DNA of 64,000 nt from Coriobacteriales bacterium (GTDB lineage Bacteria; Actinomycetota; Coriobacteriia; Coriobacteriales; UBA8131): positions 1 through 64,000 of the forward strand of contig JAITDU010000056.1 of NCBI GenBank assembly GCA_031282405.1. The letters run 5' to 3'. Every line of letters starts with the position of its first letter. Positions within the stretch are counted from its first letter, which is position 1. The notes below the pieces were generated by a model. The model was not told the DNA's origin and searched no databases. It worked only from the letters and a program-made list of their open reading frames with translations. The position numbers and the translations under genes were made by a program. Positions 1 to 64,000 of the stretch are shown here, one piece after another.

Positions 1-112
1 AAACTACTCCTTTGATGTCTGGGGTGCTTCTGATACACAGGGCGCTTCTATAACTACCTATCCGTATCATGGAGGAACTAATCAGCAGTTTAGACTTGTG
101 GAGGTAGAGTAG
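1..112 (+). CDS. C-terminal end of a ricin-lectin repeat surface protein (partial)
   Basis: Only the last 36 codons lie in the window; the reading frame starts before base 1 and stops with TAG at 110-112. The residues (DVWGAS, TTYPYHGG, NQQFRLVEVE) form the end of a ricin B-type beta-trefoil repeat and match the C-terminus of the next gene almost residue for residue (DVWGAS, TTYPYHGG, NQQFKLVEVV). This is therefore the tail of a tandem paralogue. Ricin-type repeats usually bind carbohydrate. The rest of the protein cannot be judged. Confidence 0.75.
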   Translation, partial: NYSFDVWGASDTQGASITTYPYHGGTNQQFRLVEVE

Positions 113-263
113 GGGTAAGAAGAGAAGGCCTAACGACGTGAGCGATGATTGTCCCAATGGAAAAACGTTACTTGTAATATCATGAAAGGTAGTTTATTAT
201 AGTTAATTGAAAATAGTCTATTATCTGATTAGACTTAAATATGAAGGTATGAAGGGAGAACGC

Positions 264-3200
264 ATGAGAAGCACCAAAAAGCTACGACACGCTATCATGT
301 CTGCTATATTGGCTATTATGCTGGTGTTAGGTTTGACACCGGCTATGGCTTGGGCAGATATCGCTGATGGCGACGGGTTTAGCTATGCTAGCGATACTCA
401 GACCCTGACCCTGGATGGCTCTACGATAGATTCGTCTGGAGCGGGCGAAGACAGCGCAGGAATAATAGCCCTGTTCGCACAATTGCTTGTAGACAACTCC
501 AGCATCAAAGCTACAGATATCAAGAAGGTAGATATCGTTGAGGCCGATGCCGACGCTCTACAATTTGCTGCGGCAGTCCTTTGGGCGCAAAATACTCCAA
601 GTGAGGAGGTTAACGATGATTCATACAGTAGTGTCAAGGACTTCTTCCCCGAAACTGCTCAAACAACCCTTACTAATGTCTCGGTTGGGGTAGGAGCAAA
701 TGGGAGCATCAGTCTGGCGGGCTGGCAAGCTGCCTTTGAAGAACCTTTGCCTAATACTATTACCCTGGCCTTTAGCGTAAAAGCTGGCGGCACACTTGAT
801 TTAAGCGACAACGTTCTTTTTGCTGGCTTGCGAACTATCTCAGTTGTTGCAGACTACACAAAAACCACTGTTACAGCCGAAGCAAACAGCACGCTTAAAA
901 TAGGCACTGCTGCCATGGCGGCACTGGGCAAAACTGCCTCACAGCCGGCCAATAACCTTACGCTCAGTAATGATGCTATAGTGAATGCCAGCGCTGCTTC
1001 TGAGCCGGCTGCCTTAACGTGGGCCGATCGTGTGGGCTACGGCCGCGCTAATCCAAACCTTATTACCAAGGTTTTGCCCACTCTGGCAAATGACGGTACC
1101 ATCGAGGTTGAAGATGTCATAGCCGGTGGTTTGCAGGCCGCTATTGACAGCGCCCTGGCCGCCCAGGTCATCGATACCAGCGACGAGGCCACCAGGGTTG
1201 ACGGCTACAACGCGATTAAAAAACTGGTGGTTGCCGGCGAACTTAACGATGCCGATATGGCGTTTTTGACCCACAAGAGGTCTCTGTTGAACTCACCCGC
1301 GGCTTCCGCAGGCATCAATGCGACCTATTACAAGGACTACCTGAGCAACATTGAGGTGTTGGACCTGGGTCAAACGGCTTATGTTGCCGAAAACCGTATG
1401 TTGGGCACATTGGCCAATATGAATGATAATGACCGCTTTTTTGGCACAGACACTGCTAATTGGGCTTCTCTGGTTCCCAAGAAGCTAACCACACTTATAA
1501 TGCCTAAACAAGGTGATACGTACGATATCAACCAAGCGTTTTTTGCCAGGATAACCACGCTCACATCCCTGGACCTGTCCAATGTAAATTTTCTTAAGAA
1601 CCTTGTGTTGCGCGGCAATACAGCGCTTAAGGCTATAAATCTAACAGGTATTACTAAAGTAACCAATAATGCTTTTAACGAAGCATCCAATATCAAGCTG
1701 ATCCTTTTGCCCGACGACCCCAGTCAGATAGGCGGTACTAGTGTCTCTGGCATAGAAGACGGCTCCGCCCTAAATGCTTTTAGATTGCCCAATGGCAGCT
1801 TAAGCAACTATGAGTCGGTAAAAATCCCCGGTCTTGTCTACGCCAGTGCCCACCCCGAGAACTGGCAAGGCGAGATTACCTCGGGCAACAAGACCGGCTT
1901 GTTCCCGTACAACCAAGAGACCTATGGGACTGTCGTAGGATACGGCATAGACAAGACAGCGGCAGCCGACAAGAATACCGGCGGTATCACCCCCGGTACA
2001 GAGGTTGTCTTGTCAGCCAAACCCTCAACGTTTGAGGATGGCAGCTACCAGTGGTACAAGGATGGTGTGGCTATCAGCGGTGCCACGAATGCCACCTATA
2101 CAATCAACTCGCTTGAGGATACCGATGAGGGAGAATATACGGTCGCGATTTTTGGTCTGCTCATCCCTGGGTCCGAACGTGTCTACACTTCGAGCTTTAA
2201 GGTCTACAAGCAAACCGGTACTGACGTAGACAATAAAACCCTGATAAAAGAATACAATGCCTATGAGTTCGTCGATATGGCCGATACGGATCCCCTGGGC
2301 TTTTTGGCCGGCAGTGGTCATGGTGCCAGCGCCAGGATGCGTGTTTATGCCACCACCCAATATGTAACGCTCCCCACTATCCTGAGCGATGCGTTTGACT
2401 TTGAGGCCATAGAAGATGACCACAAAATCATTATTAGCGCTCCTGACGGCTGGACCAGCAATCTCAGTGCCGAAGTGGTCAATGGGCCATTATATTATTA
2501 TCCCACAGCTACCAATCAGGGCGATATTGAGGCCGACGATGACGGGGAGATAGTTCCGCCTGTGCTGGCAATCAAGTGGGCTTCACCCGACATTGCCACT
2601 GCTGCCGCTAATGCCCTTACCGCCGGCATCGAAAGCTCCTACGCTTCTGGCAATGTGCGTCTGCTCTATGGTACCACGGCCGAGGCTTACACTTCTGGTA
2701 ATGGCATTGCTACTAATCGTTTTGCCCAATACGTTAATTCCATAACACTGGTAGAGCCGGCGGCCTTTACTATCAGCGAGCGCACCGGCAACGATGCGCC
2801 CAAGGTAGTCAAGGCCTTTAATGCTGAGGAGTTGGATAATCTGGCACAAACAAATCCTCGCGGATTTTTGCACTATGGAGGCAAGAGCACGCCCAATGTG
2901 TGGTCGCTGAGCGTTACAGACAAGTACGTGCCGTTGAGCAACCTGCTCAGCGCGGCCAACGTTAGTTTTGCTGCCAATGACTCAGTGCGTCCGCAGGCAT
3001 CGTTTGACGGATTTGGTACTACACTTACCTATGATGCCATTCAAAACAGCACGTATTTCTATCCTGCCACCACCCAAGACACGCTTGATACAACGGGCGC
3101 AATAGACGTTAGTGCGGTGTTGGCCCTGCAATACAAAACAGATCCTTTTTCCAGTACTGCGGGTGCCGACTTGTCGTCTTTTGTGGATGCCATTGAATCA

Positions 3201-4562
3201 GACAGCGGCTACCGCTTCTTGATGGGTCTTTCTGAAGCTGATTATCTTAGTAAAACCGCTCCGGGCAACCGTTTTGTTACTGGGCCGGATGAGCTTATCG
3301 TAACGCACCGCGTTGATGTAGCCGATGTTACAAACATAGATGTTGCCGCCATTGATCAGCAGGTGTATACCGGTAGCGCCTTAACCCCGGAGCCGGCGGT
3401 AACGTACAAAGGTACGCCACTGATTAAAGATACGGACTACACTCTCAGCTACGCCAACAACATTAGGGCCGGTACGGCTCAGGTTACGGTTAGCGGTATT
3501 GGCAACTTCTATGGCACGACCAGCTCTGACTTTACGATACTGCGCTACGCACTTGCTCCCAATAGCGGCACTCCTATTGCCGAGGGCAGCTATGTACTCA
3601 AGTCCACGGGATCGTTGTTCAGGGTTCTGGATGTTTATGGTGGTGCGGTACAAAATGGTGGCAACATCACGCAGTATGCTTACCATGGTGATGAAAACCA
3701 ACAGTTCTACGTTACACAAGATGACGACGGTTACTATGTTATCGAGTTTGCTAATACCAATCAGGTTCTGGATATCTCAGGTGCCTCTACTGCTCTTGGC
3801 ACGGATGTTGTTCAGTATCGATATTCGGGCAGCTTTAACCAGAAGTGGTATCTCACCCAAAACGGCGATGGTAGCTATGTTATCCACTCTGCGCTTGCGT
3901 ATCTTACCCCAGGCGCTGGCGATTTGGCCATAGATATTTGGGGTGGCGCGGACACCAACGCTGCTCCCCTCAAGACTTATACCGCCCATGGAGGCATCAA
4001 CCAGAGCTTTGAGTTCATCCCGGTTGAGGACGCTGCAGCGCTCTTTGGCCCCGAAGGAGACCCGATCAATACCAAGGTAGAAAGCCAGACCAGCGTAGAA
4101 GCCGACGCCGGCACCACTTACTATCGGATAGTGCCAGTCCATGCTCCCGATAGCGCTCTTGATATATATGGTGGCACCTCGGCTCCCGGCTCGACTTTAG
4201 TGCAGTGGAATTCGCATGGTAACGATAACCAGCTGTTTTACTTAGTCAAAGATGCGGATGGCTACTACACTATCCACTCCAAGCTGTCTGGCCTTGCCCT
4301 GGATGTTTACGGCGGCATTGCCTACAGCGGCGCGTCGGTGGTTCAGTGGGGTCATCATGGTCAGAGCAACCAACAATGGGTGCTGAGACAGGCAGTCGGT
4401 TCCAGTTCAGAGGACGCAGATCCGGTTGTAAGTATTCTCTCCAAGCAAAGTAATATGGCTTGGGACGTCTGGGGTGCCTCGACTACCGAAGGCTCTCCTA
4501 TAACCACCTACCCCTATCACGGAGGCCAGAACCAACAGTTCAAACTGGTCGAGGTAGTGTAA
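264..4562 (+). CDS. Large secreted multi-domain adhesin with C-terminal ricin-type lectin repeats
   Basis: The protein has 1432 residues. ATG 264 is chosen because it follows a GGGAG Shine-Dalgarno and opens a Sec signal peptide (basic MRSTKKLRH, hydrophobic core, AMA-WA cleavage region near residue 30). In order: a Ser/Thr-rich beta-rich N-terminal region; a leucine-rich stretch near 400-540 resembling BspA-type repeats; an Ig-like domain near 600-670 (YQWYKDG, DEGEYTV); two copies of an unfamiliar ~150-residue module (EYNAYEF...DPLGFL and AFNAEEL...NPRGFL); an MBG-like domain near 1040-1110; then about three ricin B-type trefoil units rich in LDVYGG and NQQF/NQKW motifs. No LPXTG-type anchor is visible, so it is probably released or held non-covalently. 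A glycan-binding adhesin role is inferred from the lectin repeats. Confidence 0.75.
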   Translation: MRSTKKLRHAIMSAILAIMLVLGLTPAMAWADIADGDGFSYASDTQTLTLDGSTIDSSGAGEDSAGIIALFAQLLVDNSSIKATDIKKVDIVEADADALQFAAAVLWAQNTPSEEVNDDSYSSVKDFFPETAQTTLTNVSVGVGANGSISLAGWQAAFEEPLPNTITLAFSVKAGGTLDLSDNVLFAGLRTISVVADYTKTTVTAEANSTLKIGTAAMAALGKTASQPANNLTLSNDAIVNASAASEPAALTWADRVGYGRANPNLITKVLPTLANDGTIEVEDVIAGGLQAAIDSALAAQVIDTSDEATRVDGYNAIKKLVVAGELNDADMAFLTHKRSLLNSPAASAGINATYYKDYLSNIEVLDLGQTAYVAENRMLGTLANMNDNDRFFGTDTANWASLVPKKLTTLIMPKQGDTYDINQAFFARITTLTSLDLSNVNFLKNLVLRGNTALKAINLTGITKVTNNAFNEASNIKLILLPDDPSQIGGTSVSGIEDGSALNAFRLPNGSLSNYESVKIPGLVYASAHPENWQGEITSGNKTGLFPYNQETYGTVVGYGIDKTAAADKNTGGITPGTEVVLSAKPSTFEDGSYQWYKDGVAISGATNATYTINSLEDTDEGEYTVAIFGLLIPGSERVYTSSFKVYKQTGTDVDNKTLIKEYNAYEFVDMADTDPLGFLAGSGHGASARMRVYATTQYVTLPTILSDAFDFEAIEDDHKIIISAPDGWTSNLSAEVVNGPLYYYPTATNQGDIEADDDGEIVPPVLAIKWASPDIATAAANALTAGIESSYASGNVRLLYGTTAEAYTSGNGIATNRFAQYVNSITLVEPAAFTISERTGNDAPKVVKAFNAEELDNLAQTNPRGFLHYGGKSTPNVWSLSVTDKYVPLSNLLSAANVSFAANDSVRPQASFDGFGTTLTYDAIQNSTYFYPATTQDTLDTTGAIDVSAVLALQYKTDPFSSTAGADLSSFVDAIESDSGYRFLMGLSEADYLSKTAPGNRFVTGPDELIVTHRVDVADVTNIDVAAIDQQVYTGSALTPEPAVTYKGTPLIKDTDYTLSYANNIRAGTAQVTVSGIGNFYGTTSSDFTILRYALAPNSGTPIAEGSYVLKSTGSLFRVLDVYGGAVQNGGNITQYAYHGDENQQFYVTQDDDGYYVIEFANTNQVLDISGASTALGTDVVQYRYSGSFNQKWYLTQNGDGSYVIHSALAYLTPGAGDLAIDIWGGADTNAAPLKTYTAHGGINQSFEFIPVEDAAALFGPEGDPINTKVESQTSVEADAGTTYYRIVPVHAPDSALDIYGGTSAPGSTLVQWNSHGNDNQLFYLVKDADGYYTIHSKLSGLALDVYGGIAYSGASVVQWGHHGQSNQQWVLRQAVGSSSEDADPVVSILSKQSNMAWDVWGASTTEGSPITTYPYHGGQNQQFKLVEVV

Positions 4563-5039
4563 TAACAGGCAGAGGACGAGTATACAGACAAGACTGTTTG
4601 ATTATGTGCGACATTGTGACTCCTGCTCGGCTGATTTTGATTGTCGCAAGCCGTAGTAGCTTTGAAAAGACAGATCCTTTGGTGCCACGCACATAGCGCT
4701 CGCATTACCGGGCAATCATGCAGGCAGCGTTCCGTCAAGTCTGACCTACCGGCAACCACGGCCAGCACTTTCATTACGGTGGCGGCTCTCGTAAGGGAGC
4801 CGCCACCAGCCATATCTGCAGCAACACTGGTAAGATAGTTTTGTAACCACAGCCGTACAAACGGTTCATCGTCATGTGCACGACCCATCGCTACACGAAT
4901 GATTCTTTAGGGACGATGTGCACAAATGCTCCATCGTCGTATGAACGATTTGTCAGAGACGATGCCGGCGTTACCTCAGACATTAAATAAGAAGGATATA
5001 TACGCAGCAGACCGTAGACGATAATCGAAAGGATAGACA
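4563..5039. other. Intergenic region with a perfect 11-bp hairpin
   Basis: This 477-bp stretch has no convincing gene. It holds a hairpin with 11-bp arms (GGTGGCGGCTC at 4778-4788, GAGCCGCCACC at 4797-4807, 8-nt loop) but no T run on either side, so it is not a standard intrinsic terminator. Further on, imperfect copies of a sequence around ACGATGTGCAC and CATCGTCRT recur at about 4866-4965. An AAAGGA Shine-Dalgarno for the next gene lies just before 5040. Confidence 0.5.
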
Positions 5040-6011
5040 ATGACACGCACTCTCAAACAGACACTCAGCGCGATAAAAGACGACCTGGCTCAAGGGCGGC
5101 GGCCTCAAGCTACACCCGCGGAGTTACTCTGCTTCAGCCAAAATGCACTGACGGGCAACCCAGATATCTCGCCCGAATACCTGGAGGTTATCTTAGACTC
5201 TCTGGGTCCAGAGGATATACCTACCTTTGAGGCCGCGCTCGACAAGCTCAACACGCGTGAGCCGGCCTGGCTGGGCTTTAAGGTCGTCACCAACGCCGCT
5301 CTGGCGCTGGATAGCGTCGACACCGAAGTCGTCGGTATCCAAGGAAAAGGCGCAGGTAGTGCCGATGCTGTCCCCGGTGTTTTCGTGGCCACCGAGGACA
5401 AGCAGATCATCTTCTCTCGCCCTTATTCCGAGCGCGACCGCTTCCAGATGCTCGACATTACCCGTGGGCCCCATATGCACAACGAACAATACATTGGCTT
5501 AGCCTGGCTGTCTATGCCGCTGATGAGCGAGGGGAGGGTCTTTATGTTTGGCGCGGGAGAAGTGTCGCATTTTATCGAACGAATGGCCGCCGATTGCGAT
5601 TTTGAAACTATCGTCATTGATGACGACGCGGCCTACCTTAATGCCGAGCGTTTGCCGCTGTCGCGCCGGGTGTTGCTGGAATCGTTTGCCACCATCCCCG
5701 ATCTGGACATCGACCGCTCAGACTACATACTTGTCCTCACGAGGGGGCATATGCACGATCCGGAAGCTCTGATATATGGCATCAAGACAGGTGCCCAGTA
5801 TGTGGGCATGATGGGTTGTCTGGAAAAGAACGAGAGGGTATTCAGCCTGGCACAGGCCAAAGGCATCGACCGCGCTCAACTGGAGGCCACACATACCCCC
5901 ATCGGCCTGAAGTTCGGCGCCAAAACTCCGGCGGAACTGGCACTTTGCATCGTTGCCGAGCTCATACAGGTGCGCTACGAGAACCGCAAGAAATCGCAAG
6001 ACCATACATAA
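5040..6011 (+). CDS. XdhC/CoxF family protein (molybdenum hydroxylase maturation type)
   Basis: The protein has 323 residues. The C-terminal half has the XdhC Rossmann pattern: FGAGEVSHF near 175, an acidic strand end (VIDDD), DYILVLTRGHMHD, a glycine-rich VGMMG turn, and the family-typical THTPIGLKFGAKTPAEL near the end. The N-terminal half carries a cofactor-insertion-like domain. XdhC proteins deliver sulfurated molybdenum cofactor to xanthine dehydrogenase-like enzymes. No molybdenum hydroxylase lies in the window, so the partner must be elsewhere, and a selenium-dependent hydroxylase partner is also possible. Family assignment is firm; substrate is unknown. Confidence 0.8.
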   Translation: MTRTLKQTLSAIKDDLAQGRRPQATPAELLCFSQNALTGNPDISPEYLEVILDSLGPEDIPTFEAALDKLNTREPAWLGFKVVTNAALALDSVDTEVVGIQGKGAGSADAVPGVFVATEDKQIIFSRPYSERDRFQMLDITRGPHMHNEQYIGLAWLSMPLMSEGRVFMFGAGEVSHFIERMAADCDFETIVIDDDAAYLNAERLPLSRRVLLESFATIPDLDIDRSDYILVLTRGHMHDPEALIYGIKTGAQYVGMMGCLEKNERVFSLAQAKGIDRAQLEATHTPIGLKFGAKTPAELALCIVAELIQVRYENRKKSQDHT

Positions 6012-6277
6012 GAAAACGCGTAAGAAAAGCACACAGAGGCCATAGGTCAACACAGATAGGTAAACACAGAGCAGGGCGATAAGGGAGCTTAACATGGCGG
6101 CCGAGGGTGTGAGTGGCGGCGACTTCCGAGAGCCTCCAATGTGATATGATGTGTAGGCTTTGTTCCATGCCAAAAAGCCCCTGTACCAAAGGGGTTCAGG
6201 CTTGCCCGTAGTCCGTAGGCCTGTCTGCAGTTCGTCTGGTTTATGGGACAGAACCTATCAATCCAAATGGAGCCAGT

Positions 6278-7288
6278 GTGGACATCATAGAACTTATCAA
6301 GGCGATCGTCATCGGGGTGATCGAAGGGATAACCGAGTGGCTGCCCATCTCGTCAACCGGCCATATGATACTTGCCGACGAGTTTATCAAGCTGGACGTC
6401 TCGCCGCAATTCTGGGAACTGTTCTTGGTAGTCATCCAACTTGGGGCCATCATGGCAGTCATTGTCCTGTATTTTGGCCGCCTCAATCCCCTCTCGCCCA
6501 AAAAAACGCCGGCGCAACGACGCAGCACGCTACGGCTATGGGCCAAAGTCATCGTCGGGTGTCTGCCCGCGGCGGTCATCGGCATCCTGTTTGACGACTG
6601 GGTCGAGGAACACTTCTTCAACGCCCTTACCGTAACGATTGCGCTTGTGGTCTATGGCATCGCCTTTATTGTAGTAGAACGAATCAAAGAGGGCAGACAA
6701 CCCATCGGCGCACACTCGCCGGGAGCGTCCGTTCCTGCTCAAGATTCATTGGTGAGAAGCCCACTCGATGTTGACTCTTACAAGACTCGCCAGTCTCGGC
6801 CTGAGACCGGCTCGCGCGCGTCAGAACCCCTTGATGCGCGTTCACCCGAGACAGATTTGGCCGGGGATGTCGCCCGTGTTGACGGCATTTCGTTCGGCCG
6901 CGCCCTTGGTATCGGCGCCTTTCAATGCTTGGCGATAATACCGGGTACCTCGCGTAGTGGCTCGACGATATTGGGCGGTCGTATCTTGGGCGTATCGCGC
7001 AGCGCGGCGGCGGAGTTTTCGTTCTTTTTGGCCATTCCGGTGATGTTTGGCTGGAGCCTCCTGAAGGTATTGAAGGCTTTTGTGCTAGATAGTTTAGCAC
7101 TTTCAAGCACGGAGATCGGCGTACTCGTCGCTGGTATTCTCGTAGCCTTCGTGGTATCGATTGTCGCGATAAGGTTCCTCATGGGCTTTATCAAAAACCA
7201 CAGTTTTGAGGCTTTTGGCTGGTATCGTATCGTACTGGGAGTAGCTGTGCTGGCATACTTCATCTTAACCGGGCAATTGTTTGCCTAG
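6278..7288 (+). CDS. uppP: Undecaprenyl-diphosphatase UppP/BacA with a hydrophilic insertion
   Basis: This integral membrane enzyme dephosphorylates undecaprenyl pyrophosphate to recycle the cell-wall lipid carrier. Both family motifs are present: EGITEWLPISSTGHM near residues 16-30 and PGTSRSGSTILGG near 225. The start is GTG 6278 after an ATGGAG Shine-Dalgarno. At 336 residues it is about 60 longer than usual UppP; the excess is a polar Ser/Pro/Arg-rich stretch near residues 145-205 between membrane segments, in a position expected to be a loop. It is convergent with the fumarase alpha gene. Confidence 0.93.
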   Translation: MDIIELIKAIVIGVIEGITEWLPISSTGHMILADEFIKLDVSPQFWELFLVVIQLGAIMAVIVLYFGRLNPLSPKKTPAQRRSTLRLWAKVIVGCLPAAVIGILFDDWVEEHFFNALTVTIALVVYGIAFIVVERIKEGRQPIGAHSPGASVPAQDSLVRSPLDVDSYKTRQSRPETGSRASEPLDARSPETDLAGDVARVDGISFGRALGIGAFQCLAIIPGTSRSGSTILGGRILGVSRSAAAEFSFFLAIPVMFGWSLLKVLKAFVLDSLALSSTEIGVLVAGILVAFVVSIVAIRFLMGFIKNHSFEAFGWYRIVLGVAVLAYFILTGQLFA

Positions 7289-7386
7289 ACAGGCACGTCG
7301 GCCAGCACCTGCCACAAGGCGAGTTTCTTTGCAATGACGGGACAACTGTCTTTTTGCTCAGACTTCAGGGATAAAAACGAACCTGC

Positions 7387-8361
7387 CTACAGCATGTCAA
7401 TACTTATAGACCGTAGAGCGCAACACCCCAAATTCACGGCTACCGGCAACGCGGCGATATGGCACGGGGCGGTATTGACGTGCACGGCCAAGGCTGTGGT
7501 AGTGCCGCCCAGCCCGCCCGGGCCGATGCCCGTGTCATTGAGCGCGATCAAAAGCTCGGCTTCCAGAGCGGCTGCCTCGGGGTTTGCATTGATGCTGCCC
7601 ACCTTTCGTAGCAAGGCCCGTTTGGCTAAAGCGCCCACTTTATCAAAGGTGGTCCCTACACCCACGCCCACCAACAGCGGTGGACAGGCGCTCGCGCCTT
7701 TATCCCGTACGGCGGCCAACACAAAATCAACTACACCCTGGCGTCCGGCACTCGGTGGCAGCATAGCCAGGGCCGAGGCATTATCTGAGCCACCACCTTT
7801 AAGCATGACATGGAGGCGGGCCTGGGCTCTTGCGCCAGTCGTGTCGCTTGTTGCCTCGCCCTCGTCAGGTTGTTCCGCAGGCTGTGCGTTCGTGGGCCGC
7901 TCGTCACCAGGCTTCTCGCCTGGCCACTTCGCGGGCTGCTCGCTCGCCGACGTTACATATAATTCACAGAAAGCCGGCGTGTTATCACCACTGTTTGAGC
8001 GGTCGCACAGAGCATCTCTCACCATGCTCATCCGCAGGCCACGCTGCTGGTAAACCTCGGCCACGGCAGCGTCAACCTCGCTGAATATGTCTCCGCGCAC
8101 GGCCACCGGTCCGGCAAACTCCAAAAAAACCCATACATACCCGGTATCCTGACACAGCGGCAGGCTTTCTGTGCTGGCCATGCGGGCATTTTTTACCAGT
8201 TGTGCCAGGACTTCGCGGCCGCGCTCGGTTTGCTCGGTGGTCTGGGCGGCTTCTAGTCCTGCGAGAAAATCCGGGCGCATTTTGCTGGCCAGTTGGGAAA
8301 CGGCAGCGGCAACCTTCTCTGCAATTGTGTGAGCATCTATGATGATAGGCGCATTATTCAT
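7387..8361 (-). CDS. Class I (Fe-S) fumarate hydratase / tartrate dehydratase, alpha subunit
   Basis: The 324-residue protein matches the alpha half of two-subunit iron-sulfur hydro-lyases: LCQDTG (Cys70), the conserved metal-handling region with GDNTPAFC near 125-132, LVGVGVGTTFDK, and GIGPGGLGGTTTAL near the C-terminus. It should hydrate fumarate to malate (or act on a tartrate-like acid) together with a beta subunit. No beta-subunit gene is adjacent: downstream lies the convergent uppP. Residues about 139-177 are a Pro/Glu/Gln-rich insertion absent from typical family members. Start ATG is at 8361-8359. Confidence 0.85.
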   Translation of the reverse strand: MNNAPIIIDAHTIAEKVAAAVSQLASKMRPDFLAGLEAAQTTEQTERGREVLAQLVKNARMASTESLPLCQDTGYVWVFLEFAGPVAVRGDIFSEVDAAVAEVYQQRGLRMSMVRDALCDRSNSGDNTPAFCELYVTSASEQPAKWPGEKPGDERPTNAQPAEQPDEGEATSDTTGARAQARLHVMLKGGGSDNASALAMLPPSAGRQGVVDFVLAAVRDKGASACPPLLVGVGVGTTFDKVGALAKRALLRKVGSINANPEAAALEAELLIALNDTGIGPGGLGGTTTALAVHVNTAPCHIAALPVAVNLGCCALRSISIDML

Positions 8362-8424
8362 GCCCCTATACTAGCAGATAGCCGCTGCCATGATATGCGT
8401 GGTTTGAAATTCTACGAAGCTCGA

Positions 8425-8472
8425 CTATCCTGCGTTTCAGTTGGTCGCCCTCCACACGGAGGGCGTGGATAG
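8425..8472. other. Two-level hairpin in the trigger-factor leader
   Basis: An inner stem CGCCCTCC (8446-8453) pairs with GGAGGGCG (8458-8465) across a 4-nt loop, enclosed by an outer stem CTATCC (8425-8430) and GGATAG (8467-8472). There is no T run. It lies about 140 nt before the trigger-factor start and could be a structured 5' leader or the end of an upstream transcript. I do not recognise a riboswitch class. Confidence 0.4.
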
Positions 8473-8614
8473 GAGAGGAGTAGCGAGGAGTCATCCATAA
8501 CGGTATCAGATTGATGCTGGGTAACACCAATGTGAACGATACCAACGAAACTCAATCACACGCTGTGCTATCATTGCGTTTTGCACAGATATGGCCTGAC
8601 AAGAAGGAGAATTA

Positions 8615-10174
8615 ATGTCCACATCAAGCCCCAAGCCCAACCCCAAGCCCAAAGCAAGCGCCGCTACCCCAAAGGCGAGTGCTAAGGGCACCGCACAATC
8701 AAAAGCCAAACCTAAAGCCGATCTCAAGCCTAACTCCAAGGCCAACGCTAAGCCCAAGGCCGCCACCGCGTCTAAGACGAACGCCAAAGCCGCCTCGCAA
8801 TCGAAACCAAGCCCTAAGGCAAATGCCAACTCCAAGCCCAGCTCCACTCCTGTCCTCAAATTCAACCTCAAGATTATTCAAAAAGAGTTGGATGACGGCA
8901 AGGTCTCGTTTACGATTACGATCCCTGGCAACCTTACTGCCGACCTGATCAAAGGCGCTGCCTTCATCCTCGCTCTGCAAAATAAAATTAATCTGGAGAA
9001 GGTCGAGATCGATAAGTTCGACGAGGTGGTCATTGAGACTGTGGGAGAAGCCCAGTACAACGCTTTTGTTAACCACTATGCCATGAGTGCCATGACACCG
9101 TATGCCATCACCGAAAAAGGCATTGAGCCAATTATGGAGCCTGTGCTGAGCAGCGATGCCGAGATTACACCCGGCAAGGACTTTACGTATAGAGCCGTGG
9201 TTACTAAAAAGCCGCATTACGAACTGGAGTCCTATGATCCGGTAACGGTTAAGATGCCCAGGGTGGAGATAACCGAACAGGAAATTGATCGCCAGATTTA
9301 CAGTCTGGCCGAGCGTTCCGCTCAGACCGTGGCCGACGAGGGCGCGATCGTCTGGGAGGGCAGCGACGTCACTTTTGCCATCGAGACCCACGAAAAAGAA
9401 ACCGGCAGCAAAATTGCGCACATGACCGCTGAGCGGCGTGTGTATACCTTGGGCGAGGATTTTCTCCCCAAGGAATTTGATGATAATCTGTTGGGCATGA
9501 AAGCAGGCGAGACCAAGACTTTTGACTTTGATCTGCCGGGTGCCGAGGGCCCCACGGGCGAGTTGCTGCCGTCTAAGCCCGTTACGAGTACTATCACCCT
9601 TATCCAGATCAACAAAAAGGTCATCCCGGCTATTACCGACGCTTGGGTCAAGGCCAATATGCCCGAGGCAAAAGATGTTCAAGGACTGCGCGAGCTGTTG
9701 CGCAAAGAGGGCATGGAATACAAGCAGGGCGAATTGGAAAATTCCAAGTTTTTTGCCGTGGCTTCGACGCTGGCCGAGCGCTTCGTTGGGTTTATCCCCG
9801 ACGAAATCTACGACTTTACCCGCTCGGATATGATGGCGAACCTGCAAGAGACACTCAAGCAGCAGAACATGACCATGGAGCAATACGCCAAATCGATGGG
9901 TATGGAAGAACAACAATTCAGCATGAACTTCATGCTGAATGTGCGCGAGACCCTGCGACAGGGCTTTGCATTAGACGCGCTGGCCCGTCACCTCAAACTT
10001 ACGCTGAATGAGGACGATATCCAAGATACTCTAAAGCGTATGGCCCCCGGAAATGAGGAAAAGGCCCGAGCCGACATCGAAGGTTCTGGTCGCAGCTATT
10101 TGCTTACCGAGGCGGCACTGCGTACCAAGGCCAACAAGTGGCTTTTGGATACGGCGACCTTCGTCTACGAATAG
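8615..10174 (+). CDS. tig: Trigger factor-like ribosome-associated chaperone with Lys/Pro/Ala-rich N-terminal tail
   Basis: The 519-residue protein contains the trigger-factor ribosome-binding domain (from about residue 85), an FKBP-like PPIase domain (VWEGSDVTFAIET... to LIQINKK, about 230-345) and the helical C-terminal chaperone domain. Trigger factor binds ribosomes at the exit tunnel and helps nascent chains fold. The unusual part is the first ~78 residues: an almost pure Lys/Pro/Ala/Ser/Asn low-complexity tail resembling histone H1-like tails, which ordinary trigger factors lack. The ATG start follows AAGGAGAA, a strong Shine-Dalgarno, so the tail is likely translated. The next gene starts 3 nt after its stop. 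Confidence 0.88.
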   Translation: MSTSSPKPNPKPKASAATPKASAKGTAQSKAKPKADLKPNSKANAKPKAATASKTNAKAASQSKPSPKANANSKPSSTPVLKFNLKIIQKELDDGKVSFTITIPGNLTADLIKGAAFILALQNKINLEKVEIDKFDEVVIETVGEAQYNAFVNHYAMSAMTPYAITEKGIEPIMEPVLSSDAEITPGKDFTYRAVVTKKPHYELESYDPVTVKMPRVEITEQEIDRQIYSLAERSAQTVADEGAIVWEGSDVTFAIETHEKETGSKIAHMTAERRVYTLGEDFLPKEFDDNLLGMKAGETKTFDFDLPGAEGPTGELLPSKPVTSTITLIQINKKVIPAITDAWVKANMPEAKDVQGLRELLRKEGMEYKQGELENSKFFAVASTLAERFVGFIPDEIYDFTRSDMMANLQETLKQQNMTMEQYAKSMGMEEQQFSMNFMLNVRETLRQGFALDALARHLKLTLNEDDIQDTLKRMAPGNEEKARADIEGSGRSYLLTEAALRTKANKWLLDTATFVYE

Positions 10175-10177
10175 GTC

Positions 10178-11083
10178 GTGGTCTTGGTGAAGGCCATCAT
10201 CCCCGCTGCTGGTCTCGGCACACGCTTTTTACCGGCCAGCAAGGCGATCCCCAAGGAGATGCTACCGGTGCTGGAGCGTCCCGCCATCCAATATGTGGTT
10301 GAAGAGGCCCTGGCTGCCGCCGCCAGCGAGGTCATCATAATCTGCAACGACGATAAGCCTGAGCTTGTGGCGCATTTTAGCCCTTCTCCCGACCTGGAAC
10401 GCAGTTTGCATAACCGTGGTAAGGACAATTTGGCTGCTGCCGTACGTCATGCGGGAGGGTTGCCGGTGTCGTTCACGCGTCAGGGTGAACCTTTAGGCCT
10501 GGGGCACGCGGTGCATTGTGCGGCGGACTTGGTGCGCGACGAACGCTTCTACGTACTGCTTGGCGATGTGTTAGTGCCAGACAACCGTTTGCTGGCGCGA
10601 ATGCGGTCCATCTCCGATAAATACAATGGAGCTAGTGTAATAGCAGTTTGGGCGGTACCGGATGAAGAGGTATCGCGCTTTGGTGTCATAGATGGCGAAT
10701 TGGTAAGCGGTGTGCCCCTCAGCGAGCGCGATGGCTCGGAAGGCACACAAGATGACCCGGCGGTCTGGTTGCTTAATACTCTGGTCGAAAAGCCCGCCCT
10801 AAAAGACGCTCCCAGTAATCTGGCGGCATTTGGTCGTTACCTGCTCACCCCGACGGTCATGTCCATCCTGGCACATACTGCGCCGGGTGCCGGCGGCGAG
10901 ATCCAGCTTACCGATGCCTTGGTGGAGCTGATGCAAAGCGAGGAAGTCTATGCCCTGGAAGTTGGCCCGGATGAGGGCTTTGACTGCGGCACAGTGGCCG
11001 ATTGGTTGGATACCAACATCCGTCTGGCACTGCGCGATCCTGCGCTGAATCAAAGAGTGCGCCAGGCCCTGGCCCCAAGCTGA
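10178..11083 (+). CDS. galU: UTP-glucose-1-phosphate uridylyltransferase
   Basis: The enzyme makes UDP-glucose from UTP and glucose-1-phosphate for cell-envelope glycans. The nucleotide-binding signature IIPAAGLGTRFLPASKAIPK starts at residue 6, followed by EMLPVLERPAIQYVVEEA, LGLGHAV, VLLGD and EKP motifs in the usual order; 301 residues is normal. GTG 10178 lies 3 nt after the trigger-factor stop, indicating translational coupling; GTG 10187 is an alternative start that barely changes the product. Confidence 0.9.
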   Translation: MVLVKAIIPAAGLGTRFLPASKAIPKEMLPVLERPAIQYVVEEALAAAASEVIIICNDDKPELVAHFSPSPDLERSLHNRGKDNLAAAVRHAGGLPVSFTRQGEPLGLGHAVHCAADLVRDERFYVLLGDVLVPDNRLLARMRSISDKYNGASVIAVWAVPDEEVSRFGVIDGELVSGVPLSERDGSEGTQDDPAVWLLNTLVEKPALKDAPSNLAAFGRYLLTPTVMSILAHTAPGAGGEIQLTDALVELMQSEEVYALEVGPDEGFDCGTVADWLDTNIRLALRDPALNQRVRQALAPS

Positions 11084-11359
11084 CCCAACGCCGTCGAAGG
11101 TTTTTGCCAGTAGAGGGGAAGAGGGGAGGGACGACACCAAGTCAAACGAACTGCCGGTGTCGGGTGGACTGGACTGCTGTCGGTGGACTGCTGTCAGATA
11201 AGCGGATAAGTCGCCAGGCCACTGGTTGTGTTCACAGGAAAGCGACGCAAGGAGATGTGCTAAAATCAGGACATCGGGTTCTGGATGTTTTTTGAGACGT
11301 CAAGCCCGGGCTTGCCACCAATAACCAACAGTGTCAAAAAGTATCAAAGCGAGGCCGTA

Positions 11360-11500
11360 ATGAATGAACCAACGATAATCGAAAGCCTGATAGGCGTTCC
11401 GATTCCCGATTACATCCTATGGATTGTTCTGGGGCTTATCGTGCTGGCTGCCGTAATTTTGGTGGCCGTGGGGTTTTTTAGGGAGATCAACAAGAAGTAG
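11360..11500 (+). CDS. Small single-pass membrane protein
   Basis: The product is 46 residues: a short polar N-terminus, one hydrophobic segment (YILWIVLGLIVLAAVILVAV) and a basic C-terminus (REINKK). ATG 11360 follows a GAGG-containing sequence. The strong membrane helix and Shine-Dalgarno-like spacing suggest a real gene, but I do not recognise the family. It lies between galU and the sortase, all on the same strand. Confidence 0.55.
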   Translation: MNEPTIIESLIGVPIPDYILWIVLGLIVLAAVILVAVGFFREINKK

Positions 11501-11625
11501 GTGGCGCGATTGGCCTGCGTCTTGGTCTGCGACTCCAACCCGTGATTTTGGTTTGCGATGCGGTTTGTTGTTTCAATTTGCGGTTTGATGTGCCGTTCCA
11601 ATCCGAGGCTGTTTGTTGGAGCACA

Positions 11626-12492
11626 ATGCCTGAGCATGTTGACAAGAGTAAGAGAGGAAGGAACACCGTCCTGTCCCGGACGCTGCTGATCGGTGCCTGT
11701 GTGCTTATAGCCGCAGCTCTGGCCATTGCTGCCTATGTGGTCTGGGGCTATCTGGATGCCCAGAACCGCTATGCGCACATCGAGACTGTGGCAGGGCTGG
11801 AGGTGGAAACCGAAAACGTCGTGGACAGCGAACTTACTCTGGAAAACCTGCACTTTGACTGGGATGCATTGCGTGGACTGAACCCCGATACTGTGGGCTG
11901 GATCATCGTGCCGGGAACTCACATCAACTATCCTATTGTTCAAGGACTCGATAACTCATATTATCTCTACCATTTGTTTGATGAGTCATCCTCGGGCACC
12001 GGTGCCATTTTTGCCGATTACAAAGGGCCCAGGGGGTTGGACGGCCCCAACAACATGATTTACGGCCACAATATGTGGGACAGTTCAATGTTCTCCGATC
12101 TGATTATGTACACCAGCCAGGACTTCTTCGATGAACACACGGTGGTGTTTTTGGGCACGCCGGCACGAAACTACGAGTTGCGCGCCCTAACCACGTTAAA
12201 GATAGTCGGCACGGCCCCGGTGCGGCTGTTCGACTTTGAGTCCCCGGCCGATTTCCATGCGTATCTGGACAAATTGTTCGTAAATCCGGTGACCACGGCG
12301 GCCGATTTCCAAGAGACCAAGGCCACAACCCCAAGTGTCTACTCCTTTGTCACCTGCAATACCTATGACAACAACTACCGAATAGTGCTGAGCTGTGTCG
12401 TGGTACGCAGCCTGGAACAACAGGCACCGGTACCTGGCGACACAAGCTCGACAGGAGAGACAGGCACTGGGGAGAAGGGCACGGTGGGTTAG
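11626..12492 (+). CDS. Class B-type sortase
   Basis: This 288-residue transpeptidase has an N-terminal membrane anchor (about 20-45) and the sortase fold: GWIIVPGTHINYPIVQG, the catalytic His in MIYGHNM, and the catalytic Cys and Arg in SFVTCNTYDNNYRIV near the C-terminus, the class B arrangement. ATG 11626 follows TTGGAG at proper spacing. Sortases cleave a C-terminal sorting motif and attach the protein to peptidoglycan or pilins. The MPATG-bearing surface protein at 42.5 kb is a candidate substrate in this window, though class B enzymes often prefer other motifs. The stop lies 2 nt before purF. Confidence 0.88.
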   Translation: MPEHVDKSKRGRNTVLSRTLLIGACVLIAAALAIAAYVVWGYLDAQNRYAHIETVAGLEVETENVVDSELTLENLHFDWDALRGLNPDTVGWIIVPGTHINYPIVQGLDNSYYLYHLFDESSSGTGAIFADYKGPRGLDGPNNMIYGHNMWDSSMFSDLIMYTSQDFFDEHTVVFLGTPARNYELRALTTLKIVGTAPVRLFDFESPADFHAYLDKLFVNPVTTAADFQETKATTPSVYSFVTCNTYDNNYRIVLSCVVVRSLEQQAPVPGDTSSTGETGTGEKGTVG

Positions 12493-12494
12493 GA

Positions 12495-14102
12495 ATGAAC
12501 GCCCGTGAGCATCCCGAGCCGTTAAATCCCCACAATGCGTACTCAGCTGGCGCGTACTTAGGCGCTACGCACTCGGACGATACGTATTCAGACAACGAGC
12601 GCCCCAATCAAGTAAATCCCGGTGACGAGCGCCCCGATCATCCTGAGGAAGCCTGCGCGGTCTTTGGTATCTATGCCCCGGGCGAGGATGTCTCGCGCCT
12701 GACCTACTTTGGCTTGCATGCCTTGCAGCACCGAGGCCAGGAGAGTGCCGGCATTGCGGTGGGCGACGGTAGTTCGGTGTTGGCCAACAAAGATATGGGT
12801 CTCGTGAGTCAGGTGTTTGACGAGAGCGCGCTGGCTACGCTCACCGGCGATGTGGCCATCGGTCACACGCGCTACTCCACCTCCGGTGGCTTTGCGTCAT
12901 GGGATGCCGCGCAGCCCCATCTATCGACCATTGGCGATTCGATTATCGCGCTGGCGCATAACGGTACCCTGGTTAATACCGCGGCCCTGCGTGCTCACCT
13001 TGTTGAGCTGGGCATCTCGTTTCGTTCCAGTGCCGATAGCGAGGTTGCCGCCAAATTGATAGGGTACTTTACGCAAAAAACCCATCATATGCGCGAGGGG
13101 ATTCGCAAAACGATGGAGTATGTCGAAGGTGCCTACGCTATGGTGCTTATCACCCAGGATGCCCTGTATGCCTTTAGAGACCCGCACGGAATCAGGCCAT
13201 TGTGTTTGGGTAGGCTGCCCAATGATCGCGGTTGGGTCGTGTCATCTGAGACCTGCGGCCTGGACATCGTGGGGGCGGATTATTATCGCGAGGTCCAACC
13301 CGGAGAGGTCGTCCGGCTCAGCGGCACCGGCGATGAGGGCATCGTTATCGAGCAGGCGGTGCCCAAGCGCCGCAGGGCGCTGTGCATCTTCGAATACGTC
13401 TATTTTGCTAGACCAGATAGCACTATTGACGGGCTGAGTGTTTATAAGGCGCGTGACGCTATGGGCCGAGCTTTGGCCCAAGAGGCCCCGGTGGCAGCCG
13501 ATATCGTCATTGGCGTACCGGACAGTGGTGTGCCCTCGGCCATCGGCTACGCCGGACAAAGCGGCATACCCTACGTCGAAGGCATCGTCAAAAACCGTTA
13601 CGTGGGCCGCACGTTTATCCAGCCCACCCAAACGCTACGCCAACGCGGCATCCGCCTCAAACTCAACCCCTTGCCCGACACCATCGCCAACAAACGCCTC
13701 ATCGTCGTGGACGATTCCATCGTACGCGGCAATACCTCCAAGCAACTGGTGACCATGCTGCGCGAGGCCGGCGCCCGCGAGGTGCATATGCGCGTTGTTT
13801 CTCCCCCGGTCGTCTGGCCCTGTTTCTATGGCATCGATACCGATGTCCAAGATGAACTGATTGCCTCAAAGATGTCGCCGGCACAGATTGCCGCGCACAT
13901 CGGCGCTGACTCACTGGCCTTTATCTCGCATCAAGGTCTTCTGGATTGCGTCAGGGGAGAAACCCCTGGCTACTGTACCGCCTGTTTCTCGGGCAGTTAC
14001 CCAATCATGGTGCCGGAGCACATTCAACAGAGCAATTTTTGCGACAGCCTTCAACCGGAATGGTGGCCACAGGAATCCTTGGGCATGAACCCGCTGTTCT
14101 AG
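12495..14102 (+). CDS. purF: Amidophosphoribosyltransferase with a long N-terminal propeptide
   Basis: PurF catalyses the first committed step of purine synthesis, converting PRPP and glutamine to phosphoribosylamine. The Ntn glutaminase starts at Cys54 (CAVFGIY) and includes HRGQESAGIA and HTRYST; the PRTase domain carries the PRPP loop VVDDSIVRGNTS near 410-420. Conserved cysteines (CIFEYVYF, GYCTACF) fit the Fe-S-containing type. Cys54 must be exposed by processing, so the first 53 residues are a propeptide, far longer than the roughly 11 residues of Bacillus PurF, and contain a repeat (ERPNQVNPGD/ERPDHPE). Confidence 0.93.
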   Translation: MNAREHPEPLNPHNAYSAGAYLGATHSDDTYSDNERPNQVNPGDERPDHPEEACAVFGIYAPGEDVSRLTYFGLHALQHRGQESAGIAVGDGSSVLANKDMGLVSQVFDESALATLTGDVAIGHTRYSTSGGFASWDAAQPHLSTIGDSIIALAHNGTLVNTAALRAHLVELGISFRSSADSEVAAKLIGYFTQKTHHMREGIRKTMEYVEGAYAMVLITQDALYAFRDPHGIRPLCLGRLPNDRGWVVSSETCGLDIVGADYYREVQPGEVVRLSGTGDEGIVIEQAVPKRRRALCIFEYVYFARPDSTIDGLSVYKARDAMGRALAQEAPVAADIVIGVPDSGVPSAIGYAGQSGIPYVEGIVKNRYVGRTFIQPTQTLRQRGIRLKLNPLPDTIANKRLIVVDDSIVRGNTSKQLVTMLREAGAREVHMRVVSPPVVWPCFYGIDTDVQDELIASKMSPAQIAAHIGADSLAFISHQGLLDCVRGETPGYCTACFSGSYPIMVPEHIQQSNFCDSLQPEWWPQESLGMNPLF

Positions 14103-14424
14103 GAAAGCACGGATCCAGAGTCCTTCCTCCTGAGCCCCCGCAGTGACGGGATGACGCGCCATATTTCATCCACCGGTAAAACGACGGATCCTGAGCCCCC
14201 GCAGTGACGGGATGACGCGACACTACTCTGACGTTTCGTTAAACCAAAAACTGCTGTTAGATGCACAGCAAATTTTCTCACCCTGCCAACGGCTGAAAAA
14301 GTCAGGTGTTCGGTGCGAAAGCTCAATATCTGGCAAAAATTATGTGGAATTTGTGGAGTTTGGCTTCTTATTTGTGTTCGAGGTCTATTCTTAGCCTATA
14401 AAAATAACAGGACACACCATTAAA
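14103..14424. other. Intergenic region with a 30-bp direct repeat
   Basis: A 30-bp sequence (starting CCTGAGCCCCCGCAGTGACG) occurs at 14129-14158 and again, identically, at 14190-14219. The core CGCAGTGACGGGATGAC looks like a dispersed intergenic repeat; a related string CGCGATGACGGGG occurs at about 25159. The rest of the 322-bp gap is AT-richer and probably holds the promoter of the next gene. I see no gene. Confidence 0.6.
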
Positions 14425-15123
14425 GTGGCCGTGTCACAACGAGTGAGTAGAGCAATGAGCAGAGCAGACGTTACCATCGAGAGAACGCCGTGGGGTCTTA
14501 CCTCAGGTTTTTTGGTGCGTGTCTGCGCTGCCTTGGTTCTTATTACCATTCTTGCGTTTGCAATGATGACCGCTGGCACGCTGCGCACGGCGTTTGCGTC
14601 GGATACCGTCACGTCAAAAGCGGCACTGTCTCAGGATTCCAGTGGTGATGAAGGGCGGGGCACCACCGATGATGATACTGCACCCCCTACCTATGATGCT
14701 CAAGACCTGGTATCGGCTCAAACAAACCACTCACAGGCCAACATTCCCGATCCTCAGGTGCCGCTCAAGAACATGGCAGATGTAGTAAACGGCTCTTTTG
14801 GCGCCCCGTACAGCCAGGGCAGCTTTGTTAATACGGGCCTCGCCATCATTTGCGTTTTGTCCATGGTGGTGCTGGTGATAGCTTTGGTCAGGCGCAAACA
14901 GCCCGACTTCAAGATTGTTGTTGTGCGTACCGCCGCGATGGCAGTTGGTTTGGTAACGGTGTCAACTTGGTCGCTCGTTGATAAGCTGGCAGTTCCTTCA
15001 CTGGTGGTCAACAACTCTTCAATCTTGATTGCCAGCCTGTTTGTGCTCTATGCTGCGGTGGCGGTGGCCTCGGTCGTACTTGAGCGAAGCAATACCAAAA
15101 AGACACACGCCTCGCGGCGTTAA
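14425..15123 (+). CDS. Unknown membrane protein
   Basis: I do not recognise the family. The product (232 residues from GTG 14425, or 222 from ATG 14455, neither with a clear Shine-Dalgarno) has a hydrophobic N-terminal segment that could be a signal anchor (about residues 30-55), a polar Ser/Asp/Thr-rich stretch to about 125, then three hydrophobic helices near 135-225 and a basic tail (RSNTKKTHASRR). That arrangement suggests an extracytoplasmic loop and a membrane-embedded C-terminal half. Confidence 0.6.
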   Translation: MAVSQRVSRAMSRADVTIERTPWGLTSGFLVRVCAALVLITILAFAMMTAGTLRTAFASDTVTSKAALSQDSSGDEGRGTTDDDTAPPTYDAQDLVSAQTNHSQANIPDPQVPLKNMADVVNGSFGAPYSQGSFVNTGLAIICVLSMVVLVIALVRRKQPDFKIVVVRTAAMAVGLVTVSTWSLVDKLAVPSLVVNNSSILIASLFVLYAAVAVASVVLERSNTKKTHASRR

Positions 15124-15304
15124 GCCCGTCGCGTTCTGTCTTTTTTGGCTCTCCGGTGGCCTGTCTTGGTACCCGTCGTTCCTTATCCCCTCACATGTAG
15201 CCTGAGTAATGTGCGCTGGGATGCCGCATTCCACGCTGTGCATTGGGATGACATGCCCGTGCCCCTCCCCAAAGCCTCGGCTTAACGCTACAATAGGCAT
15301 TCCG

Positions 15305-16528
15305 ATGAAAAACAACCATAGAAACCAATATAAATACGCCGTCGTCATCACCGATGGTGCTTCCGGTAATCCACTGGAGGCCTACGATGGTAAAACCAGT
15401 CTGGAAGCCGCCCACACTCCTCATATTGACAGTCTGGCGCGCAGCGGGCTTGTAGGGCTGGCCAAAAATGTGCCGGATGACCTGGAGCCGTCGTCAAATA
15501 TAGCTTGCACGTCTATCTGTGGTTACAATCCGTCGCTGTATCCTATTGGTCGTGGTGCCCTGGAGGGGGCGGCGCTGGGTATTGAGCTTGTCGAGGGCGA
15601 GGTCGCCCTGCGTCTTAATCTCACGCATGTATCGCCCGAGGGAATAATGGTCAGTTATTCAACGGACAACATCTCCAGCGAGGACGGCCACGCACTCATT
15701 GCGGAGCTGGCTGCCGTTTTGGATGACGATACGTTCAAACTATATGCCGGCACGGGCTTCAGAGGCATCCTGGTCGTCAAGAATCATCCGGGGCTTCTCG
15801 ACACCAAGATGTTCGGCGCCCACAACATGACAGACGAAAAGGTTGACCATTACCCGCCCAAGGGTCCTGAGGCTCAGCTGATAACCAGCTATCAAAACAG
15901 AGCGCGACGGGTACTTCGCCAAAGTCCTACCAATGCCCGGCGCCTCCGGGAAGGCAAGATGTCCGCTACGGATGTCTTTGTGTTCTGGCCGGGTCAACGT
16001 CCCACTAACATGGCTTCATTTGCCGCCACGTTCAACAGGCAGGCCGGCATGCTCAGTGGTGTGGATCTGCTCAACGGCATTGCGCTTTTGGCCGATATCC
16101 AGCCCTACCATTTTGACGGAGTGACCGACGGTCCGGATAACGACTATGCTGCCCAGGCTGTTGGCGCTTTACAGATTCTTGGCGAGAAGGACGTGGCCAT
16201 CATCCATGTAGAGGCTCCAGATGCCGAGGGACATGATGGCAACGCCGCAGGCAAGATTGCCGCCATCGAGGCTATTGATCGTGAGATAGTCTCGCGTTTG
16301 ATCGACTATGGCAAAAAGACACCGCTCCGCATCCTGATACTGCCTGATCATCCCACTCCCACACAGTTCAAACGGCACACACGTGATCTGGTCCCCTTTG
16401 TGCTGACTGGGCCGGGAATTGAGTCCAATAGCGGTTGGCGGCTCACCGAAGCTGAAGGTGCCGCAACCGGTCTGATTGTTGACCCTGGATATCGACTCAT
16501 GGAAATGCTGCTTGACGACGCACAATAA
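15305..16528 (+). CDS. apgM: Cofactor-independent phosphoglycerate mutase, archaeal type
   Basis: The 407-residue protein belongs to the alkaline phosphatase-like iPGM family of the short archaeal type: VVITDGASGNPLE at the N-terminus gives the metal-binding Asp, SNIACTSICGYNP carries the Ser nucleophile region, IHVEAPDAEGHDGN and ILILPDHPTP supply the C-terminal metal ligands. It interconverts 3- and 2-phosphoglycerate in glycolysis. ATG 15305 is the first start giving the conserved N-terminus; its Shine-Dalgarno is weak. An intrinsic terminator follows at 16561. A phosphonopyruvate decarboxylase-like member of the same superfamily is less likely. Confidence 0.85.
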   Translation: MKNNHRNQYKYAVVITDGASGNPLEAYDGKTSLEAAHTPHIDSLARSGLVGLAKNVPDDLEPSSNIACTSICGYNPSLYPIGRGALEGAALGIELVEGEVALRLNLTHVSPEGIMVSYSTDNISSEDGHALIAELAAVLDDDTFKLYAGTGFRGILVVKNHPGLLDTKMFGAHNMTDEKVDHYPPKGPEAQLITSYQNRARRVLRQSPTNARRLREGKMSATDVFVFWPGQRPTNMASFAATFNRQAGMLSGVDLLNGIALLADIQPYHFDGVTDGPDNDYAAQAVGALQILGEKDVAIIHVEAPDAEGHDGNAAGKIAAIEAIDREIVSRLIDYGKKTPLRILILPDHPTPTQFKRHTRDLVPFVLTGPGIESNSGWRLTEAEGAATGLIVDPGYRLMEMLLDDAQ

Positions 16529-16560
16529 ACCGTGCGAAACAGCCAACAGTCAGTAAATTT

Positions 16561-16584
16561 AACGCCAGCGACAGGGCGTTTTTT
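16561..16584 (+). terminator. Intrinsic terminator after apgM
   Basis: Stem AACGCC (16561-16566) pairs with GGCGTT (16575-16580) across an 8-nt loop and ends in six T (16579-16584), 32 nt after the apgM stop. Confidence 0.75.
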
Positions 16585-16797
16585 GGCATCTGTGTGGCAT
16601 TCAGCCGCCGCTGCGCACAGAAAGCCCGAGAATTGCTAGAATATCGTGTTAAGCACCTTGGTAGCCCACATAGATGACTAAGCTAATAGAGATAGCAAGC
16701 CGGCACACAAGTTCTGCTATCCGACTATTCAATTATTTAGCTACCAAGCCGATTGTGTGATTACTGCTATCATGCGGGAGGCCCATCGAGGTTTATT

Positions 16798-17526
16798 ATG
16801 GCCGAGAACAACAAGACTATTTTACTGGTCGAAGACGAAAGCAGCATTCGTGGTGCCATAACCGCCTATCTGGAACACGAGCACTACGATGTTGTCCAGG
16901 CGGAGGACGGTGTCATTGCTCTTGACAAGTTCAACAGCCAAGAATTTGATTTAGTCGTGTTGGATCTCATGTTACCTCGACTTTCAGGCGAGCAGGTCTG
17001 CCAAGCCATCAGAGAGACCTCCGAAGTTCCCATCATCATGCTTACTGCCAAAGGCGGTATTGAGGATCGTATCATCGGCCTGGAGCTGGGTGCTGATGAC
17101 TACCTGGTCAAGCCTTTCTCGCCCAGGGAGCTGGTCGCCAGGATTCGTGCCCTTTTTCGGCGGGTCGTAACAGGAGACGAGGCAGAACGCGGGCGCATTG
17201 ACCTGGGCGATATCGTCATTGATACCATTGGCAGAAAAGTCTTTGAAAACGGCAAGGAATTGGACATAACTTCCAGCGAGTATAAATTGCTCTATACCCT
17301 AGCAAGTCATCCCGGCCGGGTCTTTTCGCGCATGGAACTCGTCAAAAAAGTTCTGGGTTACGACTTTGACGGCTACGAACGCACCATCGACAGCCATATT
17401 AAGAATCTGCGTGCCAAACTCGGCGACGACTCTAAACATCCGCATTGGCTGTTTACAGTTCATGGAGTGGGCTATCGTTTTGAATCGGGCAAAGAACACC
17501 ATGACGAGCCTGGCTCCAGCGCCTGA
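16798..17526 (+). CDS. OmpR/PhoB-family response regulator
   Basis: The 242-residue protein has a receiver domain with the phosphoacceptor Asp56 (LVVLDLMLP), acidic pocket (VEDE), conserved Thr (MLTAK) and Lys (LVKPFSPRE), followed by a winged-helix DNA-binding domain (DITSSEYKLLYTL, IDSHIKNLRAKLGDD, HGVGYRF). ATG 16798 follows GAGG. The partner histidine kinase overlaps its 3' end by 26 nt, so the two form a two-component system. The signal is unknown. Confidence 0.93.
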   Translation: MAENNKTILLVEDESSIRGAITAYLEHEHYDVVQAEDGVIALDKFNSQEFDLVVLDLMLPRLSGEQVCQAIRETSEVPIIMLTAKGGIEDRIIGLELGADDYLVKPFSPRELVARIRALFRRVVTGDEAERGRIDLGDIVIDTIGRKVFENGKELDITSSEYKLLYTLASHPGRVFSRMELVKKVLGYDFDGYERTIDSHIKNLRAKLGDDSKHPHWLFTVHGVGYRFESGKEHHDEPGSSA

Positions 17527-18793
17527 GACGAAAGCCGACTCAGACAGCCGAGAAGCTTTGGGGGTATCTGTTGATAATCCCAGCTTGTTTGGTGCTTTTG
17601 AGCGGACGGAACAGACGCGCTCTCAAGCGAGTTCCCAACCAGGCCAACAACCAAGCCAACAAGCGCGCTTTCGATCGAGCCCCCAGCCGCGCCAACAGCC
17701 AGCCGTCAAACCCAAAGGCATCCGCGAAAACCCAATCGGCATCCAGGAAGTTGACAGCTATGGCATCCATCGCTTTTCAACCGCTACCCGCCTGATTGCC
17801 ACCTTTGCCCTGGTTGCCTTTACCTCGGCGACGTTCTTTGCTCTGGCGCAGATATCTACTGCTGTCTCGGCGGGCATTGAGTTAGAGCCTCTGGCCTATG
17901 TGGGCATGATCATCGCGGCTGTCATGGCTGTAATACTGGCTACGGTTGTAGGGCTCTATTCGGCCCGGGGTATCACGATACCTATCAGCAAGATCACTCA
18001 GACGGCTTTTGAAATCAAAGGCGAGAATTACGCGGCACGTACCGACCTGACGGGCTACGATGAAATCGGCCGTCTGGGTCGCACCTTGGATGAGATGGCC
18101 GACACGATCCAAAGAAACGCCGAATATGAGCGCCAGATAACAGTGGACGTAGCTCATGAGTTGCGCACCCCGCTTATGGCCATGCAAGCCAATCTGGAGG
18201 CTATGATAGACGGGGTCATGACGGCAGACAGCGAGCACCTGGTCACGATTAATACAGAAGTCGTGCGTCTGGGCCGCCTCGTAGAAGGACAACTCCAACT
18301 ATCAAAACTTGAAGCCCGTAAAGTGGACTTTAGCCCGCGCGTTCTGGACTTGGGAGAACTGATAACCCGTCTTGTCTCTAACTATAAACTGCTGGTAGAG
18401 AGCTCGGATCTGACGTTGGAATCCTCGGTGAGTGCCGACACATTCATCTATGCTGACCCCGACCTCATCCGCCAGGCTGCCGCCAACCTTATCTCTAACG
18501 CCGTACGCTATACTCCACCTGGTGGCAGTATCCTGGTTGTAGTACAGCAACGTAGTCAGATTGCCCGACTCATAATCGAGGACACCGGCAGCGGTATTTC
18601 TCGGCAGGATCAGGAGAATATCTTCAACAAGTTTTGGCGAGCCGACAACAACCGCAATCGCGACCAAGGAGGTTTAGGCATAGGCTTGGCCGTAGTACGC
18701 GAGATAGTCGACATGCATGGTGGTACAATCGAGGTACAAAGTGAGCCGGGGCTGGGCTCGAGTTTTGTCATCAGTCTTCCGGTGAGCCGTTAG
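17501..18793 (+). CDS. Sensor histidine kinase
   Basis: The 430-residue product from ATG 17501, which lies inside the response-regulator gene, fits translational coupling. A Gln/Pro/Ser-rich cytoplasmic N-terminus (about 1-85) precedes two membrane helices, a HAMP linker, a HisKA helix with the phosphoacceptor His219 (VAHELRTP), and an ATPase domain with N box (NLISNAVRYTPPGG), G1 (EDTGSGI) and G2 (GGLGIGLAVV). Only a very short extracytoplasmic loop separates the helices, so the stimulus may be sensed in the membrane. Neighbouring purC is not obviously a target. Confidence 0.92.
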   Translation: MTSLAPAPETKADSDSREALGVSVDNPSLFGAFERTEQTRSQASSQPGQQPSQQARFRSSPQPRQQPAVKPKGIRENPIGIQEVDSYGIHRFSTATRLIATFALVAFTSATFFALAQISTAVSAGIELEPLAYVGMIIAAVMAVILATVVGLYSARGITIPISKITQTAFEIKGENYAARTDLTGYDEIGRLGRTLDEMADTIQRNAEYERQITVDVAHELRTPLMAMQANLEAMIDGVMTADSEHLVTINTEVVRLGRLVEGQLQLSKLEARKVDFSPRVLDLGELITRLVSNYKLLVESSDLTLESSVSADTFIYADPDLIRQAAANLISNAVRYTPPGGSILVVVQQRSQIARLIIEDTGSGISRQDQENIFNKFWRADNNRNRDQGGLGIGLAVVREIVDMHGGTIEVQSEPGLGSSFVISLPVSR

Positions 18794-19087
18794 CCGCTTG
18801 CGAGTTTTGAATGTTGGCAAGTCGTTAGTTGCCCGCAATCCTTTAATGCGGATAAGCCGATAAGTGCCTGCGAATTTTCGATGCCGGCACGTTGATGATT
18901 ATCCGCAAGTGTTCGATGCCGGCACGTTGATGATTATCCGCAAGTGTTCGGTGGCGGCACGTTGATGATTATCCGCAAGTGTTCGATGCCGACAAGCGAT
19001 AGTATCTGCAAATCTGTAAGCGTTGGCACGTAATGGTTACTAGCTAGTTGATTGAGTAATATAATAGCAATTTATAGGAGAAGCATC
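18794..19087. repeat. 35-bp minisatellite upstream of purC
   Basis: Three tandem 35-bp units fill 18881-18985: copies at 18881-18915 and 18916-18950 are identical (core GCACGTTGATGATTATCCGC) and the third (18951-18985) differs at its first bases. Degenerate copies flank the array on both sides (GCGGATAAGCCGATAAGTGC; ATGCCGACAAGCGATAG). The repeats are directly adjacent, so this is not a CRISPR. The purC Shine-Dalgarno AGGAGAAG ends about 5 nt before ATG 19088. Confidence 0.8.
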
Positions 19088-19987
19088 ATGAGTTTGTCAG
19101 ATGACATAAGTCCGAGCGCACGGGGCAAGGTCCGCGACCTGTATGACCTGGAAGACAGGTTGCTGTTTGTGGCCAGCGATCGAATATCGGCCTTTGATTA
19201 TGTGCTGCCAGACACGATTCCCTATAAAGGCGAGGTTCTCACACAGCTTTCGCTCTTTTGGTTTGAACAGCTGGGCGATCTTGTTCACAATCATCTGATC
19301 TCGACTGATACCGCTGAGCTACCCACTGCGTTTAAGCCCTACGCTTCGGAACTGGCTGGTCGTTTCATGCTGGTGCGCAAGGCAACCATGTTCCCTGTTG
19401 AATGCATCGTGCGCGGCTACCTCACGGGCAGCGGTTTGGCGCACTATCGCCAAAACGGCACGGTCTGTGGCATTCAACTGCCCCAGGGTCTAACTGAGGC
19501 CAGCCGCCTGGACGAGCCTCTCTACACGCCCTCCACCAAGGCTGCAATCGGCGACCATGACGAGAACATCAATTTTGAACAGACCATAGAGATGCTGGGA
19601 GAGAAAAACGCCACAGCGCTGCGCGACCTGTCCGTCGCCCTTTACACCAAAGCCGCCGCCCTTGCGGCCGACAGAGGCATTATTATTGCCGATACGAAAT
19701 TCGAGTTTGGGCACATAGGCGACCAGGTCATTCTGGCCGACGAAGTCCTGACCCCTGATTCCTCGCGTTTTTGGCCGGCCGAGGGCTACCGTCCCGGACG
19801 CACGCAACCCAGTTTTGACAAACAGTTTGTACGTGACTGGCTTGCTGACTACTGGCAGGTCAACGGCAAGAGCTCAACACTGCCCCACCTGCCCGACGAT
19901 GTTATCGAAAAAACCTCCGAAAAATACCGGGCGGCTTTTAAAATGCTTACCGGTAAGCGTTTCGTGCCTGCCGCAGATTTGTTATAG
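19088..19987 (+). CDS. purC: SAICAR synthetase
   Basis: Phosphoribosylaminoimidazole-succinocarboxamide synthase joins CAIR and aspartate with ATP in purine synthesis. Signature segments are present in order: GKVRDLYDLEDRLLFVASDR, SAFDYVLPDTIPYKG, VECIVRGYLTGSG, DHDENINFEQ, IADTKFEFG, LADEVLTPDSSRFWP. The length of 299 residues is normal. ATG 19088 follows AGGAGAAG. It precedes the membrane protein-purSQL group on the same strand. Confidence 0.95.
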   Translation: MSLSDDISPSARGKVRDLYDLEDRLLFVASDRISAFDYVLPDTIPYKGEVLTQLSLFWFEQLGDLVHNHLISTDTAELPTAFKPYASELAGRFMLVRKATMFPVECIVRGYLTGSGLAHYRQNGTVCGIQLPQGLTEASRLDEPLYTPSTKAAIGDHDENINFEQTIEMLGEKNATALRDLSVALYTKAAALAADRGIIIADTKFEFGHIGDQVILADEVLTPDSSRFWPAEGYRPGRTQPSFDKQFVRDWLADYWQVNGKSSTLPHLPDDVIEKTSEKYRAAFKMLTGKRFVPAADLL

Positions 19988-20024
19988 TGTCTACTGACAC
20001 ACCATTTGACGAGGAGCAACCACG

Positions 20025-20939
20025 ATGGCACAACGCAACCCCATGAACGACCGCTATTCCGGCGACGGACCTCAGGGCAAGACCCGTAAGTCGGCCGCCA
20101 AGCTTAAACCAAAGACCGAGGCTGCCTCCTCGGTACATATCGAAAAGAAACCCACAAACAAACAGGAGCGCAAAGCCGCAAGCAAAAGGCGTGCTGCCCA
20201 GATGGCCGCCAAAGAACAAGAGCGCAAGCGCAAGGCACAGGAGCGCGAACGAGCAGCCAAGATAGCCGCAGGCGAGGAGATCGAAGAACCAAAGAAGCCC
20301 ACGGTTGTCGACAAGGCCAAGGCGTTCATAGTCAAGCCTGCTGCCAGCTCCGCCGAGTCCAAGCCACGGCCCAGCAAGCCCGATACGCCGGAGTATCGCA
20401 AGTTCAAACGGATATACTGGATTTTGATGGGAATAGGCATCGTGGCGGTCATTGGTTCGTTCAGCTCCCAATTCTTCTATATCGACTTCATAGAAGGGCA
20501 GGGCTGGATAATCCTCATGGGCATAGCCTATGTCTGCATTATCGGCGCTATCGTCTTGGATTATGCCAAAATCCGCAAGCTGCAAAAAGAGCATACTAAG
20601 GCCAACGACCAAGGCAAAAAGTCTCCCAAGCAACTCAAACATGACGAGCAAAAAGCCCTGGCCGCCAAGCAACTGGAAGAGTCGCGTAAGTTGCAACGCG
20701 AACTCAAACGCGCTAATTCCAAGATACCGCTGCTGCGCAAGCCTCGTGCAGGCAGCGGGTCAAGCGAAGTGTTTGACGCAGGCATCATTGATGACGATGA
20801 TTACAGCGGCACCGGCAACGGCATTGAAACCGGAGGTGCCTACGATGATGCCTACGGTGGTTCCGACGGCGGTACTGGCACCGGCACCGATGACAGCAAC
20901 GAACAGGCGGCGGATGACACCAGCAGGGAGCAGACGTGA
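20025..20939 (+). CDS. Unknown basic two-helix membrane protein
   Basis: The 304-residue product has a highly charged Lys/Ala/Glu/Arg-rich N-terminal half (residues about 15-110) likely to form a helical or coiled segment, two hydrophobic helices near 130-150 and 163-185 (YWILMGIGIVAVIGSF; GWIILMGIAYVCIIGAIVL), a second basic helix-forming stretch, and a Gly/Asp/Thr-rich acidic tail. GAGGAGC precedes the ATG. Its last codons overlap purS by 4 nt, so it is in the pur operon, but no purine function is evident. Confidence 0.7.
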   Translation: MAQRNPMNDRYSGDGPQGKTRKSAAKLKPKTEAASSVHIEKKPTNKQERKAASKRRAAQMAAKEQERKRKAQERERAAKIAAGEEIEEPKKPTVVDKAKAFIVKPAASSAESKPRPSKPDTPEYRKFKRIYWILMGIGIVAVIGSFSSQFFYIDFIEGQGWIILMGIAYVCIIGAIVLDYAKIRKLQKEHTKANDQGKKSPKQLKHDEQKALAAKQLEESRKLQRELKRANSKIPLLRKPRAGSGSSEVFDAGIIDDDDYSGTGNGIETGGAYDDAYGGSDGGTGTGTDDSNEQAADDTSREQT

Positions 20940-21172
20940 GAAAATACAACCTCTATATAACTGCCAAGAAAGGTATCTTTGATCCTGCCGGAGCTACGGC
21001 CCAAAGTGCCTTAGACAATTTGGGTTTTGCCGGAGTAAACAGCGTCAAAATAGGAAAACTCATCGAACTCGAAACCGCCGATGAGGTCAACACCGACATG
21101 GTTGAAACGATGTGCAAAAAGCTGCTTGCCAACCCCATTATCGAGGACTTTAGAATCGAGGAAGTTCAGTGA
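20936..21172 (+). CDS. purS: FGAM synthase subunit PurS
   Basis: This 78-residue protein has the PurS pattern: a YNLYITAKKGIFDPAGATAQ opening, LGF.GVNSVKIGKLIEL, and a C-terminal helix ending IEDFRIEEVQ. PurS bridges PurQ and small PurL in formylglycinamidine synthetase and helps move ammonia. GTG 20936 overlaps the upstream stop in a GTGA arrangement. Confidence 0.92.
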   Translation: MRKYNLYITAKKGIFDPAGATAQSALDNLGFAGVNSVKIGKLIELETADEVNTDMVETMCKKLLANPIIEDFRIEEVQ

Positions 21173-21240
21173 GCTCCAGGTTCGACACGGCGGCATTTTT
21201 GGGCCCTGGAGTCGAGGAGGTTCAGTGAGCTTCAGGTTTG
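21156..21240 (+). repeat. Tandem duplication of the purS-purQ junction
   Basis: The 29 bases at 21156-21184, covering the end of purS, its stop and a GTGA, recur at 21212-21240 with about four changes, 56 bp further on. The second copy supplies the purQ Shine-Dalgarno (GAGGAGG) and GTG start. Between them the first GTG (21169) opens a 19-codon frame that again ends in EEVQ-stop. Confidence 0.7.
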
Positions 21241-22079
21241 GCGTTGTGGTGTTTCCCGGCTCTAACTGCGAACAGGATGTCGTTTATGCTCTTGATTATC
21301 TGGGATATACCGCCGACTACGTCTGGCACCAGGACCATTCGCTCGCTGGTTGTGACGCAGTGATACTGCCGGGTGGATTTTCCTATGGCGACTATCTGCG
21401 CTGTGGCGCGATTGCTCGTTTCTCGCCCATTATGGAGGCGGTCGTGCGTTTTGCCCAGGATGGTGGCCCTATCATGGGCATCTGCAACGGTTTCCAGGTA
21501 CTTACCGAGGCTCACCTCCTGCCTGGAGCACTGATTCGCAATAAAGGCCTTAAGTTCCTCTGCAGGGAAGTTCCGTTACGCGTTGAACAGAGCGTCTGTC
21601 AATGGCTCAAGCCGACCACCCAGACGCTGCGTCTGCCTATCAATCATAACGAGGGGAATTATCGGTGCGATGCTGCTACTCTGAAGAGCCTTGTAGACAA
21701 TTGTCAGGTGGTCTTACGTTATGGTGCGCCCGATTGTGCGCCGGGATATGTGCCCGAGCGTGCGCCGGGATATGTGCCCGAGCGTGCGTCGGGATATGTG
21801 CCCGAGCGTGCGTCGGAACGTGTATCAGAGCGCGTGGCTGGCGGTGCGCCCGGCAGCATGCCCAGCAGTGCGTCTGATGCCGCCGGCCTGGCTGGAGCTG
21901 CAGGCACGGCTGAAGTCGCACCCAATGGAGCTTTGGACAACATCGCCGGTATCTGCAACCGTGAGGGCAATGTCTTTGGGTTAATGCCACATCCTGAGCG
22001 GGTGTGCGATGGTATAAGCGGCAACAGCGACGGCATCGTGTTCTTTGAAACCATCGCCCAGAGACTCTGTGCGGTGTGA
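21225..22079 (+). CDS. purQ: FGAM synthase glutaminase subunit PurQ with internal repeat insertion
   Basis: PurQ releases ammonia from glutamine for FGAM synthesis. The class I amidotransferase triad is visible: nucleophile Cys in GICNGFQ near residue 87, and His/Glu in LMPHPERV near 255. GTG 21225 follows GAGGAGG. At 284 residues it is about 55 longer than usual; the excess (about 167-225) sits between VVLRYG and PNGALDNIAGICN and is a tandem repeat of the octapeptide APGYVPER followed by an Ala/Ser/Gly-rich linker. The insertion lies between beta strands, distal in sequence from the catalytic Cys. Confidence 0.93.
   Translation: MSFRFGVVVFPGSNCEQDVVYALDYLGYTADYVWHQDHSLAGCDAVILPGGFSYGDYLRCGAIARFSPIMEAVVRFAQDGGPIMGICNGFQVLTEAHLLPGALIRNKGLKFLCREVPLRVEQSVCQWLKPTTQTLRLPINHNEGNYRCDAATLKSLVDNCQVVLRYGAPDCAPGYVPERAPGYVPERASGYVPERASERVSERVAGGAPGSMPSSASDAAGLAGAAGTAEVAPNGALDNIAGICNREGNVFGLMPHPERVCDGISGNSDGIVFFETIAQRLCAV
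21738..21833 (+). repeat. 24-bp coding tandem repeat inside purQ
   Basis: Three near-identical 24-bp units (21738-21761, 21762-21785, 21786-21809) and a degenerate fourth (21810-21833) encode APGYVPER-type octapeptides. The unit is a multiple of 3, so copy-number changes would keep the frame. Confidence 0.85.
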
Positions 22080-22134
22080 TGGCATGAGCGATCAAGACGC
22101 CCGGAACGTATCCCCAGCTAACCACGGAGAAAGC

Positions 22135-24672
22135 ATGAGTCAGGACGCACCCGATTTGATTGATCAAAGCGCCATACCCGCGCCCGTTGCCGAGGGCATC
22201 GAGAGTCTGGAGCCTGAACTGGCGCGAGAGCTGGCTGTTCAACTGGGTCTGAAGCCCGAGGAGTTCGACAATGTTGTACGGGTGCAGGGCCGCCTTCCCA
22301 GCCTTACCGAGCTATATATCTACTCTTTGATGTGGAGCGAGCACTGCTCATATAAGCATTCTAAAAAACAACTACGCAAGTTTACGAGCAGTGGCACCGG
22401 GGTATTGCAAGGCCCGGGAGAGAATGCCGGGGTCATCAGCGTAGGAGATGGCTGGGCTGTGGCTTTTAAAATGGAGTCGCATAATCATCCCAGTGCCATC
22501 GAGCCGTTTGAGGGTGCCGCCACCGGTGTTGGCGGTATCATCCGCGATATCTTTACGATGGGTGCCCGACCTATCGCCTGCTTGGATTCGTTGCGTTTTG
22601 GCACCCTGGATAAGCCTCGCCAGCGCTATCTGTTTGATGGTGCCGTGGCTGGTATTGGTGCATATGGCAACTGTCTGGGTGTGCCCACCGTGGGTGGCGA
22701 GGTCTATTTTGAGCAGGCATATGAGGGCAATTGCCTGATAAACGCTATGGCCGTGGGTTTAATGCGCGAAAGCGAACTGACCAGGGCCGTGGGTTCCGGA
22801 CCAGGCAACCATGTAGTGCTTTTGGGCTCCAGCACCGGACGCGATGGCATCGGGGGTGCTAGTGTACTAGCATCACAGGAGTTTGATGAAGCAGCTGAAG
22901 ACAAGCGTCCGGCCGTGCAGGTAGGCGACCCTTTTGAGGAGAAGTTGCTCATAGAAGTCTGCTTGGAGCTGCTGAAACAAGGCAAGTTCGTAGCGTTGGG
23001 AGACTTGGGTGCGGCCGGGCTGACCTCTTCGGCTTCAGAAATGGCAAGCCGTGGCGGTGTAGGCATTGATATTGATGTGCATCAGGTTCCACAGCGCGAA
23101 GATGGTATGCAGGCGTTTGAGATCATGGTCAGCGAGTCGCAAGAGCGGATGTTGGCCGTTGTTGAGCCGGCGGATTGGCCGGATGTGCAGGCTGTGTGTG
23201 AGCGGTGGGACGTAACCTGTACGATTATTGGCACTATTACCGACACGGGCCGTTTTGTGGTGCGTGACTCTCGGTTGCCTGCGAGCGCAGATATTGTGGC
23301 CGACATGCCAGCCGAGATGCTTGCCGCCTCAGCGCCGGAATATGACCCGATAAGCCGGCGTCCAACCTATTTGGACGAGCTGCAAAACTATGATCTGAGT
23401 GTTTTGCTGAGCACGCCACCCCGGATACCTCCAACGCTTGCCCGTTATGCTGGACTTAATGCAAGCGCCGAGCCCAGCAAGGTCGCTGAGTCTACTGCGG
23501 CGGCGGAGTCTGACAAAATTGCGAAAACTGGCGCGGCCTTCTCTCCAACTTCTCCGAGTAGCAGTCTGGCCGTTTGCGCCCGGGCGCTCCTTGCCAGTCC
23601 GAATATTTGCTCACGCGCTTGGATCTGGCAGCAGTACGACCATCAGGTTATGAACAATACCGTGATTTTGCCTGGTGCCGACGCGGCGGTTTTGCGTATT
23701 GGTGACACGGGGCGTGGTCAGATGAGCCGGCGCGGCATTGCCATGAGCACCGACTGTAACGGCCGCTACTGCTACCTCGACCCTTATCGGGGCGCTCAAC
23801 TGGCTCTGGCTGAGGCCACGCGCAATCTGGCCTGTGTAGGAGCCGAGCCGGCGGCTATAACCGACTGTCTCAACTTTGGAAATCCCGAGAAGCCCGAGGT
23901 GTTTTATACATTTGAGCGCGCGGTTAGCGGTCTGGCCGATGCCTGTGAGTTTTTTGGCATTCCGGTAATCAGCGGCAATGTGAGTTTTTACAACGAGAGC
24001 TTTGGCAACGCTATTTATCCCACCCCGGCCATTGGTATTGTAGGCACGCTGGAAGATGTGGCACAGGCGGTCGGCCTTGGATTCAAGCAGGCTGGCGACG
24101 TAGTACTGTTGATTGGGGAGACAAACGCTGAGTTGGGGGGTAGCGAGTACCTGAAGCTGTTCTACGATGTCGTTGCCGGATGCCCGCCCGCCCTTGATCT
24201 GGAAGTGGAGGCGGCGGTTCAAGCGGCTGTGCGCGAAGGCGGGCAACATGGTCTGCTGGCCAGTGCGCATGACTGTAGTGAAGGCGGCCTGTTCGTGACG
24301 CTGGCCGAATGCTGCATTGCGGGCAACTTGGGGGCCAGTGTTGTCTTGGATGATAACCTGGATGCCGTATTTTCGTTGTTTGCCGAGAGCGCCAGCCGGA
24401 TAGTTGTGAGCTCTAGCCCTGAGCAGGTCGATAAATTGCTAGATATTTTAGCAAAATATGAGGTTCCCTATGCGGTCTTAGGTGAGGTGGGCGGCTCTTT
24501 GCTGAGCATCGATGCTGATGGTCGGGTGGAAACAGGCGTGACGGGCGATGCGACAAACACTACGACAATTGCCACGGCAGGCGATACGGCAAGCGCTGCG
24601 CAACTTGAGATTCCGCTTGACGAGTTGCACAGACTCTACAACGACAGCCTGGCTCAAGCGATGGGCGCGTAA
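22135..24672 (+). CDS. purL: FGAM synthase large subunit PurL (small type)
   Basis: The 845-residue enzyme uses ATP and PurQ-derived ammonia to convert FGAR to FGAM. Typical motifs: YSLMWSEHCSYKHSKKQL, MESHNHPSAIEP, GAATGVGGIIRDIFTMGARP, CLDSLRFG, and in the second half NPEKPEV and HDCSEGGLF. ATG 22135 has a CGGAGA Shine-Dalgarno; ATG 22084 in frame is closer to the purQ stop but lacks one. Residues about 442-485 are an Ala/Ser/Glu-rich insertion between the two halves not seen in standard PurL. Confidence 0.94.
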   Translation: MSQDAPDLIDQSAIPAPVAEGIESLEPELARELAVQLGLKPEEFDNVVRVQGRLPSLTELYIYSLMWSEHCSYKHSKKQLRKFTSSGTGVLQGPGENAGVISVGDGWAVAFKMESHNHPSAIEPFEGAATGVGGIIRDIFTMGARPIACLDSLRFGTLDKPRQRYLFDGAVAGIGAYGNCLGVPTVGGEVYFEQAYEGNCLINAMAVGLMRESELTRAVGSGPGNHVVLLGSSTGRDGIGGASVLASQEFDEAAEDKRPAVQVGDPFEEKLLIEVCLELLKQGKFVALGDLGAAGLTSSASEMASRGGVGIDIDVHQVPQREDGMQAFEIMVSESQERMLAVVEPADWPDVQAVCERWDVTCTIIGTITDTGRFVVRDSRLPASADIVADMPAEMLAASAPEYDPISRRPTYLDELQNYDLSVLLSTPPRIPPTLARYAGLNASAEPSKVAESTAAAESDKIAKTGAAFSPTSPSSSLAVCARALLASPNICSRAWIWQQYDHQVMNNTVILPGADAAVLRIGDTGRGQMSRRGIAMSTDCNGRYCYLDPYRGAQLALAEATRNLACVGAEPAAITDCLNFGNPEKPEVFYTFERAVSGLADACEFFGIPVISGNVSFYNESFGNAIYPTPAIGIVGTLEDVAQAVGLGFKQAGDVVLLIGETNAELGGSEYLKLFYDVVAGCPPALDLEVEAAVQAAVREGGQHGLLASAHDCSEGGLFVTLAECCIAGNLGASVVLDDNLDAVFSLFAESASRIVVSSSPEQVDKLLDILAKYEVPYAVLGEVGGSLLSIDADGRVETGVTGDATNTTTIATAGDTASAAQLEIPLDELHRLYNDSLAQAMGA

Positions 24673-24931
24673 CCTCGCCTTTCTGTGGCGTGGGGTGCGT
24701 CTAAGCCAACCGAAGTGGAGAATTGCCCCGTCACTTTGGGGGTAGCACTAACACAGGTATAAAAATCCAGCCAGTATATTCAAAAGTCAGAACGTAAACA
24801 CTTCGAGTTGTGTAAGACTTGTTTTAGTGTTTAGTGCTACCCGTGGCAATCCACACACTGTGGCCTTTGGCCGAGCCGTGTATGTCTGCACTAATCAACC
24901 TGGCACGTTGACGTGTGTAAACGCGAATCTG
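24673..24931. repeat. Intergenic inverted repeat with GGGTAGCACTAA arms
   Basis: GGGTAGCACTAA at 24740-24751 and its complement TTAGTGCTACCC at 24831-24842 bracket about 80 bp of AT-rich sequence; the arms extend imperfectly inward (ACACA / TGTGT-like). The same GGGTAGCACT core forms the centre of the large palindrome at 44.65 kb, suggesting a dispersed element or terminator family. No gene is visible between purL and the first pilin cassette. Confidence 0.55.
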
Positions 24932-25003
24932 TGGTACCATTAGCTTTGTTAGAAGTATTGAGAGTCTGTCGAAAGCACTGCAACTAAGATTGGAGAGGGA
25001 AGT
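24932..25003 (+). promoter_or_regulatory. Pilin cassette 1 promoter and tandem 20-bp repeats
   Basis: Extended -10 TGG-TACCAT lies at 24932-24940. Exactly 4 nt later two 20-bp repeats start at 24945 and 24965 (consensus TCTGTYRGAAGC at their left ends). The Shine-Dalgarno GGAGAGGGA lies at 24992-25000. Same architecture and spacing as the other four cassette heads; no good -35. Confidence 0.7.
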
Positions 25004-25862
25004 ATGTTGAGAATGAAGTCGAAAATTACGCCGTGGGGGGGGGGCATCACCGTTTAGTTCTGTAGCGCCCCATCCTTACAATTCGGAGTTCAATCACGTT
25101 GCCGTTGCCGCTCACAAACCACATGAGCCAGCGGTTTTTTTGTCCCTGGCGAAAGCTCGCGATGACGGGGGTACGCTGTGCGTGTCCCGCCGCAGTGGCT
25201 TTACGCTCGTAGAGCTTATCGTCGTCATCGTAATTCTCGGCATTCTTGCCGCTATTGCCATACCGGCCCTCACGGGCTATATAAGTAAATCCGAGGACAA
25301 AGAGTACGAGATGCAGGCGCGTGACGCAGCGGTCGCTCTGCGGTCCGTGCTTGTCGAAGCTCACGTCGACGGTACGCTTGACAAGAACCTTAATGCCGAG
25401 AACAAAGAGGGCGGTAGCAAGGCCTATTTCACACAGGGCACTGCCAACTCGACTAGCGCTGGAGCCAAATTCTGGAACACGTCGACTTTTGCGGCACGTA
25501 ACTTTAGCACCGCGCCAGGAAGCGCGCAAGCCGCCGTTAATAGGACGTACTACAACATGGCGAATGAGCTAATGGGCCTCGCTATCCCTTCTTGGTCTGG
25601 AGCGCCTAACTACTGGAGCATCTATTACTATGCGCTTTCTCCATCTGATTACACTATTGTGAGCGCCCCGGCGTGGGAATATGAGTTTTTCCCAGAGGGA
25701 GCAGTAAACGGAAAGCCGATCATCGTGGTTACGTATGGATTCGAAGTCTTCGGCGATTTTGAGTCTTTTAAGGCATATGAGAACGCGCGCACACTCAGCA
25801 ATATGAAAATTGACCCCGCCGTGGGGTACAAAGTTCGCTACATGACCTTTGATAAAACTTGA
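25004..25862 (+). CDS. Phase-variable type IV pilin-like protein, cassette 1 (currently out of frame)
   Basis: ATG 25004 opens MLRMKSKITPW and runs into ten G (25035-25044); as sequenced it ends at TAG 25055-25057 (GGGITV-stop). Deleting one G (or adding two) joins it to the frame ending at 25862: a 65-residue leader, then the class III cleavage site G|FTLVE (mature Phe at 25200, Glu5) with hydrophobic helix IVVIVILGILAAIAIPALTG and a 220-residue mature pilin. In the pilin frame the only likely start after the tract is TTG 25140, with no Shine-Dalgarno. The C-terminal half (SAPAWEYEFFPEG, PIIVVTYG) matches cassette 5. Pilus or pseudopilus subunit is the likely role; the assembly machinery is not in the window. 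Confidence 0.82.
25102..25141 (+). terminator. Intrinsic-terminator-like hairpin inside cassette 1 leader
   Basis: CCGTTGCCGCTCA (25102-25114) pairs with TGAGCCAGCGG (25124-25134) in 11 pairs with a 2-nt bulge and one U-G pair, 9-nt loop, followed directly by seven T (25135-25141). It lies 45 nt after the out-of-frame stop and upstream of the pilin helix codons. Confidence 0.75.
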
Positions 25863-26011
25863 CAGGCCTGGCATCGTGAGGAGCGAAGCGGCATCGCAAT
25901 CCAAGCACCTCGGCCCCAGCCGAGGCGTAACGGGCGATATTTGACCGCGCACGTGCCCGGTTAGGATTCAGTTAAGGCTCAGTTAAGTTTTTCGCTGAAA
26001 CTAGTTAAGCT

Positions 26012-26037
26012 GACGCTAACGCTGGCTATGAGGTCTA
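26012..26037 (+). pseudogene. Fragment of a pilin 3' end
   Basis: Twenty-six bases (beginning GACGCTAACGCTGGCTATG) are identical to 27875-27900 near the end of the cassette 2 pilin, where they encode DANAGYEVY. Here they stand alone in the gap after cassette 1, with no pilin frame before them. A 7-bp hairpin without T run lies at 25908-25925. The rest of 25863-26148 shows no gene. Confidence 0.6.
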
Positions 26038-26148
26038 TAGTATTACCGCTACAGCGTAAGCCTCTACCAGCGTTGGAACCGGGCTTCTGTCCCACAAAAT
26101 CCTGTAGGGACAGCCGTTCCGCTTATAACTAACTTAAGATCCAGGCTT

Positions 26149-26547
26149 TCAGCAGCGCTTCAGCAGCGTAGCCGCCCGGTGTTTTGTGGCAAGACGTGTG
26201 TCAAAGGTAAAAAAAGAGTCGCAGCCAGCTAGTTCAGCAGCTTTGACAACGAAGGCATCCATATAGTCCTTGTCAATTCCATCTTTTAAGACAGCTTCGA
26301 CCACCTTTGAGTCTTGCACGCAAATTCTTGGACTGGCACAGAGCTTGCATAGGCTTTCTCCAAGCGTTATAAAATCTGTCTCGTAAACACTTCGTAAAAC
26401 CCAAATCGTTTCAAGCAATACAAAGGTCGATATATAGAGTCGTTTTGACGCGCTAGCACTGGCAAAGAGTTCATTGGCAAGCGAGGCTTGCTCCTTGTCG
26501 TCTTGTGTGAGGTAGCGCACGAGGACGTTTGTGTCTATACCTGTCAT
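26149..26547 (-). CDS. VapC-type PIN-domain toxin
   Basis: The 132-residue PIN-domain ribonuclease has acidic residues in the expected places: IDTNVLVRY near the N-terminus, ETIWVL near 45-50, DYMDAFV near 93 and TFDTRLA near 118. ATG at 26547 overlaps the antitoxin stop by 4 nt (ATGA), the usual VapBC arrangement. PIN toxins cleave RNA, often tRNA or rRNA, and are silenced by the cognate antitoxin. Confidence 0.88.
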   Translation of the reverse strand: MTGIDTNVLVRYLTQDDKEQASLANELFASASASKRLYISTFVLLETIWVLRSVYETDFITLGESLCKLCASPRICVQDSKVVEAVLKDGIDKDYMDAFVVKAAELAGCDSFFTFDTRLATKHRAATLLKRC

Positions 26548-26798
26548 GAGTGCGGCCACCTTCTTTCGAGCTCTTTGTTCATTGCGCCATCCATCTCTTC
26601 TATTGTGACAGCAGCGCCACCGTGAGGGATGCAACCTTTCAACTCATCAAGCGGATCAGACTCTTCTGTAATCCAGTACCCGTCTTTCTGTGGCGCAAAA
26701 AGGATACGAGAGCCCGGCTTCACGCCCAGGTCCTTTCGCACGCGGGCAGGTATGGTGATCTGTCCTTTGGATGTAACAGTTGCCAAAATGGGTTCCAT
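26544..26798 (-). CDS. AbrB/SpoVT-type antitoxin (VapB)
   Basis: The 84-residue protein begins with a swapped-hairpin AbrB DNA-binding domain (ATVTSKGQITIPARVRKDLG) and has an acidic C-terminal part that should bind the toxin. AGGAGA precedes the ATG at 26798. It is translated with the overlapping PIN toxin and probably represses its own promoter. It points away from cassette 2. Confidence 0.88.
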   Translation of the reverse strand: MEPILATVTSKGQITIPARVRKDLGVKPGSRILFAPQKDGYWITEESDPLDELKGCIPHGGAAVTIEEMDGAMNKELERRWPHS

Positions 26799-26968
26799 GA
26801 TGCTCTCCTTTTTGTGTTTTGTATTCAATGCTATCGTCTTGTACTCAATAATGCCTTACTTTTATTTCTCCCTTACTATATCGTATGCCTTATATTATAG
26901 TCAACCTTACTTGTGTATTAACGACCCCCCTGGCCGCCTTGCTGTCGCACTCACTGCGATGTGATTTT

Positions 26969-27043
26969 TGTTATTATTGCGTCTGTCAGAAGCATCACAC
27001 GTCTGTTGGAAGTACATAAAACAAGATTGGATAGGGAAGAGAT
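26969..27043 (+). promoter_or_regulatory. Pilin cassette 2 promoter and tandem 20-bp repeats
   Basis: Extended -10 TGT-TATTAT at 26969-26977; repeats start 4 nt later at 26982 and 27002, period 20. AT-rich CTCAC...TTTTTG sequence upstream resembles that of cassette 4. AGGGAAGAG precedes the ATG. Confidence 0.72.
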
Positions 27044-27931
27044 ATGAAATCAAAAATTACGCCGGGGGGGGGGGTCTCACCGCTTAGTACGTGCGCTGGC
27101 CTTAGCTCTCGCTTAAACGCTCGCTCTGGCTTTTCAGCCTCCCACCCTCATACCCCAAAGCACAACCACGCCACCACCGCTCCGTTTGAACAGGCGGTCT
27201 TTTTGTATCCGGGTTTGTGCAAGCGAGCAGATTGGCCTAAAAGAAAGGCTTGTCCGAAACGAGCGTATATAACATACGTGAGTGAGGGCACAGCACACGT
27301 GAAGGCCAAGACGTCGCTTTCACAAACTCGGGCAGGCTTTACGCTCGTAGAGCTTATCGTCGTTATTGTCATACTTGGCATCCTTGCCGCCATTGCCATC
27401 CCGGCGCTTACGGGCTATATCTCAAAAGCCGAGGATAAGCAATATGAGATGCGTGCCCGCGATATAAACATAGCCGTGCATGCCGTCATTGATGAGGCCT
27501 GGGCCCAGGGTAATTTTGCCACGACTCAATACTTCAATGAGGGCGTTACTGCTTATCAGGCTTTTAAGTATTTTGATACTGGGACACTGTCAGCCAATGC
27601 CTACGATTGGTACCACGTAGCTGAACTCTACGAAAGAGCTGCTGCTCTGCTTGGAGAGCAGTATGTAGGGTGGCCCTATTATCTCTATCTTTGTACTGCC
27701 CAGGGCTCCGATGCCACTGCGGCCACAGCCGACGGGTTTCTCTGGGAACTGTACTATGAGGGCAGTACTCCTGGCAAACCGAACATCACCGTCACCTATA
27801 AACTGACCCGTTACGACGGGCCATCCTTTCAGGACAATTTTTGGGATGCTCTTGGCCAGGGTACCATCACTTATGACGCTAACGCTGGCTATGAGGTCTA
27901 CCACTTCGCTTATGGTGGGCAGTGGGATTAG
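27044..27931 (+). CDS. Phase-variable type IV pilin-like protein, cassette 2 (in frame, ON)
   Basis: This is the only cassette whose leader and pilin are one open frame: 295 residues. MKSKITPGGG is encoded by the G tract (11 G at 27064-27074), then a 98-residue leader ends at G|FTLVE (mature Phe at 27338), with the standard N-terminal helix and a mature part of 197 residues. The leader is far longer than the 6-30 residues usual for type IV prepilins. The C-terminal region (GSDATAATAD, TYKLTR, YDANAGYEVYHF) matches cassette 4 closely, defining a second pilin subtype. Function as pilus or pseudopilus subunit is inferred. Confidence 0.88.
   Translation: MKSKITPGGGVSPLSTCAGLSSRLNARSGFSASHPHTPKHNHATTAPFEQAVFLYPGLCKRADWPKRKACPKRAYITYVSEGTAHVKAKTSLSQTRAGFTLVELIVVIVILGILAAIAIPALTGYISKAEDKQYEMRARDINIAVHAVIDEAWAQGNFATTQYFNEGVTAYQAFKYFDTGTLSANAYDWYHVAELYERAAALLGEQYVGWPYYLYLCTAQGSDATAATADGFLWELYYEGSTPGKPNITVTYKLTRYDGPSFQDNFWDALGQGTITYDANAGYEVYHFAYGGQWD
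27176..27204 (+). terminator. Weak terminator-like hairpin inside cassette 2 leader
   Basis: ACCGCT (27176-27181) pairs with GGCGGT (27193-27198) including one U-G pair, loop 11 nt, followed by CTTTTT (27199-27204). It is at the same place as the stronger hairpins of cassettes 1, 4 and 5. Confidence 0.5.
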
Positions 27932-28053
27932 CCCAACTTGCCCACATAGCTACCAAAAAGCAAAATGAGTACGGTTCTCTTTAGTCCGAATATCTGAATA
28001 GCTATGAAACTGCATCACTGTTCCGTGCGCCTTGTCGCCTCACTTGCTTTCTC

Positions 28054-28078
28054 CACGTAATACGTGTACACTTATTAT
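28054..28078. promoter_or_regulatory. Palindromic operator and -10 of the second VapBC module
   Basis: CACGTA-A-TACGTG (28054-28066) is a 13-nt odd palindrome just before a -10-like TATTAT (28073-28078) upstream of the antitoxin. Autorepression by the antitoxin is the likely use. Confidence 0.5.
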
Positions 28079-28096
28079 GTGGAGAAAGGAGCACGC

Positions 28097-28318
28097 ATGA
28101 CCAATATTACCTTATCTATTGATGAGCAGCTACTCGCACAGGGACGCAGATACGCCCAAAAAAACGGCATCACCTTCAACGCTTTGGTACGCAATCTGGT
28201 CAAAAAGACGGTCACGCCCAGCGAAGCGTGGCTTGATGACGCTTTTGTTCTGATGGACGAGACCGGCGCTGACTCCAACGGCTGGATTTGGAACCGCGAG
28301 GAACTCTATCGTGTCTGA
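28097..28318 (+). CDS. Antitoxin, ribbon-helix-helix type
   Basis: The 73-residue protein starts with a ribbon-helix-helix-like pattern (TNITLSIDEQLLAQGRRYAQKNG) and a basic second helix (NALVRNLVKK), then an acidic, tryptophan-containing tail (DGW-like NGWIWNREEL). ATG 28097 follows AAAGGAG. The PIN toxin overlaps it by 8 nt. Confidence 0.82.
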   Translation: MTNITLSIDEQLLAQGRRYAQKNGITFNALVRNLVKKTVTPSEAWLDDAFVLMDETGADSNGWIWNREELYRV

Positions 28319-28730
28319 CACAAAGGTCTTTATTGATACGAATGTGCTGGTATATAGCCTCGACAGCTACGATCCCGCGCGACGCAGCGCAGCCAGGAAG
28401 CTACTTGTGCGGTTGCGCGACGAGCACGTGCCTGTCATTTCAACACAGGTCCTTCAAGAGTTCTATTACACGGCGACGCGAAAATTGGGGATTACCGCGG
28501 TAAGGGCCAAGGAACTTGTCAAAGCATTCACTCAGTTTGAGACCGTTTCTGTTGAGCCTCATACCATCATGGAGGCGATAGATATATCTGTTGAAAATCA
28601 AATATCATTTTGGGATGCGTTGATCATTGCCGCAGCGGTGCAGGCAAACTGCCGGGAGGTATACACGGAGGACTTAAACGACGGGCAGACGATCCGTGGC
28701 ATTCATGTTCGCTCACCTTTCGTAGATTGA
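28311..28730 (+). CDS. PIN-domain toxin
   Basis: The 139-residue PIN-domain protein has VFIDTNVLVYSLD at the N-terminus, QEFYYTATRK near 45, the central acidic WDALI near 100 and YTEDLNDGQ near 120, all four catalytic positions. The GTG start at 28311 overlaps the antitoxin, indicating coupled translation. Expected activity is RNA cleavage. Confidence 0.88.
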   Translation: MSDTKVFIDTNVLVYSLDSYDPARRSAARKLLVRLRDEHVPVISTQVLQEFYYTATRKLGITAVRAKELVKAFTQFETVSVEPHTIMEAIDISVENQISFWDALIIAAAVQANCREVYTEDLNDGQTIRGIHVRSPFVD

Positions 28731-28987
28731 TCCTCTGTTAAGGGCGGCGGATGCTAAGTGTAGGCGGGGGTCAGGTTCACGTCTACATTAACACATGAGT
28801 AGACGAAGGACGGCCAACCTATTTTATTTTTGTCGATGACCAACCCTCGAATCACCCCGTGGATCCATAGGTGTTTGAGAGGTTTTCTCATCTGTTTTTG
28901 GGTATAGCAATACCGTCCTTTGGTAAAATCAAAGGACAAGGCATGAAGCGCCGCTTCAAAAAAAAGACTTAGCGCTTCGCTGCCGCA
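28731..28987. other. Gene-free stretch with a hairpin
   Basis: No convincing gene. GTCCTTTG (28915-28922) and CAAAGGAC (28930-28937) form a perfect 8-bp stem with 7-nt loop. A palindrome GAAGCG-C-CGCTTC lies at about 28945-28957 followed by eight A. Confidence 0.45.
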
Positions 28988-29187
28988 GGCTCGTAATGCG
29001 AGCCGTTTTTCAACATCGCATAGATGATATCTGTGCGCTTACTGGGTACATCGAAAAGGCCAAATACGAAGGTTTAAAACAGGAGGGCAGGACTCTAGCT
29101 GTGGCCGCCCAGACAATAGTTAGTGAGCATGTTAGTAGGGCCACGACTTTGCCGCACACTCAAGGCCACAATACATCTACGGGATAG
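28988..29187 (+). pseudogene. Headless pilin cassette remnant
   Basis: A terminator hairpin (GGCTCG 28988-28993, CGAGCC 28999-29004, then GTTTTT) is followed by a short frame containing ALTGYIEKAKYEGLKQEG and AAQTIVSE, which aligns with ALTGYISKAEDKQYEMRARD and VIDEA of the intact pilins. The G tract, cleavage site and most of the hydrophobic helix are missing, and homology stops after about 50 residues. It sits between two toxin-antitoxin modules. Confidence 0.6.
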
Positions 29188-29225
29188 GCAGCAACACAGA
29201 TGGGCGCTGTTCAGATGCTGCTCAC

Positions 29226-29253
29226 TTGTTTTTGTCCGCGCGTACGCTATAAT
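29226..29253 (+). promoter_or_regulatory. Promoter of the YefM/YoeB-like module
   Basis: TTGTTT at 29226-29231 and a consensus TATAAT at 29248-29253 are separated by 16 nt, 28 nt before the antitoxin start, which has an AAGGAGG Shine-Dalgarno. Confidence 0.6.
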
Positions 29254-29281
29254 GTGCATGACAAGAGTTAAGGAGGATATT

Positions 29282-29524
29282 ATGCCAATGGTAAGCGCCA
29301 CCGCGTTCAGAAAGAATATATTCTCGTTGCTGTCCGAGACCATAAAGGATTCCAGTCCGCTGTTTGTTTCTACCAAAGACGGCAATGCTGTAGTTATTGG
29401 CGAGGCCGATTACAATGCGCTTCAGGAAACAGTTTATCTGACGTCGATACCAGGCATGCGCAAAAAAGTGCTTGATGGGATGGCAACACCGCTTAGCGAA
29501 TGCACCGTTGATAATGAATGGTAA
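29282..29524 (+). CDS. Phd/YefM-family antitoxin
   Basis: The 80-residue protein has the family opening MVSATAFRKNIFSLLSE, the VVIGEADYNALQET strand-helix, and a C-terminal toxin-binding tail. ATG 29282 follows AAGGAGGATATT. The toxin gene overlaps its end by 7 nt. It should bind DNA at its promoter and neutralise the adjacent YoeB-like toxin. Confidence 0.88.
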   Translation: MPMVSATAFRKNIFSLLSETIKDSSPLFVSTKDGNAVVIGEADYNALQETVYLTSIPGMRKKVLDGMATPLSECTVDNEW

Positions 29525-29793
29525 CAGTGCCCTGGAATATCGCTTGGACACAAGCCGCGCTTAAAGACCGCAATCGCATAGAACAAAGCCCCTATCTCAA
29601 CAAGGCCAAGTCTCTCATAGCCGTCATCAGAGAGGATCCTTACAAAAAACCACCGAACTTTGAGCGTTTGCAGGGTGATTTTTTGGGCGCATATTCGCGA
29701 CGGATCAACATCCAACATAGGCTGGTCTACCAAGTGTTGGAATCCGAGCATACTATAAAGATACTGAGCATCTGGGGACATTACGAACAGTAA
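29518..29793 (+). CDS. YoeB/Txe-family toxin
   Basis: The 91-residue protein fits the YoeB fold: a Trp-containing N-terminus, K-rich helix, REDPYKKPPNFERLQGD, YSRRINIQHRLVYQV and the C-terminal SIWGHYEQ with the His-Tyr pair characteristic of this family. YoeB is a ribosome-dependent mRNA endonuclease. ATG 29518 lies within the antitoxin gene. Confidence 0.9.
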   Translation: MVTVPWNIAWTQAALKDRNRIEQSPYLNKAKSLIAVIREDPYKKPPNFERLQGDFLGAYSRRINIQHRLVYQVLESEHTIKILSIWGHYEQ

Positions 29794-30199
29794 TAGAGGA
29801 GCACTAATGTTTCAAAGCAGCATGACTGGCCTTTGGTTTGTGTTAATATAATCCCTGTCAAAAGCACAATACGTCTGTTGGAAGCATCACAACTAAGATC
29901 GGGGGGAGCAAAAACAATGTTGAGAATTACGCCGTGGGGGGGGGGCATCACCATCTAGAGCTGGCCTGATCCCTCTTTCTTGGTAGGTACGATCATCTCC
30001 CTGTTTGCTCCGTGCTTGTACAAACGAGGCATTTGCACAAAATAGTATTTGCGCAAAAGAGGCATTTGCACAAAGCACAACATAATTTTTCTTGTTTTTG
30101 CACAAAATGCCACAAAAAAACAAGTTGCCTATGCACAAAACGAACAAGAGCATAAAAAGCAGTACGTTGGTGTACGTACTGACATTTTTCTCTGATTGA
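29794..30199 (+). pseudogene. Orphan pilin cassette head (cassette 3) and A/T-rich spacer
   Basis: The head is intact: extended -10 TGT-TAATAT (29841-29849), 20-bp repeats at 29854 and 29874, Shine-Dalgarno GGGGGGAG, ATG 29917, MLRITPW, ten G (29936-29945), GGGITI-stop at 29956-29958. Shifting by one G gives only 13 more codons before TAG, and no pilin follows. Downstream, GAGGCATTTGCACAAA occurs at 30026-30041 and 30059-30074 with a partial copy between. This is a cassette that lost its pilin body, or a head awaiting one. Confidence 0.7.
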
Positions 30200-30215
30200 C
30201 TTACCATATGGTAAG
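30200..30215. promoter_or_regulatory. Perfect 16-bp palindrome, likely operator of the third VapBC module
   Basis: CTTACCATATGGTAAG is a perfect palindrome 29 nt before the antitoxin ATG, preceded by TTGACT-like -35 sequence (30197-30202). AbrB-type antitoxins commonly bind such sites to autorepress. Confidence 0.6.
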
Positions 30216-30244
30216 GAGCATTCAAGGTGAAAGGAGAGTTTGAT

Positions 30245-30496
30245 ATGCCAAACTCGATAATGTCTACTAAAGGACAGGTAACTATACCGCTCAAAATCAG
30301 GAAAAAACTCGGTCTGGTGGCCGGCACCCCCGTATCTTTTATTCCCTATAAAGACACCTATATCTTGAGCGTTCCTGAGACAGATCCGGTATATGCGCTT
30401 GCAGGTTCACTCAAATATGACGGGCGGGCACTTTCGACTGAAGATATGGATGCAGCCATCGAATCATCGCTCAAAGAAAAATGGCAAGGTCAATGA
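30245..30496 (+). CDS. AbrB/SpoVT-type antitoxin (VapB)
   Basis: The 83-residue protein has an AbrB swapped-hairpin domain (IMSTKGQVTIPLKIRKKLG) and an acidic C-terminal toxin-binding region (LSTEDMDAAIESS). ATG 30245 follows AAAGGAGAG. It overlaps the PIN toxin by 16 nt. It is related in layout to the antitoxin at 26.7 kb but diverged in sequence. Confidence 0.88.
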   Translation: MPNSIMSTKGQVTIPLKIRKKLGLVAGTPVSFIPYKDTYILSVPETDPVYALAGSLKYDGRALSTEDMDAAIESSLKEKWQGQ

Positions 30497-30882
30497 TTGG
30501 CCTGGATACCAACGTTATTGTTCGCTACCTGCTAGCAGATGATCCCCAGCAATTTACGAAGGCATCCAAACTCATAAAAGAACTAACGCCAGAGAATAAG
30601 GGCTCTATCAATCTGCTGGTAATTGCCGAGGTAGTCTGGGTACTCCATTCGATCTATAAGTACCATGACACACGTATCGCAGATAGTCTGCTTGCGTTTT
30701 GCGCATCCAACATCCTTGAGGTTCAACACGGCGCGGAGATTCAAGAGGCTTTGGCAGACTATGACGGCAAAATCTCAATCATAGACACACTGATACCGGT
30801 GATTAACAAATCCAAAGGCTGTTCGCTTACAAAGACCTTTGACAAACAGGCATCAAAGCTGCCAGACATGCAGTTGCTGTGA
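30481..30882 (+). CDS. VapC-type PIN-domain toxin
   Basis: The 133-residue PIN-domain protein has IGLDTNVIVRYLLADD, IAEVVWVL near 57, a central IIDTLIP near 100 in place of the usual DAL-type motif, and TFDKQA near 120. Acidic positions are kept. It resembles the toxin at 26.2 kb. ATG 30481 is inside the antitoxin gene. Confidence 0.86.
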   Translation: MARSMIGLDTNVIVRYLLADDPQQFTKASKLIKELTPENKGSINLLVIAEVVWVLHSIYKYHDTRIADSLLAFCASNILEVQHGAEIQEALADYDGKISIIDTLIPVINKSKGCSLTKTFDKQASKLPDMQLL

Positions 30883-31003
30883 ATCCTGCTAAGCCTCGCC
30901 GCTCAGCGACTCTCTCTTTCTGCTCCTTATCGTATCTGACTGGTGGCACAAATACCTTGTCCCCCCTAGTGTTCGCGTTCCGTCCCTGCCGCGTTCCGTC
31001 CCG

Positions 31004-31279
31004 TTAACCACTGGTCTTATAAATATCGCTGCGATGCCCTACAGACAAGACCAAGACCACCAGTTTATTGTCTTGTATATCACAGACAATCCGGTAATCT
31101 CCCACCCGATAACGCCAAAGATCTCTCATATTTCCAGCCAAGGCTTTACCACGACTCCTAGGGTCTTCAATACCACGGATGTTTTTCATCAGCCAGGCCA
31201 ATATCAACCCGCCTTGCCTGTGGCCGAGCTTTTTTATCTGCTTGGCAGCCTTCTCGGAAACTACGACATCAAAGCCCAC
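31004..31279 (-). CDS. RelE-family toxin
   Basis: The 91-residue protein has the RelE pattern: FDVVVSEKAAKQIKKL, a helical RGKALAGNMRDLWRYRVGDYRIVCDI, and LVLSVGHRSDIY. Basic and aromatic residues (WRYRVGDYR, HRSDIY) fit the ribosome-dependent mRNA interferase site. GTG start at 31279 shares one base with the antitoxin stop (TAGTG). Confidence 0.9.
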   Translation of the reverse strand: MGFDVVVSEKAAKQIKKLGHRQGGLILAWLMKNIRGIEDPRSRGKALAGNMRDLWRYRVGDYRIVCDIQDNKLVVLVLSVGHRSDIYKTSG

Positions 31280-31503
31280 TAGTCATCCCACATCGCATTG
31301 ACTTCTTCAAGGGAATAGACAATTGGGTTTCTCTGGTACTCTGCGTAGGCTTTCTCGGCTGCTGCCAGATCAATTTCATCTTCAATTTTTTCCAGTATAG
31401 CTTTGCGCAAGGTCTCGGAGATGCCGATGCCACGCATCTTAGCATATTCAGCAATCAGAGCCTTTTCCGCCTCATCAAGCCGTAACGTAATAGTTACACT
31501 CAC
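31279..31503 (-). CDS. RelB/ribbon-helix-helix antitoxin
   Basis: The 74-residue protein opens with a ribbon-helix-helix motif (VTITLRLDEAEKALIAEYA...SETLRKAIL) followed by an acidic helix and a C-terminal Tyr/Trp tail. GTG start at 31503 preceded by AAAGGAAA. It is the first gene of the RelBE pair, transcribed away from cassette 4. Confidence 0.88.
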   Translation of the reverse strand: MSVTITLRLDEAEKALIAEYAKMRGIGISETLRKAILEKIEDEIDLAAAEKAYAEYQRNPIVYSLEEVNAMWDD

Positions 31504-31672
31504 AGCATTTCCTTTCTAGTCGTACTAACAGTGTAACACAAAAGCAAGGCCATGGCAAGGTGGGTCAGCAAGGCAAAGAGGACACACGGGGCGGGAAAAG
31601 ACAGGCACGTGTCTTGTATTTGGACCCTATCTTGCCTCTACAACTTTGCTGTGCTCACCGTGAGGTTATTTT

Positions 31673-31746
31673 TGCTATACTTTGCCTTGCCATAAGCACC
31701 ACACGTCTGTTGGAAGCACATAAAAACAAGATTGGAGAGGGAAGAT
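31673..31746 (+). promoter_or_regulatory. Pilin cassette 4 promoter and tandem 20-bp repeats
   Basis: Extended -10 TGC-TATACT at 31673-31681; repeats begin 4 nt later at 31686 and 31706, period 20. GGAGAGGGAAG precedes ATG 31747. GCTCACCGTGAGG upstream is an inverted repeat partly shared with cassette 2. Confidence 0.72.
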
Positions 31747-32521
31747 ATGACATCGAGAATTACGCCGTGGGGGGGGGGCATCACCGTCTAGTTCTGTAGC
31801 GCCCCATCCTCACAATTCGGAGTTTAACCACGCCGCCGCTGTTCATTCTGAACAAGCGGTCTTTTTATGCTCTGGGGAGAAAAGCGACCGTAGTGGCTTT
31901 ACGCTCGTAGAGCTTATTGTCGTCATCGTAATTCTCGGAATTCTTGCGGCTATAGCCATACCGGCGCTCACGGGCTACATAAGCAAGGCCGAGGACAAAC
32001 AGTGGGAAATGCGTGCCCGCGATATAAACATAGCCGTGAAAACCGTCATTGACGAGGCGTGGGCCCGGGGTGATTTTGCCGACAATGGTGCACACTACGG
32101 TGGTGATCCTGCTCTAGCTTTTGCGCAAGGAGTGGATGACCTTCCTCCCTACAAGCACTTTCAACTCTTCGCATTGTCTCACTCTGCTTATTCCGATTCC
32201 TTAAAACTCTATAGAGAAGCCGCCCGTCTGATCGGCGAGGAGTATGAAGCGACTGACGTTACCGATCCCGGCTTCTGGGAGATTCACTATCTTGCCCCTG
32301 CAGGTTCCGACGCCACGGCTGCCACGGCCGACGCGTTTATCTTTGCCTTTTTCCTCGAAGGCATTTATGATGCTGGTGAGCCACTCATTGGTGTTTCCTA
32401 CAAGCTGACCCGTCTTGATGGAATGGCGACGGTAAACGATTATCTTGCTGCCCTCGAGAGTGGTGACATCGCCTATGATGCAAATGCCGGCTATGAGGTC
32501 TATCATCTTGTCCAACCATAA
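31747..32521 (+). CDS. Phase-variable type IV pilin-like protein, cassette 4 (currently out of frame)
   Basis: ATG 31747 encodes MTSRITPW, ten G (31769-31778), then GGGITV-stop at 31789-31791. With one G removed the frame continues to 32521: a 50-residue leader, G|FTLVE (mature Phe at 31898) and a 207-residue mature pilin. Between the G tract and the pilin core there is no in-frame ATG, GTG or TTG until an ATG after the hydrophobic helix (32009), so a complete pilin can be made only through the tract. C-terminal GSDATAATADAF, SYKLTR and YDANAGYEVYHL place it with cassette 2; the leader spacer matches cassette 1. Confidence 0.85.
31836..31866 (+). terminator. Intrinsic-terminator-like hairpin inside cassette 4 leader
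   Basis: CCGCTGTTC (31836-31844) pairs with GAACAAGCGG (31850-31859) in nine pairs with one bulged A, 5-nt loop, followed by TCTTTTT (31860-31866). It begins 44 nt after the out-of-frame stop. Confidence 0.8.
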
Positions 32522-32606
32522 GAGCGACTAAGCACGGGCGCGCCAAGAGAGCCGTTCCCCCGGTACGGATTTTTCGACACGCCTTGACAACGTTATAATA
32601 ATTCGC

Positions 32607-32640
32607 CAAGTAACTTGCCGATATATCACCAAGTTACTTG
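32607..32640. promoter_or_regulatory. Paired palindromes upstream of the DUF4143 ATPase
   Basis: CAAGTAACTTG (32607-32617) and CAAGTTACTTG (32630-32640) are two 11-nt odd palindromes spaced 23 nt apart, next to TTGACA (32584-32589) and TATAAT (32594-32599) strings. They look like operator sites; no dedicated regulator gene is adjacent. Confidence 0.45.
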
Positions 32641-32766
32641 CTGAATTATCATAATTGTGGTATTCTCACCATAACACGTGTGGTGTACCAGCTGCCATGA
32701 GCTGCTGTCGGCTGCCACTACTATCCAGCATTTAATGCGAACAAAGAATGAAAAACCGAGGTAATC

Positions 32767-34044
32767 ATGAGTAGCAAAAAATCAGCGTATTGTCCCCGTG
32801 TGGCGGACATCCTGCTTGCAGACTCTTTGCGTACGTCCGGGGCCACCCAGATTGTCGGTCCAAAATGGTGCGGCAAAACCACAACGGCCGAGCAGGTCGC
32901 CAAGGAAATCATTTATTTTCAAGATCCCGACATGCGCGAATCGTACCTACAGATAGCCCAGGAAAAACCATCGGTGCTATTGCGAGGAAAAAAGCCACTC
33001 TTGCTTGACGAATGGCAAGACGCGCCCAGTATTTGGGATGCCGTCCGATTTGCGGTGGACAAGGAAGAAGCTACGGGGAGCTATATCCTTACGGGATCAT
33101 CAGTACCTAAAGAGACTGACAAGGTAAAGCATTCGGGAACAGGCAGGTTTTCGCGCATCAAAATGCGACCTATGAGTCTATACGAATCCAGAGAGTCCAA
33201 TGGCAGCATTGCGCTCGGGGACCTCTTTGACCAAAAGGACATCAGCGCCAAAACTGATTTGGCGCTGGAGGACGTTGCGCATGCTTTGGTTCGAGGCGGA
33301 TGGCCGGCTTCTGTAGTTCTCAATGACAACTATGCGGCACAAAGAGTCAGAGATTACGTCGAGTCAATCATTGAGTCCGATATATCACGTGTTGATGGCG
33401 TTGACAAGAATCCCAAACGTGTGCGACTACTCATGCGATCACTCGCGCGTAACGAGTCTACCCCAGCTACCATGACCACTATTCGTCGGGATATGGCCGG
33501 CACAGACGAAGGGCTGCTTTCGACCAACACGATAGCTACGTACCTCAACGCGCTCCGCAAGCTCTATGTCATAGACGAGACAGAGGCCTGGGCACAGGCT
33601 GTTCGTTCAAAAACCGCGCTCCGAACATCCCCGGTGAGAAGGTATTGCGACCCCTCTATTCCTGCCGCGTTGCTGCGTCTCAGTCCTGATAAATTGTTGG
33701 CCGACTTTAACACTTTTGGCTTGCTGTTTGAGACGCTTTGTGTAAGAGACCTCGCAATATATGCGGAAGCAATAGATGGCTCAGTTGGGTTTTACCGTGA
33801 CTCACGTGGCCTGGAATGTGACGCTATAGTGGAACTGGCTGATGGGAGGTGGGGTGCCATCGAGATTAAGTTGATGCAATCGCGCGCAGAGGAAGCAGCC
33901 GCCACGCTCACCAAAATTCGACAGGAGGTTCGCTCCAGTCATGGAGGTGAGCCAACCTTTCTTGCCATACTTACAACAGGGTCGATAGGGTACTGCCGCA
34001 GTGATGGAATCTATGTTATTCCGATTGGCTGTTTGAAGCATTAG
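32767..34044 (+). CDS. AAA-type ATPase with DUF4143 domain
   Basis: The 425-residue protein has a P-loop variant GPKWCGKTTTAEQ near residue 35, Walker B-like LLLDEWQDAP near 80, sensor-like YILTGSS near 110, and a C-terminal DUF4143 region ending in a nuclease-like GFYRDSRGLECDAIVEL and AIEIKL segment. Such proteins are widespread in accessory regions and of unknown role. GAGG precedes ATG 32767. It closes the pilin/toxin-antitoxin island. Confidence 0.88.
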   Translation: MSSKKSAYCPRVADILLADSLRTSGATQIVGPKWCGKTTTAEQVAKEIIYFQDPDMRESYLQIAQEKPSVLLRGKKPLLLDEWQDAPSIWDAVRFAVDKEEATGSYILTGSSVPKETDKVKHSGTGRFSRIKMRPMSLYESRESNGSIALGDLFDQKDISAKTDLALEDVAHALVRGGWPASVVLNDNYAAQRVRDYVESIIESDISRVDGVDKNPKRVRLLMRSLARNESTPATMTTIRRDMAGTDEGLLSTNTIATYLNALRKLYVIDETEAWAQAVRSKTALRTSPVRRYCDPSIPAALLRLSPDKLLADFNTFGLLFETLCVRDLAIYAEAIDGSVGFYRDSRGLECDAIVELADGRWGAIEIKLMQSRAEEAAATLTKIRQEVRSSHGGEPTFLAILTTGSIGYCRSDGIYVIPIGCLKH

Positions 34045-34171
34045 GTATCGCACAGTCCGCAACACGCACCCGCCAGCGTTACTGTTTATGCTCTTCCTCC
34101 AATCTTCCTGGCAGTGATCTATGCCCGAGGTAGCCTTCTAGTGCATCCGCCGGTCAGATCCTGCGCCCCAT

Positions 34172-34199
34172 TTGACCAAATCGCCGGCAGTGGTAGAAT
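34172..34199 (+). promoter_or_regulatory. Likely promoter of tRNA-Phe
   Basis: TTGACC (34172-34177) and TAGAAT (34194-34199), 16-nt spacer, lie about 105 nt before the tRNA. The rest of 34045-34304 shows no gene. Confidence 0.55.
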
Positions 34200-34304
34200 A
34201 GACGACTGCTCCTGCTTTGCCTCAGGCGACTGGTGCTGCGCCCCCCGTGGCGGCCGGTGACAGTTTTGGCCCGGTATGCGGAGCAGAACAGAGAGATGAT
34301 TTAT

Positions 34305-34380
34305 GGTCGGGTAGCTCAGTTGGTAGAGCAGCGGACTGAAAATCCGCGTGCCGGCGGTTCAAGTCCGTCCCCGACCACCA
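34305..34380 (+). tRNA. tRNA-Phe (GAA)
   Basis: The 76-nt cloverleaf has acceptor GGTCGGG pairing with CCCGACC, D arm GCTC...GAGC, anticodon stem GCGGA/TCCGC with anticodon GAA at 34338-34340, T arm GGCGG-TTCAAGT-CCGTC and encoded CCA at 34378-34380. Confidence 0.97.
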
Positions 34381-34433
34381 TTCTTACTACAAGTCCACAA
34401 AATCTGGGGCTTTACGAGCACTAGGGAGCACCT

Positions 34434-35081
34434 GTGTTTGGTATCGGCGGCCTTGAGCTTGCTATCATATTAGTATTTGCGTTTTTGATCTTTGGCCCAG
34501 ATAAACTGCCCAGGATCGTGCGTACGGTTGGTCAGGTCATCGGCCAGCTCAAGGGTCTGCGCGATCAAGCTAACGAGGTCATCAAAGCTGAGGTTTATGA
34601 GCCGCTCAAAGACGTTGAGAAGTCCGTCTCTCCGCTTACCCAAAGCATCGCCCAGGCTACCAAGGACCTTGGGGACAAGGTCACGGGGCCGCCGCTATCC
34701 GCGCAGGAACCCACAAGCGAGCAGGCATCCACGAGCGGGCAGGTATCTACAAGCGAACAGACACCCACAGGTAAACAGACAGTCCCGGCCAACGCCACAA
34801 AGGCGCCTGAACCCAACGCCTCCGAGCCCTCTAAGCCCAGTAGCCCTGACATTCAATCAACACAGAACATTCAATCAACGCAGAACACTCAGCCTGCACA
34901 GAGCGTTCAATCAACACAGAACACTCAGCCTGCACAGTCCTTTGCCCAGCGAAAGGCACAGTTAGAGCGCGAATATCTTGAGGCTATGGCTGTCGTGCCA
35001 CCACAACACGACGACCCAATCGAGCAAATTGTGCCAAGCACTTCTCCCCAAACAAAAGCCCCTGAATCCCCGGCGGAATAA
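34434..35081 (+). CDS. tatA: Twin-arginine translocase TatA/TatB-type subunit with repetitive tail
   Basis: The N-terminus (FGIGGLELAIILVFAFLIFGPDKLP) is the TatA/B membrane helix and hinge, followed by an amphipathic helix. The Tat system exports folded proteins. At 215 residues it is longer than TatA; the extra C-terminal part is repetitive: SEQ/TSGQ-type units (about 92-115) and QSTQNTQPAQ units (about 140-165). The length is nearer TatB, and with one copy seen it may serve both roles. GTG 34434 follows AGGGAG. tatC starts 2 nt after its stop. Confidence 0.88.
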   Translation: MFGIGGLELAIILVFAFLIFGPDKLPRIVRTVGQVIGQLKGLRDQANEVIKAEVYEPLKDVEKSVSPLTQSIAQATKDLGDKVTGPPLSAQEPTSEQASTSGQVSTSEQTPTGKQTVPANATKAPEPNASEPSKPSSPDIQSTQNIQSTQNTQPAQSVQSTQNTQPAQSFAQRKAQLEREYLEAMAVVPPQHDDPIEQIVPSTSPQTKAPESPAE

Positions 35082-35083
35082 CC

Positions 35084-36034
35084 ATGGCTCCCAAGGAAAA
35101 AAAACCAAAGCCGAACAAAACGGCCAACAAGCCCACCAACCCGACCGCCGCAGAAGTCAAGGCCAACAAAACTCCCAAAACCAAGCAAGCCGCCAAAGAC
35201 AGCGCTCACATGACCATCTGGGAACATCTGGGAGAACTGCGTCGGCGCCTCACCGTAATCATCGTCGGTCTGCTGGTGGCTACCTGTGTACTCTATTTCT
35301 TTGCGCCCATCTTGATACTTTTCGTCATCCAACCGGTGGCCGAGTGGCTTAGCGCTATGCCGATAATCAGCACAGACCAGCTTAACCAGGTGCTGAATGT
35401 ATTGGACCCTTTGGGTGGCTTTACGCTCAGGTTCAAAGTCTCGGTGTTCTTTGCCGCCATCGTGACCAGCCCTCTGTGGATATGGCAACTCATGGCCTTT
35501 TTTCTGCCGGCCCTCAAACCTCACGAACGCCGCTGGGTGCTTCCCACGTTTTTTGTGGGAGTTGTGCTGTTTATCATCGGCACGGTGTTTTGCTATCTGA
35601 TAATCCTGGACCCGGCTTTTGCTTGGATGCTGGAACAAACGCGCGAATTTGCCAATGTTTTAGCCAACGCCCAGGACTATATCAGCCTTATTCTGCTCTT
35701 TGAAATAGCATTCGGATTTGCATTTGAGCTCCCCCTCATCGTTTTTTATCTCATCGTCTTTAACATCGTGCCCTATAAGAAACTGCGCAAAAGCTGGCGC
35801 GTGGTCTACGTAGTCCTGCTCATCTTTTGTGCTATGGTTACCCCTGATGCTTCTCCGGTCACGATGCTCCTCATGTTTGTGGCTATGTCGCTGCTCTACG
35901 AAGGTTCGCTTTTACTCTCGCGCCTCGTTTTAAACAAGCGGATCAAGCGACTTGCCGCAGAGGAGGAAGCACGTGATAAGGACACTCTTGCCGCAGAGGA
36001 AGCAGTAAGCGATAAGGGCGCTCAGGATGCATGA
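35084..36034 (+). CDS. tatC: Twin-arginine translocase subunit TatC
   Basis: The 316-residue protein has the TatC signature HLGELRRRLTVI after a Lys/Pro/Thr-rich 40-residue N-terminal extension, six hydrophobic segments, and the conserved loop Glu/Pro regions (LKPHERRW, FGFAFELPL). TatC binds twin-arginine signal peptides. The C-terminus is Ala/Glu-rich and contains an imperfect repeat. It overlaps hypA by 8 nt, tying Tat export to hydrogenase maturation; many hydrogenase small subunits are Tat substrates. Confidence 0.93.
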   Translation: MAPKEKKPKPNKTANKPTNPTAAEVKANKTPKTKQAAKDSAHMTIWEHLGELRRRLTVIIVGLLVATCVLYFFAPILILFVIQPVAEWLSAMPIISTDQLNQVLNVLDPLGGFTLRFKVSVFFAAIVTSPLWIWQLMAFFLPALKPHERRWVLPTFFVGVVLFIIGTVFCYLIILDPAFAWMLEQTREFANVLANAQDYISLILLFEIAFGFAFELPLIVFYLIVFNIVPYKKLRKSWRVVYVVLLIFCAMVTPDASPVTMLLMFVAMSLLYEGSLLLSRLVLNKRIKRLAAEEEARDKDTLAAEEAVSDKGAQDA

Positions 36035-36452
36035 GTTCTCGTTGATGAGCGCTGTCATGGATGCAGTGGAGAATTCTGCCCGTGTTCACGGCGCGGCCAA
36101 AGTGTTGGTAATCAGGCTGACAATTGGCGAGATGGCCGAGGTAGTTCCTGAGGCCATGGAGTTTGCCTTTGAGGCACTGAGTCCCGGTACACTCAGTGAA
36201 GGTGCCGAACTCACGATGACTACGGTGCGACCGCGCTCGCGCTGTGCAGCCTGCGACGCAGAGTTTGAGCATGACCGCTATCATTGGTCGTGTCCAAACT
36301 GCGACAGTCTGGCTACTGAGCTTTTAGCCGGCAAGGAATTATATATTGAGTCTATCGAGATTGAGGATGGCCCCGTCGCAAACGACGATGCACACAACGA
36401 CCGTGTGCAACAACAAAGCGACACAACCGTGGAGCGTAGCGGCCACGAGTAA
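36027..36452 (+). CDS. hypA: Hydrogenase nickel incorporation protein HypA
   Basis: The N-terminal MHEFSL supplies the nickel-binding His2, and the zinc site is CAACDAEF...CPNC near residues 73-92. Length 141 with a C-terminal Asp/Asn/Gln-rich tail. HypA passes nickel to [NiFe] hydrogenase with HypB, whose gene follows after 82 bp. Confidence 0.93.
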   Translation: MHEFSLMSAVMDAVENSARVHGAAKVLVIRLTIGEMAEVVPEAMEFAFEALSPGTLSEGAELTMTTVRPRSRCAACDAEFEHDRYHWSCPNCDSLATELLAGKELYIESIEIEDGPVANDDAHNDRVQQQSDTTVERSGHE

Positions 36453-36534
36453 TAACAAGACCAGCAACACGCGCAGCACGACACGCGCAGCATAACGAAG
36501 CAACACACGAAGCAACACAACGATAAGGCGGAGA

Positions 36535-37239
36535 ATGAAGGTAGAGATCAACAAACCGATACTGGATCGCAACGATACGCTGGCGGCGCGCGTCAGAAAG
36601 CAGATGGACGAAAACAGCATCTACCTGCTCGACATCCTGGCTTCTCCCGGCGCGGGTAAGACCTCATTGATACTGGCCACAATCGCCGCCCTGCGTGATA
36701 CCTATCGCATCGCTGTCATCGAGGGTGATATTGCCAGCCAGGTTGATGCGCAACGAATCAAGGAACAGGGTATTTCTGCGGTACAGATAAACACCGGTGG
36801 TATCTGTCACCTGGAATCTCAGATGATACTGCGGGCGCTGGAAGTCCTGAATCTGCCCGAATTGGACCTGATTATCATCGAAAATGTCGGTAATCTGGTT
36901 TGTCCGACGGACTTTTATCTGGGCGAGGATGCCAAGGTGATGATACTCAGTGTACCCGAAGGTCACGACAAACCGCTCAAATACCCCGGTGTCTTTCAGG
37001 CGGCCAAGGCCATCATCCTCAACAAGATAGATGTCATCGATCATTTTGACTTTAACGAACAGAACTTTCGATACGACATCGAACGCCTTAACCCCTCTGC
37101 CGCAGTGTTTCCGCTCAGTGCGACCACCGGCGAGGGAATAAACGATTGGACGCAGTGGTTGGATGTCCAGATAGCGAGTCGAACTGCGGATAAGGCCACT
37201 GCCGATACCCGACCCATTGTCGTCCAGCCCAGCCGCTGA
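36535..37239 (+). CDS. hypB: Hydrogenase nickel incorporation GTPase HypB
   Basis: The 234-residue GTPase has P-loop SPGAGKTSL near residue 38, EGDIASQVDA, the metal-site region NTGGICHLE, and NKIDV as the base-specificity motif. No His-rich nickel store at the N-terminus. It drives nickel insertion into [NiFe] hydrogenase; no hydrogenase structural gene lies in the window. The preceding gap (36453-36534) is a string of AGCAACACA-type short repeats. Confidence 0.94.
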   Translation: MKVEINKPILDRNDTLAARVRKQMDENSIYLLDILASPGAGKTSLILATIAALRDTYRIAVIEGDIASQVDAQRIKEQGISAVQINTGGICHLESQMILRALEVLNLPELDLIIIENVGNLVCPTDFYLGEDAKVMILSVPEGHDKPLKYPGVFQAAKAIILNKIDVIDHFDFNEQNFRYDIERLNPSAAVFPLSATTGEGINDWTQWLDVQIASRTADKATADTRPIVVQPSR

Positions 37240-37255
37240 GGATTAAGGAGCAAAT

Positions 37256-39910
37256 TTGCAACTGGTCATCACCGAGAAGAATGACGCCGCACAGAAGATA
37301 GCCGAGATTCTCTCGCCGGGAAAACCCAAAACTACCAAGGTGTTCGATACGCCCGTTTACCGTTTTGAACGCGATGGCACAGAGTGGGTCACGGTGGGGT
37401 TGCGCGGCCACATCCTCGAAGTGGACTTTGTCCCGAGCCTCAGCTACGACAAGCGACGCGGCTGGTTTGGCATCACTCAAGACGGCGAGAAACTCCCAGC
37501 TCACTTACCCGACGTTCTGCAAAAACCGCCATTCAAGAAACGTCGGCCGTTCAGTGTCGATGCAGTGGACCTCAAAGGCTGGAAACTGGAAGCCCTGCCG
37601 TACATGGTCTATGCGCCTCTGGAAAAACTGCCCAAGGAAAAGGGCATCATCCGCTCTATCAAAAATCTGGCCGCTAAGGCCACCGCTGTCTGTATCGCCA
37701 CTGACTTTGATCGCGAAGGTGAACTCATTGGCTCTGATGCTCTGAATATGGCGCTGGAGGCCAACCCTGACCTCGAAGTGTCGCGCGCGCGCTATTCTTC
37801 GTTTACAAAGCCCGAGATAACCCAGGCCTTCGACAAGCTGGTGGCCATGGACTTCAATTTGGCCAACGCCGGGCAGTCGCGCCAGTGGATAGATCTGATC
37901 TGGGGAGCGGTACTTACACGTTATCTCACGATCGCCAAGTTCTCGGGCTATGGCAACGTCCGTCCTTCGGGCCGCGTACAAACGCCCACGCTCGCTTTGG
38001 TGGCGGCCCGCGAAAAGCAACGCCAGGCTTTTATCCCCGTGGATTACTGGGTCATAAAGGCACAGATGCAGGGGGAGAAAGGCGTGCCGGAATCCGAATT
38101 TGAGGCCAATCATGCTCAGGGACGCTTTTTAGATGAGGCAAGCGCCACTTTGGCCATGGATGCTATCGAAGGCGCGCAGACAGGTACGGTGACGGCTTTG
38201 GACAAGAAACGCCGTCGTGTTGCTCCACCGGCGCCGTTTTCCACTACTTCGTTGATGGCTGCGGCCTCGGCAGAGGGTATCTCGCCGGCGCGCACGATGC
38301 GCATTGCCGAATCCCTCTATATGGCCGGCTACATCAGTTATCCCCGCGTGGATAATACGGTCTATCCCGACAGTCTTGATCTGCGCGAAATAGCTAGTAT
38401 GCTAGCTAAAATAGCCGCGTATTCTCCCTATGTCACAACGTTGCTCAAACGCCCTTCTCTCAGTGCAACCCGCGGCAAGACCTTCGATACCGATCATCCA
38501 CCTATCTATCCCACGGCGGTGGCCTCGCCTGAACAGCTGCGCCCCGAGGAATGGAAACTCTACAATCTCATTGCGCGACGTTTTTTGGCAACGTTGTCGG
38601 ATGCGGCGATCATCGAGCAGACTAAACTGGCAATCGATGTGAACGGTCAGCCTTTTGAGGCAAAAGGCGATGTTTTGGTGGAATTGGGATTTCGGGCGAT
38701 ATATCCTTATGGCCTTAAGAAAGACGAACAGTTGCCCCAACTGACAGTGGGGCACGAGGTGTTTATCCGAGAGACTACTCTGACCAAAAAGCAGACTGAG
38801 CCACCGTCGCGCTATTCTCAGGGCCGCTTGATTCAAGAAATGGAAAAGTTGGGGCTGGGCACCAAGTCTACGCGGCATGCCATCATTGAGCGGCTTTTAG
38901 AGGTGCGCTACATACAAAACGACCCGCTGGAGCCAACTGCGCTGGGTGTGGCAGTCATTGACGCTCTGGGCGCCTATGCGCCGCATATTACGACCCCGCA
39001 GATGACGGCGGCCTTAGAAGACGAGATGAACAGCATCGCCAACGGACGGGAGAGCCTGGATAATGTGGTCATGCACTCTCGTCAACTGTTGGAACGCGAG
39101 ATCAATGTGCTTATTCCTAAAAAAGAGCAGGTTGGCGAGGCCCTGGCCGAAGCTGTCGTCGCCGATGCCAAAATTGGTGCTTGTCCCCATTGCGGTAAAG
39201 ATCTGCTCATCAAGCATTCGGCAAGAACCAAGAGCAGTTTCATCGGTTGCAGTGGTTGGCAGTCAGATGGACAGGGCTGCGATGTGACGTATCCACTACC
39301 ACAGGGTAAGATCGAGGCTGTAGAAGAACTTTGTCCGGTATGTGGCAAGCCGCAGATCAAGGTCATTCAGTTCAGGCAAAAGCCTGTTGTGCGCTGCGTC
39401 GACCCGACCTGCGCCTCCAACCATGAACCCGAGCTAAAAGTGGGAGAATGCCCAGCGTGCCAGGCGGCGGGCACCACAGGTGAGCTGATTGCCCAGCGCT
39501 CCCCCAAAAGCCTCAAGCGATTTATCCGTTGCAGCAACTATGATGTTTGCGGCACTTCGTATCCACTGCCGCAACGTGGTGCGCTTACGGCTACCGATCG
39601 TGTTTGCGAGGCTTGCGGTGCTCCCAAAGTCATCGTCCAGACCTCCAGGGGAGGCTGGGAGATATGTCCCAACCCGGCTTGTCCCCTGCGCGAGGAGCAA
39701 GAGCAGAATAAGGTCAGGCGTAAAGGTGCCTCAGTAGGCAAAGCCAAGCCAAGGGCCGCATCCTCGGGCACGAGCACGGCAAAATCCAAGCCCAAGGCGG
39801 CATCTCGTGGTGCAGATAGAACTAACGTTACAGACAAAGGCAAGAGTGCGAGCGCGCATGGATCCCAAGAAAAGGTTGCATCTTCGGGCAGGAGTAAAGC
39901 CAAGACCTAG
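37256..39910 (+). CDS. topB: Type IA DNA topoisomerase (topoisomerase III-like) with four C-terminal zinc ribbons
   Basis: The 884-residue protein has a TOPRIM domain (VITEKNDAAQKIAEIL; DFDREGELIG near 160) and the catalytic region YISYPRVDN with Tyr362 and Arg364. Four cysteine clusters follow (CPHCGK, CPVCGK, CPACQA, CEACGA), then a Lys/Ala/Ser-rich tail. It relaxes or decatenates DNA by single-strand passage. The start is TTG 37256 after AGGAGC. The N-terminal layout is closer to archaeal-type TopA/TopB proteins than to E. coli TopA. Confidence 0.9.
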   Translation: MQLVITEKNDAAQKIAEILSPGKPKTTKVFDTPVYRFERDGTEWVTVGLRGHILEVDFVPSLSYDKRRGWFGITQDGEKLPAHLPDVLQKPPFKKRRPFSVDAVDLKGWKLEALPYMVYAPLEKLPKEKGIIRSIKNLAAKATAVCIATDFDREGELIGSDALNMALEANPDLEVSRARYSSFTKPEITQAFDKLVAMDFNLANAGQSRQWIDLIWGAVLTRYLTIAKFSGYGNVRPSGRVQTPTLALVAAREKQRQAFIPVDYWVIKAQMQGEKGVPESEFEANHAQGRFLDEASATLAMDAIEGAQTGTVTALDKKRRRVAPPAPFSTTSLMAAASAEGISPARTMRIAESLYMAGYISYPRVDNTVYPDSLDLREIASMLAKIAAYSPYVTTLLKRPSLSATRGKTFDTDHPPIYPTAVASPEQLRPEEWKLYNLIARRFLATLSDAAIIEQTKLAIDVNGQPFEAKGDVLVELGFRAIYPYGLKKDEQLPQLTVGHEVFIRETTLTKKQTEPPSRYSQGRLIQEMEKLGLGTKSTRHAIIERLLEVRYIQNDPLEPTALGVAVIDALGAYAPHITTPQMTAALEDEMNSIANGRESLDNVVMHSRQLLEREINVLIPKKEQVGEALAEAVVADAKIGACPHCGKDLLIKHSARTKSSFIGCSGWQSDGQGCDVTYPLPQGKIEAVEELCPVCGKPQIKVIQFRQKPVVRCVDPTCASNHEPELKVGECPACQAAGTTGELIAQRSPKSLKRFIRCSNYDVCGTSYPLPQRGALTATDRVCEACGAPKVIVQTSRGGWEICPNPACPLREEQEQNKVRRKGASVGKAKPRAASSGTSTAKSKPKAASRGADRTNVTDKGKSASAHGSQEKVASSGRSKAKT

Positions 39911-40002
39911 TTAGAACCGGGGTTCCAACGCTCTTAGGATTAACTACATAACGGAGTATTTTGTGGAGGATATCAGCGCATAATGGAAGATGCCAGCACA
40001 TA

Positions 40003-40599
40003 ATGGATCGTATCAGCGCGCGTACACGAGCGATAGCCCGCACCGGCATCATTGCCGCGCTCTATGCCGCCTTAACATTGCTCACGATGACGCTGTTGAC
40101 CGGTGCGGCCTTTGGGCCTGTGCAACTCAGACTGTCCGAGGCAATGTGTGTTTTGGCGCTTCTTACTCCGCATGCCATTGGCGGCCTGACTCTTGGCTGT
40201 GCGCTGGCCAATCTGTTGGGCATAGCCCTGAACGGTAGCGGTGCCCTGGGTCTTTTGGATGTGGTGTTTGGCTCGGCCGCCACGTTTATCGGCGCTTGGT
40301 GGTGCTGGCGATTCAGGCAAAACACGGGGATTGCTTTGCTGGGCCCGGTAGTGGCCAATGCCCTTGTAGTATCAGCTTATCTGCCCTTGATGCTGGCAGC
40401 GGCCGGTTTCTACACTATTCCGTTTACAGATATCTCGCTTGTGCAGAGTTATCCGCTGATGTACCTGTTTGGAGTTGTCTGTATCGGCCTGGGGCAATCT
40501 ATAGTGGTATACGGCCTGGGTCTACCGCTTTTAGCCGCACTGAGGCGTACCAGGCTATTTGAGTCGGACGAGCAGTCTCAGGCCGACTGCAAGCTCTAA
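40003..40599 (+). CDS. QueT-like ECF transporter substrate-binding membrane protein
   Basis: The 198-residue protein has about six hydrophobic segments and the QueT-type N-terminal pattern RTGIIAALYAALTLLT and QLRLSEAMCVLALLTP...IGGLTLGCALANLLG. QueT proteins are S components for queuosine precursors. ATG 40003 fits the family N-terminus; the upstream in-frame TTG 39961 has a better Shine-Dalgarno (CGGAG), so the start is unsettled. No preQ1 riboswitch could be recognised in 39911-39960. Confidence 0.75.
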   Translation: MDRISARTRAIARTGIIAALYAALTLLTMTLLTGAAFGPVQLRLSEAMCVLALLTPHAIGGLTLGCALANLLGIALNGSGALGLLDVVFGSAATFIGAWWCWRFRQNTGIALLGPVVANALVVSAYLPLMLAAAGFYTIPFTDISLVQSYPLMYLFGVVCIGLGQSIVVYGLGLPLLAALRRTRLFESDEQSQADCKL

Positions 40600-40944
40600 G
40601 AGAGACAAACACTGCAGGCCTGTTTGAGTCAGAGGAGCAGTCTCAGGTTGACTCTATGCAGGACAAAGTACTCGTAGTGTTTCTCCCCTATGCCCTTCCA
40701 CGTTGTTGGTGGTGTTGTCTCGCGACCGCACCAACTGCGGAAACTGCTAGAATTATAGCCCCAAGGTGCCCGAATAGCTGGGCCAATCCCTTGGAGCATT
40801 GTTACACAACACAAAAACCCATAACGGGGAGGTCTATGGCAACGGACGCCATACAGACGAGCACTACCATAAACACTGAACACACCGCAGGGCACGGTGC
40901 AAACTGTGCTGCCGGGAACAGCATGTCTACTGATCGGGAACAGC
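40600..40944. other. Intergenic region with a duplicated gene end
   Basis: The end of the QueT-like gene (from 40558, TTTGAGTCGGACGAGCAGTC) recurs with a few changes from 40623, 65 bp later. Further on, GACTATTGARAA-type short repeats run into the start of the GGDEF gene. TAGAAT at 40748-40753 may be a -10. No convincing gene. Confidence 0.5.
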
Positions 40945-42306
40945 ATGACTATTGAAAATAGCACGACTATTGAGAATGGCTCAGCTGTTGAAGGCAGTAT
41001 GACCTATGCCACACACCAACTTACAGGATATATCGAGGACCTGTTCTATGATTTTGAAAGCGCGGCTTTAGATGTGGACTCTTTGCCGGTAGAACTCATT
41101 GATTTGGGCGAATCTCTCATGTTTTTGGGCAACGCCATCAAAGAGGCACGCCGACTCGGCTCCGATCTTACAAAAGGCAAGCTGGACTCTGCTCCTATAT
41201 CGGTATCCAATGCGTTTGCCCGCGAGAGCAAAACGCTGCAATCCATACTTAAACGTCTGGCCTGGCAACTGGAGCAGATTGCGAGCGGCAACGACAAGCA
41301 GAACCTGATCGCATTTGGTAGCATCACACGTTACATCAGCGACATCATGAGCCAATTCAAGACTACTAAGACTCAGCTCGCTGCGGCTCTTGATGCTACC
41401 GACGCTATTAAAGAATCGTTGCTGCAATCCAACAGCCTGTTCGAGAGCATCATGAGCAATAGCCCACAGCTGATAGTAGTTATGGAACTATCCACCGGCG
41501 AATGGTTGTATTTTAACAACTCGCCCATAACCGCCCTGAACTGTACCAGTCCTGAAGAGGAGCTTATCCAGTGGATGCGCACCAGTGCTCACGAGGCCAT
41601 GGAGCTGATAGAAAAGGACAAACTGAGTTCCTATAGCTTTAAGTTGGACCCAGCAGACGTGGACATTGACTGTCATTTTACGGTCTCGTTGTATCCTATC
41701 AATTGGCACAATCACAACTCGATGGCCTTCATCTTTACCGATGACACCGAATCCACGCACAAGATCGACGAGTTGAAAAACTTGGCTTATTATGACGAGT
41801 TGACCGGAGCATATAGTCGTTATAAGGGCATGGAGATTTTTAACAAGCTGATCGAAGAAAAAAGCCCCTTTATAGTCAGCTTTGTGGATCTGGACGATCT
41901 CAAATACATAAACGATGTCTTTGGTCATACCGCCGGCGACGACTATATCCTTACGGTGGCGCAATTACTGTCGGAGTTCGATGCCAATGTTGTGGTTACC
42001 CGGCTGGGCGGCGATGAGTTCATGTTGTTGAGCAGGGGATGGAAAGAGGAGGATGCCGTTCAACGCTTAGAGGACATGCGCGAGCGACTAATTGAGAACA
42101 GCAAAAAGGCGGTGAGAAGCGCCCTGCAGCAAAACAGTGAGCATAGCAAACAAAACCCCAATCTGAACTACTATTCAATCAGTTTTGGCATCGTGGAAGT
42201 CGGTATGGATAACGAATCTTCCGCCAGCTATCTTTTGTCAAGGGCTGATGAGAAGATGTATCAGTACAAACGGGCACGCAAACAAGAGCGGCTTGTGCCA
42301 AAATAA
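40945..42306 (+). CDS. GGDEF-domain protein, probable diguanylate cyclase
   Basis: The GGDEF domain at the C-terminus is intact: DELTGAYSR, FVDLDDLKYINDVFGH and the active-site RLGGDEFMLL, so c-di-GMP synthesis is expected. Upstream are a helical region (coiled-coil-like, about 60-140) and a PAS-like domain (SIMSNSPQLIVVMEL... to FIFTDD). No membrane helix. The start is uncertain: ATG 40945 (GGGA upstream) or ATG 40999 (AAGG). c-di-GMP often controls type IV pili, which may matter for the pilin cassettes. Confidence 0.86.
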   Translation: MTIENSTTIENGSAVEGSMTYATHQLTGYIEDLFYDFESAALDVDSLPVELIDLGESLMFLGNAIKEARRLGSDLTKGKLDSAPISVSNAFARESKTLQSILKRLAWQLEQIASGNDKQNLIAFGSITRYISDIMSQFKTTKTQLAAALDATDAIKESLLQSNSLFESIMSNSPQLIVVMELSTGEWLYFNNSPITALNCTSPEEELIQWMRTSAHEAMELIEKDKLSSYSFKLDPADVDIDCHFTVSLYPINWHNHNSMAFIFTDDTESTHKIDELKNLAYYDELTGAYSRYKGMEIFNKLIEEKSPFIVSFVDLDDLKYINDVFGHTAGDDYILTVAQLLSEFDANVVVTRLGGDEFMLLSRGWKEEDAVQRLEDMRERLIENSKKAVRSALQQNSEHSKQNPNLNYYSISFGIVEVGMDNESSASYLLSRADEKMYQYKRARKQERLVPK

Positions 42307-42506
42307 CGCCAGAGAGCGGCATCAAGGAAATGGCTTTAGCCGTATGTGTGTGCATTGCCTTGCGAGACAACTACGGCTACAATTATATTCACGAATGCGA
42401 GCAGGGCCAAACGAGGATAGGCAGGCCCGGATAATCATCTTGTGCGAAGGAAGGCATGACAGAGGTCGTTTGTGGCTATGAGCAGTATTTGGGAGAGGAG
42501 CGCCAC

Positions 42507-44585
42507 ATGGCAACGAGGATAAAGGCACGGGCCCGAAAGACCGCGGCTTTGGTAGTTACTATATTGTTGATGTTGACCATTGTGCCCGGTTTGGCTTTTG
42601 CCGATAATTCGGCGGAGGGGGGGGGGCATCTCGTTGTTTTGGACACAGCAATGGTAGATGAACTCAGCCCGTTTGGCGCAACCGATAGAGAGCCGACATA
42701 TGGGATAAGTCCGCTTGCCACAACCGTAACGGATGATGCCACGTTACGTGCAGCCGTAGTAGCTGCGCCCACAGACGGCACTCTCTGCACCATTGTTTTT
42801 GGCAGCGACATTGTGCTTGTGAGCTCAGACCTGCAAATCCCAACCGACACGAACATAGCTATCGACGGGGCGGGCTACACACTCACGGCTGCTCCTGACA
42901 ACAGGGTTATCTCGCTTACAGGCGCTACCCTGACACTTGCCGGTATCACGGTTACCGGTGGTAACGCAGTCTACGATGCCTATAGCTCCACCCTGAAAGG
43001 TCTCGGCGGCGGTATCTATGCCGAGAACTCCACCATAATCCTGGACGGCAATGCCACGGTTTCCGATAACGTGGCAGGTAAGATTGGCGGCGGTATTTAT
43101 GCCAGAGCCTCCACGGTAACCTTGGCCGACTCCGCCATGGTGTCCGGCAACACAGCCGCTGATAGCGGCGGCGGCATCGCGGCCCTTGGTCTCTCCCCTG
43201 ATCTCTCCGCCGTTACTCTGAATGATTCTGCCACGGTGTCGGGCAATAGTGCTACAGGCCCAGCAAGCGTCGGCGGCGGTATCTTTGTCGCCCTCGTCAC
43301 CCTTACTCTCAACGGCTCCGCTACGGTGTCGGGCAATTCATCCATTACAGACAAGAACAGCGGCGGCGCTGGTATCTTTGCTGGTTCATCGATCGTGGAA
43401 ATGAATGAGTCCGCCACAGTGTCAAACAACACGGCCACAAACGCTGCGGGCATTTTTACCATGGAATCTACGGTTACTCTCAATGATTCCGCCACGGTAT
43501 CGAGCAATACAGCTACGGGCGATGCGGGCACGGGTGGCGGCATTGGAACCATGTTCTACGAAGACTCTACGATCACGCTTAACGGTTCTGCCACGGTATC
43601 GGGCAACACAGCCGTTGACGGCGGCGGCATCTTTGTTGGCGAGTCTAACTCTCTTGCGCTCAACGACTCCGCCACCGTGTCAAACAACACGGCCACTGAC
43701 AACGGCGGCGGCATTTACGCTGAGGACGCCTCTCTGATCATCCTCGACGACTCTGCTGCGCTGCTCGGCAATGTGGCCGGGGCTGACGGCGGCGGCATCT
43801 ATACTGATGACTATGTAACACTCTCCATTCCCACCGGCGCGACGGTGACGTTTTCCCAGAACAGATCCGCTTTGCGCTATTATCCCGATACTAGGCCACC
43901 GGTATACGATGGCGCGGAGTTTACTGGTACGGTCGTGTCCATCACGCCCTTGTGGCAAGAAGAGCCGGGCTGGGCTTTTAAGAACCTGGTGTTTAACAAC
44001 AACGACATCAACTACACCACTAACGACCCCCTCCTCGTGGTAACGTTTGATGCCAATGGCGGCACTGAGCCTGATCCCCGAGAAAAAGCGGTTGTTGCGG
44101 GCAGCCCTTATGGCGACCTCGCCGCCGTCGCGCGCGCCGGCTATACGTTTATCGGCTGGTTTACCGCGCCTGACGATACTGGCACAGAGATAACCGCCGA
44201 CACGGTGGTAGCCATAACGGCGGCTCAGGTGCTTTACGCCCACTGGTCGCCGCGCTCCTATACCGTGCGCTTTTTGGATTATGACGGCACTACCGTTTTA
44301 AGATCCGAGCAGGTGGCATATGGTGCAGCGGCTACTCCTCCAGCCGATCCACAGCGCGCGGGCTACAGCTTTACCGGCTGGGACAAGAGCTTTACCAACA
44401 TCACGGCCGATATCGACATAATCGCTCTGTACCAGGCTGATAGCGTGCCGTCTGAGCCGGATACCGAGATGCCTGCGACAGGAGATGCTTCTGTCTTGTT
44501 CCTGACCTTGGCTGCCGCAGCCTTTGTGGTGGGTGCGAGTCTGCTGGTAGTACGTTTTCGCCATCGGTCTGCTGCGACTGTCTGA
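42507..44585 (+). CDS. MPATG-anchored beta-helix surface protein with a G10 tract after the signal peptide
   Basis: ATG 42507 follows GAGGAG and opens a signal peptide (MATRIKARARKTAALVV..., cleavage near GLAFA-DN at residue 33). Ten G at 42617-42626 encode GGG at 38-40; the frame is open as sequenced, and any one-base change would truncate the protein. Then comes a parallel beta-helix made of SATVSGNTA and GGGI repeats (about 130-430), two InlB/Flg_new-type repeats (about 510-655) and a sorting signal: MPATGD, a hydrophobic helix and RFRHRSA. The protein should be sorted to the wall, possibly by a sortase such as that at 11.6 kb. An adhesin role is inferred. Confidence 0.88.
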   Translation: MATRIKARARKTAALVVTILLMLTIVPGLAFADNSAEGGGHLVVLDTAMVDELSPFGATDREPTYGISPLATTVTDDATLRAAVVAAPTDGTLCTIVFGSDIVLVSSDLQIPTDTNIAIDGAGYTLTAAPDNRVISLTGATLTLAGITVTGGNAVYDAYSSTLKGLGGGIYAENSTIILDGNATVSDNVAGKIGGGIYARASTVTLADSAMVSGNTAADSGGGIAALGLSPDLSAVTLNDSATVSGNSATGPASVGGGIFVALVTLTLNGSATVSGNSSITDKNSGGAGIFAGSSIVEMNESATVSNNTATNAAGIFTMESTVTLNDSATVSSNTATGDAGTGGGIGTMFYEDSTITLNGSATVSGNTAVDGGGIFVGESNSLALNDSATVSNNTATDNGGGIYAEDASLIILDDSAALLGNVAGADGGGIYTDDYVTLSIPTGATVTFSQNRSALRYYPDTRPPVYDGAEFTGTVVSITPLWQEEPGWAFKNLVFNNNDINYTTNDPLLVVTFDANGGTEPDPREKAVVAGSPYGDLAAVARAGYTFIGWFTAPDDTGTEITADTVVAITAAQVLYAHWSPRSYTVRFLDYDGTTVLRSEQVAYGAAATPPADPQRAGYSFTGWDKSFTNITADIDIIALYQADSVPSEPDTEMPATGDASVLFLTLAAAAFVVGASLLVVRFRHRSAATV
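42617..42626 (+). repeat. G10 homopolymer, candidate contingency tract
   Basis: Ten consecutive G followed by CATC, the same G10-CATC string found in pilin cassettes 1, 3 and 4. It sits four codons after the predicted signal cleavage site. Confidence 0.75.
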
Positions 44586-44769
44586 CCCACTGACGCAGGC
44601 GATATTTGCGGAGCAGCATTGCCAAAGAGGCGTTGCGGGAGCGAGGACTGTCTGAGGGTAGCACTTACTTTGTGTCAAAGTAAGTGCTACCCGAGTTCCG
44701 CAGTTGCAACGACTCTTTGACAATGCGGGTGCGGAGTCATGAGCCTGCGTCAGTGGGTCAGACAGTCGC
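44574..44769. repeat. 196-bp imperfect inverted repeat (foldback element or large terminator)
   Basis: Outer arms of 27 bp (44574-44600 and 44743-44769, starting GCGACTGTCTGACCC) are perfectly complementary. Inner arms GGGTAGCACTTACTTTG (44656-44672) and its complement (44676-44692) are perfect around a 3-nt loop. Between them GCATTG-CAAAGAG-CGTTGC segments also pair. The left arm covers the last codons and stop of the surface-protein gene. It lies between convergent genes. Confidence 0.8.
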
Positions 44770-44840
44770 TCTGGGATTGAAAAGACGCGGGGACTGTCCG
44801 TAAGTCTCTCCAGGCACTTACGCCACAGGTAGCAGGTGCT

Positions 44841-46301
44841 TTACCAGCCCAGAATCTGCATGACGAACAGACTTATACTTAGCAGGATAATCGACCCGAC
44901 CACGACAACACTCAGGATGTTGGCAACGCGACCGTTGGCCCACCGTCCCATGACGCGGCGATTGTTGATCAAAAACAGCAAAAACACCAAAAGTACCGGC
45001 AACAGGACGCCATTAACGATCTGGGCTGTAAGCATGATACCCATCAGGCCAACGTCGGGTATAAGCACGATAACGCAGCCAAAGGCGATAATGGCGGTAA
45101 TAATGCCCTTATAGGCCGCCGCCTCGCTCCAACTGCGCCCGGAGCCATGCTCCCAGCCAAAAGCCTCGCAAATCGCATAAGACGTGGTTATAGGTAGCAC
45201 GCAAGCCGCCAGAAACGACGCGCCCGTAAGCCCCACGCCGAACAGGTACTGGGCAGCGGCACCCACGGTAGGCTCCAGCGCTTTGGCAGCATCTGCAGCA
45301 TCTGCGACCTCGATCCCCTGTCCAAACAATACCGTTCCTGTTGTTATCATGATAAACCAGACCACCAAACAGGCAACGACGGCGCCGCTGAGCACGTCAA
45401 TGCGTAAGAAGAACAGATCTTTGACCGTCGAGCCCCGCTCTACAACATTAGATTGGCCAAAAAAGATCATCCAAGGCGCTACCGTGGTACCTATAATCGC
45501 AATGATGAGGGCAATGAAACCGCTCTCCAATGACACCGAAGGCACGACAGTATGCGCTGCCACCTCATTCCAGTTTGGCCCGCTGATAAAAGCAGCAATA
45601 ACATAGGTGAGAAAAACCAGGCTGATTATCAAAAATATCCGCTCAGTGCGGCGATAAGAGCCGCCCATCAGCAGCGCCCATATAGCGAGTCCGGCCACCG
45701 GCACGCTGATGTATTTGCTGACCCCAAACAGTTCCATGCCGGCAGCGATGCCAGCGAACTCACTGAGTGTGGTGCCACTGTTGGCCACCAGCAAAGCCAG
45801 CATTGCCAGCGTGGTGAGCTTGAGGCTAAAGTTTTCGCGGATGAGCGCCGCAAAGCCCTTGCCGGTAACAGCACCCATGCGTGCCGCGCTTTCCTGAACG
45901 ACCATCAAGAAGAGCATGGCAACCGGAACAGCCCACAACATCCCCAGGCCAAACTGAGCGCCGGCGACCGAGAATGTCGAGATGCCTCCGGCATCGTTTC
46001 CGGCCAGCTCGGCGATTATCCCCGGCCCGGCCGACGCTAAAATCAACAGTATCAGCGGTTTTTTGTTGACCGGTACAGGTGGGTCGCCTTTGTCTATCTG
46101 CTGTGCGGGTAGATTGCCTTTGTCCGCCTGAAGAGGCTGGTCGCCCTGCATCGCGGACAGACCCTTTTGAATTGACAGCTTGTTGTCCGCTGCAGAAAGC
46201 CCACGGGGCACCGACGGGGCAGACCTGCTCACGATGCCAGAATCCTGGTCGTTGCCAAGAGGCTGGCTGCTCGCACCAGTATGTGTGAACCTGTTTGTCA
46301 T
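44841..46301 (-). CDS. NRAMP-superfamily metal transporter, NRMT-like (possible Mg2+ carrier)
   Basis: The 486-residue protein has a ~78-residue polar N-terminus and 11 or so hydrophobic segments with the NRAMP fold pattern. The TM1 metal motif DPGN of classical NRAMPs reads DAGG here (AGNDAGGISTF), and the TM6 metal-ligand segment, normally containing M-P-H, reads TTVAPWMIFFGQ, so the methionine is replaced by alanine. NRAMP-related Mg2+ transporters such as that of Eggerthella lenta lack this Met. It follows the MgtE-like gene by 15 bp in one operon, which supports Mg2+. Substrate is inferred. Confidence 0.82.
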   Translation of the reverse strand: MTNRFTHTGASSQPLGNDQDSGIVSRSAPSVPRGLSAADNKLSIQKGLSAMQGDQPLQADKGNLPAQQIDKGDPPVPVNKKPLILLILASAGPGIIAELAGNDAGGISTFSVAGAQFGLGMLWAVPVAMLFLMVVQESAARMGAVTGKGFAALIRENFSLKLTTLAMLALLVANSGTTLSEFAGIAAGMELFGVSKYISVPVAGLAIWALLMGGSYRRTERIFLIISLVFLTYVIAAFISGPNWNEVAAHTVVPSVSLESGFIALIIAIIGTTVAPWMIFFGQSNVVERGSTVKDLFFLRIDVLSGAVVACLVVWFIMITTGTVLFGQGIEVADAADAAKALEPTVGAAAQYLFGVGLTGASFLAACVLPITTSYAICEAFGWEHGSGRSWSEAAAYKGIITAIIAFGCVIVLIPDVGLMGIMLTAQIVNGVLLPVLLVFLLFLINNRRVMGRWANGRVANILSVVVVGSIILLSISLFVMQILGW

Positions 46302-46316
46302 AATACCGACAACTCG

Positions 46317-48170
46317 CTAGAGCACAACACCAAGCTGTGGGAGAAGATAGCTGAACCCCAGTTGCACACCCAGGCTCAATAACATCACTAACAGCGTAAC
46401 GCCGACGCTGGAAATTTCCCTGTCCTTGTCAAGGCGTCGGCGTCCATAGATAGTGATCAACACAGAAGAGACCAGCACTACAAAGGCGGTGGCAACGGCT
46501 GCCAGACAGGCAACGCCTATGCTGCTTGCCTGGATACCGTCTAAGACCGACCCACTTAGATTGAGAGCGCTAAAGTCCAGTGCGCCGCGCAAGGCAAAAC
46601 TCAAGAGTAAGCCCAAGATAACAACCACCGCAGCCACTACCAAATTGCGTACAAACAGCCGCGAGATAGCAGCTGTTGTGTCTTTGCTGCCATATTCCAG
46701 CAAATCGTTGATGGAGGCTGTAACAGAGTTGTCCGCCAAGAGCAGTACAAAAGGTGCCAGAACCAGTGCTGCGGCAAACGTGGGCAGGCCTCCGGCCATG
46801 GTAATCAACAGAGCTGATACCACCCAGACGACGAACCAGAGCATCTTCCTGAGCACCCATTTGAGCAAACGACCAGTGCCTGCTATCTCGGCATCTTTGG
46901 CATTGGCCGCAGCGCCGACTATCTGTAAATCTTCGCTGTGTTCTTCTTCTAAGACATCGAAGGCATCATCAACGGTAACTATGCCCAGCAACCGTTTATT
47001 CTCGTCTACTACGGGGAGCGCCAGCAAATCATATTTGGAAATGGTATCGGCTACCTCCTCCTGGTCCTCATCCGGGCTTACGGTTATTAATTCATGCTCA
47101 CTCAGGTCATAAACGCGTGTGTCGCCCTTGGCCAAGAGCAGAGTGCGCAGACTCAGGGCACCACTGAGCTGTCCGCCCTCGCTGATAGTGTATACATAGC
47201 TCACGCTCTCCATCTGTTCGCTCAGCGAGCGGAGTTTCTCAATAGTCTCCAGTACCGTAGCGTCGTCTTGTACCGCGACAAACTCCGGGGTCATAATGCC
47301 ACCCGCGGTTTTTTCCTTGTAACCCAAAAGCGAACGGATACGGCTGGAATCCTGAACTCCCATGAGCCATAGCAGTTTTTCGGCCTTTTCGTAGGGCAGG
47401 TCGCCAATGACGTCGGCGGCATCGTCGGGATCCATGGATGCCAAAAGCTCCGAGGCATCAGAGTCGCTCATGTCGTCGATCAAGTCGGTCTGGTATTCAT
47501 CTTCCAGCTCACTTAGAGTCTCGGCAGCCTGTTGAGCATCAAGATGCTCAAACACCTTGGCCCGCTGTTGGGGGTCCAGCTGCTCTAAGATATCGGCCAC
47601 GTCGGCAGGGTGCAACTCGCGCAGGCGCTTGTGAGTCACCGATAGCTTGAGTGCCGAGAGGTCGCGGTCTACCAAATCCATGTAATTCCAGGCAATGATG
47701 TTTTCTTCTAAAGGACGCCCTACAAGCTTGGCCAGCCCACCTATCAGTCGCTCCAGCCAAGGCGCCAAAGAGCGCAGGATGCCTAAAATACCTACCTCCG
47801 CGCCCAAAAGCCGTAGTTGTTTTCCGCTTTGCGAGAGTTTAAGGTCGTTGACACGCACCACCTTAAGCCCGCGCGTGTCCACTATCTGCTTGTTCAACAG
47901 GTCGCGTGCCAATAAAAGTTCATCAGGTTGTAGATACGAGAAGCGGATGTCGTGGCTGGCGGCGTCAAGCTCGATTTTCTCTCCATCGAAAGCCTTGACA
48001 TATTTGCGCCAAGACACCATGAACGGCGTCTTTGCCGGGCCCTTGAAGGCAAGCGACGTTATCCGTGGAAAGACTTCGCCGGTCTGGATGGCGATGTCGT
48101 TGATCGTGCCGATCTCGACGCCGTTGGCATCAATGACCGGTCGACCGAGCATCTGAGTAAGGTAAAGCAT
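46317..48170 (-). CDS. MgtE-like protein with PRC-barrel, MgtE_N and CBS domains
   Basis: The 617-residue protein has two PRC-barrel-like segments (about 1-75 and 85-150), an MgtE N-domain (LHPADVADILEQLDPQQRAKV, DPDDAADVIGDLP, about 180-290), paired CBS domains (GGIMTPEFVAV; VVDENKRLLGIVTVDDAF, about 295-420) and a membrane region of about five helices. The membrane part is poorly conserved relative to MgtE and I cannot find the usual GN-containing pore motif, so it may be a regulatory or divergent transporter. It is the first gene of an operon with the NRAMP-like gene. Confidence 0.8.
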   Translation of the reverse strand: MLYLTQMLGRPVIDANGVEIGTINDIAIQTGEVFPRITSLAFKGPAKTPFMVSWRKYVKAFDGEKIELDAASHDIRFSYLQPDELLLARDLLNKQIVDTRGLKVVRVNDLKLSQSGKQLRLLGAEVGILGILRSLAPWLERLIGGLAKLVGRPLEENIIAWNYMDLVDRDLSALKLSVTHKRLRELHPADVADILEQLDPQQRAKVFEHLDAQQAAETLSELEDEYQTDLIDDMSDSDASELLASMDPDDAADVIGDLPYEKAEKLLWLMGVQDSSRIRSLLGYKEKTAGGIMTPEFVAVQDDATVLETIEKLRSLSEQMESVSYVYTISEGGQLSGALSLRTLLLAKGDTRVYDLSEHELITVSPDEDQEEVADTISKYDLLALPVVDENKRLLGIVTVDDAFDVLEEEHSEDLQIVGAAANAKDAEIAGTGRLLKWVLRKMLWFVVWVVSALLITMAGGLPTFAAALVLAPFVLLLADNSVTASINDLLEYGSKDTTAAISRLFVRNLVVAAVVVILGLLLSFALRGALDFSALNLSGSVLDGIQASSIGVACLAAVATAFVVLVSSVLITIYGRRRLDKDREISSVGVTLLVMLLSLGVQLGFSYLLPQLGVVL

Positions 48171-48691
48171 GATCAGTCTCCCTGGTTATGGCGGTGTTTG
48201 TCCCACGGCCACTGTCCTTAAGGAGACGCGGCAGGAGAGAAGACGACGAGCCTGTATGCACACCACAAGGTATGGGCGCGCAGTCAGGCCGCTTCGCGAC
48301 TCCCCGAGGGGACTAACAACTGTGAGGATGGTCTAAACCGCTCACTTCAGCCCTTTCTCTTTGCCGACAGAATTAAGGATGCCGGGCGTGTACACTCCGC
48401 GATGCTCCCGCAGTTCCTGCGGTTTTTGCGGCTTACGCACATAGACAAGCCCGCAGGCATTGCCTATAATTCCGGGTATCCCGACGTGCCCATACGGGGG
48501 CACAACCTAGTAATTCTAGCTGTTCGACGAAGAAATGCAAGTGCGCACGGATAACCAACAGTAAAACTAACAGCAAAAACGGCAAGAATCCCAGCGTTCA
48601 AACAACAGAGGACTCCACAGAATAAAACGAACTGCATGCCAAAATGGATGGTACTGATGAAGAGTGCCGAACCCAAGAGAGAGGTAGCGCA
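48171..48691. other. Divergent intergenic region between mgtE-like and aldo/keto reductase genes
   Basis: This 521-bp gap should hold promoters and leaders for both directions. On the minus strand the leader of the MgtE-like gene is long enough for a metal riboswitch, but I could not match it to the M-box or yybP-ykoY consensus. No coding frame is convincing. GAGAGG at about 48678 is the Shine-Dalgarno of the reductase. Confidence 0.45.
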
Positions 48692-49819
48692 ATGATGAAT
48701 TATCTTGACAACGAGACAGCCAAACTCGGATTTGGGTTGATGCGTCTGCCCCGTATTGATGGCGACATAGATATTGAGCAAGTCAAAGAGATGGTCGACC
48801 TGTTCCTAGAGCGGGGTTTTGTCTATTTTGATACAGCGTATGGCTATGAAGGCTCCGAGGATGCCATAAAACGGGCGCTCGTAGATCGCTATCCACGCAG
48901 CAGTTATCTCTTAGCCACGAAACTACCGGCTTGGAACGCGCCTTCCAAAAAAGATGCCGAGAAAATGTTTTACACCTCGTTGGAGCGTACACAGGCGGGC
49001 TACTTCGATTACTACCTGCTCCATAACCTGGGCGCCCATCGTACCGCGTATTTTGATGAATACGGTATCTGGGATTTTCTCAGCAAGCGCAAAGAAGAGG
49101 GGCTCATCAAGCATCTGGGATTTTCGATGCATGACAAGGCCACCTTGTTGAAGAGAATTCTTGCCGAGCATCCCGAGATGGAGTTCGTGCAATTGCAACT
49201 CAACTATGCCGACTGGGAAAACCCCCGGGTTGAGGCCCGGTTGTGCTATGAGGTCGCTCGGGAACATAACATACCAATAATCGCCATGGAGCCGGTCAAG
49301 GGCGGCGATCTTACCATCTTGCCGCCAAAGGCTGTTGAATTGTTTACGCATGCCGACCAGGAAGCGTCGTTGGCCTCGTGGGCCATCCGCTTTACGGCCT
49401 CGCTCAAAGGTGTTCCTGTTGTGCTCTCCGGTATGTCCAACCTTGAGCAGATGCGCGATAACCTCAATTTTATGGCCAATCTGCGACCGCTCGATGCCAG
49501 CGAGATGGCAGTTATCGAGCAGGTACGTACCGAGATCGACAAGGTACCCACTGTGCCGTGCACAGCCTGCGACTACTGTCTGCCGGAGTGCCCGCAAACC
49601 ATCAATATACCGGGCATCTTTGAAGCATTGAACAAATACTTGCGTTATCATAACGCCGGTACTGCACGGTTCACGTACCGCTGGAACACCGACGGTCATA
49701 AGATGGGCCGAGCCTCTCAGTGCAGCGAATGCGGCAGTTGCGAGGAGGTCTGTACACAGCAGATCGATATCATCGACGAGCTTAAGAGGGCGCGCGAGCT
49801 GCTGGAAGATCCAGCATAA
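48692..49819 (+). CDS. Aldo/keto reductase with C-terminal ferredoxin-like 4Fe-4S domain
   Basis: The 375-residue protein has the AKR (TIM-barrel) pattern: LGFGLMRLP, FDTAYGYEGSE with the catalytic Tyr/Asp region, LATKLP with Lys, YYLLHNL with His near 116, and IAMEPVKGG. The C-terminus adds two clusters, CTACDYCLPECP and CSECGSCEEVC. This AKR-ferredoxin architecture is common in anaerobes; the substrate is unknown. ATG 48692 (or 48695) follows GAGG. It is convergent with purB. Confidence 0.9.
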   Translation: MMNYLDNETAKLGFGLMRLPRIDGDIDIEQVKEMVDLFLERGFVYFDTAYGYEGSEDAIKRALVDRYPRSSYLLATKLPAWNAPSKKDAEKMFYTSLERTQAGYFDYYLLHNLGAHRTAYFDEYGIWDFLSKRKEEGLIKHLGFSMHDKATLLKRILAEHPEMEFVQLQLNYADWENPRVEARLCYEVAREHNIPIIAMEPVKGGDLTILPPKAVELFTHADQEASLASWAIRFTASLKGVPVVLSGMSNLEQMRDNLNFMANLRPLDASEMAVIEQVRTEIDKVPTVPCTACDYCLPECPQTINIPGIFEALNKYLRYHNAGTARFTYRWNTDGHKMGRASQCSECGSCEEVCTQQIDIIDELKRARELLEDPA

Positions 49820-49841
49820 GCAGGTTATACCATTATAATAG

Positions 49842-51371
49842 CTAATAGCTATTAGAGAAGTCCAATTCCCGGAGCCTGTCAAATAGTACCGAGATGTTGC
49901 CAAGGAAGTTCCAGGGATCAAACAGAGCCCCCAGACTTTCGGCGTCCAGCGTCTTGTTTTTGTCACCAAGCAGTGCCGCTACGTCTTTATCTCTCATCAA
50001 CAGTTCTTTGAAGTCCGGCCCCAAACGTGCTGCCTGGATGTCTTGCCAAACGATCATGGCATTGCGCTGAACGATTTCGTAGGCGTGTTCGCGTCTCAGG
50101 CCGCTGGTCACCAGCGCCAAGAGTACCTTGCTGGAATATATCAGGCCGCGGGTACGTTCGAGATTGGCCCGGCAGTTTTGCGGATAGACTTGCAGGCCGT
50201 CTACGACCCACTGTGTCTTGGCCAGGATATAGTCCAGTGCTATGAACGAGTCCGTCAATGCCACGCGCTCGGCACTGGAGTGCGAGATGTCACGCTCGTG
50301 CCACAGAGCTACGTTGTCCAGGGCAACCTGGGCATTGGCCTTGATGACCCGCGCTAAGCCACAGATGCGTTCGCAGGTGATGGGGTTGCGCTTGTGGGGC
50401 ATGGCCGAGGAACCCTTTTGGCCCTGAGTAAAGGGTTCCTCGGCTTCCAGGGTGTCGGTCTTTTGCAGGGCGCGTACTTCGGTCGCTATCTGCTCAAGGG
50501 TAGCAGCGCAACCGGCCAGCGCAACTGCTACATGGGCGTGATTATCGCGAGCTATTATCTGAGTAGAGAGCGGATCGCAGGTCAGGCCCAGATGTTCACA
50601 GACAAAGGCTTCCACACGAGGATCGATGCTGGAATAGGAGCCTACGGCCCCAGAAATCGCCCCACGCGCTGCCGAGAGTTCCCGGGCTGTGACAAGTCGT
50701 TGCTCAGCGCGTTTGAGCGCCCAGGCCCACGCGCCAAACTTCATGCCAAAAACCATCGGCTCAGCGTGGATACCATGGGTACGCCCTACGCACAGTGTGT
50801 CCTTGTACTCAAAGGCCCGTCGTTTACAACGTGCGCCCAACGTGCGCACCGCTGCCAGTATGAGATCGAGTGCCTGGGTTATCTGATAGCTCAGCGCGGT
50901 GTCGCCCAAATCCGAGGAGGTCATGCCGTAGTGCAACCAACGCGACAGTTTGGGCAGACGTTCATCGGCGGTATCAGCGCTGCCGCGGTCGTCGACACTG
51001 GCAGCGGCGCTATCGTGAGTGCCGCCAGCATCGGCAGTATCAGCGCCGGCACTACCACCAGCCTCGCCAGCATCGGCAGTATCAGCGCCGGCACTCTCAT
51101 TGGCACCGGCAACACCGGCGTCCACATGCTGCGCCAAATTTGTAAGAAAAGCGATGACGTCGTGATTGGTGACTTCTTCAAGCCTGGCTATCTCTTTACT
51201 ATCAAAAGCGGCGTATTTGCGTATCTGGGCAGCCTCTTCAACGCTTATACCAAAGCCGCCCAGTTGAGCTGTGGCCTCGCAAGCCAAGACTTCGATTTCC
51301 TGCCAGATAGCATATTTATTCTCAAGGGAGAATATCCTGGTCATTTCATCACGTGCATACCGTTCAATCAT
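49842..51371 (-). CDS. purB: Adenylosuccinate lyase with internal repeat insertion
   Basis: PurB cleaves SAICAR and adenylosuccinate. Motifs: MIERYARDEM at the start, HYGMTSSDLGDTA, RTHGIHAEP, and the signature GSSAMPHKRNPI near 310. ATG at 51371 follows AGGAGG. At 509 residues it is about 75 longer than the usual ~430; residues about 84-137 are an Ala/Gly/Asp/Ser repeat (SAGADTADAG twice) inserted between the first helical region and the substrate loop HYGMTSSD. Confidence 0.94.
   Translation of the reverse strand: MIERYARDEMTRIFSLENKYAIWQEIEVLACEATAQLGGFGISVEEAAQIRKYAAFDSKEIARLEEVTNHDVIAFLTNLAQHVDAGVAGANESAGADTADAGEAGGSAGADTADAGGTHDSAAASVDDRGSADTADERLPKLSRWLHYGMTSSDLGDTALSYQITQALDLILAAVRTLGARCKRRAFEYKDTLCVGRTHGIHAEPMVFGMKFGAWAWALKRAEQRLVTARELSAARGAISGAVGSYSSIDPRVEAFVCEHLGLTCDPLSTQIIARDNHAHVAVALAGCAATLEQIATEVRALQKTDTLEAEEPFTQGQKGSSAMPHKRNPITCERICGLARVIKANAQVALDNVALWHERDISHSSAERVALTDSFIALDYILAKTQWVVDGLQVYPQNCRANLERTRGLIYSSKVLLALVTSGLRREHAYEIVQRNAMIVWQDIQAARLGPDFKELLMRDKDVAALLGDKNKTLDAESLGALFDPWNFLGNISVLFDRLRELDFSNSY
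51024..51095. repeat. 30-bp direct repeat within purB
   Basis: Identical 30-mers (starting GCCAGCATCGGCAGTATCAG) lie at 51024-51053 and 51066-51095, 42 bp apart, with degenerate copies nearby (GCGGTATCAGCGCTGCCGC at about 50968). The offset is a multiple of 3, so expansion keeps the purB frame. Confidence 0.85.
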
Positions 51372-51474
51372 TGCTTACCTCCTGGTATTGGGGTACGACC
51401 TGTCAAGTCATATCCGCGGTGCTTAATCACTGACTGCTTTTTAGTGTCCATGCAGTGCGCGCTATGCATGGGTA

Positions 51475-52938
51475 TCAACCCAGCTTCTGATTGATAGTAC
51501 GTATGACTGTGCCAAAATCAACCGGTTTGGCCAGATGCGCGTCCATGCCGGCTGCCAGTGACTCTTCAATGTCCTCCGGAAAGGCATTAGCGGAAACGGC
51601 AACTATCGGCACCGTGGTGGCATCCTCCCTATCGAGTTTCCTGATAGCCCTGGTGGCATCGTAGCCATTCATCTTTGGCATCAGCAAATCCATAAAGATG
51701 AAAATATAATGCCCGACGGGAGAATTCGCGAACATCTCCAGAGCAACCTTTCCGTTTTCTGCCTCATCAATCGTGGCCTTCGTGCTTTTAAGAAACTCGC
51801 GCATGACGATGCGATTGACTTCGATGTCCTCGACCAGGAGTATATTCTTGCCGCTGAGGTCGGGTACGTCCACGGCTGCGGTGTCGGTGCTGAGCCGCAT
51901 TTCCTCAAATACGGGGCTGATTCGCCCCGGTTGATCCTCGTTGTTCGATACATCCATGAATGTGCCCGGGCTGTCTAACAAAGAATTGAGTATCTCGGTA
52001 ATCTGTTGCGATGCCCTATCAATGGCATCAATCGTGTCTATGGCGCTGACGGCACTGTTGTGCCGGGTTTCAGGCTGAGGGTTTTTGGCCATATAGGTCA
52101 TGCCGATTATTGTGCTCAAGGGAGTACGCAGCTCACGACTTAAACGTGTCAGTAAGCGGGTATTGGCAAGATACGCCATCTCGCTTCGCCGAGTTTGTGA
52201 CTTAATATCTAAGACCCGCTCCTTTGTCAGTCTGGCCAGTTCAACGTCTTTAACTTCGGCCTCCACGCGAGATACAAAACGCGTAACTATCATGCCATAG
52301 ACAGATAATGAAACGAACAGTCCGCAGGCAGTGACCAGGGGCAAAGTGATAAGAGCGCCACTGGCCGCCTGAGTTGTCAGGTAGTCCATAAACCAAGCGG
52401 GTGTCGCGGCAACAGCCTTGATTGCCAGGGAAAATGCCAACAAAAAGACTGCCGCACCCAGCACGAGCGTAAGGCTTTGGCTGCGCGGCAGCACCGGCAG
52501 ACAGCTGACTATGATTACGAATATCAAATAGTGGGTCTGCGCCTGACCTGTGAGCGCGTCCAAACAGCAAAGCAACAGTTGCGCGACCATGAATACCAGG
52601 ATACCTGCCTGTATCAATTGTTCGCTGTTACGAGGATTGCGAAAACGCTTCTTTTTTGCTAAATAAAATAGCACAATAAAAACCGCCGCCAATGCCACTC
52701 CAACGATATAGACCACCGTATAGGCAAAAGATACGTCCGGTGGAGCGGTCTGTGCCGCATGGGCCTCGCTCCTACTAAGACTCAAGGCGAGCATAGCGAT
52801 GTACACCAACAGAAAGGCTGTGCAAAAAAGCAGCATACGCCCGGTGTTTATGCTGACAAGCTCCGCTTTGAAGTGCTGTCTATAGGCATCGGGCACATCC
52901 GGCCCCAGTATACGATTAACGGAGGCAGAAACAGACAT
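51475..52938 (-). CDS. Membrane-bound degenerate hybrid kinase: HisKA remnant plus receiver
   Basis: The 487-residue protein has about six to seven membrane helices (to ~220), a HisKA-like helix and a receiver domain at the C-terminus with acidic pocket (LLVEDIEVNR), phosphoacceptor Asp in FIFMDLLMPKMNG, and conserved Lys (LAKPVD). Two kinase features are missing: the phosphoacceptor His of the SHEIRTP motif is Arg (LSRELRTP), and there is no ATPase domain between HisKA and receiver. It should not autophosphorylate; the receiver may be phosphorylated by another kinase. Start overlaps the upstream phospholipase-like stop (TGATG). Confidence 0.85.
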   Translation of the reverse strand: MSVSASVNRILGPDVPDAYRQHFKAELVSINTGRMLLFCTAFLLVYIAMLALSLSRSEAHAAQTAPPDVSFAYTVVYIVGVALAAVFIVLFYLAKKKRFRNPRNSEQLIQAGILVFMVAQLLLCCLDALTGQAQTHYLIFVIIVSCLPVLPRSQSLTLVLGAAVFLLAFSLAIKAVAATPAWFMDYLTTQAASGALITLPLVTACGLFVSLSVYGMIVTRFVSRVEAEVKDVELARLTKERVLDIKSQTRRSEMAYLANTRLLTRLSRELRTPLSTIIGMTYMAKNPQPETRHNSAVSAIDTIDAIDRASQQITEILNSLLDSPGTFMDVSNNEDQPGRISPVFEEMRLSTDTAAVDVPDLSGKNILLVEDIEVNRIVMREFLKSTKATIDEAENGKVALEMFANSPVGHYIFIFMDLLMPKMNGYDATRAIRKLDREDATTVPIVAVSANAFPEDIEESLAAGMDAHLAKPVDFGTVIRTINQKLG

Positions 52939-53885
52939 CAGTTATTCTCCCCAAAAGATAGTGATGGAGTGTAATGACCGTTAAAATCCAGACCGCGGGT
53001 GATATCCGATGTCTTCGCGCCGCTTTCAAAGAGGTCTATGTCTCGCAGTGCCTCGTACTTGGCTTGCTCAAACAAGGCCGTAAAAGACTCATGGTGTACC
53101 GTGCGGTTTTGTGGATGAAGCCACGCGGCATTATCATCATTTGCATACCAACAGTCTACGTAAGCATCGCGGCGGTGTGTCATCGACTGCAGCAGGCTGT
53201 GTGGACGAAATATGCGCTCAATTCTACCCAACAAACTGCGCTTGGTACCTCCGGGAGAATAGTTGAAACGTATGGTCCGGCGCATATCGCGCACACTGAG
53301 ACTATAAAGATTGGCCGCCACTCGTGCGCCGTAGAGCTGCTGAGCGGCTGCGACATACAGACGGTCAATCAAAGACAGCACCGAGGGGCTGGCATAAAGC
53401 ACCTGTTGGGGAATACGATATTCGTCGATGGTACGACCCGTAATCTTGTAGAGCAGGTATACGTCCAGGTCGGCCTCAATCTGGTTGTGGACATAAGAGT
53501 CATGATGGGGTGTTAGTCCCGCTACGCCGGCATTGCAGATTGCCTCCGTGTAAGCCAAAACCAGTGGGTGCGCCGTTCTATCCAGAGCATAGTGACATAA
53601 AAAACCGTTGATATAGGCACTCAGGACTCCGCTGGCGTAGCCACGATATGTGCGAACCTGTTGTCGCCAAAAGTCTAATAGCTCCGCTATGTGCTCACGA
53701 TGCATGCGCGAAGCCAACTTCTTGGCACTGATAAAATGAGGCGAGAAGGTAGCATAGAACAGTGGGTCCGGACCCTGATTGCCGAGCAAGAACGCATCGC
53801 GCTCATCGCGGGCAGGGTAAGACACTTCTTCCAGTTTGGCCAGGATCTGGCGGCCAAAGATGTGATGGCTCAATAGCGCTGGCAT
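52938..53885 (-). CDS. Zinc-dependent phospholipase C-like domain protein
   Basis: The 315-residue protein fits the bacterial zinc-dependent phospholipase C-like family: SHHIFGRQIL near the N-terminus, FLLGNQGPDPLFY, a metal-binding-type GFLCHYALDRTAHP near 95 and HHDSYVHNQIEADLDVYL near 126. No signal peptide, so a cytoplasmic role is likely. GGAG precedes the ATG. It lies in a minus-strand run after the histidine kinase (42-bp gap) and overlaps the degenerate hybrid kinase by one base. Substrate unknown. Confidence 0.8.
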   Translation of the reverse strand: MPALLSHHIFGRQILAKLEEVSYPARDERDAFLLGNQGPDPLFYATFSPHFISAKKLASRMHREHIAELLDFWRQQVRTYRGYASGVLSAYINGFLCHYALDRTAHPLVLAYTEAICNAGVAGLTPHHDSYVHNQIEADLDVYLLYKITGRTIDEYRIPQQVLYASPSVLSLIDRLYVAAAQQLYGARVAANLYSLSVRDMRRTIRFNYSPGGTKRSLLGRIERIFRPHSLLQSMTHRRDAYVDCWYANDDNAAWLHPQNRTVHHESFTALFEQAKYEALRDIDLFESGAKTSDITRGLDFNGHYTPSLSFGENN

Positions 53886-53927
53886 TGTTTGTCTCCAATC
53901 GTTTGTCTGGCTCTGACTGGGTCGTGG

Positions 53928-54974
53928 TTATGCTATTCGAGGCGGCAGAGAAGGTATAGCTACGATAAAACAAGCGCCGCCGCTCGGCAAGTTGAAAGCC
54001 TCCACGGTTCCGTCGTGGGAAGCAACAATGGCCTTGACTATCGTCAATCCCAGACCAGTGCCGCCGGTGGCACGCGCGCGGCTGGTGTCGCCTCGGTAGA
54101 ATCGGTCGAACAACCGGGCCGGATCAACATCGCCAAAACCTTTGCCATTATCGCGCACTGTCAAGACGCTATGACCCTTGACACCACTGAGTTCAACCCA
54201 AATGCGACCGTGCTCCGGGTCGGTAAAACGGCTGGCGTTCTCTATCAGATTCAAGGCTACCTGTTGCAGTCGGTCGGCGTCGCCGAGCACATCCGGCGCT
54301 TCTCCATCAATACTGAGCCTAATATTGCGCTCCTCCAGTAAAGGAGCTAACATATTAGCAGCATGACGGATGATATCATGCAGGTTGACTCGCTCCAAAA
54401 CTATCTCACCACTTCCGTCAATGCGCTGCAGGGTGAGCAGATCATTGGCCAGGCGCGTGAGGCGTTCGCTCTCCTGTACGATATTCTCACAAAAATGTCT
54501 GCGATCCTTATAGGAGATGTCCTCGTCCATCATGGTCTCGGCAGCTCCACGAATAGCGGTAAGTGGGGTACGCAGTTCGTGAGAAACATCGCTGATGAAC
54601 TGGCTTTGGCGCTTGCCCTCGGCCGCCACTTCGGCCACCTGCGCCCGGACATGGGCACCAACTGTGTCCAACTCGTTGGCAAGCTCCTGTACGCCCAAAG
54701 GTGCGCGTATGGTCTGTTCATCCATAAAGCGCACCGAAAGCTGACCTTCAGCCAACTGTTTGATTTTGAGCATCATTTTGCTCAGAGGTCCCAAGTAATA
54801 ACCGGTGGCAATATAAGCGCAAAGGAAAGCCACCAGCCCCAAAGGTACTATCAAGGCCAGCCGCATATCCGACCCTATCTCAAGGAAATCCAAAAGCGAA
54901 ATACCCAACGCCAAGGCTATGGCAAAGGTCGCGCAGACGAACGAGAGTAGTATGCGGAGCGTACGATAATGCAT
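53928..54974 (-). CDS. Sensor histidine kinase (PhoR-like)
   Basis: The 348-residue protein has two N-terminal membrane helices with almost no external loop, HAMP, HisKA (SDVSHELRTPLTAIRG) and an ATPase domain with NLIENASRFT, VRDNGKGF and GGTGLGLTIV. ATG at 54974 follows GGAAGG. The response regulator is 175 bp upstream. PhoR/VicK-type systems often sense phosphate or envelope state; the actual signal is unknown. Confidence 0.93.
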   Translation of the reverse strand: MHYRTLRILLSFVCATFAIALALGISLLDFLEIGSDMRLALIVPLGLVAFLCAYIATGYYLGPLSKMMLKIKQLAEGQLSVRFMDEQTIRAPLGVQELANELDTVGAHVRAQVAEVAAEGKRQSQFISDVSHELRTPLTAIRGAAETMMDEDISYKDRRHFCENIVQESERLTRLANDLLTLQRIDGSGEIVLERVNLHDIIRHAANMLAPLLEERNIRLSIDGEAPDVLGDADRLQQVALNLIENASRFTDPEHGRIWVELSGVKGHSVLTVRDNGKGFGDVDPARLFDRFYRGDTSRARATGGTGLGLTIVKAIVASHDGTVEAFNLPSGGACFIVAIPSLPPRIA

Positions 54975-55149
54975 TGGCCTTCCGTTCTCTAGCTCCAATG
55001 ACCCTCTGGGAAAGAGGAATACAGCCACCGCGCGCCATGTACAATCAAGGCAGGCTGAACCCCTCTGGGCACAAGGAGCACGATTCTAAGTGCTTTGAAG
55101 GTCCGGGGTCTGAGCGAGCGTTGAGCTGAGCGTTGGCCCAAGCGTTGGC

Positions 55150-55860
55150 CTAAAGCACTTTGAAGCGATAGCCGTAGCCGCGAACGGTCTCTATAAGCCC
55201 GGGGTCGACGCCGGCCGCCTCCAGCTTGTCGCGCAGGCGTTTGACATGGGTATCTACCGTCTTGGTCTCGACCAGATATTCCCAACCCCACGCATCATGC
55301 AAGAGTTGATCACGCGAAAGCACCTTGCCGGCATGACGCATCAGTGCTGCCAATAACTCGAACTCACGTGGCGTTAAATCAATTGGGCCATCTTTGTTGG
55401 AGGCGATGTGCGTACCTTCGTCCAAATTGATGCCGCTGACCTCGATAACCTCGTCAAAGTCTTCGTCAAGTTGGCTTTTCTCCTGTTGCGCGGCACGTCT
55501 GAGCAATGCCTTGGCTCGCGCTATCAGTTCGCGTACACCAAAGGGTTTGGCCAGGTAGTCGTCGCCGCCGATTTCCAGCCCGACAACCTTATCCAACTCG
55601 GTGTCGCGTGCCGACAAAAACAGCACCGGAACCGTATGACTGGCCCTGATTCTGCGCACGACCTCGTAGCCATCCATATTAGGCAGCATAACGTCCATGA
55701 TAATCAGATCCAAAGGCTGGTTATTTATCAGTTCCAAGGCGCTGGCGCCATCAGCTGCCACCAAGACCTCATAACCCTCTTTGCGCAGGTTGTAGCTTAC
55801 GAACTCGGTAATGGAAGGCTCGTCGTCAACCACCAGGATCTTTGCCGGAGTGTCACTCAT
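55150..55860 (-). CDS. OmpR/PhoB-family response regulator
   Basis: The 236-residue protein has receiver Asp56 (LIIMDVMLPNMDG), VVDDE, FLSA and LAKPFG motifs, and a winged-helix output domain (DLTPREFELLAAL, TVDTHVKRLRDKLE, RGYGYRF). ATG at 55860 follows AAAGGAGAG. It pairs with the kinase at 53.9 kb. Confidence 0.94.
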   Translation of the reverse strand: MSDTPAKILVVDDEPSITEFVSYNLRKEGYEVLVAADGASALELINNQPLDLIIMDVMLPNMDGYEVVRRIRASHTVPVLFLSARDTELDKVVGLEIGGDDYLAKPFGVRELIARAKALLRRAAQQEKSQLDEDFDEVIEVSGINLDEGTHIASNKDGPIDLTPREFELLAALMRHAGKVLSRDQLLHDAWGWEYLVETKTVDTHVKRLRDKLEAAGVDPGLIETVRGYGYRFKVL

Positions 55861-56161
55861 TGCCTCTCCTTTCGTCATCGCTTAATGATACCACTGCTCT
55901 GCGCTACAATAAACACTCAATAACCAAGCTGTTGGCATAACGGAGCAAAAGTAGGTCATTTTTTGCGCGTAGCCCACAGTGGCGAGAGGTGCGAGCCGGT
56001 TTGAGTCGCGATCTACGCCACAAGAATGCGCCGGCCGATCCGGATTGCGACCCAGGCATCAGCCGGCCTGGACTGCTGGGATGTGCAGGCTGACTTAGAT
56101 CGCGATCTATGCGCGAAAACACGCCACCCATAAGGCTTTGGCAAGACAAAAGGAGAGACAG
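55861..56161. other. Divergent intergenic region with a short direct repeat
   Basis: TCGCGATCTAYGC occurs at 56006-56018 and 56100-56112, in the gap between the divergent response regulator and coaX. It may be a binding site; no gene is visible. Confidence 0.4.
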
Positions 56162-56932
56162 ATGCTACTTGCGGTCGATATTGGTAACACCCAAACGGTG
56201 TTAGGAGTCTACGACGGCGATCAACTCATGAGAAGCTGGCGCCTGGCCACCAGGCTCTCCAGCACTGCCGACGAGCTGTATCTGGACCTGAAAGGACTTT
56301 TATCTCTTAATGTTCAGCCCGGACAGAAAACGCAGAATATCACTGCCACAGCCATTGCCTCTGTAGTGCCGCCACTTACCGAGCAGTGGTACAAAGTGGG
56401 CCACTCCCTTACAGGTGCCGAGCCGCTGGTGCTTACGAGCAGCACAGATACCGGACTGACCTACCGATATCGCGATCCCAGCGAAATCGGTGCCGACCGT
56501 ATCGCCGATGCCGTGGCTGCAATAGCGTTATACGGAGCGCCGGTCATAGTCGTGGACTTTGGCACAGCTACGAATATCGAGGTTATCGACAAGGACGGAT
56601 CGTTTGTAGGTGGAATCATTGCGCCGGGTCTTACGACCTCGGCCGAGGCGTTGTTCTTTGCCGCAGCTCGGTTGCCCCGCATTGATATCGAGATACCGGA
56701 TAGCGTCATTGGCTACGACACCAAAGGAGCCGTGCAGTCGGGTCTGACCTATGGCGAGATCGACCGTATCGATGGTCTGGTGGAGCGCGTGTTTGCCGAA
56801 CTTGGATATCAATGCCCGGTCATTGCCACCGGCGGGCTGTCATTTAGGGTATTGGACCTATCGCGCGTTATTACCGCTGTCAACGAAAGCCTGACTCTGG
56901 AAGGCCTGCGCCTGATATTTGAGCGCCAGTAA
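56162..56932 (+). CDS. coaX: Type III pantothenate kinase
   Basis: CoaX phosphorylates pantothenate in coenzyme A synthesis. The acetate-kinase-fold motifs are present: LAVDIGNTQTVLGVYDG at the start, ASVVPPLT, DPSEIGADRIADAVAA, VVDFGTATN, GGIIAPGL and ATGGLS. The length of 256 residues is typical. ATG 56162 follows AAAGGAGAG. Confidence 0.95.
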   Translation: MLLAVDIGNTQTVLGVYDGDQLMRSWRLATRLSSTADELYLDLKGLLSLNVQPGQKTQNITATAIASVVPPLTEQWYKVGHSLTGAEPLVLTSSTDTGLTYRYRDPSEIGADRIADAVAAIALYGAPVIVVDFGTATNIEVIDKDGSFVGGIIAPGLTTSAEALFFAAARLPRIDIEIPDSVIGYDTKGAVQSGLTYGEIDRIDGLVERVFAELGYQCPVIATGGLSFRVLDLSRVITAVNESLTLEGLRLIFERQ

Positions 56933-56955
56933 GATGTCAGTAAGACACAAGGATA

Positions 56956-57019
56956 GACAAAAGACCAGCTATAAAAATCTTGGATTAACCCCCTGACTTT
57001 ATATAGCTGGCCTTTTGTC
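56956..57019. terminator. Bidirectional terminator between coaX and the MctB-like gene
   Basis: GACAAAAGACCAGCTATA (56956-56973) pairs with TATAGCTGGCCTTTTGTC (57002-57019) with one mismatch, loop 28 nt. The A-rich and T-rich outer ends fit termination from both convergent genes. Confidence 0.65.
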
Positions 57020-57030
57020 TGATCATTCCG

Positions 57031-58263
57031 CTATCGAAACACCGAGCGTCCGGATATATCCTGCGGCAATTCTGGAAAGCGATTCTCGAACGGTCTGTTT
57101 TCTCCATAGATTCCCGCTTGACCGCCGCTGAGCAGTACCAAAAGCGAGTACCTCCCGGTAGCCGTCTTTGGTGAGGTCACACAGCTCAGCCCGTTTGCGG
57201 CAGCGGCAGCGGTCAGAGGTTCCGACTGTTGATTGGCCTGTACCAGAACAGCATAGTAGTTAGGCATGCTGATGTCACCCGAAGTCGAAGCAGGTATATA
57301 TGGGCGTAGCCAATCGGGATATGGCAGGCTACCCGCACTGCCTCTCTCGTTGAACTGTTGCGTAAGCAACAGCGCCAGCTGGTCGATCTCGGTAGTATTG
57401 TTCGTTGTTGTTACCAGTCCATTGACCATCCCGTTAATCGCATAGGGCAGATGCCAGGACCGGGCCAAAGCCAACGCAGAAGCCTGCTCGCTGGGTATCG
57501 CAGGGCCTTGGTGTTCCAGAAGCAGGTCGTAATCGGTTTGTACAGTAATGATGCCCAACGACAACAAAGCTCTGGTAAGTGTATAGTTGGAGAAGAATGT
57601 CAATTGGAACGGGGTCTGGGGGACAATATCGGCATTACTGTTGGTGGGGGTCGACCCTTCGGTTTGTTGCGTTTCTTGCTCGATCTGCCCCTCAGTTTGC
57701 TGGCTGGCCTGGTATTGTACCTCGGGCACCTGCGCATCCTCTGCAACCGGTATATCATTAGCGGTATAAGTGTAACGGTAGGTCCACTCATAGGCCAGGC
57801 GTTTTGCCAGGGTCAAACGATAATCCTCGCCGGCAACCTCGGGGACAACCGCAACGAGCGCGGCTTTTATTCTGTTATCAGAAAGCCCAAAATCTGTCAG
57901 GTTTACACTGACACCAACAAAGGCACCGTTTGCACGCTTGATATCAGTGGCCAGACTGTCGGCCAGGGCAAGGTCATCTTCTGTGGTGCCCAGCACGGTC
58001 ACAATCGTGCGACCGTCAAGGCGGCCCGCCGCCCACGGATCAACAAAACGATCCAGGAGGTTGGCATTGTCCAGAGCCTCCTGTTCCAATTGGGCATTAC
58101 GAGTGCTTAGGGTCTCAAAGCGCTCAAACATGCTGTCGACCATGTTGGACGACGTATTTTGAGCCAGATCGCTCCCGGCAATGGCGGCTCCCAGCAAAAG
58201 CCCAATCGCCAAGGATACAAATATCGAGCAGATGGTTACTAAATGGTATCTAAAATTATACAT
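57031..58263 (-). CDS. MctB/DUF3186-type copper transporter family protein
   Basis: The protein of 410 residues starts with the family signature YNFRYHLVTICSIFVSLAIGLLLGAAIAG (a membrane anchor), followed by a coiled-coil-like region and a periplasm-facing domain. The start at 58263 gives this conserved N-terminus; a TTG 24 bp upstream is possible. A Gln/Thr/Glu-rich stretch near 195-235 is low complexity. In mycobacteria MctB limits copper; in other actinobacteria the family sits beside SteA-like proteins, so a copper role here is only inferred. Confidence 0.8.
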   Translation of the reverse strand: MYNFRYHLVTICSIFVSLAIGLLLGAAIAGSDLAQNTSSNMVDSMFERFETLSTRNAQLEQEALDNANLLDRFVDPWAAGRLDGRTIVTVLGTTEDDLALADSLATDIKRANGAFVGVSVNLTDFGLSDNRIKAALVAVVPEVAGEDYRLTLAKRLAYEWTYRYTYTANDIPVAEDAQVPEVQYQASQQTEGQIEQETQQTEGSTPTNSNADIVPQTPFQLTFFSNYTLTRALLSLGIITVQTDYDLLLEHQGPAIPSEQASALALARSWHLPYAINGMVNGLVTTTNNTTEIDQLALLLTQQFNERGSAGSLPYPDWLRPYIPASTSGDISMPNYYAVLVQANQQSEPLTAAAAANGLSCVTSPKTATGRYSLLVLLSGGQAGIYGENRPFENRFPELPQDISGRSVFR

Positions 58264-58544
58264 AGCGCGATTATAACGCTTTGCCAAAAGGGTGGCACAG
58301 CTTCAAACGCCAGAACTTCTTTTGGGGAGAAAAGCGTCACTCAGAGGAGCAAAGCCATAAGCCTGACTCCATAAGCCAGGCAGCCGTTCTGGAATTTACA
58401 GTCGCCGTGCTGTCAGAGCGCTGCGGGTGCTAAGCCATGAGCCTTGTAGGTCGGCCAACCGGATACGGCCGACTGGACACAGCGACCACCTTTTATGTAT
58501 CCCGGGCCCTTGTCAAATATCTCTGCGACAGCTACTATGGCCTC

Positions 58545-59396
58545 ATGGAACATACTCACAAATACATGCGGCCCGATGCCCTGACTCCGCCGCAAATGGC
58601 CGAGAAGCTCGTGGACTTTGGGGTTGCTAAGACGCAATTGCCACGGGCCAAGCAATTTGTCCTATCCCTATTAGCCGGAATATTCATCGGCCTGGGTGCT
58701 GCCTTTTGCACATTGGTACTCAGCGATGCCAGCCTGCCTTTTGTGGCACAGCGACTACTGGGTGGTCTGGCGTTTTGCCTGGGGCTGTATCTGGTAGTCA
58801 TCGCAGGAGCCGAGCTCTTTACGGGCAATAATCTTCTCAGTGCAGCTGCAGCCGGCAAGCGCATCGGCTGGGGAGCGGTCATGCGCAACTGGGCGATCGT
58901 CTGGGTCGGTAATCTTGTGGGCTCCCTGGCCGTTGTTGTCCTCATCTACCTGAGTAACTACGGAGCGCTAGCGCCGGATCTGGCCATTGCCGACAGTTTC
59001 GTCCGTATCGCTGCTACCAAGGTATCTATCGACGCGGTGCCCCTGTTGTTCAAGGCCATCCTGTGCAACTTCCTGGTTTGTTTGGCTGTTTGGCTGACCT
59101 TTGCCGGGCGTACATTGATCGACAAATTGTTCGCCATCATCTTGCCCATTACGGCTTTTGTTGCTATGGGCTTTGAACACAGCGTGGCCAACATGTTCTT
59201 TTTGCCGATGGGTTACCTCACTAAGCTGGCCGGCACTTTCTCCGCTACGCTACCGCCCGAGACATTGGCACAGTTGGATATAGGTGGCATCATCTACAAC
59301 CTTTCAGTGGTAACCGTCGGCAACATTATCGGCGGCGCGGTGCTGGTTGGATTGGTTTACTGGTTCATCTACCACCGACAGGCACAAACCAACTAA
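58545..59396 (+). CDS. Formate/nitrite transporter (FNT) family channel
   Basis: The protein of about 283 residues has six membrane helices and FNT motifs: LTPPQMAEKLVDFGVAK at the N-terminus, GAELFTGNNLL, LFKAILCNFLVCLAVW, and GFEHSVANMFFLP near the third repeat, all typical of FocA/NirC-like pentameric channels for small monovalent anions (formate, nitrite or hydrosulfide). ATG 58545 is chosen by family length; the frame is open from ATG 58437 and neither has a good Shine-Dalgarno. Confidence 0.88.
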   Translation: MEHTHKYMRPDALTPPQMAEKLVDFGVAKTQLPRAKQFVLSLLAGIFIGLGAAFCTLVLSDASLPFVAQRLLGGLAFCLGLYLVVIAGAELFTGNNLLSAAAAGKRIGWGAVMRNWAIVWVGNLVGSLAVVVLIYLSNYGALAPDLAIADSFVRIAATKVSIDAVPLLFKAILCNFLVCLAVWLTFAGRTLIDKLFAIILPITAFVAMGFEHSVANMFFLPMGYLTKLAGTFSATLPPETLAQLDIGGIIYNLSVVTVGNIIGGAVLVGLVYWFIYHRQAQTN

Positions 59397-59756
59397 AGCC
59401 CAAGGGGCCTCAAATCAAGGTTCATACACTTCGTCCAACACTATTGAACGCAGGTGGACAACTTGCCTTGCGGCATAAAGGGGACTGTCCCCTTTATGCC
59501 GCACGCAAAGAGGATACGTGAAGAAACTAAGACCGTAGTTTAGTCTTTGAGCAGATCCTTTGTTGTTACTATCGACTGCACCAAGTCATTTTGCTTGTCT
59601 CGTTTGGTCAAGACCCGACGCAATGCTCAAGCGAGCCTAATACATAGGTAAACAAGACAGATGAGGGGACAGTCATTTATGCTTTGCGGGGCATTTTGTG
59701 TTAGCTGAATACTTTTGTTGTATGGCGACGCGTAGCCTTGCTTTTGCGTAGCCTTG
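59397..59756. repeat. Intergenic region with a 33-bp perfect palindrome
   Basis: GCGGCATAAAGGGGAC (59470-59485), a central T and its exact complement (59487-59502) form a 16-bp-armed palindrome. A degenerate copy of its right side (GGGGACAGTCATTTATGC) occurs near 59660. GGGGAC-type strings recur after cassette 5 (GAAACGTCCCCT at about 60742 and 60779) and near 44.79 kb. No gene is visible. Confidence 0.65.
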
Positions 59757-59830
59757 TGCTACTATAAGCTCTGCCAGAAACACTGAAAGTCTGATAGAAG
59801 CACATAAAACTAAGATTGGAGAGGGAAGAT
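59757..59830 (+). promoter_or_regulatory. Pilin cassette 5 promoter and tandem 20-bp repeats
   Basis: Extended -10 TGC-TACTAT at 59757-59765; repeats begin exactly 4 nt later at 59770 and 59790. GGAGAGGGAAG precedes ATG 59831. Identical layout to the heads 28-35 kb away. Confidence 0.72.
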
Positions 59831-60722
59831 ATGAAGTCACAAATTACGCCGGGGGGGGGGGGCATCACCGTCTCGTAGTGGTCTGAACGTTGGCCTGAAC
59901 ACTGGCCTGAACTTGCACGCTCGCACGAGCCTGGTAGCGCTCTGGCCTCACAACCAACCGCACGACTATGTTGCTGCCGCTGTTGTCGTAGACAATCAAG
60001 CGGTTTTTTCATACCCTGCATCTCGCAGACAAGGCTTCTTGGGCTGCAAAGCTCGCCGGACACCCCTTGTGCACGCTGCCACACAAGGCCGGGCAGGCTT
60101 CACACTTGTCGAACTCATCGTCGTTATTGTAATCCTTGGTATCCTTGCGGCTATTGCCATCCCCGCTCTCACGGGCTACATCGCCAAGGCGCAGGACAAG
60201 GAGTGGGAGATGAAGGCGCGGGACACCGCCATCGCTATGCGCTCAGTCATCGACGAGGCATACGTGAACGGGTCGCTGGAAGATCTGTTCCCCAACGCCA
60301 CGGCCAGGTACAACGCGCTCGTCAAGGGAAGCGAGCTTACTAACGTGAAGTTTTTTTCGATATATGGGATCAGTGGGGCTTCTTTCGCCTATTTTGAAAA
60401 GGCATCGGAGCTGATGGGGGCGCCGTATCCTACCGACACCGACCCTATGACCCCGTATGCTCCCGGCACTTGGTCGTTTTCTTTCGCGGCTCCCAAATCT
60501 GACGACTACAGCATTTACAATGCCCCGGCATGGCAGTACATCTATTATCCCGAGGGCACTGTGCCGGGCGGGCATAAACCCATCGTGATAGTCACCTACG
60601 GCCTTTACGGCATCAAAGGAGATGTCACGACGGAAGATCAGTATAACCTCTCCCGCAATCCCAACGCCAAATACGGCGCCGACGCGGGGTGCCAGGTCTT
60701 CCATGTGACCAGCGTGTTCTGA
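59831..60722 (+). CDS. Phase-variable type IV pilin-like protein, cassette 5 (currently out of frame)
   Basis: ATG 59831 encodes MKSQITP, then twelve G (59851-59862), then GGGITVS-stop at 59876-59878. Loss of one G gives an open frame to 60722: an 89-residue leader, G|FTLVE (mature Phe at 60099) and a 207-residue mature pilin with the shared helix IVVIVILGILAAIAIPALTG. Eleven G, the length in the ON cassette 2 with the same CCGGG context, would restore the frame. NAPAWQYIYYPEG and VTYG in the C-terminal half match cassette 1. It lies 27 kb from the island, alone between unrelated genes. Confidence 0.84.
59975..60007 (+). terminator. Intrinsic-terminator-like hairpin inside cassette 5 leader
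   Basis: CCGCTGTTGTC (59975-59985) pairs with GACAATCAAGCGG (59989-60001) in 11 pairs with two single-base bulges and a 3-nt loop, followed by six T (60002-60007). It lies 96 nt after the out-of-frame stop. Confidence 0.75.
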
Positions 60723-60834
60723 CGCTTGAGTGTGACAAGAGAAACGTCCCCTATCATACCACCCTGGCACACCAAGGGAAACGTCCCCTGCCACACTCTC
60801 GGCGGTGTCGAAGAAGCTCGCCGAGACGGTCGCC

Positions 60835-60876
60835 CTCCTTATTTCAAAATAGCTTGAAAAATTGAAATAAGGAGGA
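60835..60876. repeat. Inverted repeat between cassette 5 and the URO-D gene
   Basis: CCTCCTTATTTCAA (60835-60848) and TTGAAATAAGGAGG (60863-60876) are perfect 14-bp arms around a 14-nt AT-rich loop, between the convergent pilin and URO-D-like genes. It may act as a terminator or be a small mobile remnant. Confidence 0.6.
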
Positions 60877-60917
60877 CATACTGCGTATGCGTACTTTAAG
60901 GGACACGCTCCGTTGTC

Positions 60918-61910
60918 TCAATCAAACATAAGGGCGCTCATGCGGTCGATCTCGCGGCTTACGGCTTCGTAGACTCCCGGATAGGTGCTTTCGGGCCCGC
61001 CCTGGATTGTGTTGGGGATAAAATAGAGCTTGCCACAACGTCTGCACGCCGTCTCCACGGCCTCGCGTACTAATTCTTCCGTCCAATCGGCAACGTCGAC
61101 CACTCGGTTATCAATGTCGCCCATGAAGGAAATCTGGCCGCCGTATCGGGCAATCAACTCGGGCGTGTTGTTTGTGGACATTACGCCCTGCCAAACATCT
61201 ATACCCATCTCGATCATATAGGGAACCAGTGTGGCAGCGTATGAGTCGCTGTGGTGTACGATGATCTCGATACCGTTATCCTTATACCAACCATAAAGCC
61301 GCTTATAGGCTGGCAGAAAAATCTCTGCGAACATTGCCGGAGCGATCAAGGTACTTTGGGATGAACCCCAGTCATCATGGTGGAAAAGAGCATCGGGAGA
61401 GATGCGCTTGATCTGTAAATCAGCATAGGCTATCTCCCAGTCCACGTAAAATTCGATGAAATCTCGTACCGCGTCCGGCTCGCATGCCAAGGCTATCATC
61501 GCGCCTTCCATGCTCATCAGGTGATGCAGGCGTTCCAGTAATCCAGGAAATACGGCCATAGTCAGGAAGTGTTCGGTGCGGTCCACCCCAGCCGCAAAGG
61601 TGCCCATGGCTTCCCAGGCCTGCTCCGGAAACTCCAGATTTGGTGCCTTGATGGTATTGCGCCACTGCGTGATGTCCTTGAGCACAATATGTTCGTCGTC
61701 ATGCACCGGCATTACACCCGGCCCGCCCACAGGCAAAAGCTGTGTTACACCCCAGGCATCCACCCAGGGTACCCCGGGTGTTGGCGGCCCACCCATTTGC
61801 AACAGAGGGTCCAACGCATAAGTCAAGGCAAAAGGCTCGTATTGATTGACGAAACGATCCGGCTTGCCGCCACGAATAGTTTCCAGGAAGTTTTGTCTCT
61901 TCGTTAGCAT
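60918..61910 (-). CDS. Uroporphyrinogen decarboxylase (URO-D) family protein, probably methyltransferase-related
   Basis: The 330-residue protein has the URO-D barrel pattern (MLTKRQNFLETIRGGKPDR; DWGSSQSTLIAPAMFAEIFLPAYKRL; VHHSDS; MGDIDNR; a C-terminal GGPESTYPGVY). It lacks the N-terminal arginine motif of heme-pathway HemE, and resembles the MtaA/CmuA-like corrinoid methyltransferase or demethylation branch found in anaerobes. It lies 31 bp after the OYE-type gene on the same strand, probably in one operon. Substrate unknown. Confidence 0.82.
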   Translation of the reverse strand: MLTKRQNFLETIRGGKPDRFVNQYEPFALTYALDPLLQMGGPPTPGVPWVDAWGVTQLLPVGGPGVMPVHDDEHIVLKDITQWRNTIKAPNLEFPEQAWEAMGTFAAGVDRTEHFLTMAVFPGLLERLHHLMSMEGAMIALACEPDAVRDFIEFYVDWEIAYADLQIKRISPDALFHHDDWGSSQSTLIAPAMFAEIFLPAYKRLYGWYKDNGIEIIVHHSDSYAATLVPYMIEMGIDVWQGVMSTNNTPELIARYGGQISFMGDIDNRVVDVADWTEELVREAVETACRRCGKLYFIPNTIQGGPESTYPGVYEAVSREIDRMSALMFD

Positions 61911-61941
61911 ATCAATATACTATTTCCTAACCAGAATTTAT

Positions 61942-64000
61942 TTAGAGGCTCCTTGCTGCCTCCCAGCCGCTCAGTGTAGCATCCATGATCCGACCAGGCT
62001 TGCTGCTGTCGCCGATGACTACGGCCGATGGTATCAAAGCCTGCACTGCCTGGGCAAAAACGGTAAGTGGTCGGGTACCCAAAGAGACGACAAAGGCTTC
62101 AGCGGAAACCTCCAGGCGGCTGTTTGTTTCGCAACTCTCGCTCGCTTTATTGCTCTTTGGGTCGGATACGACTCCGCTCTGCCTTTCAGCATCCATATTG
62201 TTCGATGTAGCGGCCATATTCTCGAACAGCGCCTTGCCGTCTATAATGCCCAGCAGCTTGTGTGCAGGGTAGAACTGTACGTTATGGGAGGCGAGCTTGG
62301 GCATGATGTCCATCATGTTTTGAAAATAGACACCTGGGCCGATGTCCGGCAGCATCTCGAACAGCGAGAGCTTGCAACCCTGTTCGGCCAAAAACTCTGT
62401 GGTCTCAATGCCGGTCATGCCTGAGCCAATGACCACCACCTCCTTACCGGCCAGATTCACGCTTCCGTTCAAAACTGCCGGCGGAACGTATACATTAGCG
62501 CCGTCCAACCCCGGTATTGCCCCGGGCAGTATCGGCTCTGAGCCTACCGCCACAATCACGCTTGCGTTTTCGTAGGCTTCCAGCTGTTCGCCGGTAACAA
62601 TGCCAGCGAGTGCCTCTGGTGTAACTGCGGTGGACAATCGCAGGTCAATTCCCAGAGCCTTGATCCGATTGTCATAATATTCCAGCATCCAGTTGATCTT
62701 ATTTTTGCCCGGCGGCTGCGAAGCCAAATTGAGTTGACCGCCTATGCGCGCTTCTTTCTCAAAAAGTATGACGGCAAAACCGCGTTCTGCTGCCGTTACG
62801 GCTGCTTCCAGCCCGGCCGGCCCGGCTCCGGCGACCACAACCAATCTTCTTTCGCCATTCTTAGGCAACTCCACCAGCTCGCGTGCGGTACGTGGATTGA
62901 TGGCACAGCGTGCCGGACCGGCACCTTCATCGGCTGCTATCAGGGTCTCCATACAGGCCAGGCAGGAAATGCAGCGCCGGGCTGCAAAACCGGCCAAACT
63001 CATAGCACTCGCATCGCTGCCCTTCTCCCTAACACCGTCGCTCACGCCGCTGCTATCTGCGCTATCGCTTTTCTCTCCGGTACGGGCACTTGCAAGCGCA
63101 GCTTGGGCCTGCATTGACCAGTAGGGGTCGGCAAAGTGAGCGCGCGCCGAACCCACGAAGTCCAACCTATCCTCGACTAACAGTCGCTCGGCAAAGGCCG
63201 GATTGCGATAAACCGAAACACCAATTACCGGCACCGACACCGCTGCTTTGACGCGCTCTGCCAGATGGCTCTTCCAGCCCTCTTCGTAGGCAAAAGGTTC
63301 CCAGGCTGTATTCATGGTTTCGTAAATGCCACTGCTCACGTCGAGCGCATCGCTACCGGCGGCCTCTAACAGTTTAGCAATGGCAACGCCTTCCTCGATC
63401 GTGATGCCCTCGCCTGGCTTGCCGGCCATCTCCAGATATTCGTCAGCAGAGATACGTACGATGATGGCAAAATCATCCCCGCAGGTCTGGCGCACACGCT
63501 CGATAATCTCGCATACGATACGCGCGCGACCCTCGGTGCTACCGCCGTATTCGTCACTGCGGAAGTTGGCATAGGGGCTGAGAAAACTGTTGAGCAGATA
63601 CCCATGCGCAGCGTGGATTTCCACGCCATCAAAACCAGCCGCCTGCAGGCGCTGAGCCGCTTCTTCAAACATATCAACAAGCGTTGCAATCTCTGCCAGG
63701 CTCATAGCATGAACCGGTTGCTGCGTCATCGCATCGGGCACATCAGAAGGAGCTGGCTGGGACTCGGTGCCGTTGACATGTGTGAATCCCTGGCGCCCGG
63801 GATGATAGATCTGAGCCACTATCTTGCCGCCGGCCTCATGTATGCTGGTAGCGAGTCGTGTGAGCCCGGCAATGTGAGCATCATCGCAGGCGGCGGTCTG
63901 ATGCAGATTGCCGCGGCCGGTCGCCCAGTCGATGACCATGCATTCTGTGATAATCAACCCCACACCACCGCGAGCCCTCTCGCGATAGAAAGCCACCTCG
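61942..64000 (-). CDS. Old Yellow Enzyme/2,4-dienoyl-CoA reductase-type oxidoreductase (5' end outside window)
   Basis: The frame is still open at base 64000, so the start is beyond the window. The FMN barrel (ITECMVIDWATGRG, IYHPGRQG, GFDGVEIHAAHGYLLNSFLSP) is followed by a 4Fe-4S cluster site (CISCLACM...CAINP), then FAD- and NAD-binding domains (VVVAGAGPAGLEAA; VVVIGSGMTGIETTEFLAEQG). Such proteins reduce enoates, dienoyl-CoA, trimethylamine-like or bile-acid/aromatic substrates. Two Ser/Asp/Asn-rich insertions (DNA about 63000-63090 and 62100-62200) interrupt domain linkers. Confidence 0.9.
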   Translation of the reverse strand, partial: EVAFYRERARGGVGLIITECMVIDWATGRGNLHQTAACDDAHIAGLTRLATSIHEAGGKIVAQIYHPGRQGFTHVNGTESQPAPSDVPDAMTQQPVHAMSLAEIATLVDMFEEAAQRLQAAGFDGVEIHAAHGYLLNSFLSPYANFRSDEYGGSTEGRARIVCEIIERVRQTCGDDFAIIVRISADEYLEMAGKPGEGITIEEGVAIAKLLEAAGSDALDVSSGIYETMNTAWEPFAYEEGWKSHLAERVKAAVSVPVIGVSVYRNPAFAERLLVEDRLDFVGSARAHFADPYWSMQAQAALASARTGEKSDSADSSGVSDGVREKGSDASAMSLAGFAARRCISCLACMETLIAADEGAGPARCAINPRTARELVELPKNGERRLVVVAGAGPAGLEAAVTAAERGFAVILFEKEARIGGQLNLASQPPGKNKINWMLEYYDNRIKALGIDLRLSTAVTPEALAGIVTGEQLEAYENASVIVAVGSEPILPGAIPGLDGANVYVPPAVLNGSVNLAGKEVVVIGSGMTGIETTEFLAEQGCKLSLFEMLPDIGPGVYFQNMMDIMPKLASHNVQFYPAHKLLGIIDGKALFENMAATSNNMDAERQSGVVSDPKSNKASESCETNSRLEVSAEAFVVSLGTRPLTVFAQAVQALIPSAVVIGDSSKPGRIMDATLSGWEAARSL

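Follow-up and report, generated by a model that had tools for sequence, protein, structure and literature searches.

A G10 tract behind the signal peptide of a predicted MPATG-anchored surface protein: a probable slippage switch in a Coriobacteriales genome

We analysed a 64,000-nucleotide stretch of DNA (the window) that contains a surface protein gene with a run of ten G near its 5′ end. The coding sequence (42507..44585, + strand) comprises 692 codons and its reading frame is open in the assembly. A strong Shine–Dalgarno-like sequence, GGGAGAGGAG (42491..42500, +), is situated 6 nt upstream of the ATG at 42507. The 692-aa translation starts with MATRIKARARKTAALVVTILLMLTIVPGLAFA, a predicted Sec signal peptide of ~32 residues (42507..42602, +), whose cleavage site we placed by eye according to the AxA rule and whose residues 8–22 form a helix in the structural model. 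It continues as DNSAE-GGG-HLVV and ends with MPATG, a TM stretch and RFRHR. The tract itself, the proposed slippage switch, occupies 42617..42626 (+) and is followed by CATC. Counted from the predicted cleavage site, four whole codons precede the one that contains the first G, and the ten G encode Gly-Gly-Gly directly after DNSAE of the mature N-terminus.

The length of ten at 42617 is taken from the consensus of an assembly, and assemblies can easily get the length of homopolymers wrong. In silico, tracts of 7, 10 and 13 G keep the frame, while lengths of 8, 9, 11, 12 and 14 give stubs of 49–52 aa. A change by one unit thus truncates the computed product, as is characteristic of contingency loci, and the tract is a homopolymer of at least eight within a coding frame, beyond chance expectation. 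Since the gene is in frame, the locus itself shows no OFF state. The original prediction had placed ten G at 42617–42626, four codons past the predicted cleavage site and before CATC, which is exact in the sequence; its further statements, that the frame is open at present and that a one-base slip would leave the signal peptide with a short out-of-frame tail, agree with the translation, which runs intact through G10, and with the computed stubs. Its description of the product as an MPATG surface protein with a signal peptide likewise holds, the signal peptide being predicted by eye and the anchor by its Pfam match (see below).

Residues 108–420 of the protein (42828..43766, +) form a repeated all-beta region, probably a parallel beta-helix, in a single-sequence AlphaFold2 model with pLDDT values of mostly 60–90. 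Confidence is restricted to this region, and the model shows the tract-bearing N-terminal part as disordered. Two Listeria–Bacteroides (Flg_new) repeats follow (44040..44435, +; the Pfam match covers residues 512–579, with the second copy after it). The MPATG sortase-type motif (44469..44483, +) precedes a hydrophobic stretch and the RFRHR tail, and this region matches PF00746 with 23.3 bits (cut-off 20). Pfam assigns Flg_new (twice), Chlam_PMP and Gram_pos_anchor to the protein, and NCBIfam assigns POMP_repeat (TIGR01376, 46.4 bits), List_Bact_rpt and LPXTG_anchor. The top Foldseek rows are parallel beta-helices, among them those of tailspikes, of pertactin and of the pneumococcal adhesin PfbA; no row reaches E ≤ 0.001, and a search of the PDB by sequence gave no relative. 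PMP repeat motifs are also present in the Chlamydia PMP/POMP autotransporters (TIGR01376); unlike these, the 692-aa protein has no C-terminal autotransporter barrel domain according to Pfam and carries a Gram-positive anchor instead. The C-terminal motif, hydrophobic stretch and basic tail, together with a sortase in the genome, are the features of a sortase-anchored protein. Four PF04203 sortase-family loci of the genome score above the cut-off and one below it. The closest sortase gene is located 30 kb from the tract-bearing gene in the same window (11542..12492, +; PF04203 at 11905–12396, 26–28.5 bits against a cut-off of 26.6). We consider a beta-helix adhesin or binding protein anchored in the cell wall the most likely identity of the product, with adhesion as its presumed role.

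The gene is flanked by a GGDEF gene upstream and by an Nramp gene downstream on the opposite strand. Directly 3′ of it (window 44580–44765) there is a long inverted repeat, GTCTGACCCACTGACGCAGGC ... GCCTGCGTCAGTGGGTCAGAC, inside which lies a second hairpin, GGGTAGCACTTAC...GTAAGTGCTACCC. Elsewhere in the window, 207–4562 encodes a large protein that is exported and contains ricin-type lectin domains; no G tract was seen in it.

Long G runs are far more frequent in this DNA than expected. The window contains six separate runs of at least 10 G (nine overlapping matches), compared with 0.14 matches expected in shuffles. In the whole assembly (2.0 Mb, 57 contigs, 88% complete) 66 G or C runs have a length of 8 or more, 62 of these measure at least 9, and 52 reach at least 10, where a Markov expectation gives ~3.0 genome-wide. 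The genome-wide search covered lengths from 8 upwards, and shorter runs were counted solely in the 430 kb (21%) around tracts. Within these 430 kb the run lengths are bimodal (G6 46, G7 1, G8 4, G9 10, G10 28, G11 13), and G/C runs peak at 10 with a tail to 18, while A/T runs end at 9. Among the 62 runs of G9 or longer, a census by gene class that the original prediction had proposed, ~34 belong by their flanks to type IV pilin cassettes, and non-pilin surface genes are represented in addition.

Five pilin-associated tracts of the window served for comparison, all on the + strand: G10 at 25035..25044 and at 31769..31778 in pilin cassettes, G10 at 29936..29945 and G12 at 59851..59862 in pilin-type leaders, and G11 at 27064..27074 in a cassette with an open frame (ORF 27044–27931, N_methyl domain). 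Only 4/24 pilin cassettes of this genome and 4/33 of the sister species are in frame (window 25035–59862; L039–L081, L171–L245). The pooled 8/57 compares with an expected third (P = 8.5e-4), so that the cassettes are closed more often than chance would have it. Tract lengths are 9–12 in this genome (G000), centred on 10, and mostly 11–14 in the sister species (G001), centred on 12. Three cassettes of the window have exactly G10 followed by CATC (25035, 29936 and 31769), as originally noted; the likeness to 42617 drawn from this did not survive comparison of the flanks, since their similarity is not significant (P = 0.006, uncorrected). A pilin leader module transplanted to non-pilin genes, or a common CATC element, was rejected as a candidate: the position-anchored flank comparison, in which ~60 tracts were tested against three models, gave only P = 0.006 for 42617 and P = 0.008 for C45:64510, both uncorrected. 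Because these values are weak and uncorrected, we claim no kinship with the pilins on the basis of CATC.

Five non-pilin surface proteins of differing domain make-up carry a tract within their first 29–55 codons, at or just behind the export signal or leader. Against uniform placement, such N-terminal positions in five surface ORFs of 643–4726 codons have a combined P of 5e-5, for genes chosen after inspection. The paralogue at C7:66556, with an aligned identity of 41% to the tract-bearing protein (P0001), has a signal peptide of its own that is unrelated and immediately followed by G10; the gene is out of frame, and 1139 downstream codons are intact. A protein with L-type lectin, YDG and CBM_X2 domains (C1:113075) has G11 within its signal peptide and is likewise out of frame, with 4455 intact codons downstream. 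A thioester-domain protein with an IPKTD anchor (C24:42227) has an in-frame C10, coding for Pro, inside its signal peptide, and a 4676-codon Big_3_5/CBM_X2 protein (C45:64510) has an in-frame G10 in its leader. The original prediction had suggested that poly-G switching serves different surface structures in this organism; these five tract-bearing non-pilin proteins, two of them (C1 and C7) out of frame over intact downstream codons, support this. Tracts are also found in other settings: G10 splits the leader of a molybdopterin oxidoreductase (C3), a glycine-rich ALK_LTK_GRD protein has an internal in-frame G10 (C6), and C11 is situated just upstream of the start of an RHS-repeat gene (C45:7384). 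A mannose-1-phosphate guanylyltransferase-like gene is divided into two frames by G9 (C32:90506, L068:9507–9515), which hints at a phase-variable surface polysaccharide.

The sister species, the only relative within the genus, has 69 tracts of at least 9, mostly in pilin cassettes with a different leader. A search of it for an orthologue of the 692-aa protein gave none and returned Flg_new repeat matches only. A scan of named genomes gave only remote Flg_new proteins from Lachnospiraceae and Bacteroidales. RpoB scores highest, though narrowly, against chains regarded as actinobacterial, which makes an actinobacterial origin probable. In two genomes of other genera (G004, C52; G020, C41), P0001-like or Flg_new proteins have G13 behind a signal peptide and are out of frame, with a long ORF following. 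Loci in the alternative state, that is, out of frame with a long frame behind, are thus found at C7 and C1 of this genome and in G004 and G020. Two P0001-like/Flg_new genes of G005 have no coding tract, and G16 and G17 lie between TTGACA and TATTGT/TATGCT. For the related genus g4, G16, G17 and G20 separate TTGACA from TATTGT, TATGCT and TACCCT, and two of these three tracts precede surface ORFs of the Flg_new type. A pattern search across the family gave seven such promoter-spacer tract sites in five genomes, and the reversed control pattern gave no sites family-wide. Two further relatives (L247 and L250) are tract-free, and their N-termini are not alignable with the 692-aa protein. Judged by the sequences, the coding G13 of G004 and G020, the spacer tracts of G005 and the tract-free relatives together suggest that genes for this shared kind of surface protein have repeatedly acquired or lost a tract. 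They also suggest that one adhesin family may be gated in two ways in different genera, through the reading frame or through the promoter spacer.

The spacer tracts of the five family genomes range from G9 to G20, between TTGACA and TANNNT-type hexamers (L248, L249 and L255 of G005; L268–L275). In one tract-free relative (L247:3290–3499, G004:C53), short ACCGGCACC-like tandem repeats lie between the start and the signal peptide.

Canonical mismatch repair limits homopolymer slippage in other bacteria. We found mutS1 above the cut-off in 0/33 genomes of the family, with 11/14 controls positive, and NucS in 0/33, with 7/14 controls positive, Corynebacterium glutamicum among them. Canonical mismatch repair thus appears, from these gene searches, to be missing from the family; since the genome studied here is 88% complete, this statement is based on the whole family rather than on one assembly.

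In the Gram-negative genera Neisseria, Campylobacter and Helicobacter, poly-G contingency loci involve different genes. Slippage of G tracts inside surface-structure genes is what they would have in common with 42617 (PMC5953494, PMC6321876, PMC2823697). A closer counterpart is found in Bifidobacterium breve, in two clusters of which a G tract divides the first pilin into two frames, one with the Sec signal and one with the LPXTG motif; this architecture switches experimentally, and by maximum-depth sequencing the tract occurs in a mixture of lengths that changes in the mouse gut (PMC9187656). Annotated tract lengths in Bifidobacterium can differ from those of the population (PMC9187656). In bbr_0113 and bbr_1889 of this actinobacterium, signal and LPXTG-type anchor flank a coding G tract of 10–12 and are joined or separated by slippage, as would be the case at 42617, and in neither system is a second start needed. 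The bifidobacterial tract gene opens a pilin–sortase operon, whereas the 692-codon gene stands alone between the GGDEF and Nramp genes and has no pilin domain. Since it is not in a pilin–sortase operon, the gene at 42507 falls outside the bifidobacterial pilus-operon type; the predicted beta-helix, the Flg_new repeats and the ~34 gated type IV pilin cassettes also distinguish the present system.

Cutibacterium acnes has 54 polymorphic tracts, almost all of them G/C (PMC4746626), including a poly-C at the 5′ end of the dermatan-sulphate-binding adhesin gene PPA2127 and a poly-G in the promoter spacer of PPA1880 (PMC3224659). In our comparison it appears to resemble the present family in its surface adhesins, its G/C homopolymers and the combination of coding-frame and promoter-spacer types; the lengths of its tracts vary mostly by clade, which suggests that they change slowly, and most tracts here are in pilin cassettes. 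Gardnerella has tracts in LPXTG/InlB B-repeat surface proteins, one of which differed between 9 and 10 among colonies by Sanger sequencing (PMC11287997). Like the locus at 42507, these are actinobacterial surface proteins with related repeats; the Gardnerella tracts are mostly upstream of genes, and a genome has a median of 20 G/C tracts with a length of 8 or more, compared with 66 here. A limited literature search gave nothing specific on slippage or phase variation among organisms of the Coriobacteria type. By this comparison, the kind of switch would already be known from Bifidobacterium and Cutibacterium, with a matching architecture and an unusually large set of tracts in the present genome.

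We consider it highly probable that G10 at 42617 is a contingency (phase-variation) switch that acts by slippage. This reading draws on the anatomy of the gene and the frame effects, on the excess and the lengths of tracts, on their repeated placement at export signals, on the out-of-frame copies and on the failure to find MutS1 or NucS; further support comes from the spacer and G13 tracts of relatives, the sortase genes, the switching in B. breve and the colony variation in Gardnerella. Slipped-strand mispairing would add or remove G at 42617. At a frame-keeping length the ribosome would read the signal peptide, the Gly-Gly-Gly linker and the whole beta-helix protein, and a sortase could then anchor the full-length product via MPATG; at other lengths translation would end about a dozen residues past the tract and yield only a dead exported stub. 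Counting the tract at 42617, the non-pilin surface proteins of the genome would carry at least five such switches, beside the ~34 pilin cassettes. We infer that cells of one population differ in tract length and that selection favours the switch.

The tract might instead consist of neutral or fixed GGG codons of a flexible glycine linker that plays no part in switching. Gly-Gly-Gly does fall in a region that is disordered in the model, and the in-frame run of the glycine-rich ALK_LTK_GRD protein (C6) could be of this kind. Nevertheless, GGG is a minor codon that accounts for 11.5% of Gly codons in the other genes of the window, so that three in succession do not reflect codon preference, and a run length distribution that peaks at 10 instead of decaying is hard to reconcile with neutral codons. 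A need for a linker explains neither the C10 (Pro) at the same position in C24 nor the out-of-frame G10 and G11 of C7 and C1, and we regard it as a very improbable account of 42617. The out-of-frame copies are in turn open to the objection that they are homopolymer errors of sequencing or assembly, or decaying pseudogenes; such errors are common, and many ends of the 57 contigs lie at pilin tracts. Decay would not leave intact downstream frames of 1139 and 4455 codons, random errors would favour no single state among the 57 pilin cassettes, and errors do not explain the existence and placement of the tracts, all of which makes this objection very unlikely to hold.

Homopolymer runs can slip in transcription and translation as well, and G10 is long enough for the tract to act through ribosomal or polymerase slippage or G-quadruplex control rather than through heritable change. 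Relatives carry their tracts in promoter spacers, where DNA length alone matters, and the lengths of genomic pilin copies differ both within and between the two species of the genus (9–12 against mostly 11–14), so DNA length does change; a purely RNA-level or translational role for the tract at 42617 is therefore very unlikely.

Beyond the heritable switch at 42617, we tentatively envisage a slippage repertoire throughout the genus, a picture that we rate slightly below an even chance. In a lineage that lacks MutS1 and NucS, it would comprise some 24–40 separately gated type IV pilin cassettes, mostly closed at any time, together with several adhesins that are giant or wall-anchored; each cell would then display few of the pilins and a varying selection of the adhesins, while related genera would gate the same adhesin family via the promoter spacer. 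The loci described here indicate that poly-G switching in this lineage serves surface structures at large rather than being the property of one pilin family. The defined loci with predicted open and closed states make slippage without detectable MutS1 or NucS measurable from metagenomic reads. The weight lies in the scale of the set and its two modes of gating more than in the tract at 42617 alone.

Several tracts of the genome occur in other sequence contexts. The exact 23-base sequence AAAAACACCTAGATGAGCATTTT is present only twice, and both copies immediately precede a long G tract, one being the G14 that lies upstream of the gene for a surface protein (L059:4817–4856, C55) and the other the G18 at the end of another gene (L072:879–921, C35). 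The rplL–rpoB intergenic region contains C10 and G15, which could form a strong hairpin (L073:5021–5057, C39). In both species of the genus, G8–G9 behind a hairpin-like stretch is followed by the conserved TATC(C/T)TAAACTAT(C/A)AAGT (L054, L172, L186); in this genome that tract is situated 369 bases upstream of a 1399-codon gene. Four intergenic tracts share the context CACAT(T/C)AAAAC(T)-Gn-CA(CA)ATGA (L045:186–195, L046:6142–6149, L065:5754–5762 and L077:5104–5112), and three of these sit behind repeated CTTAACC boxes; they are possibly regulated promoters with a tract.
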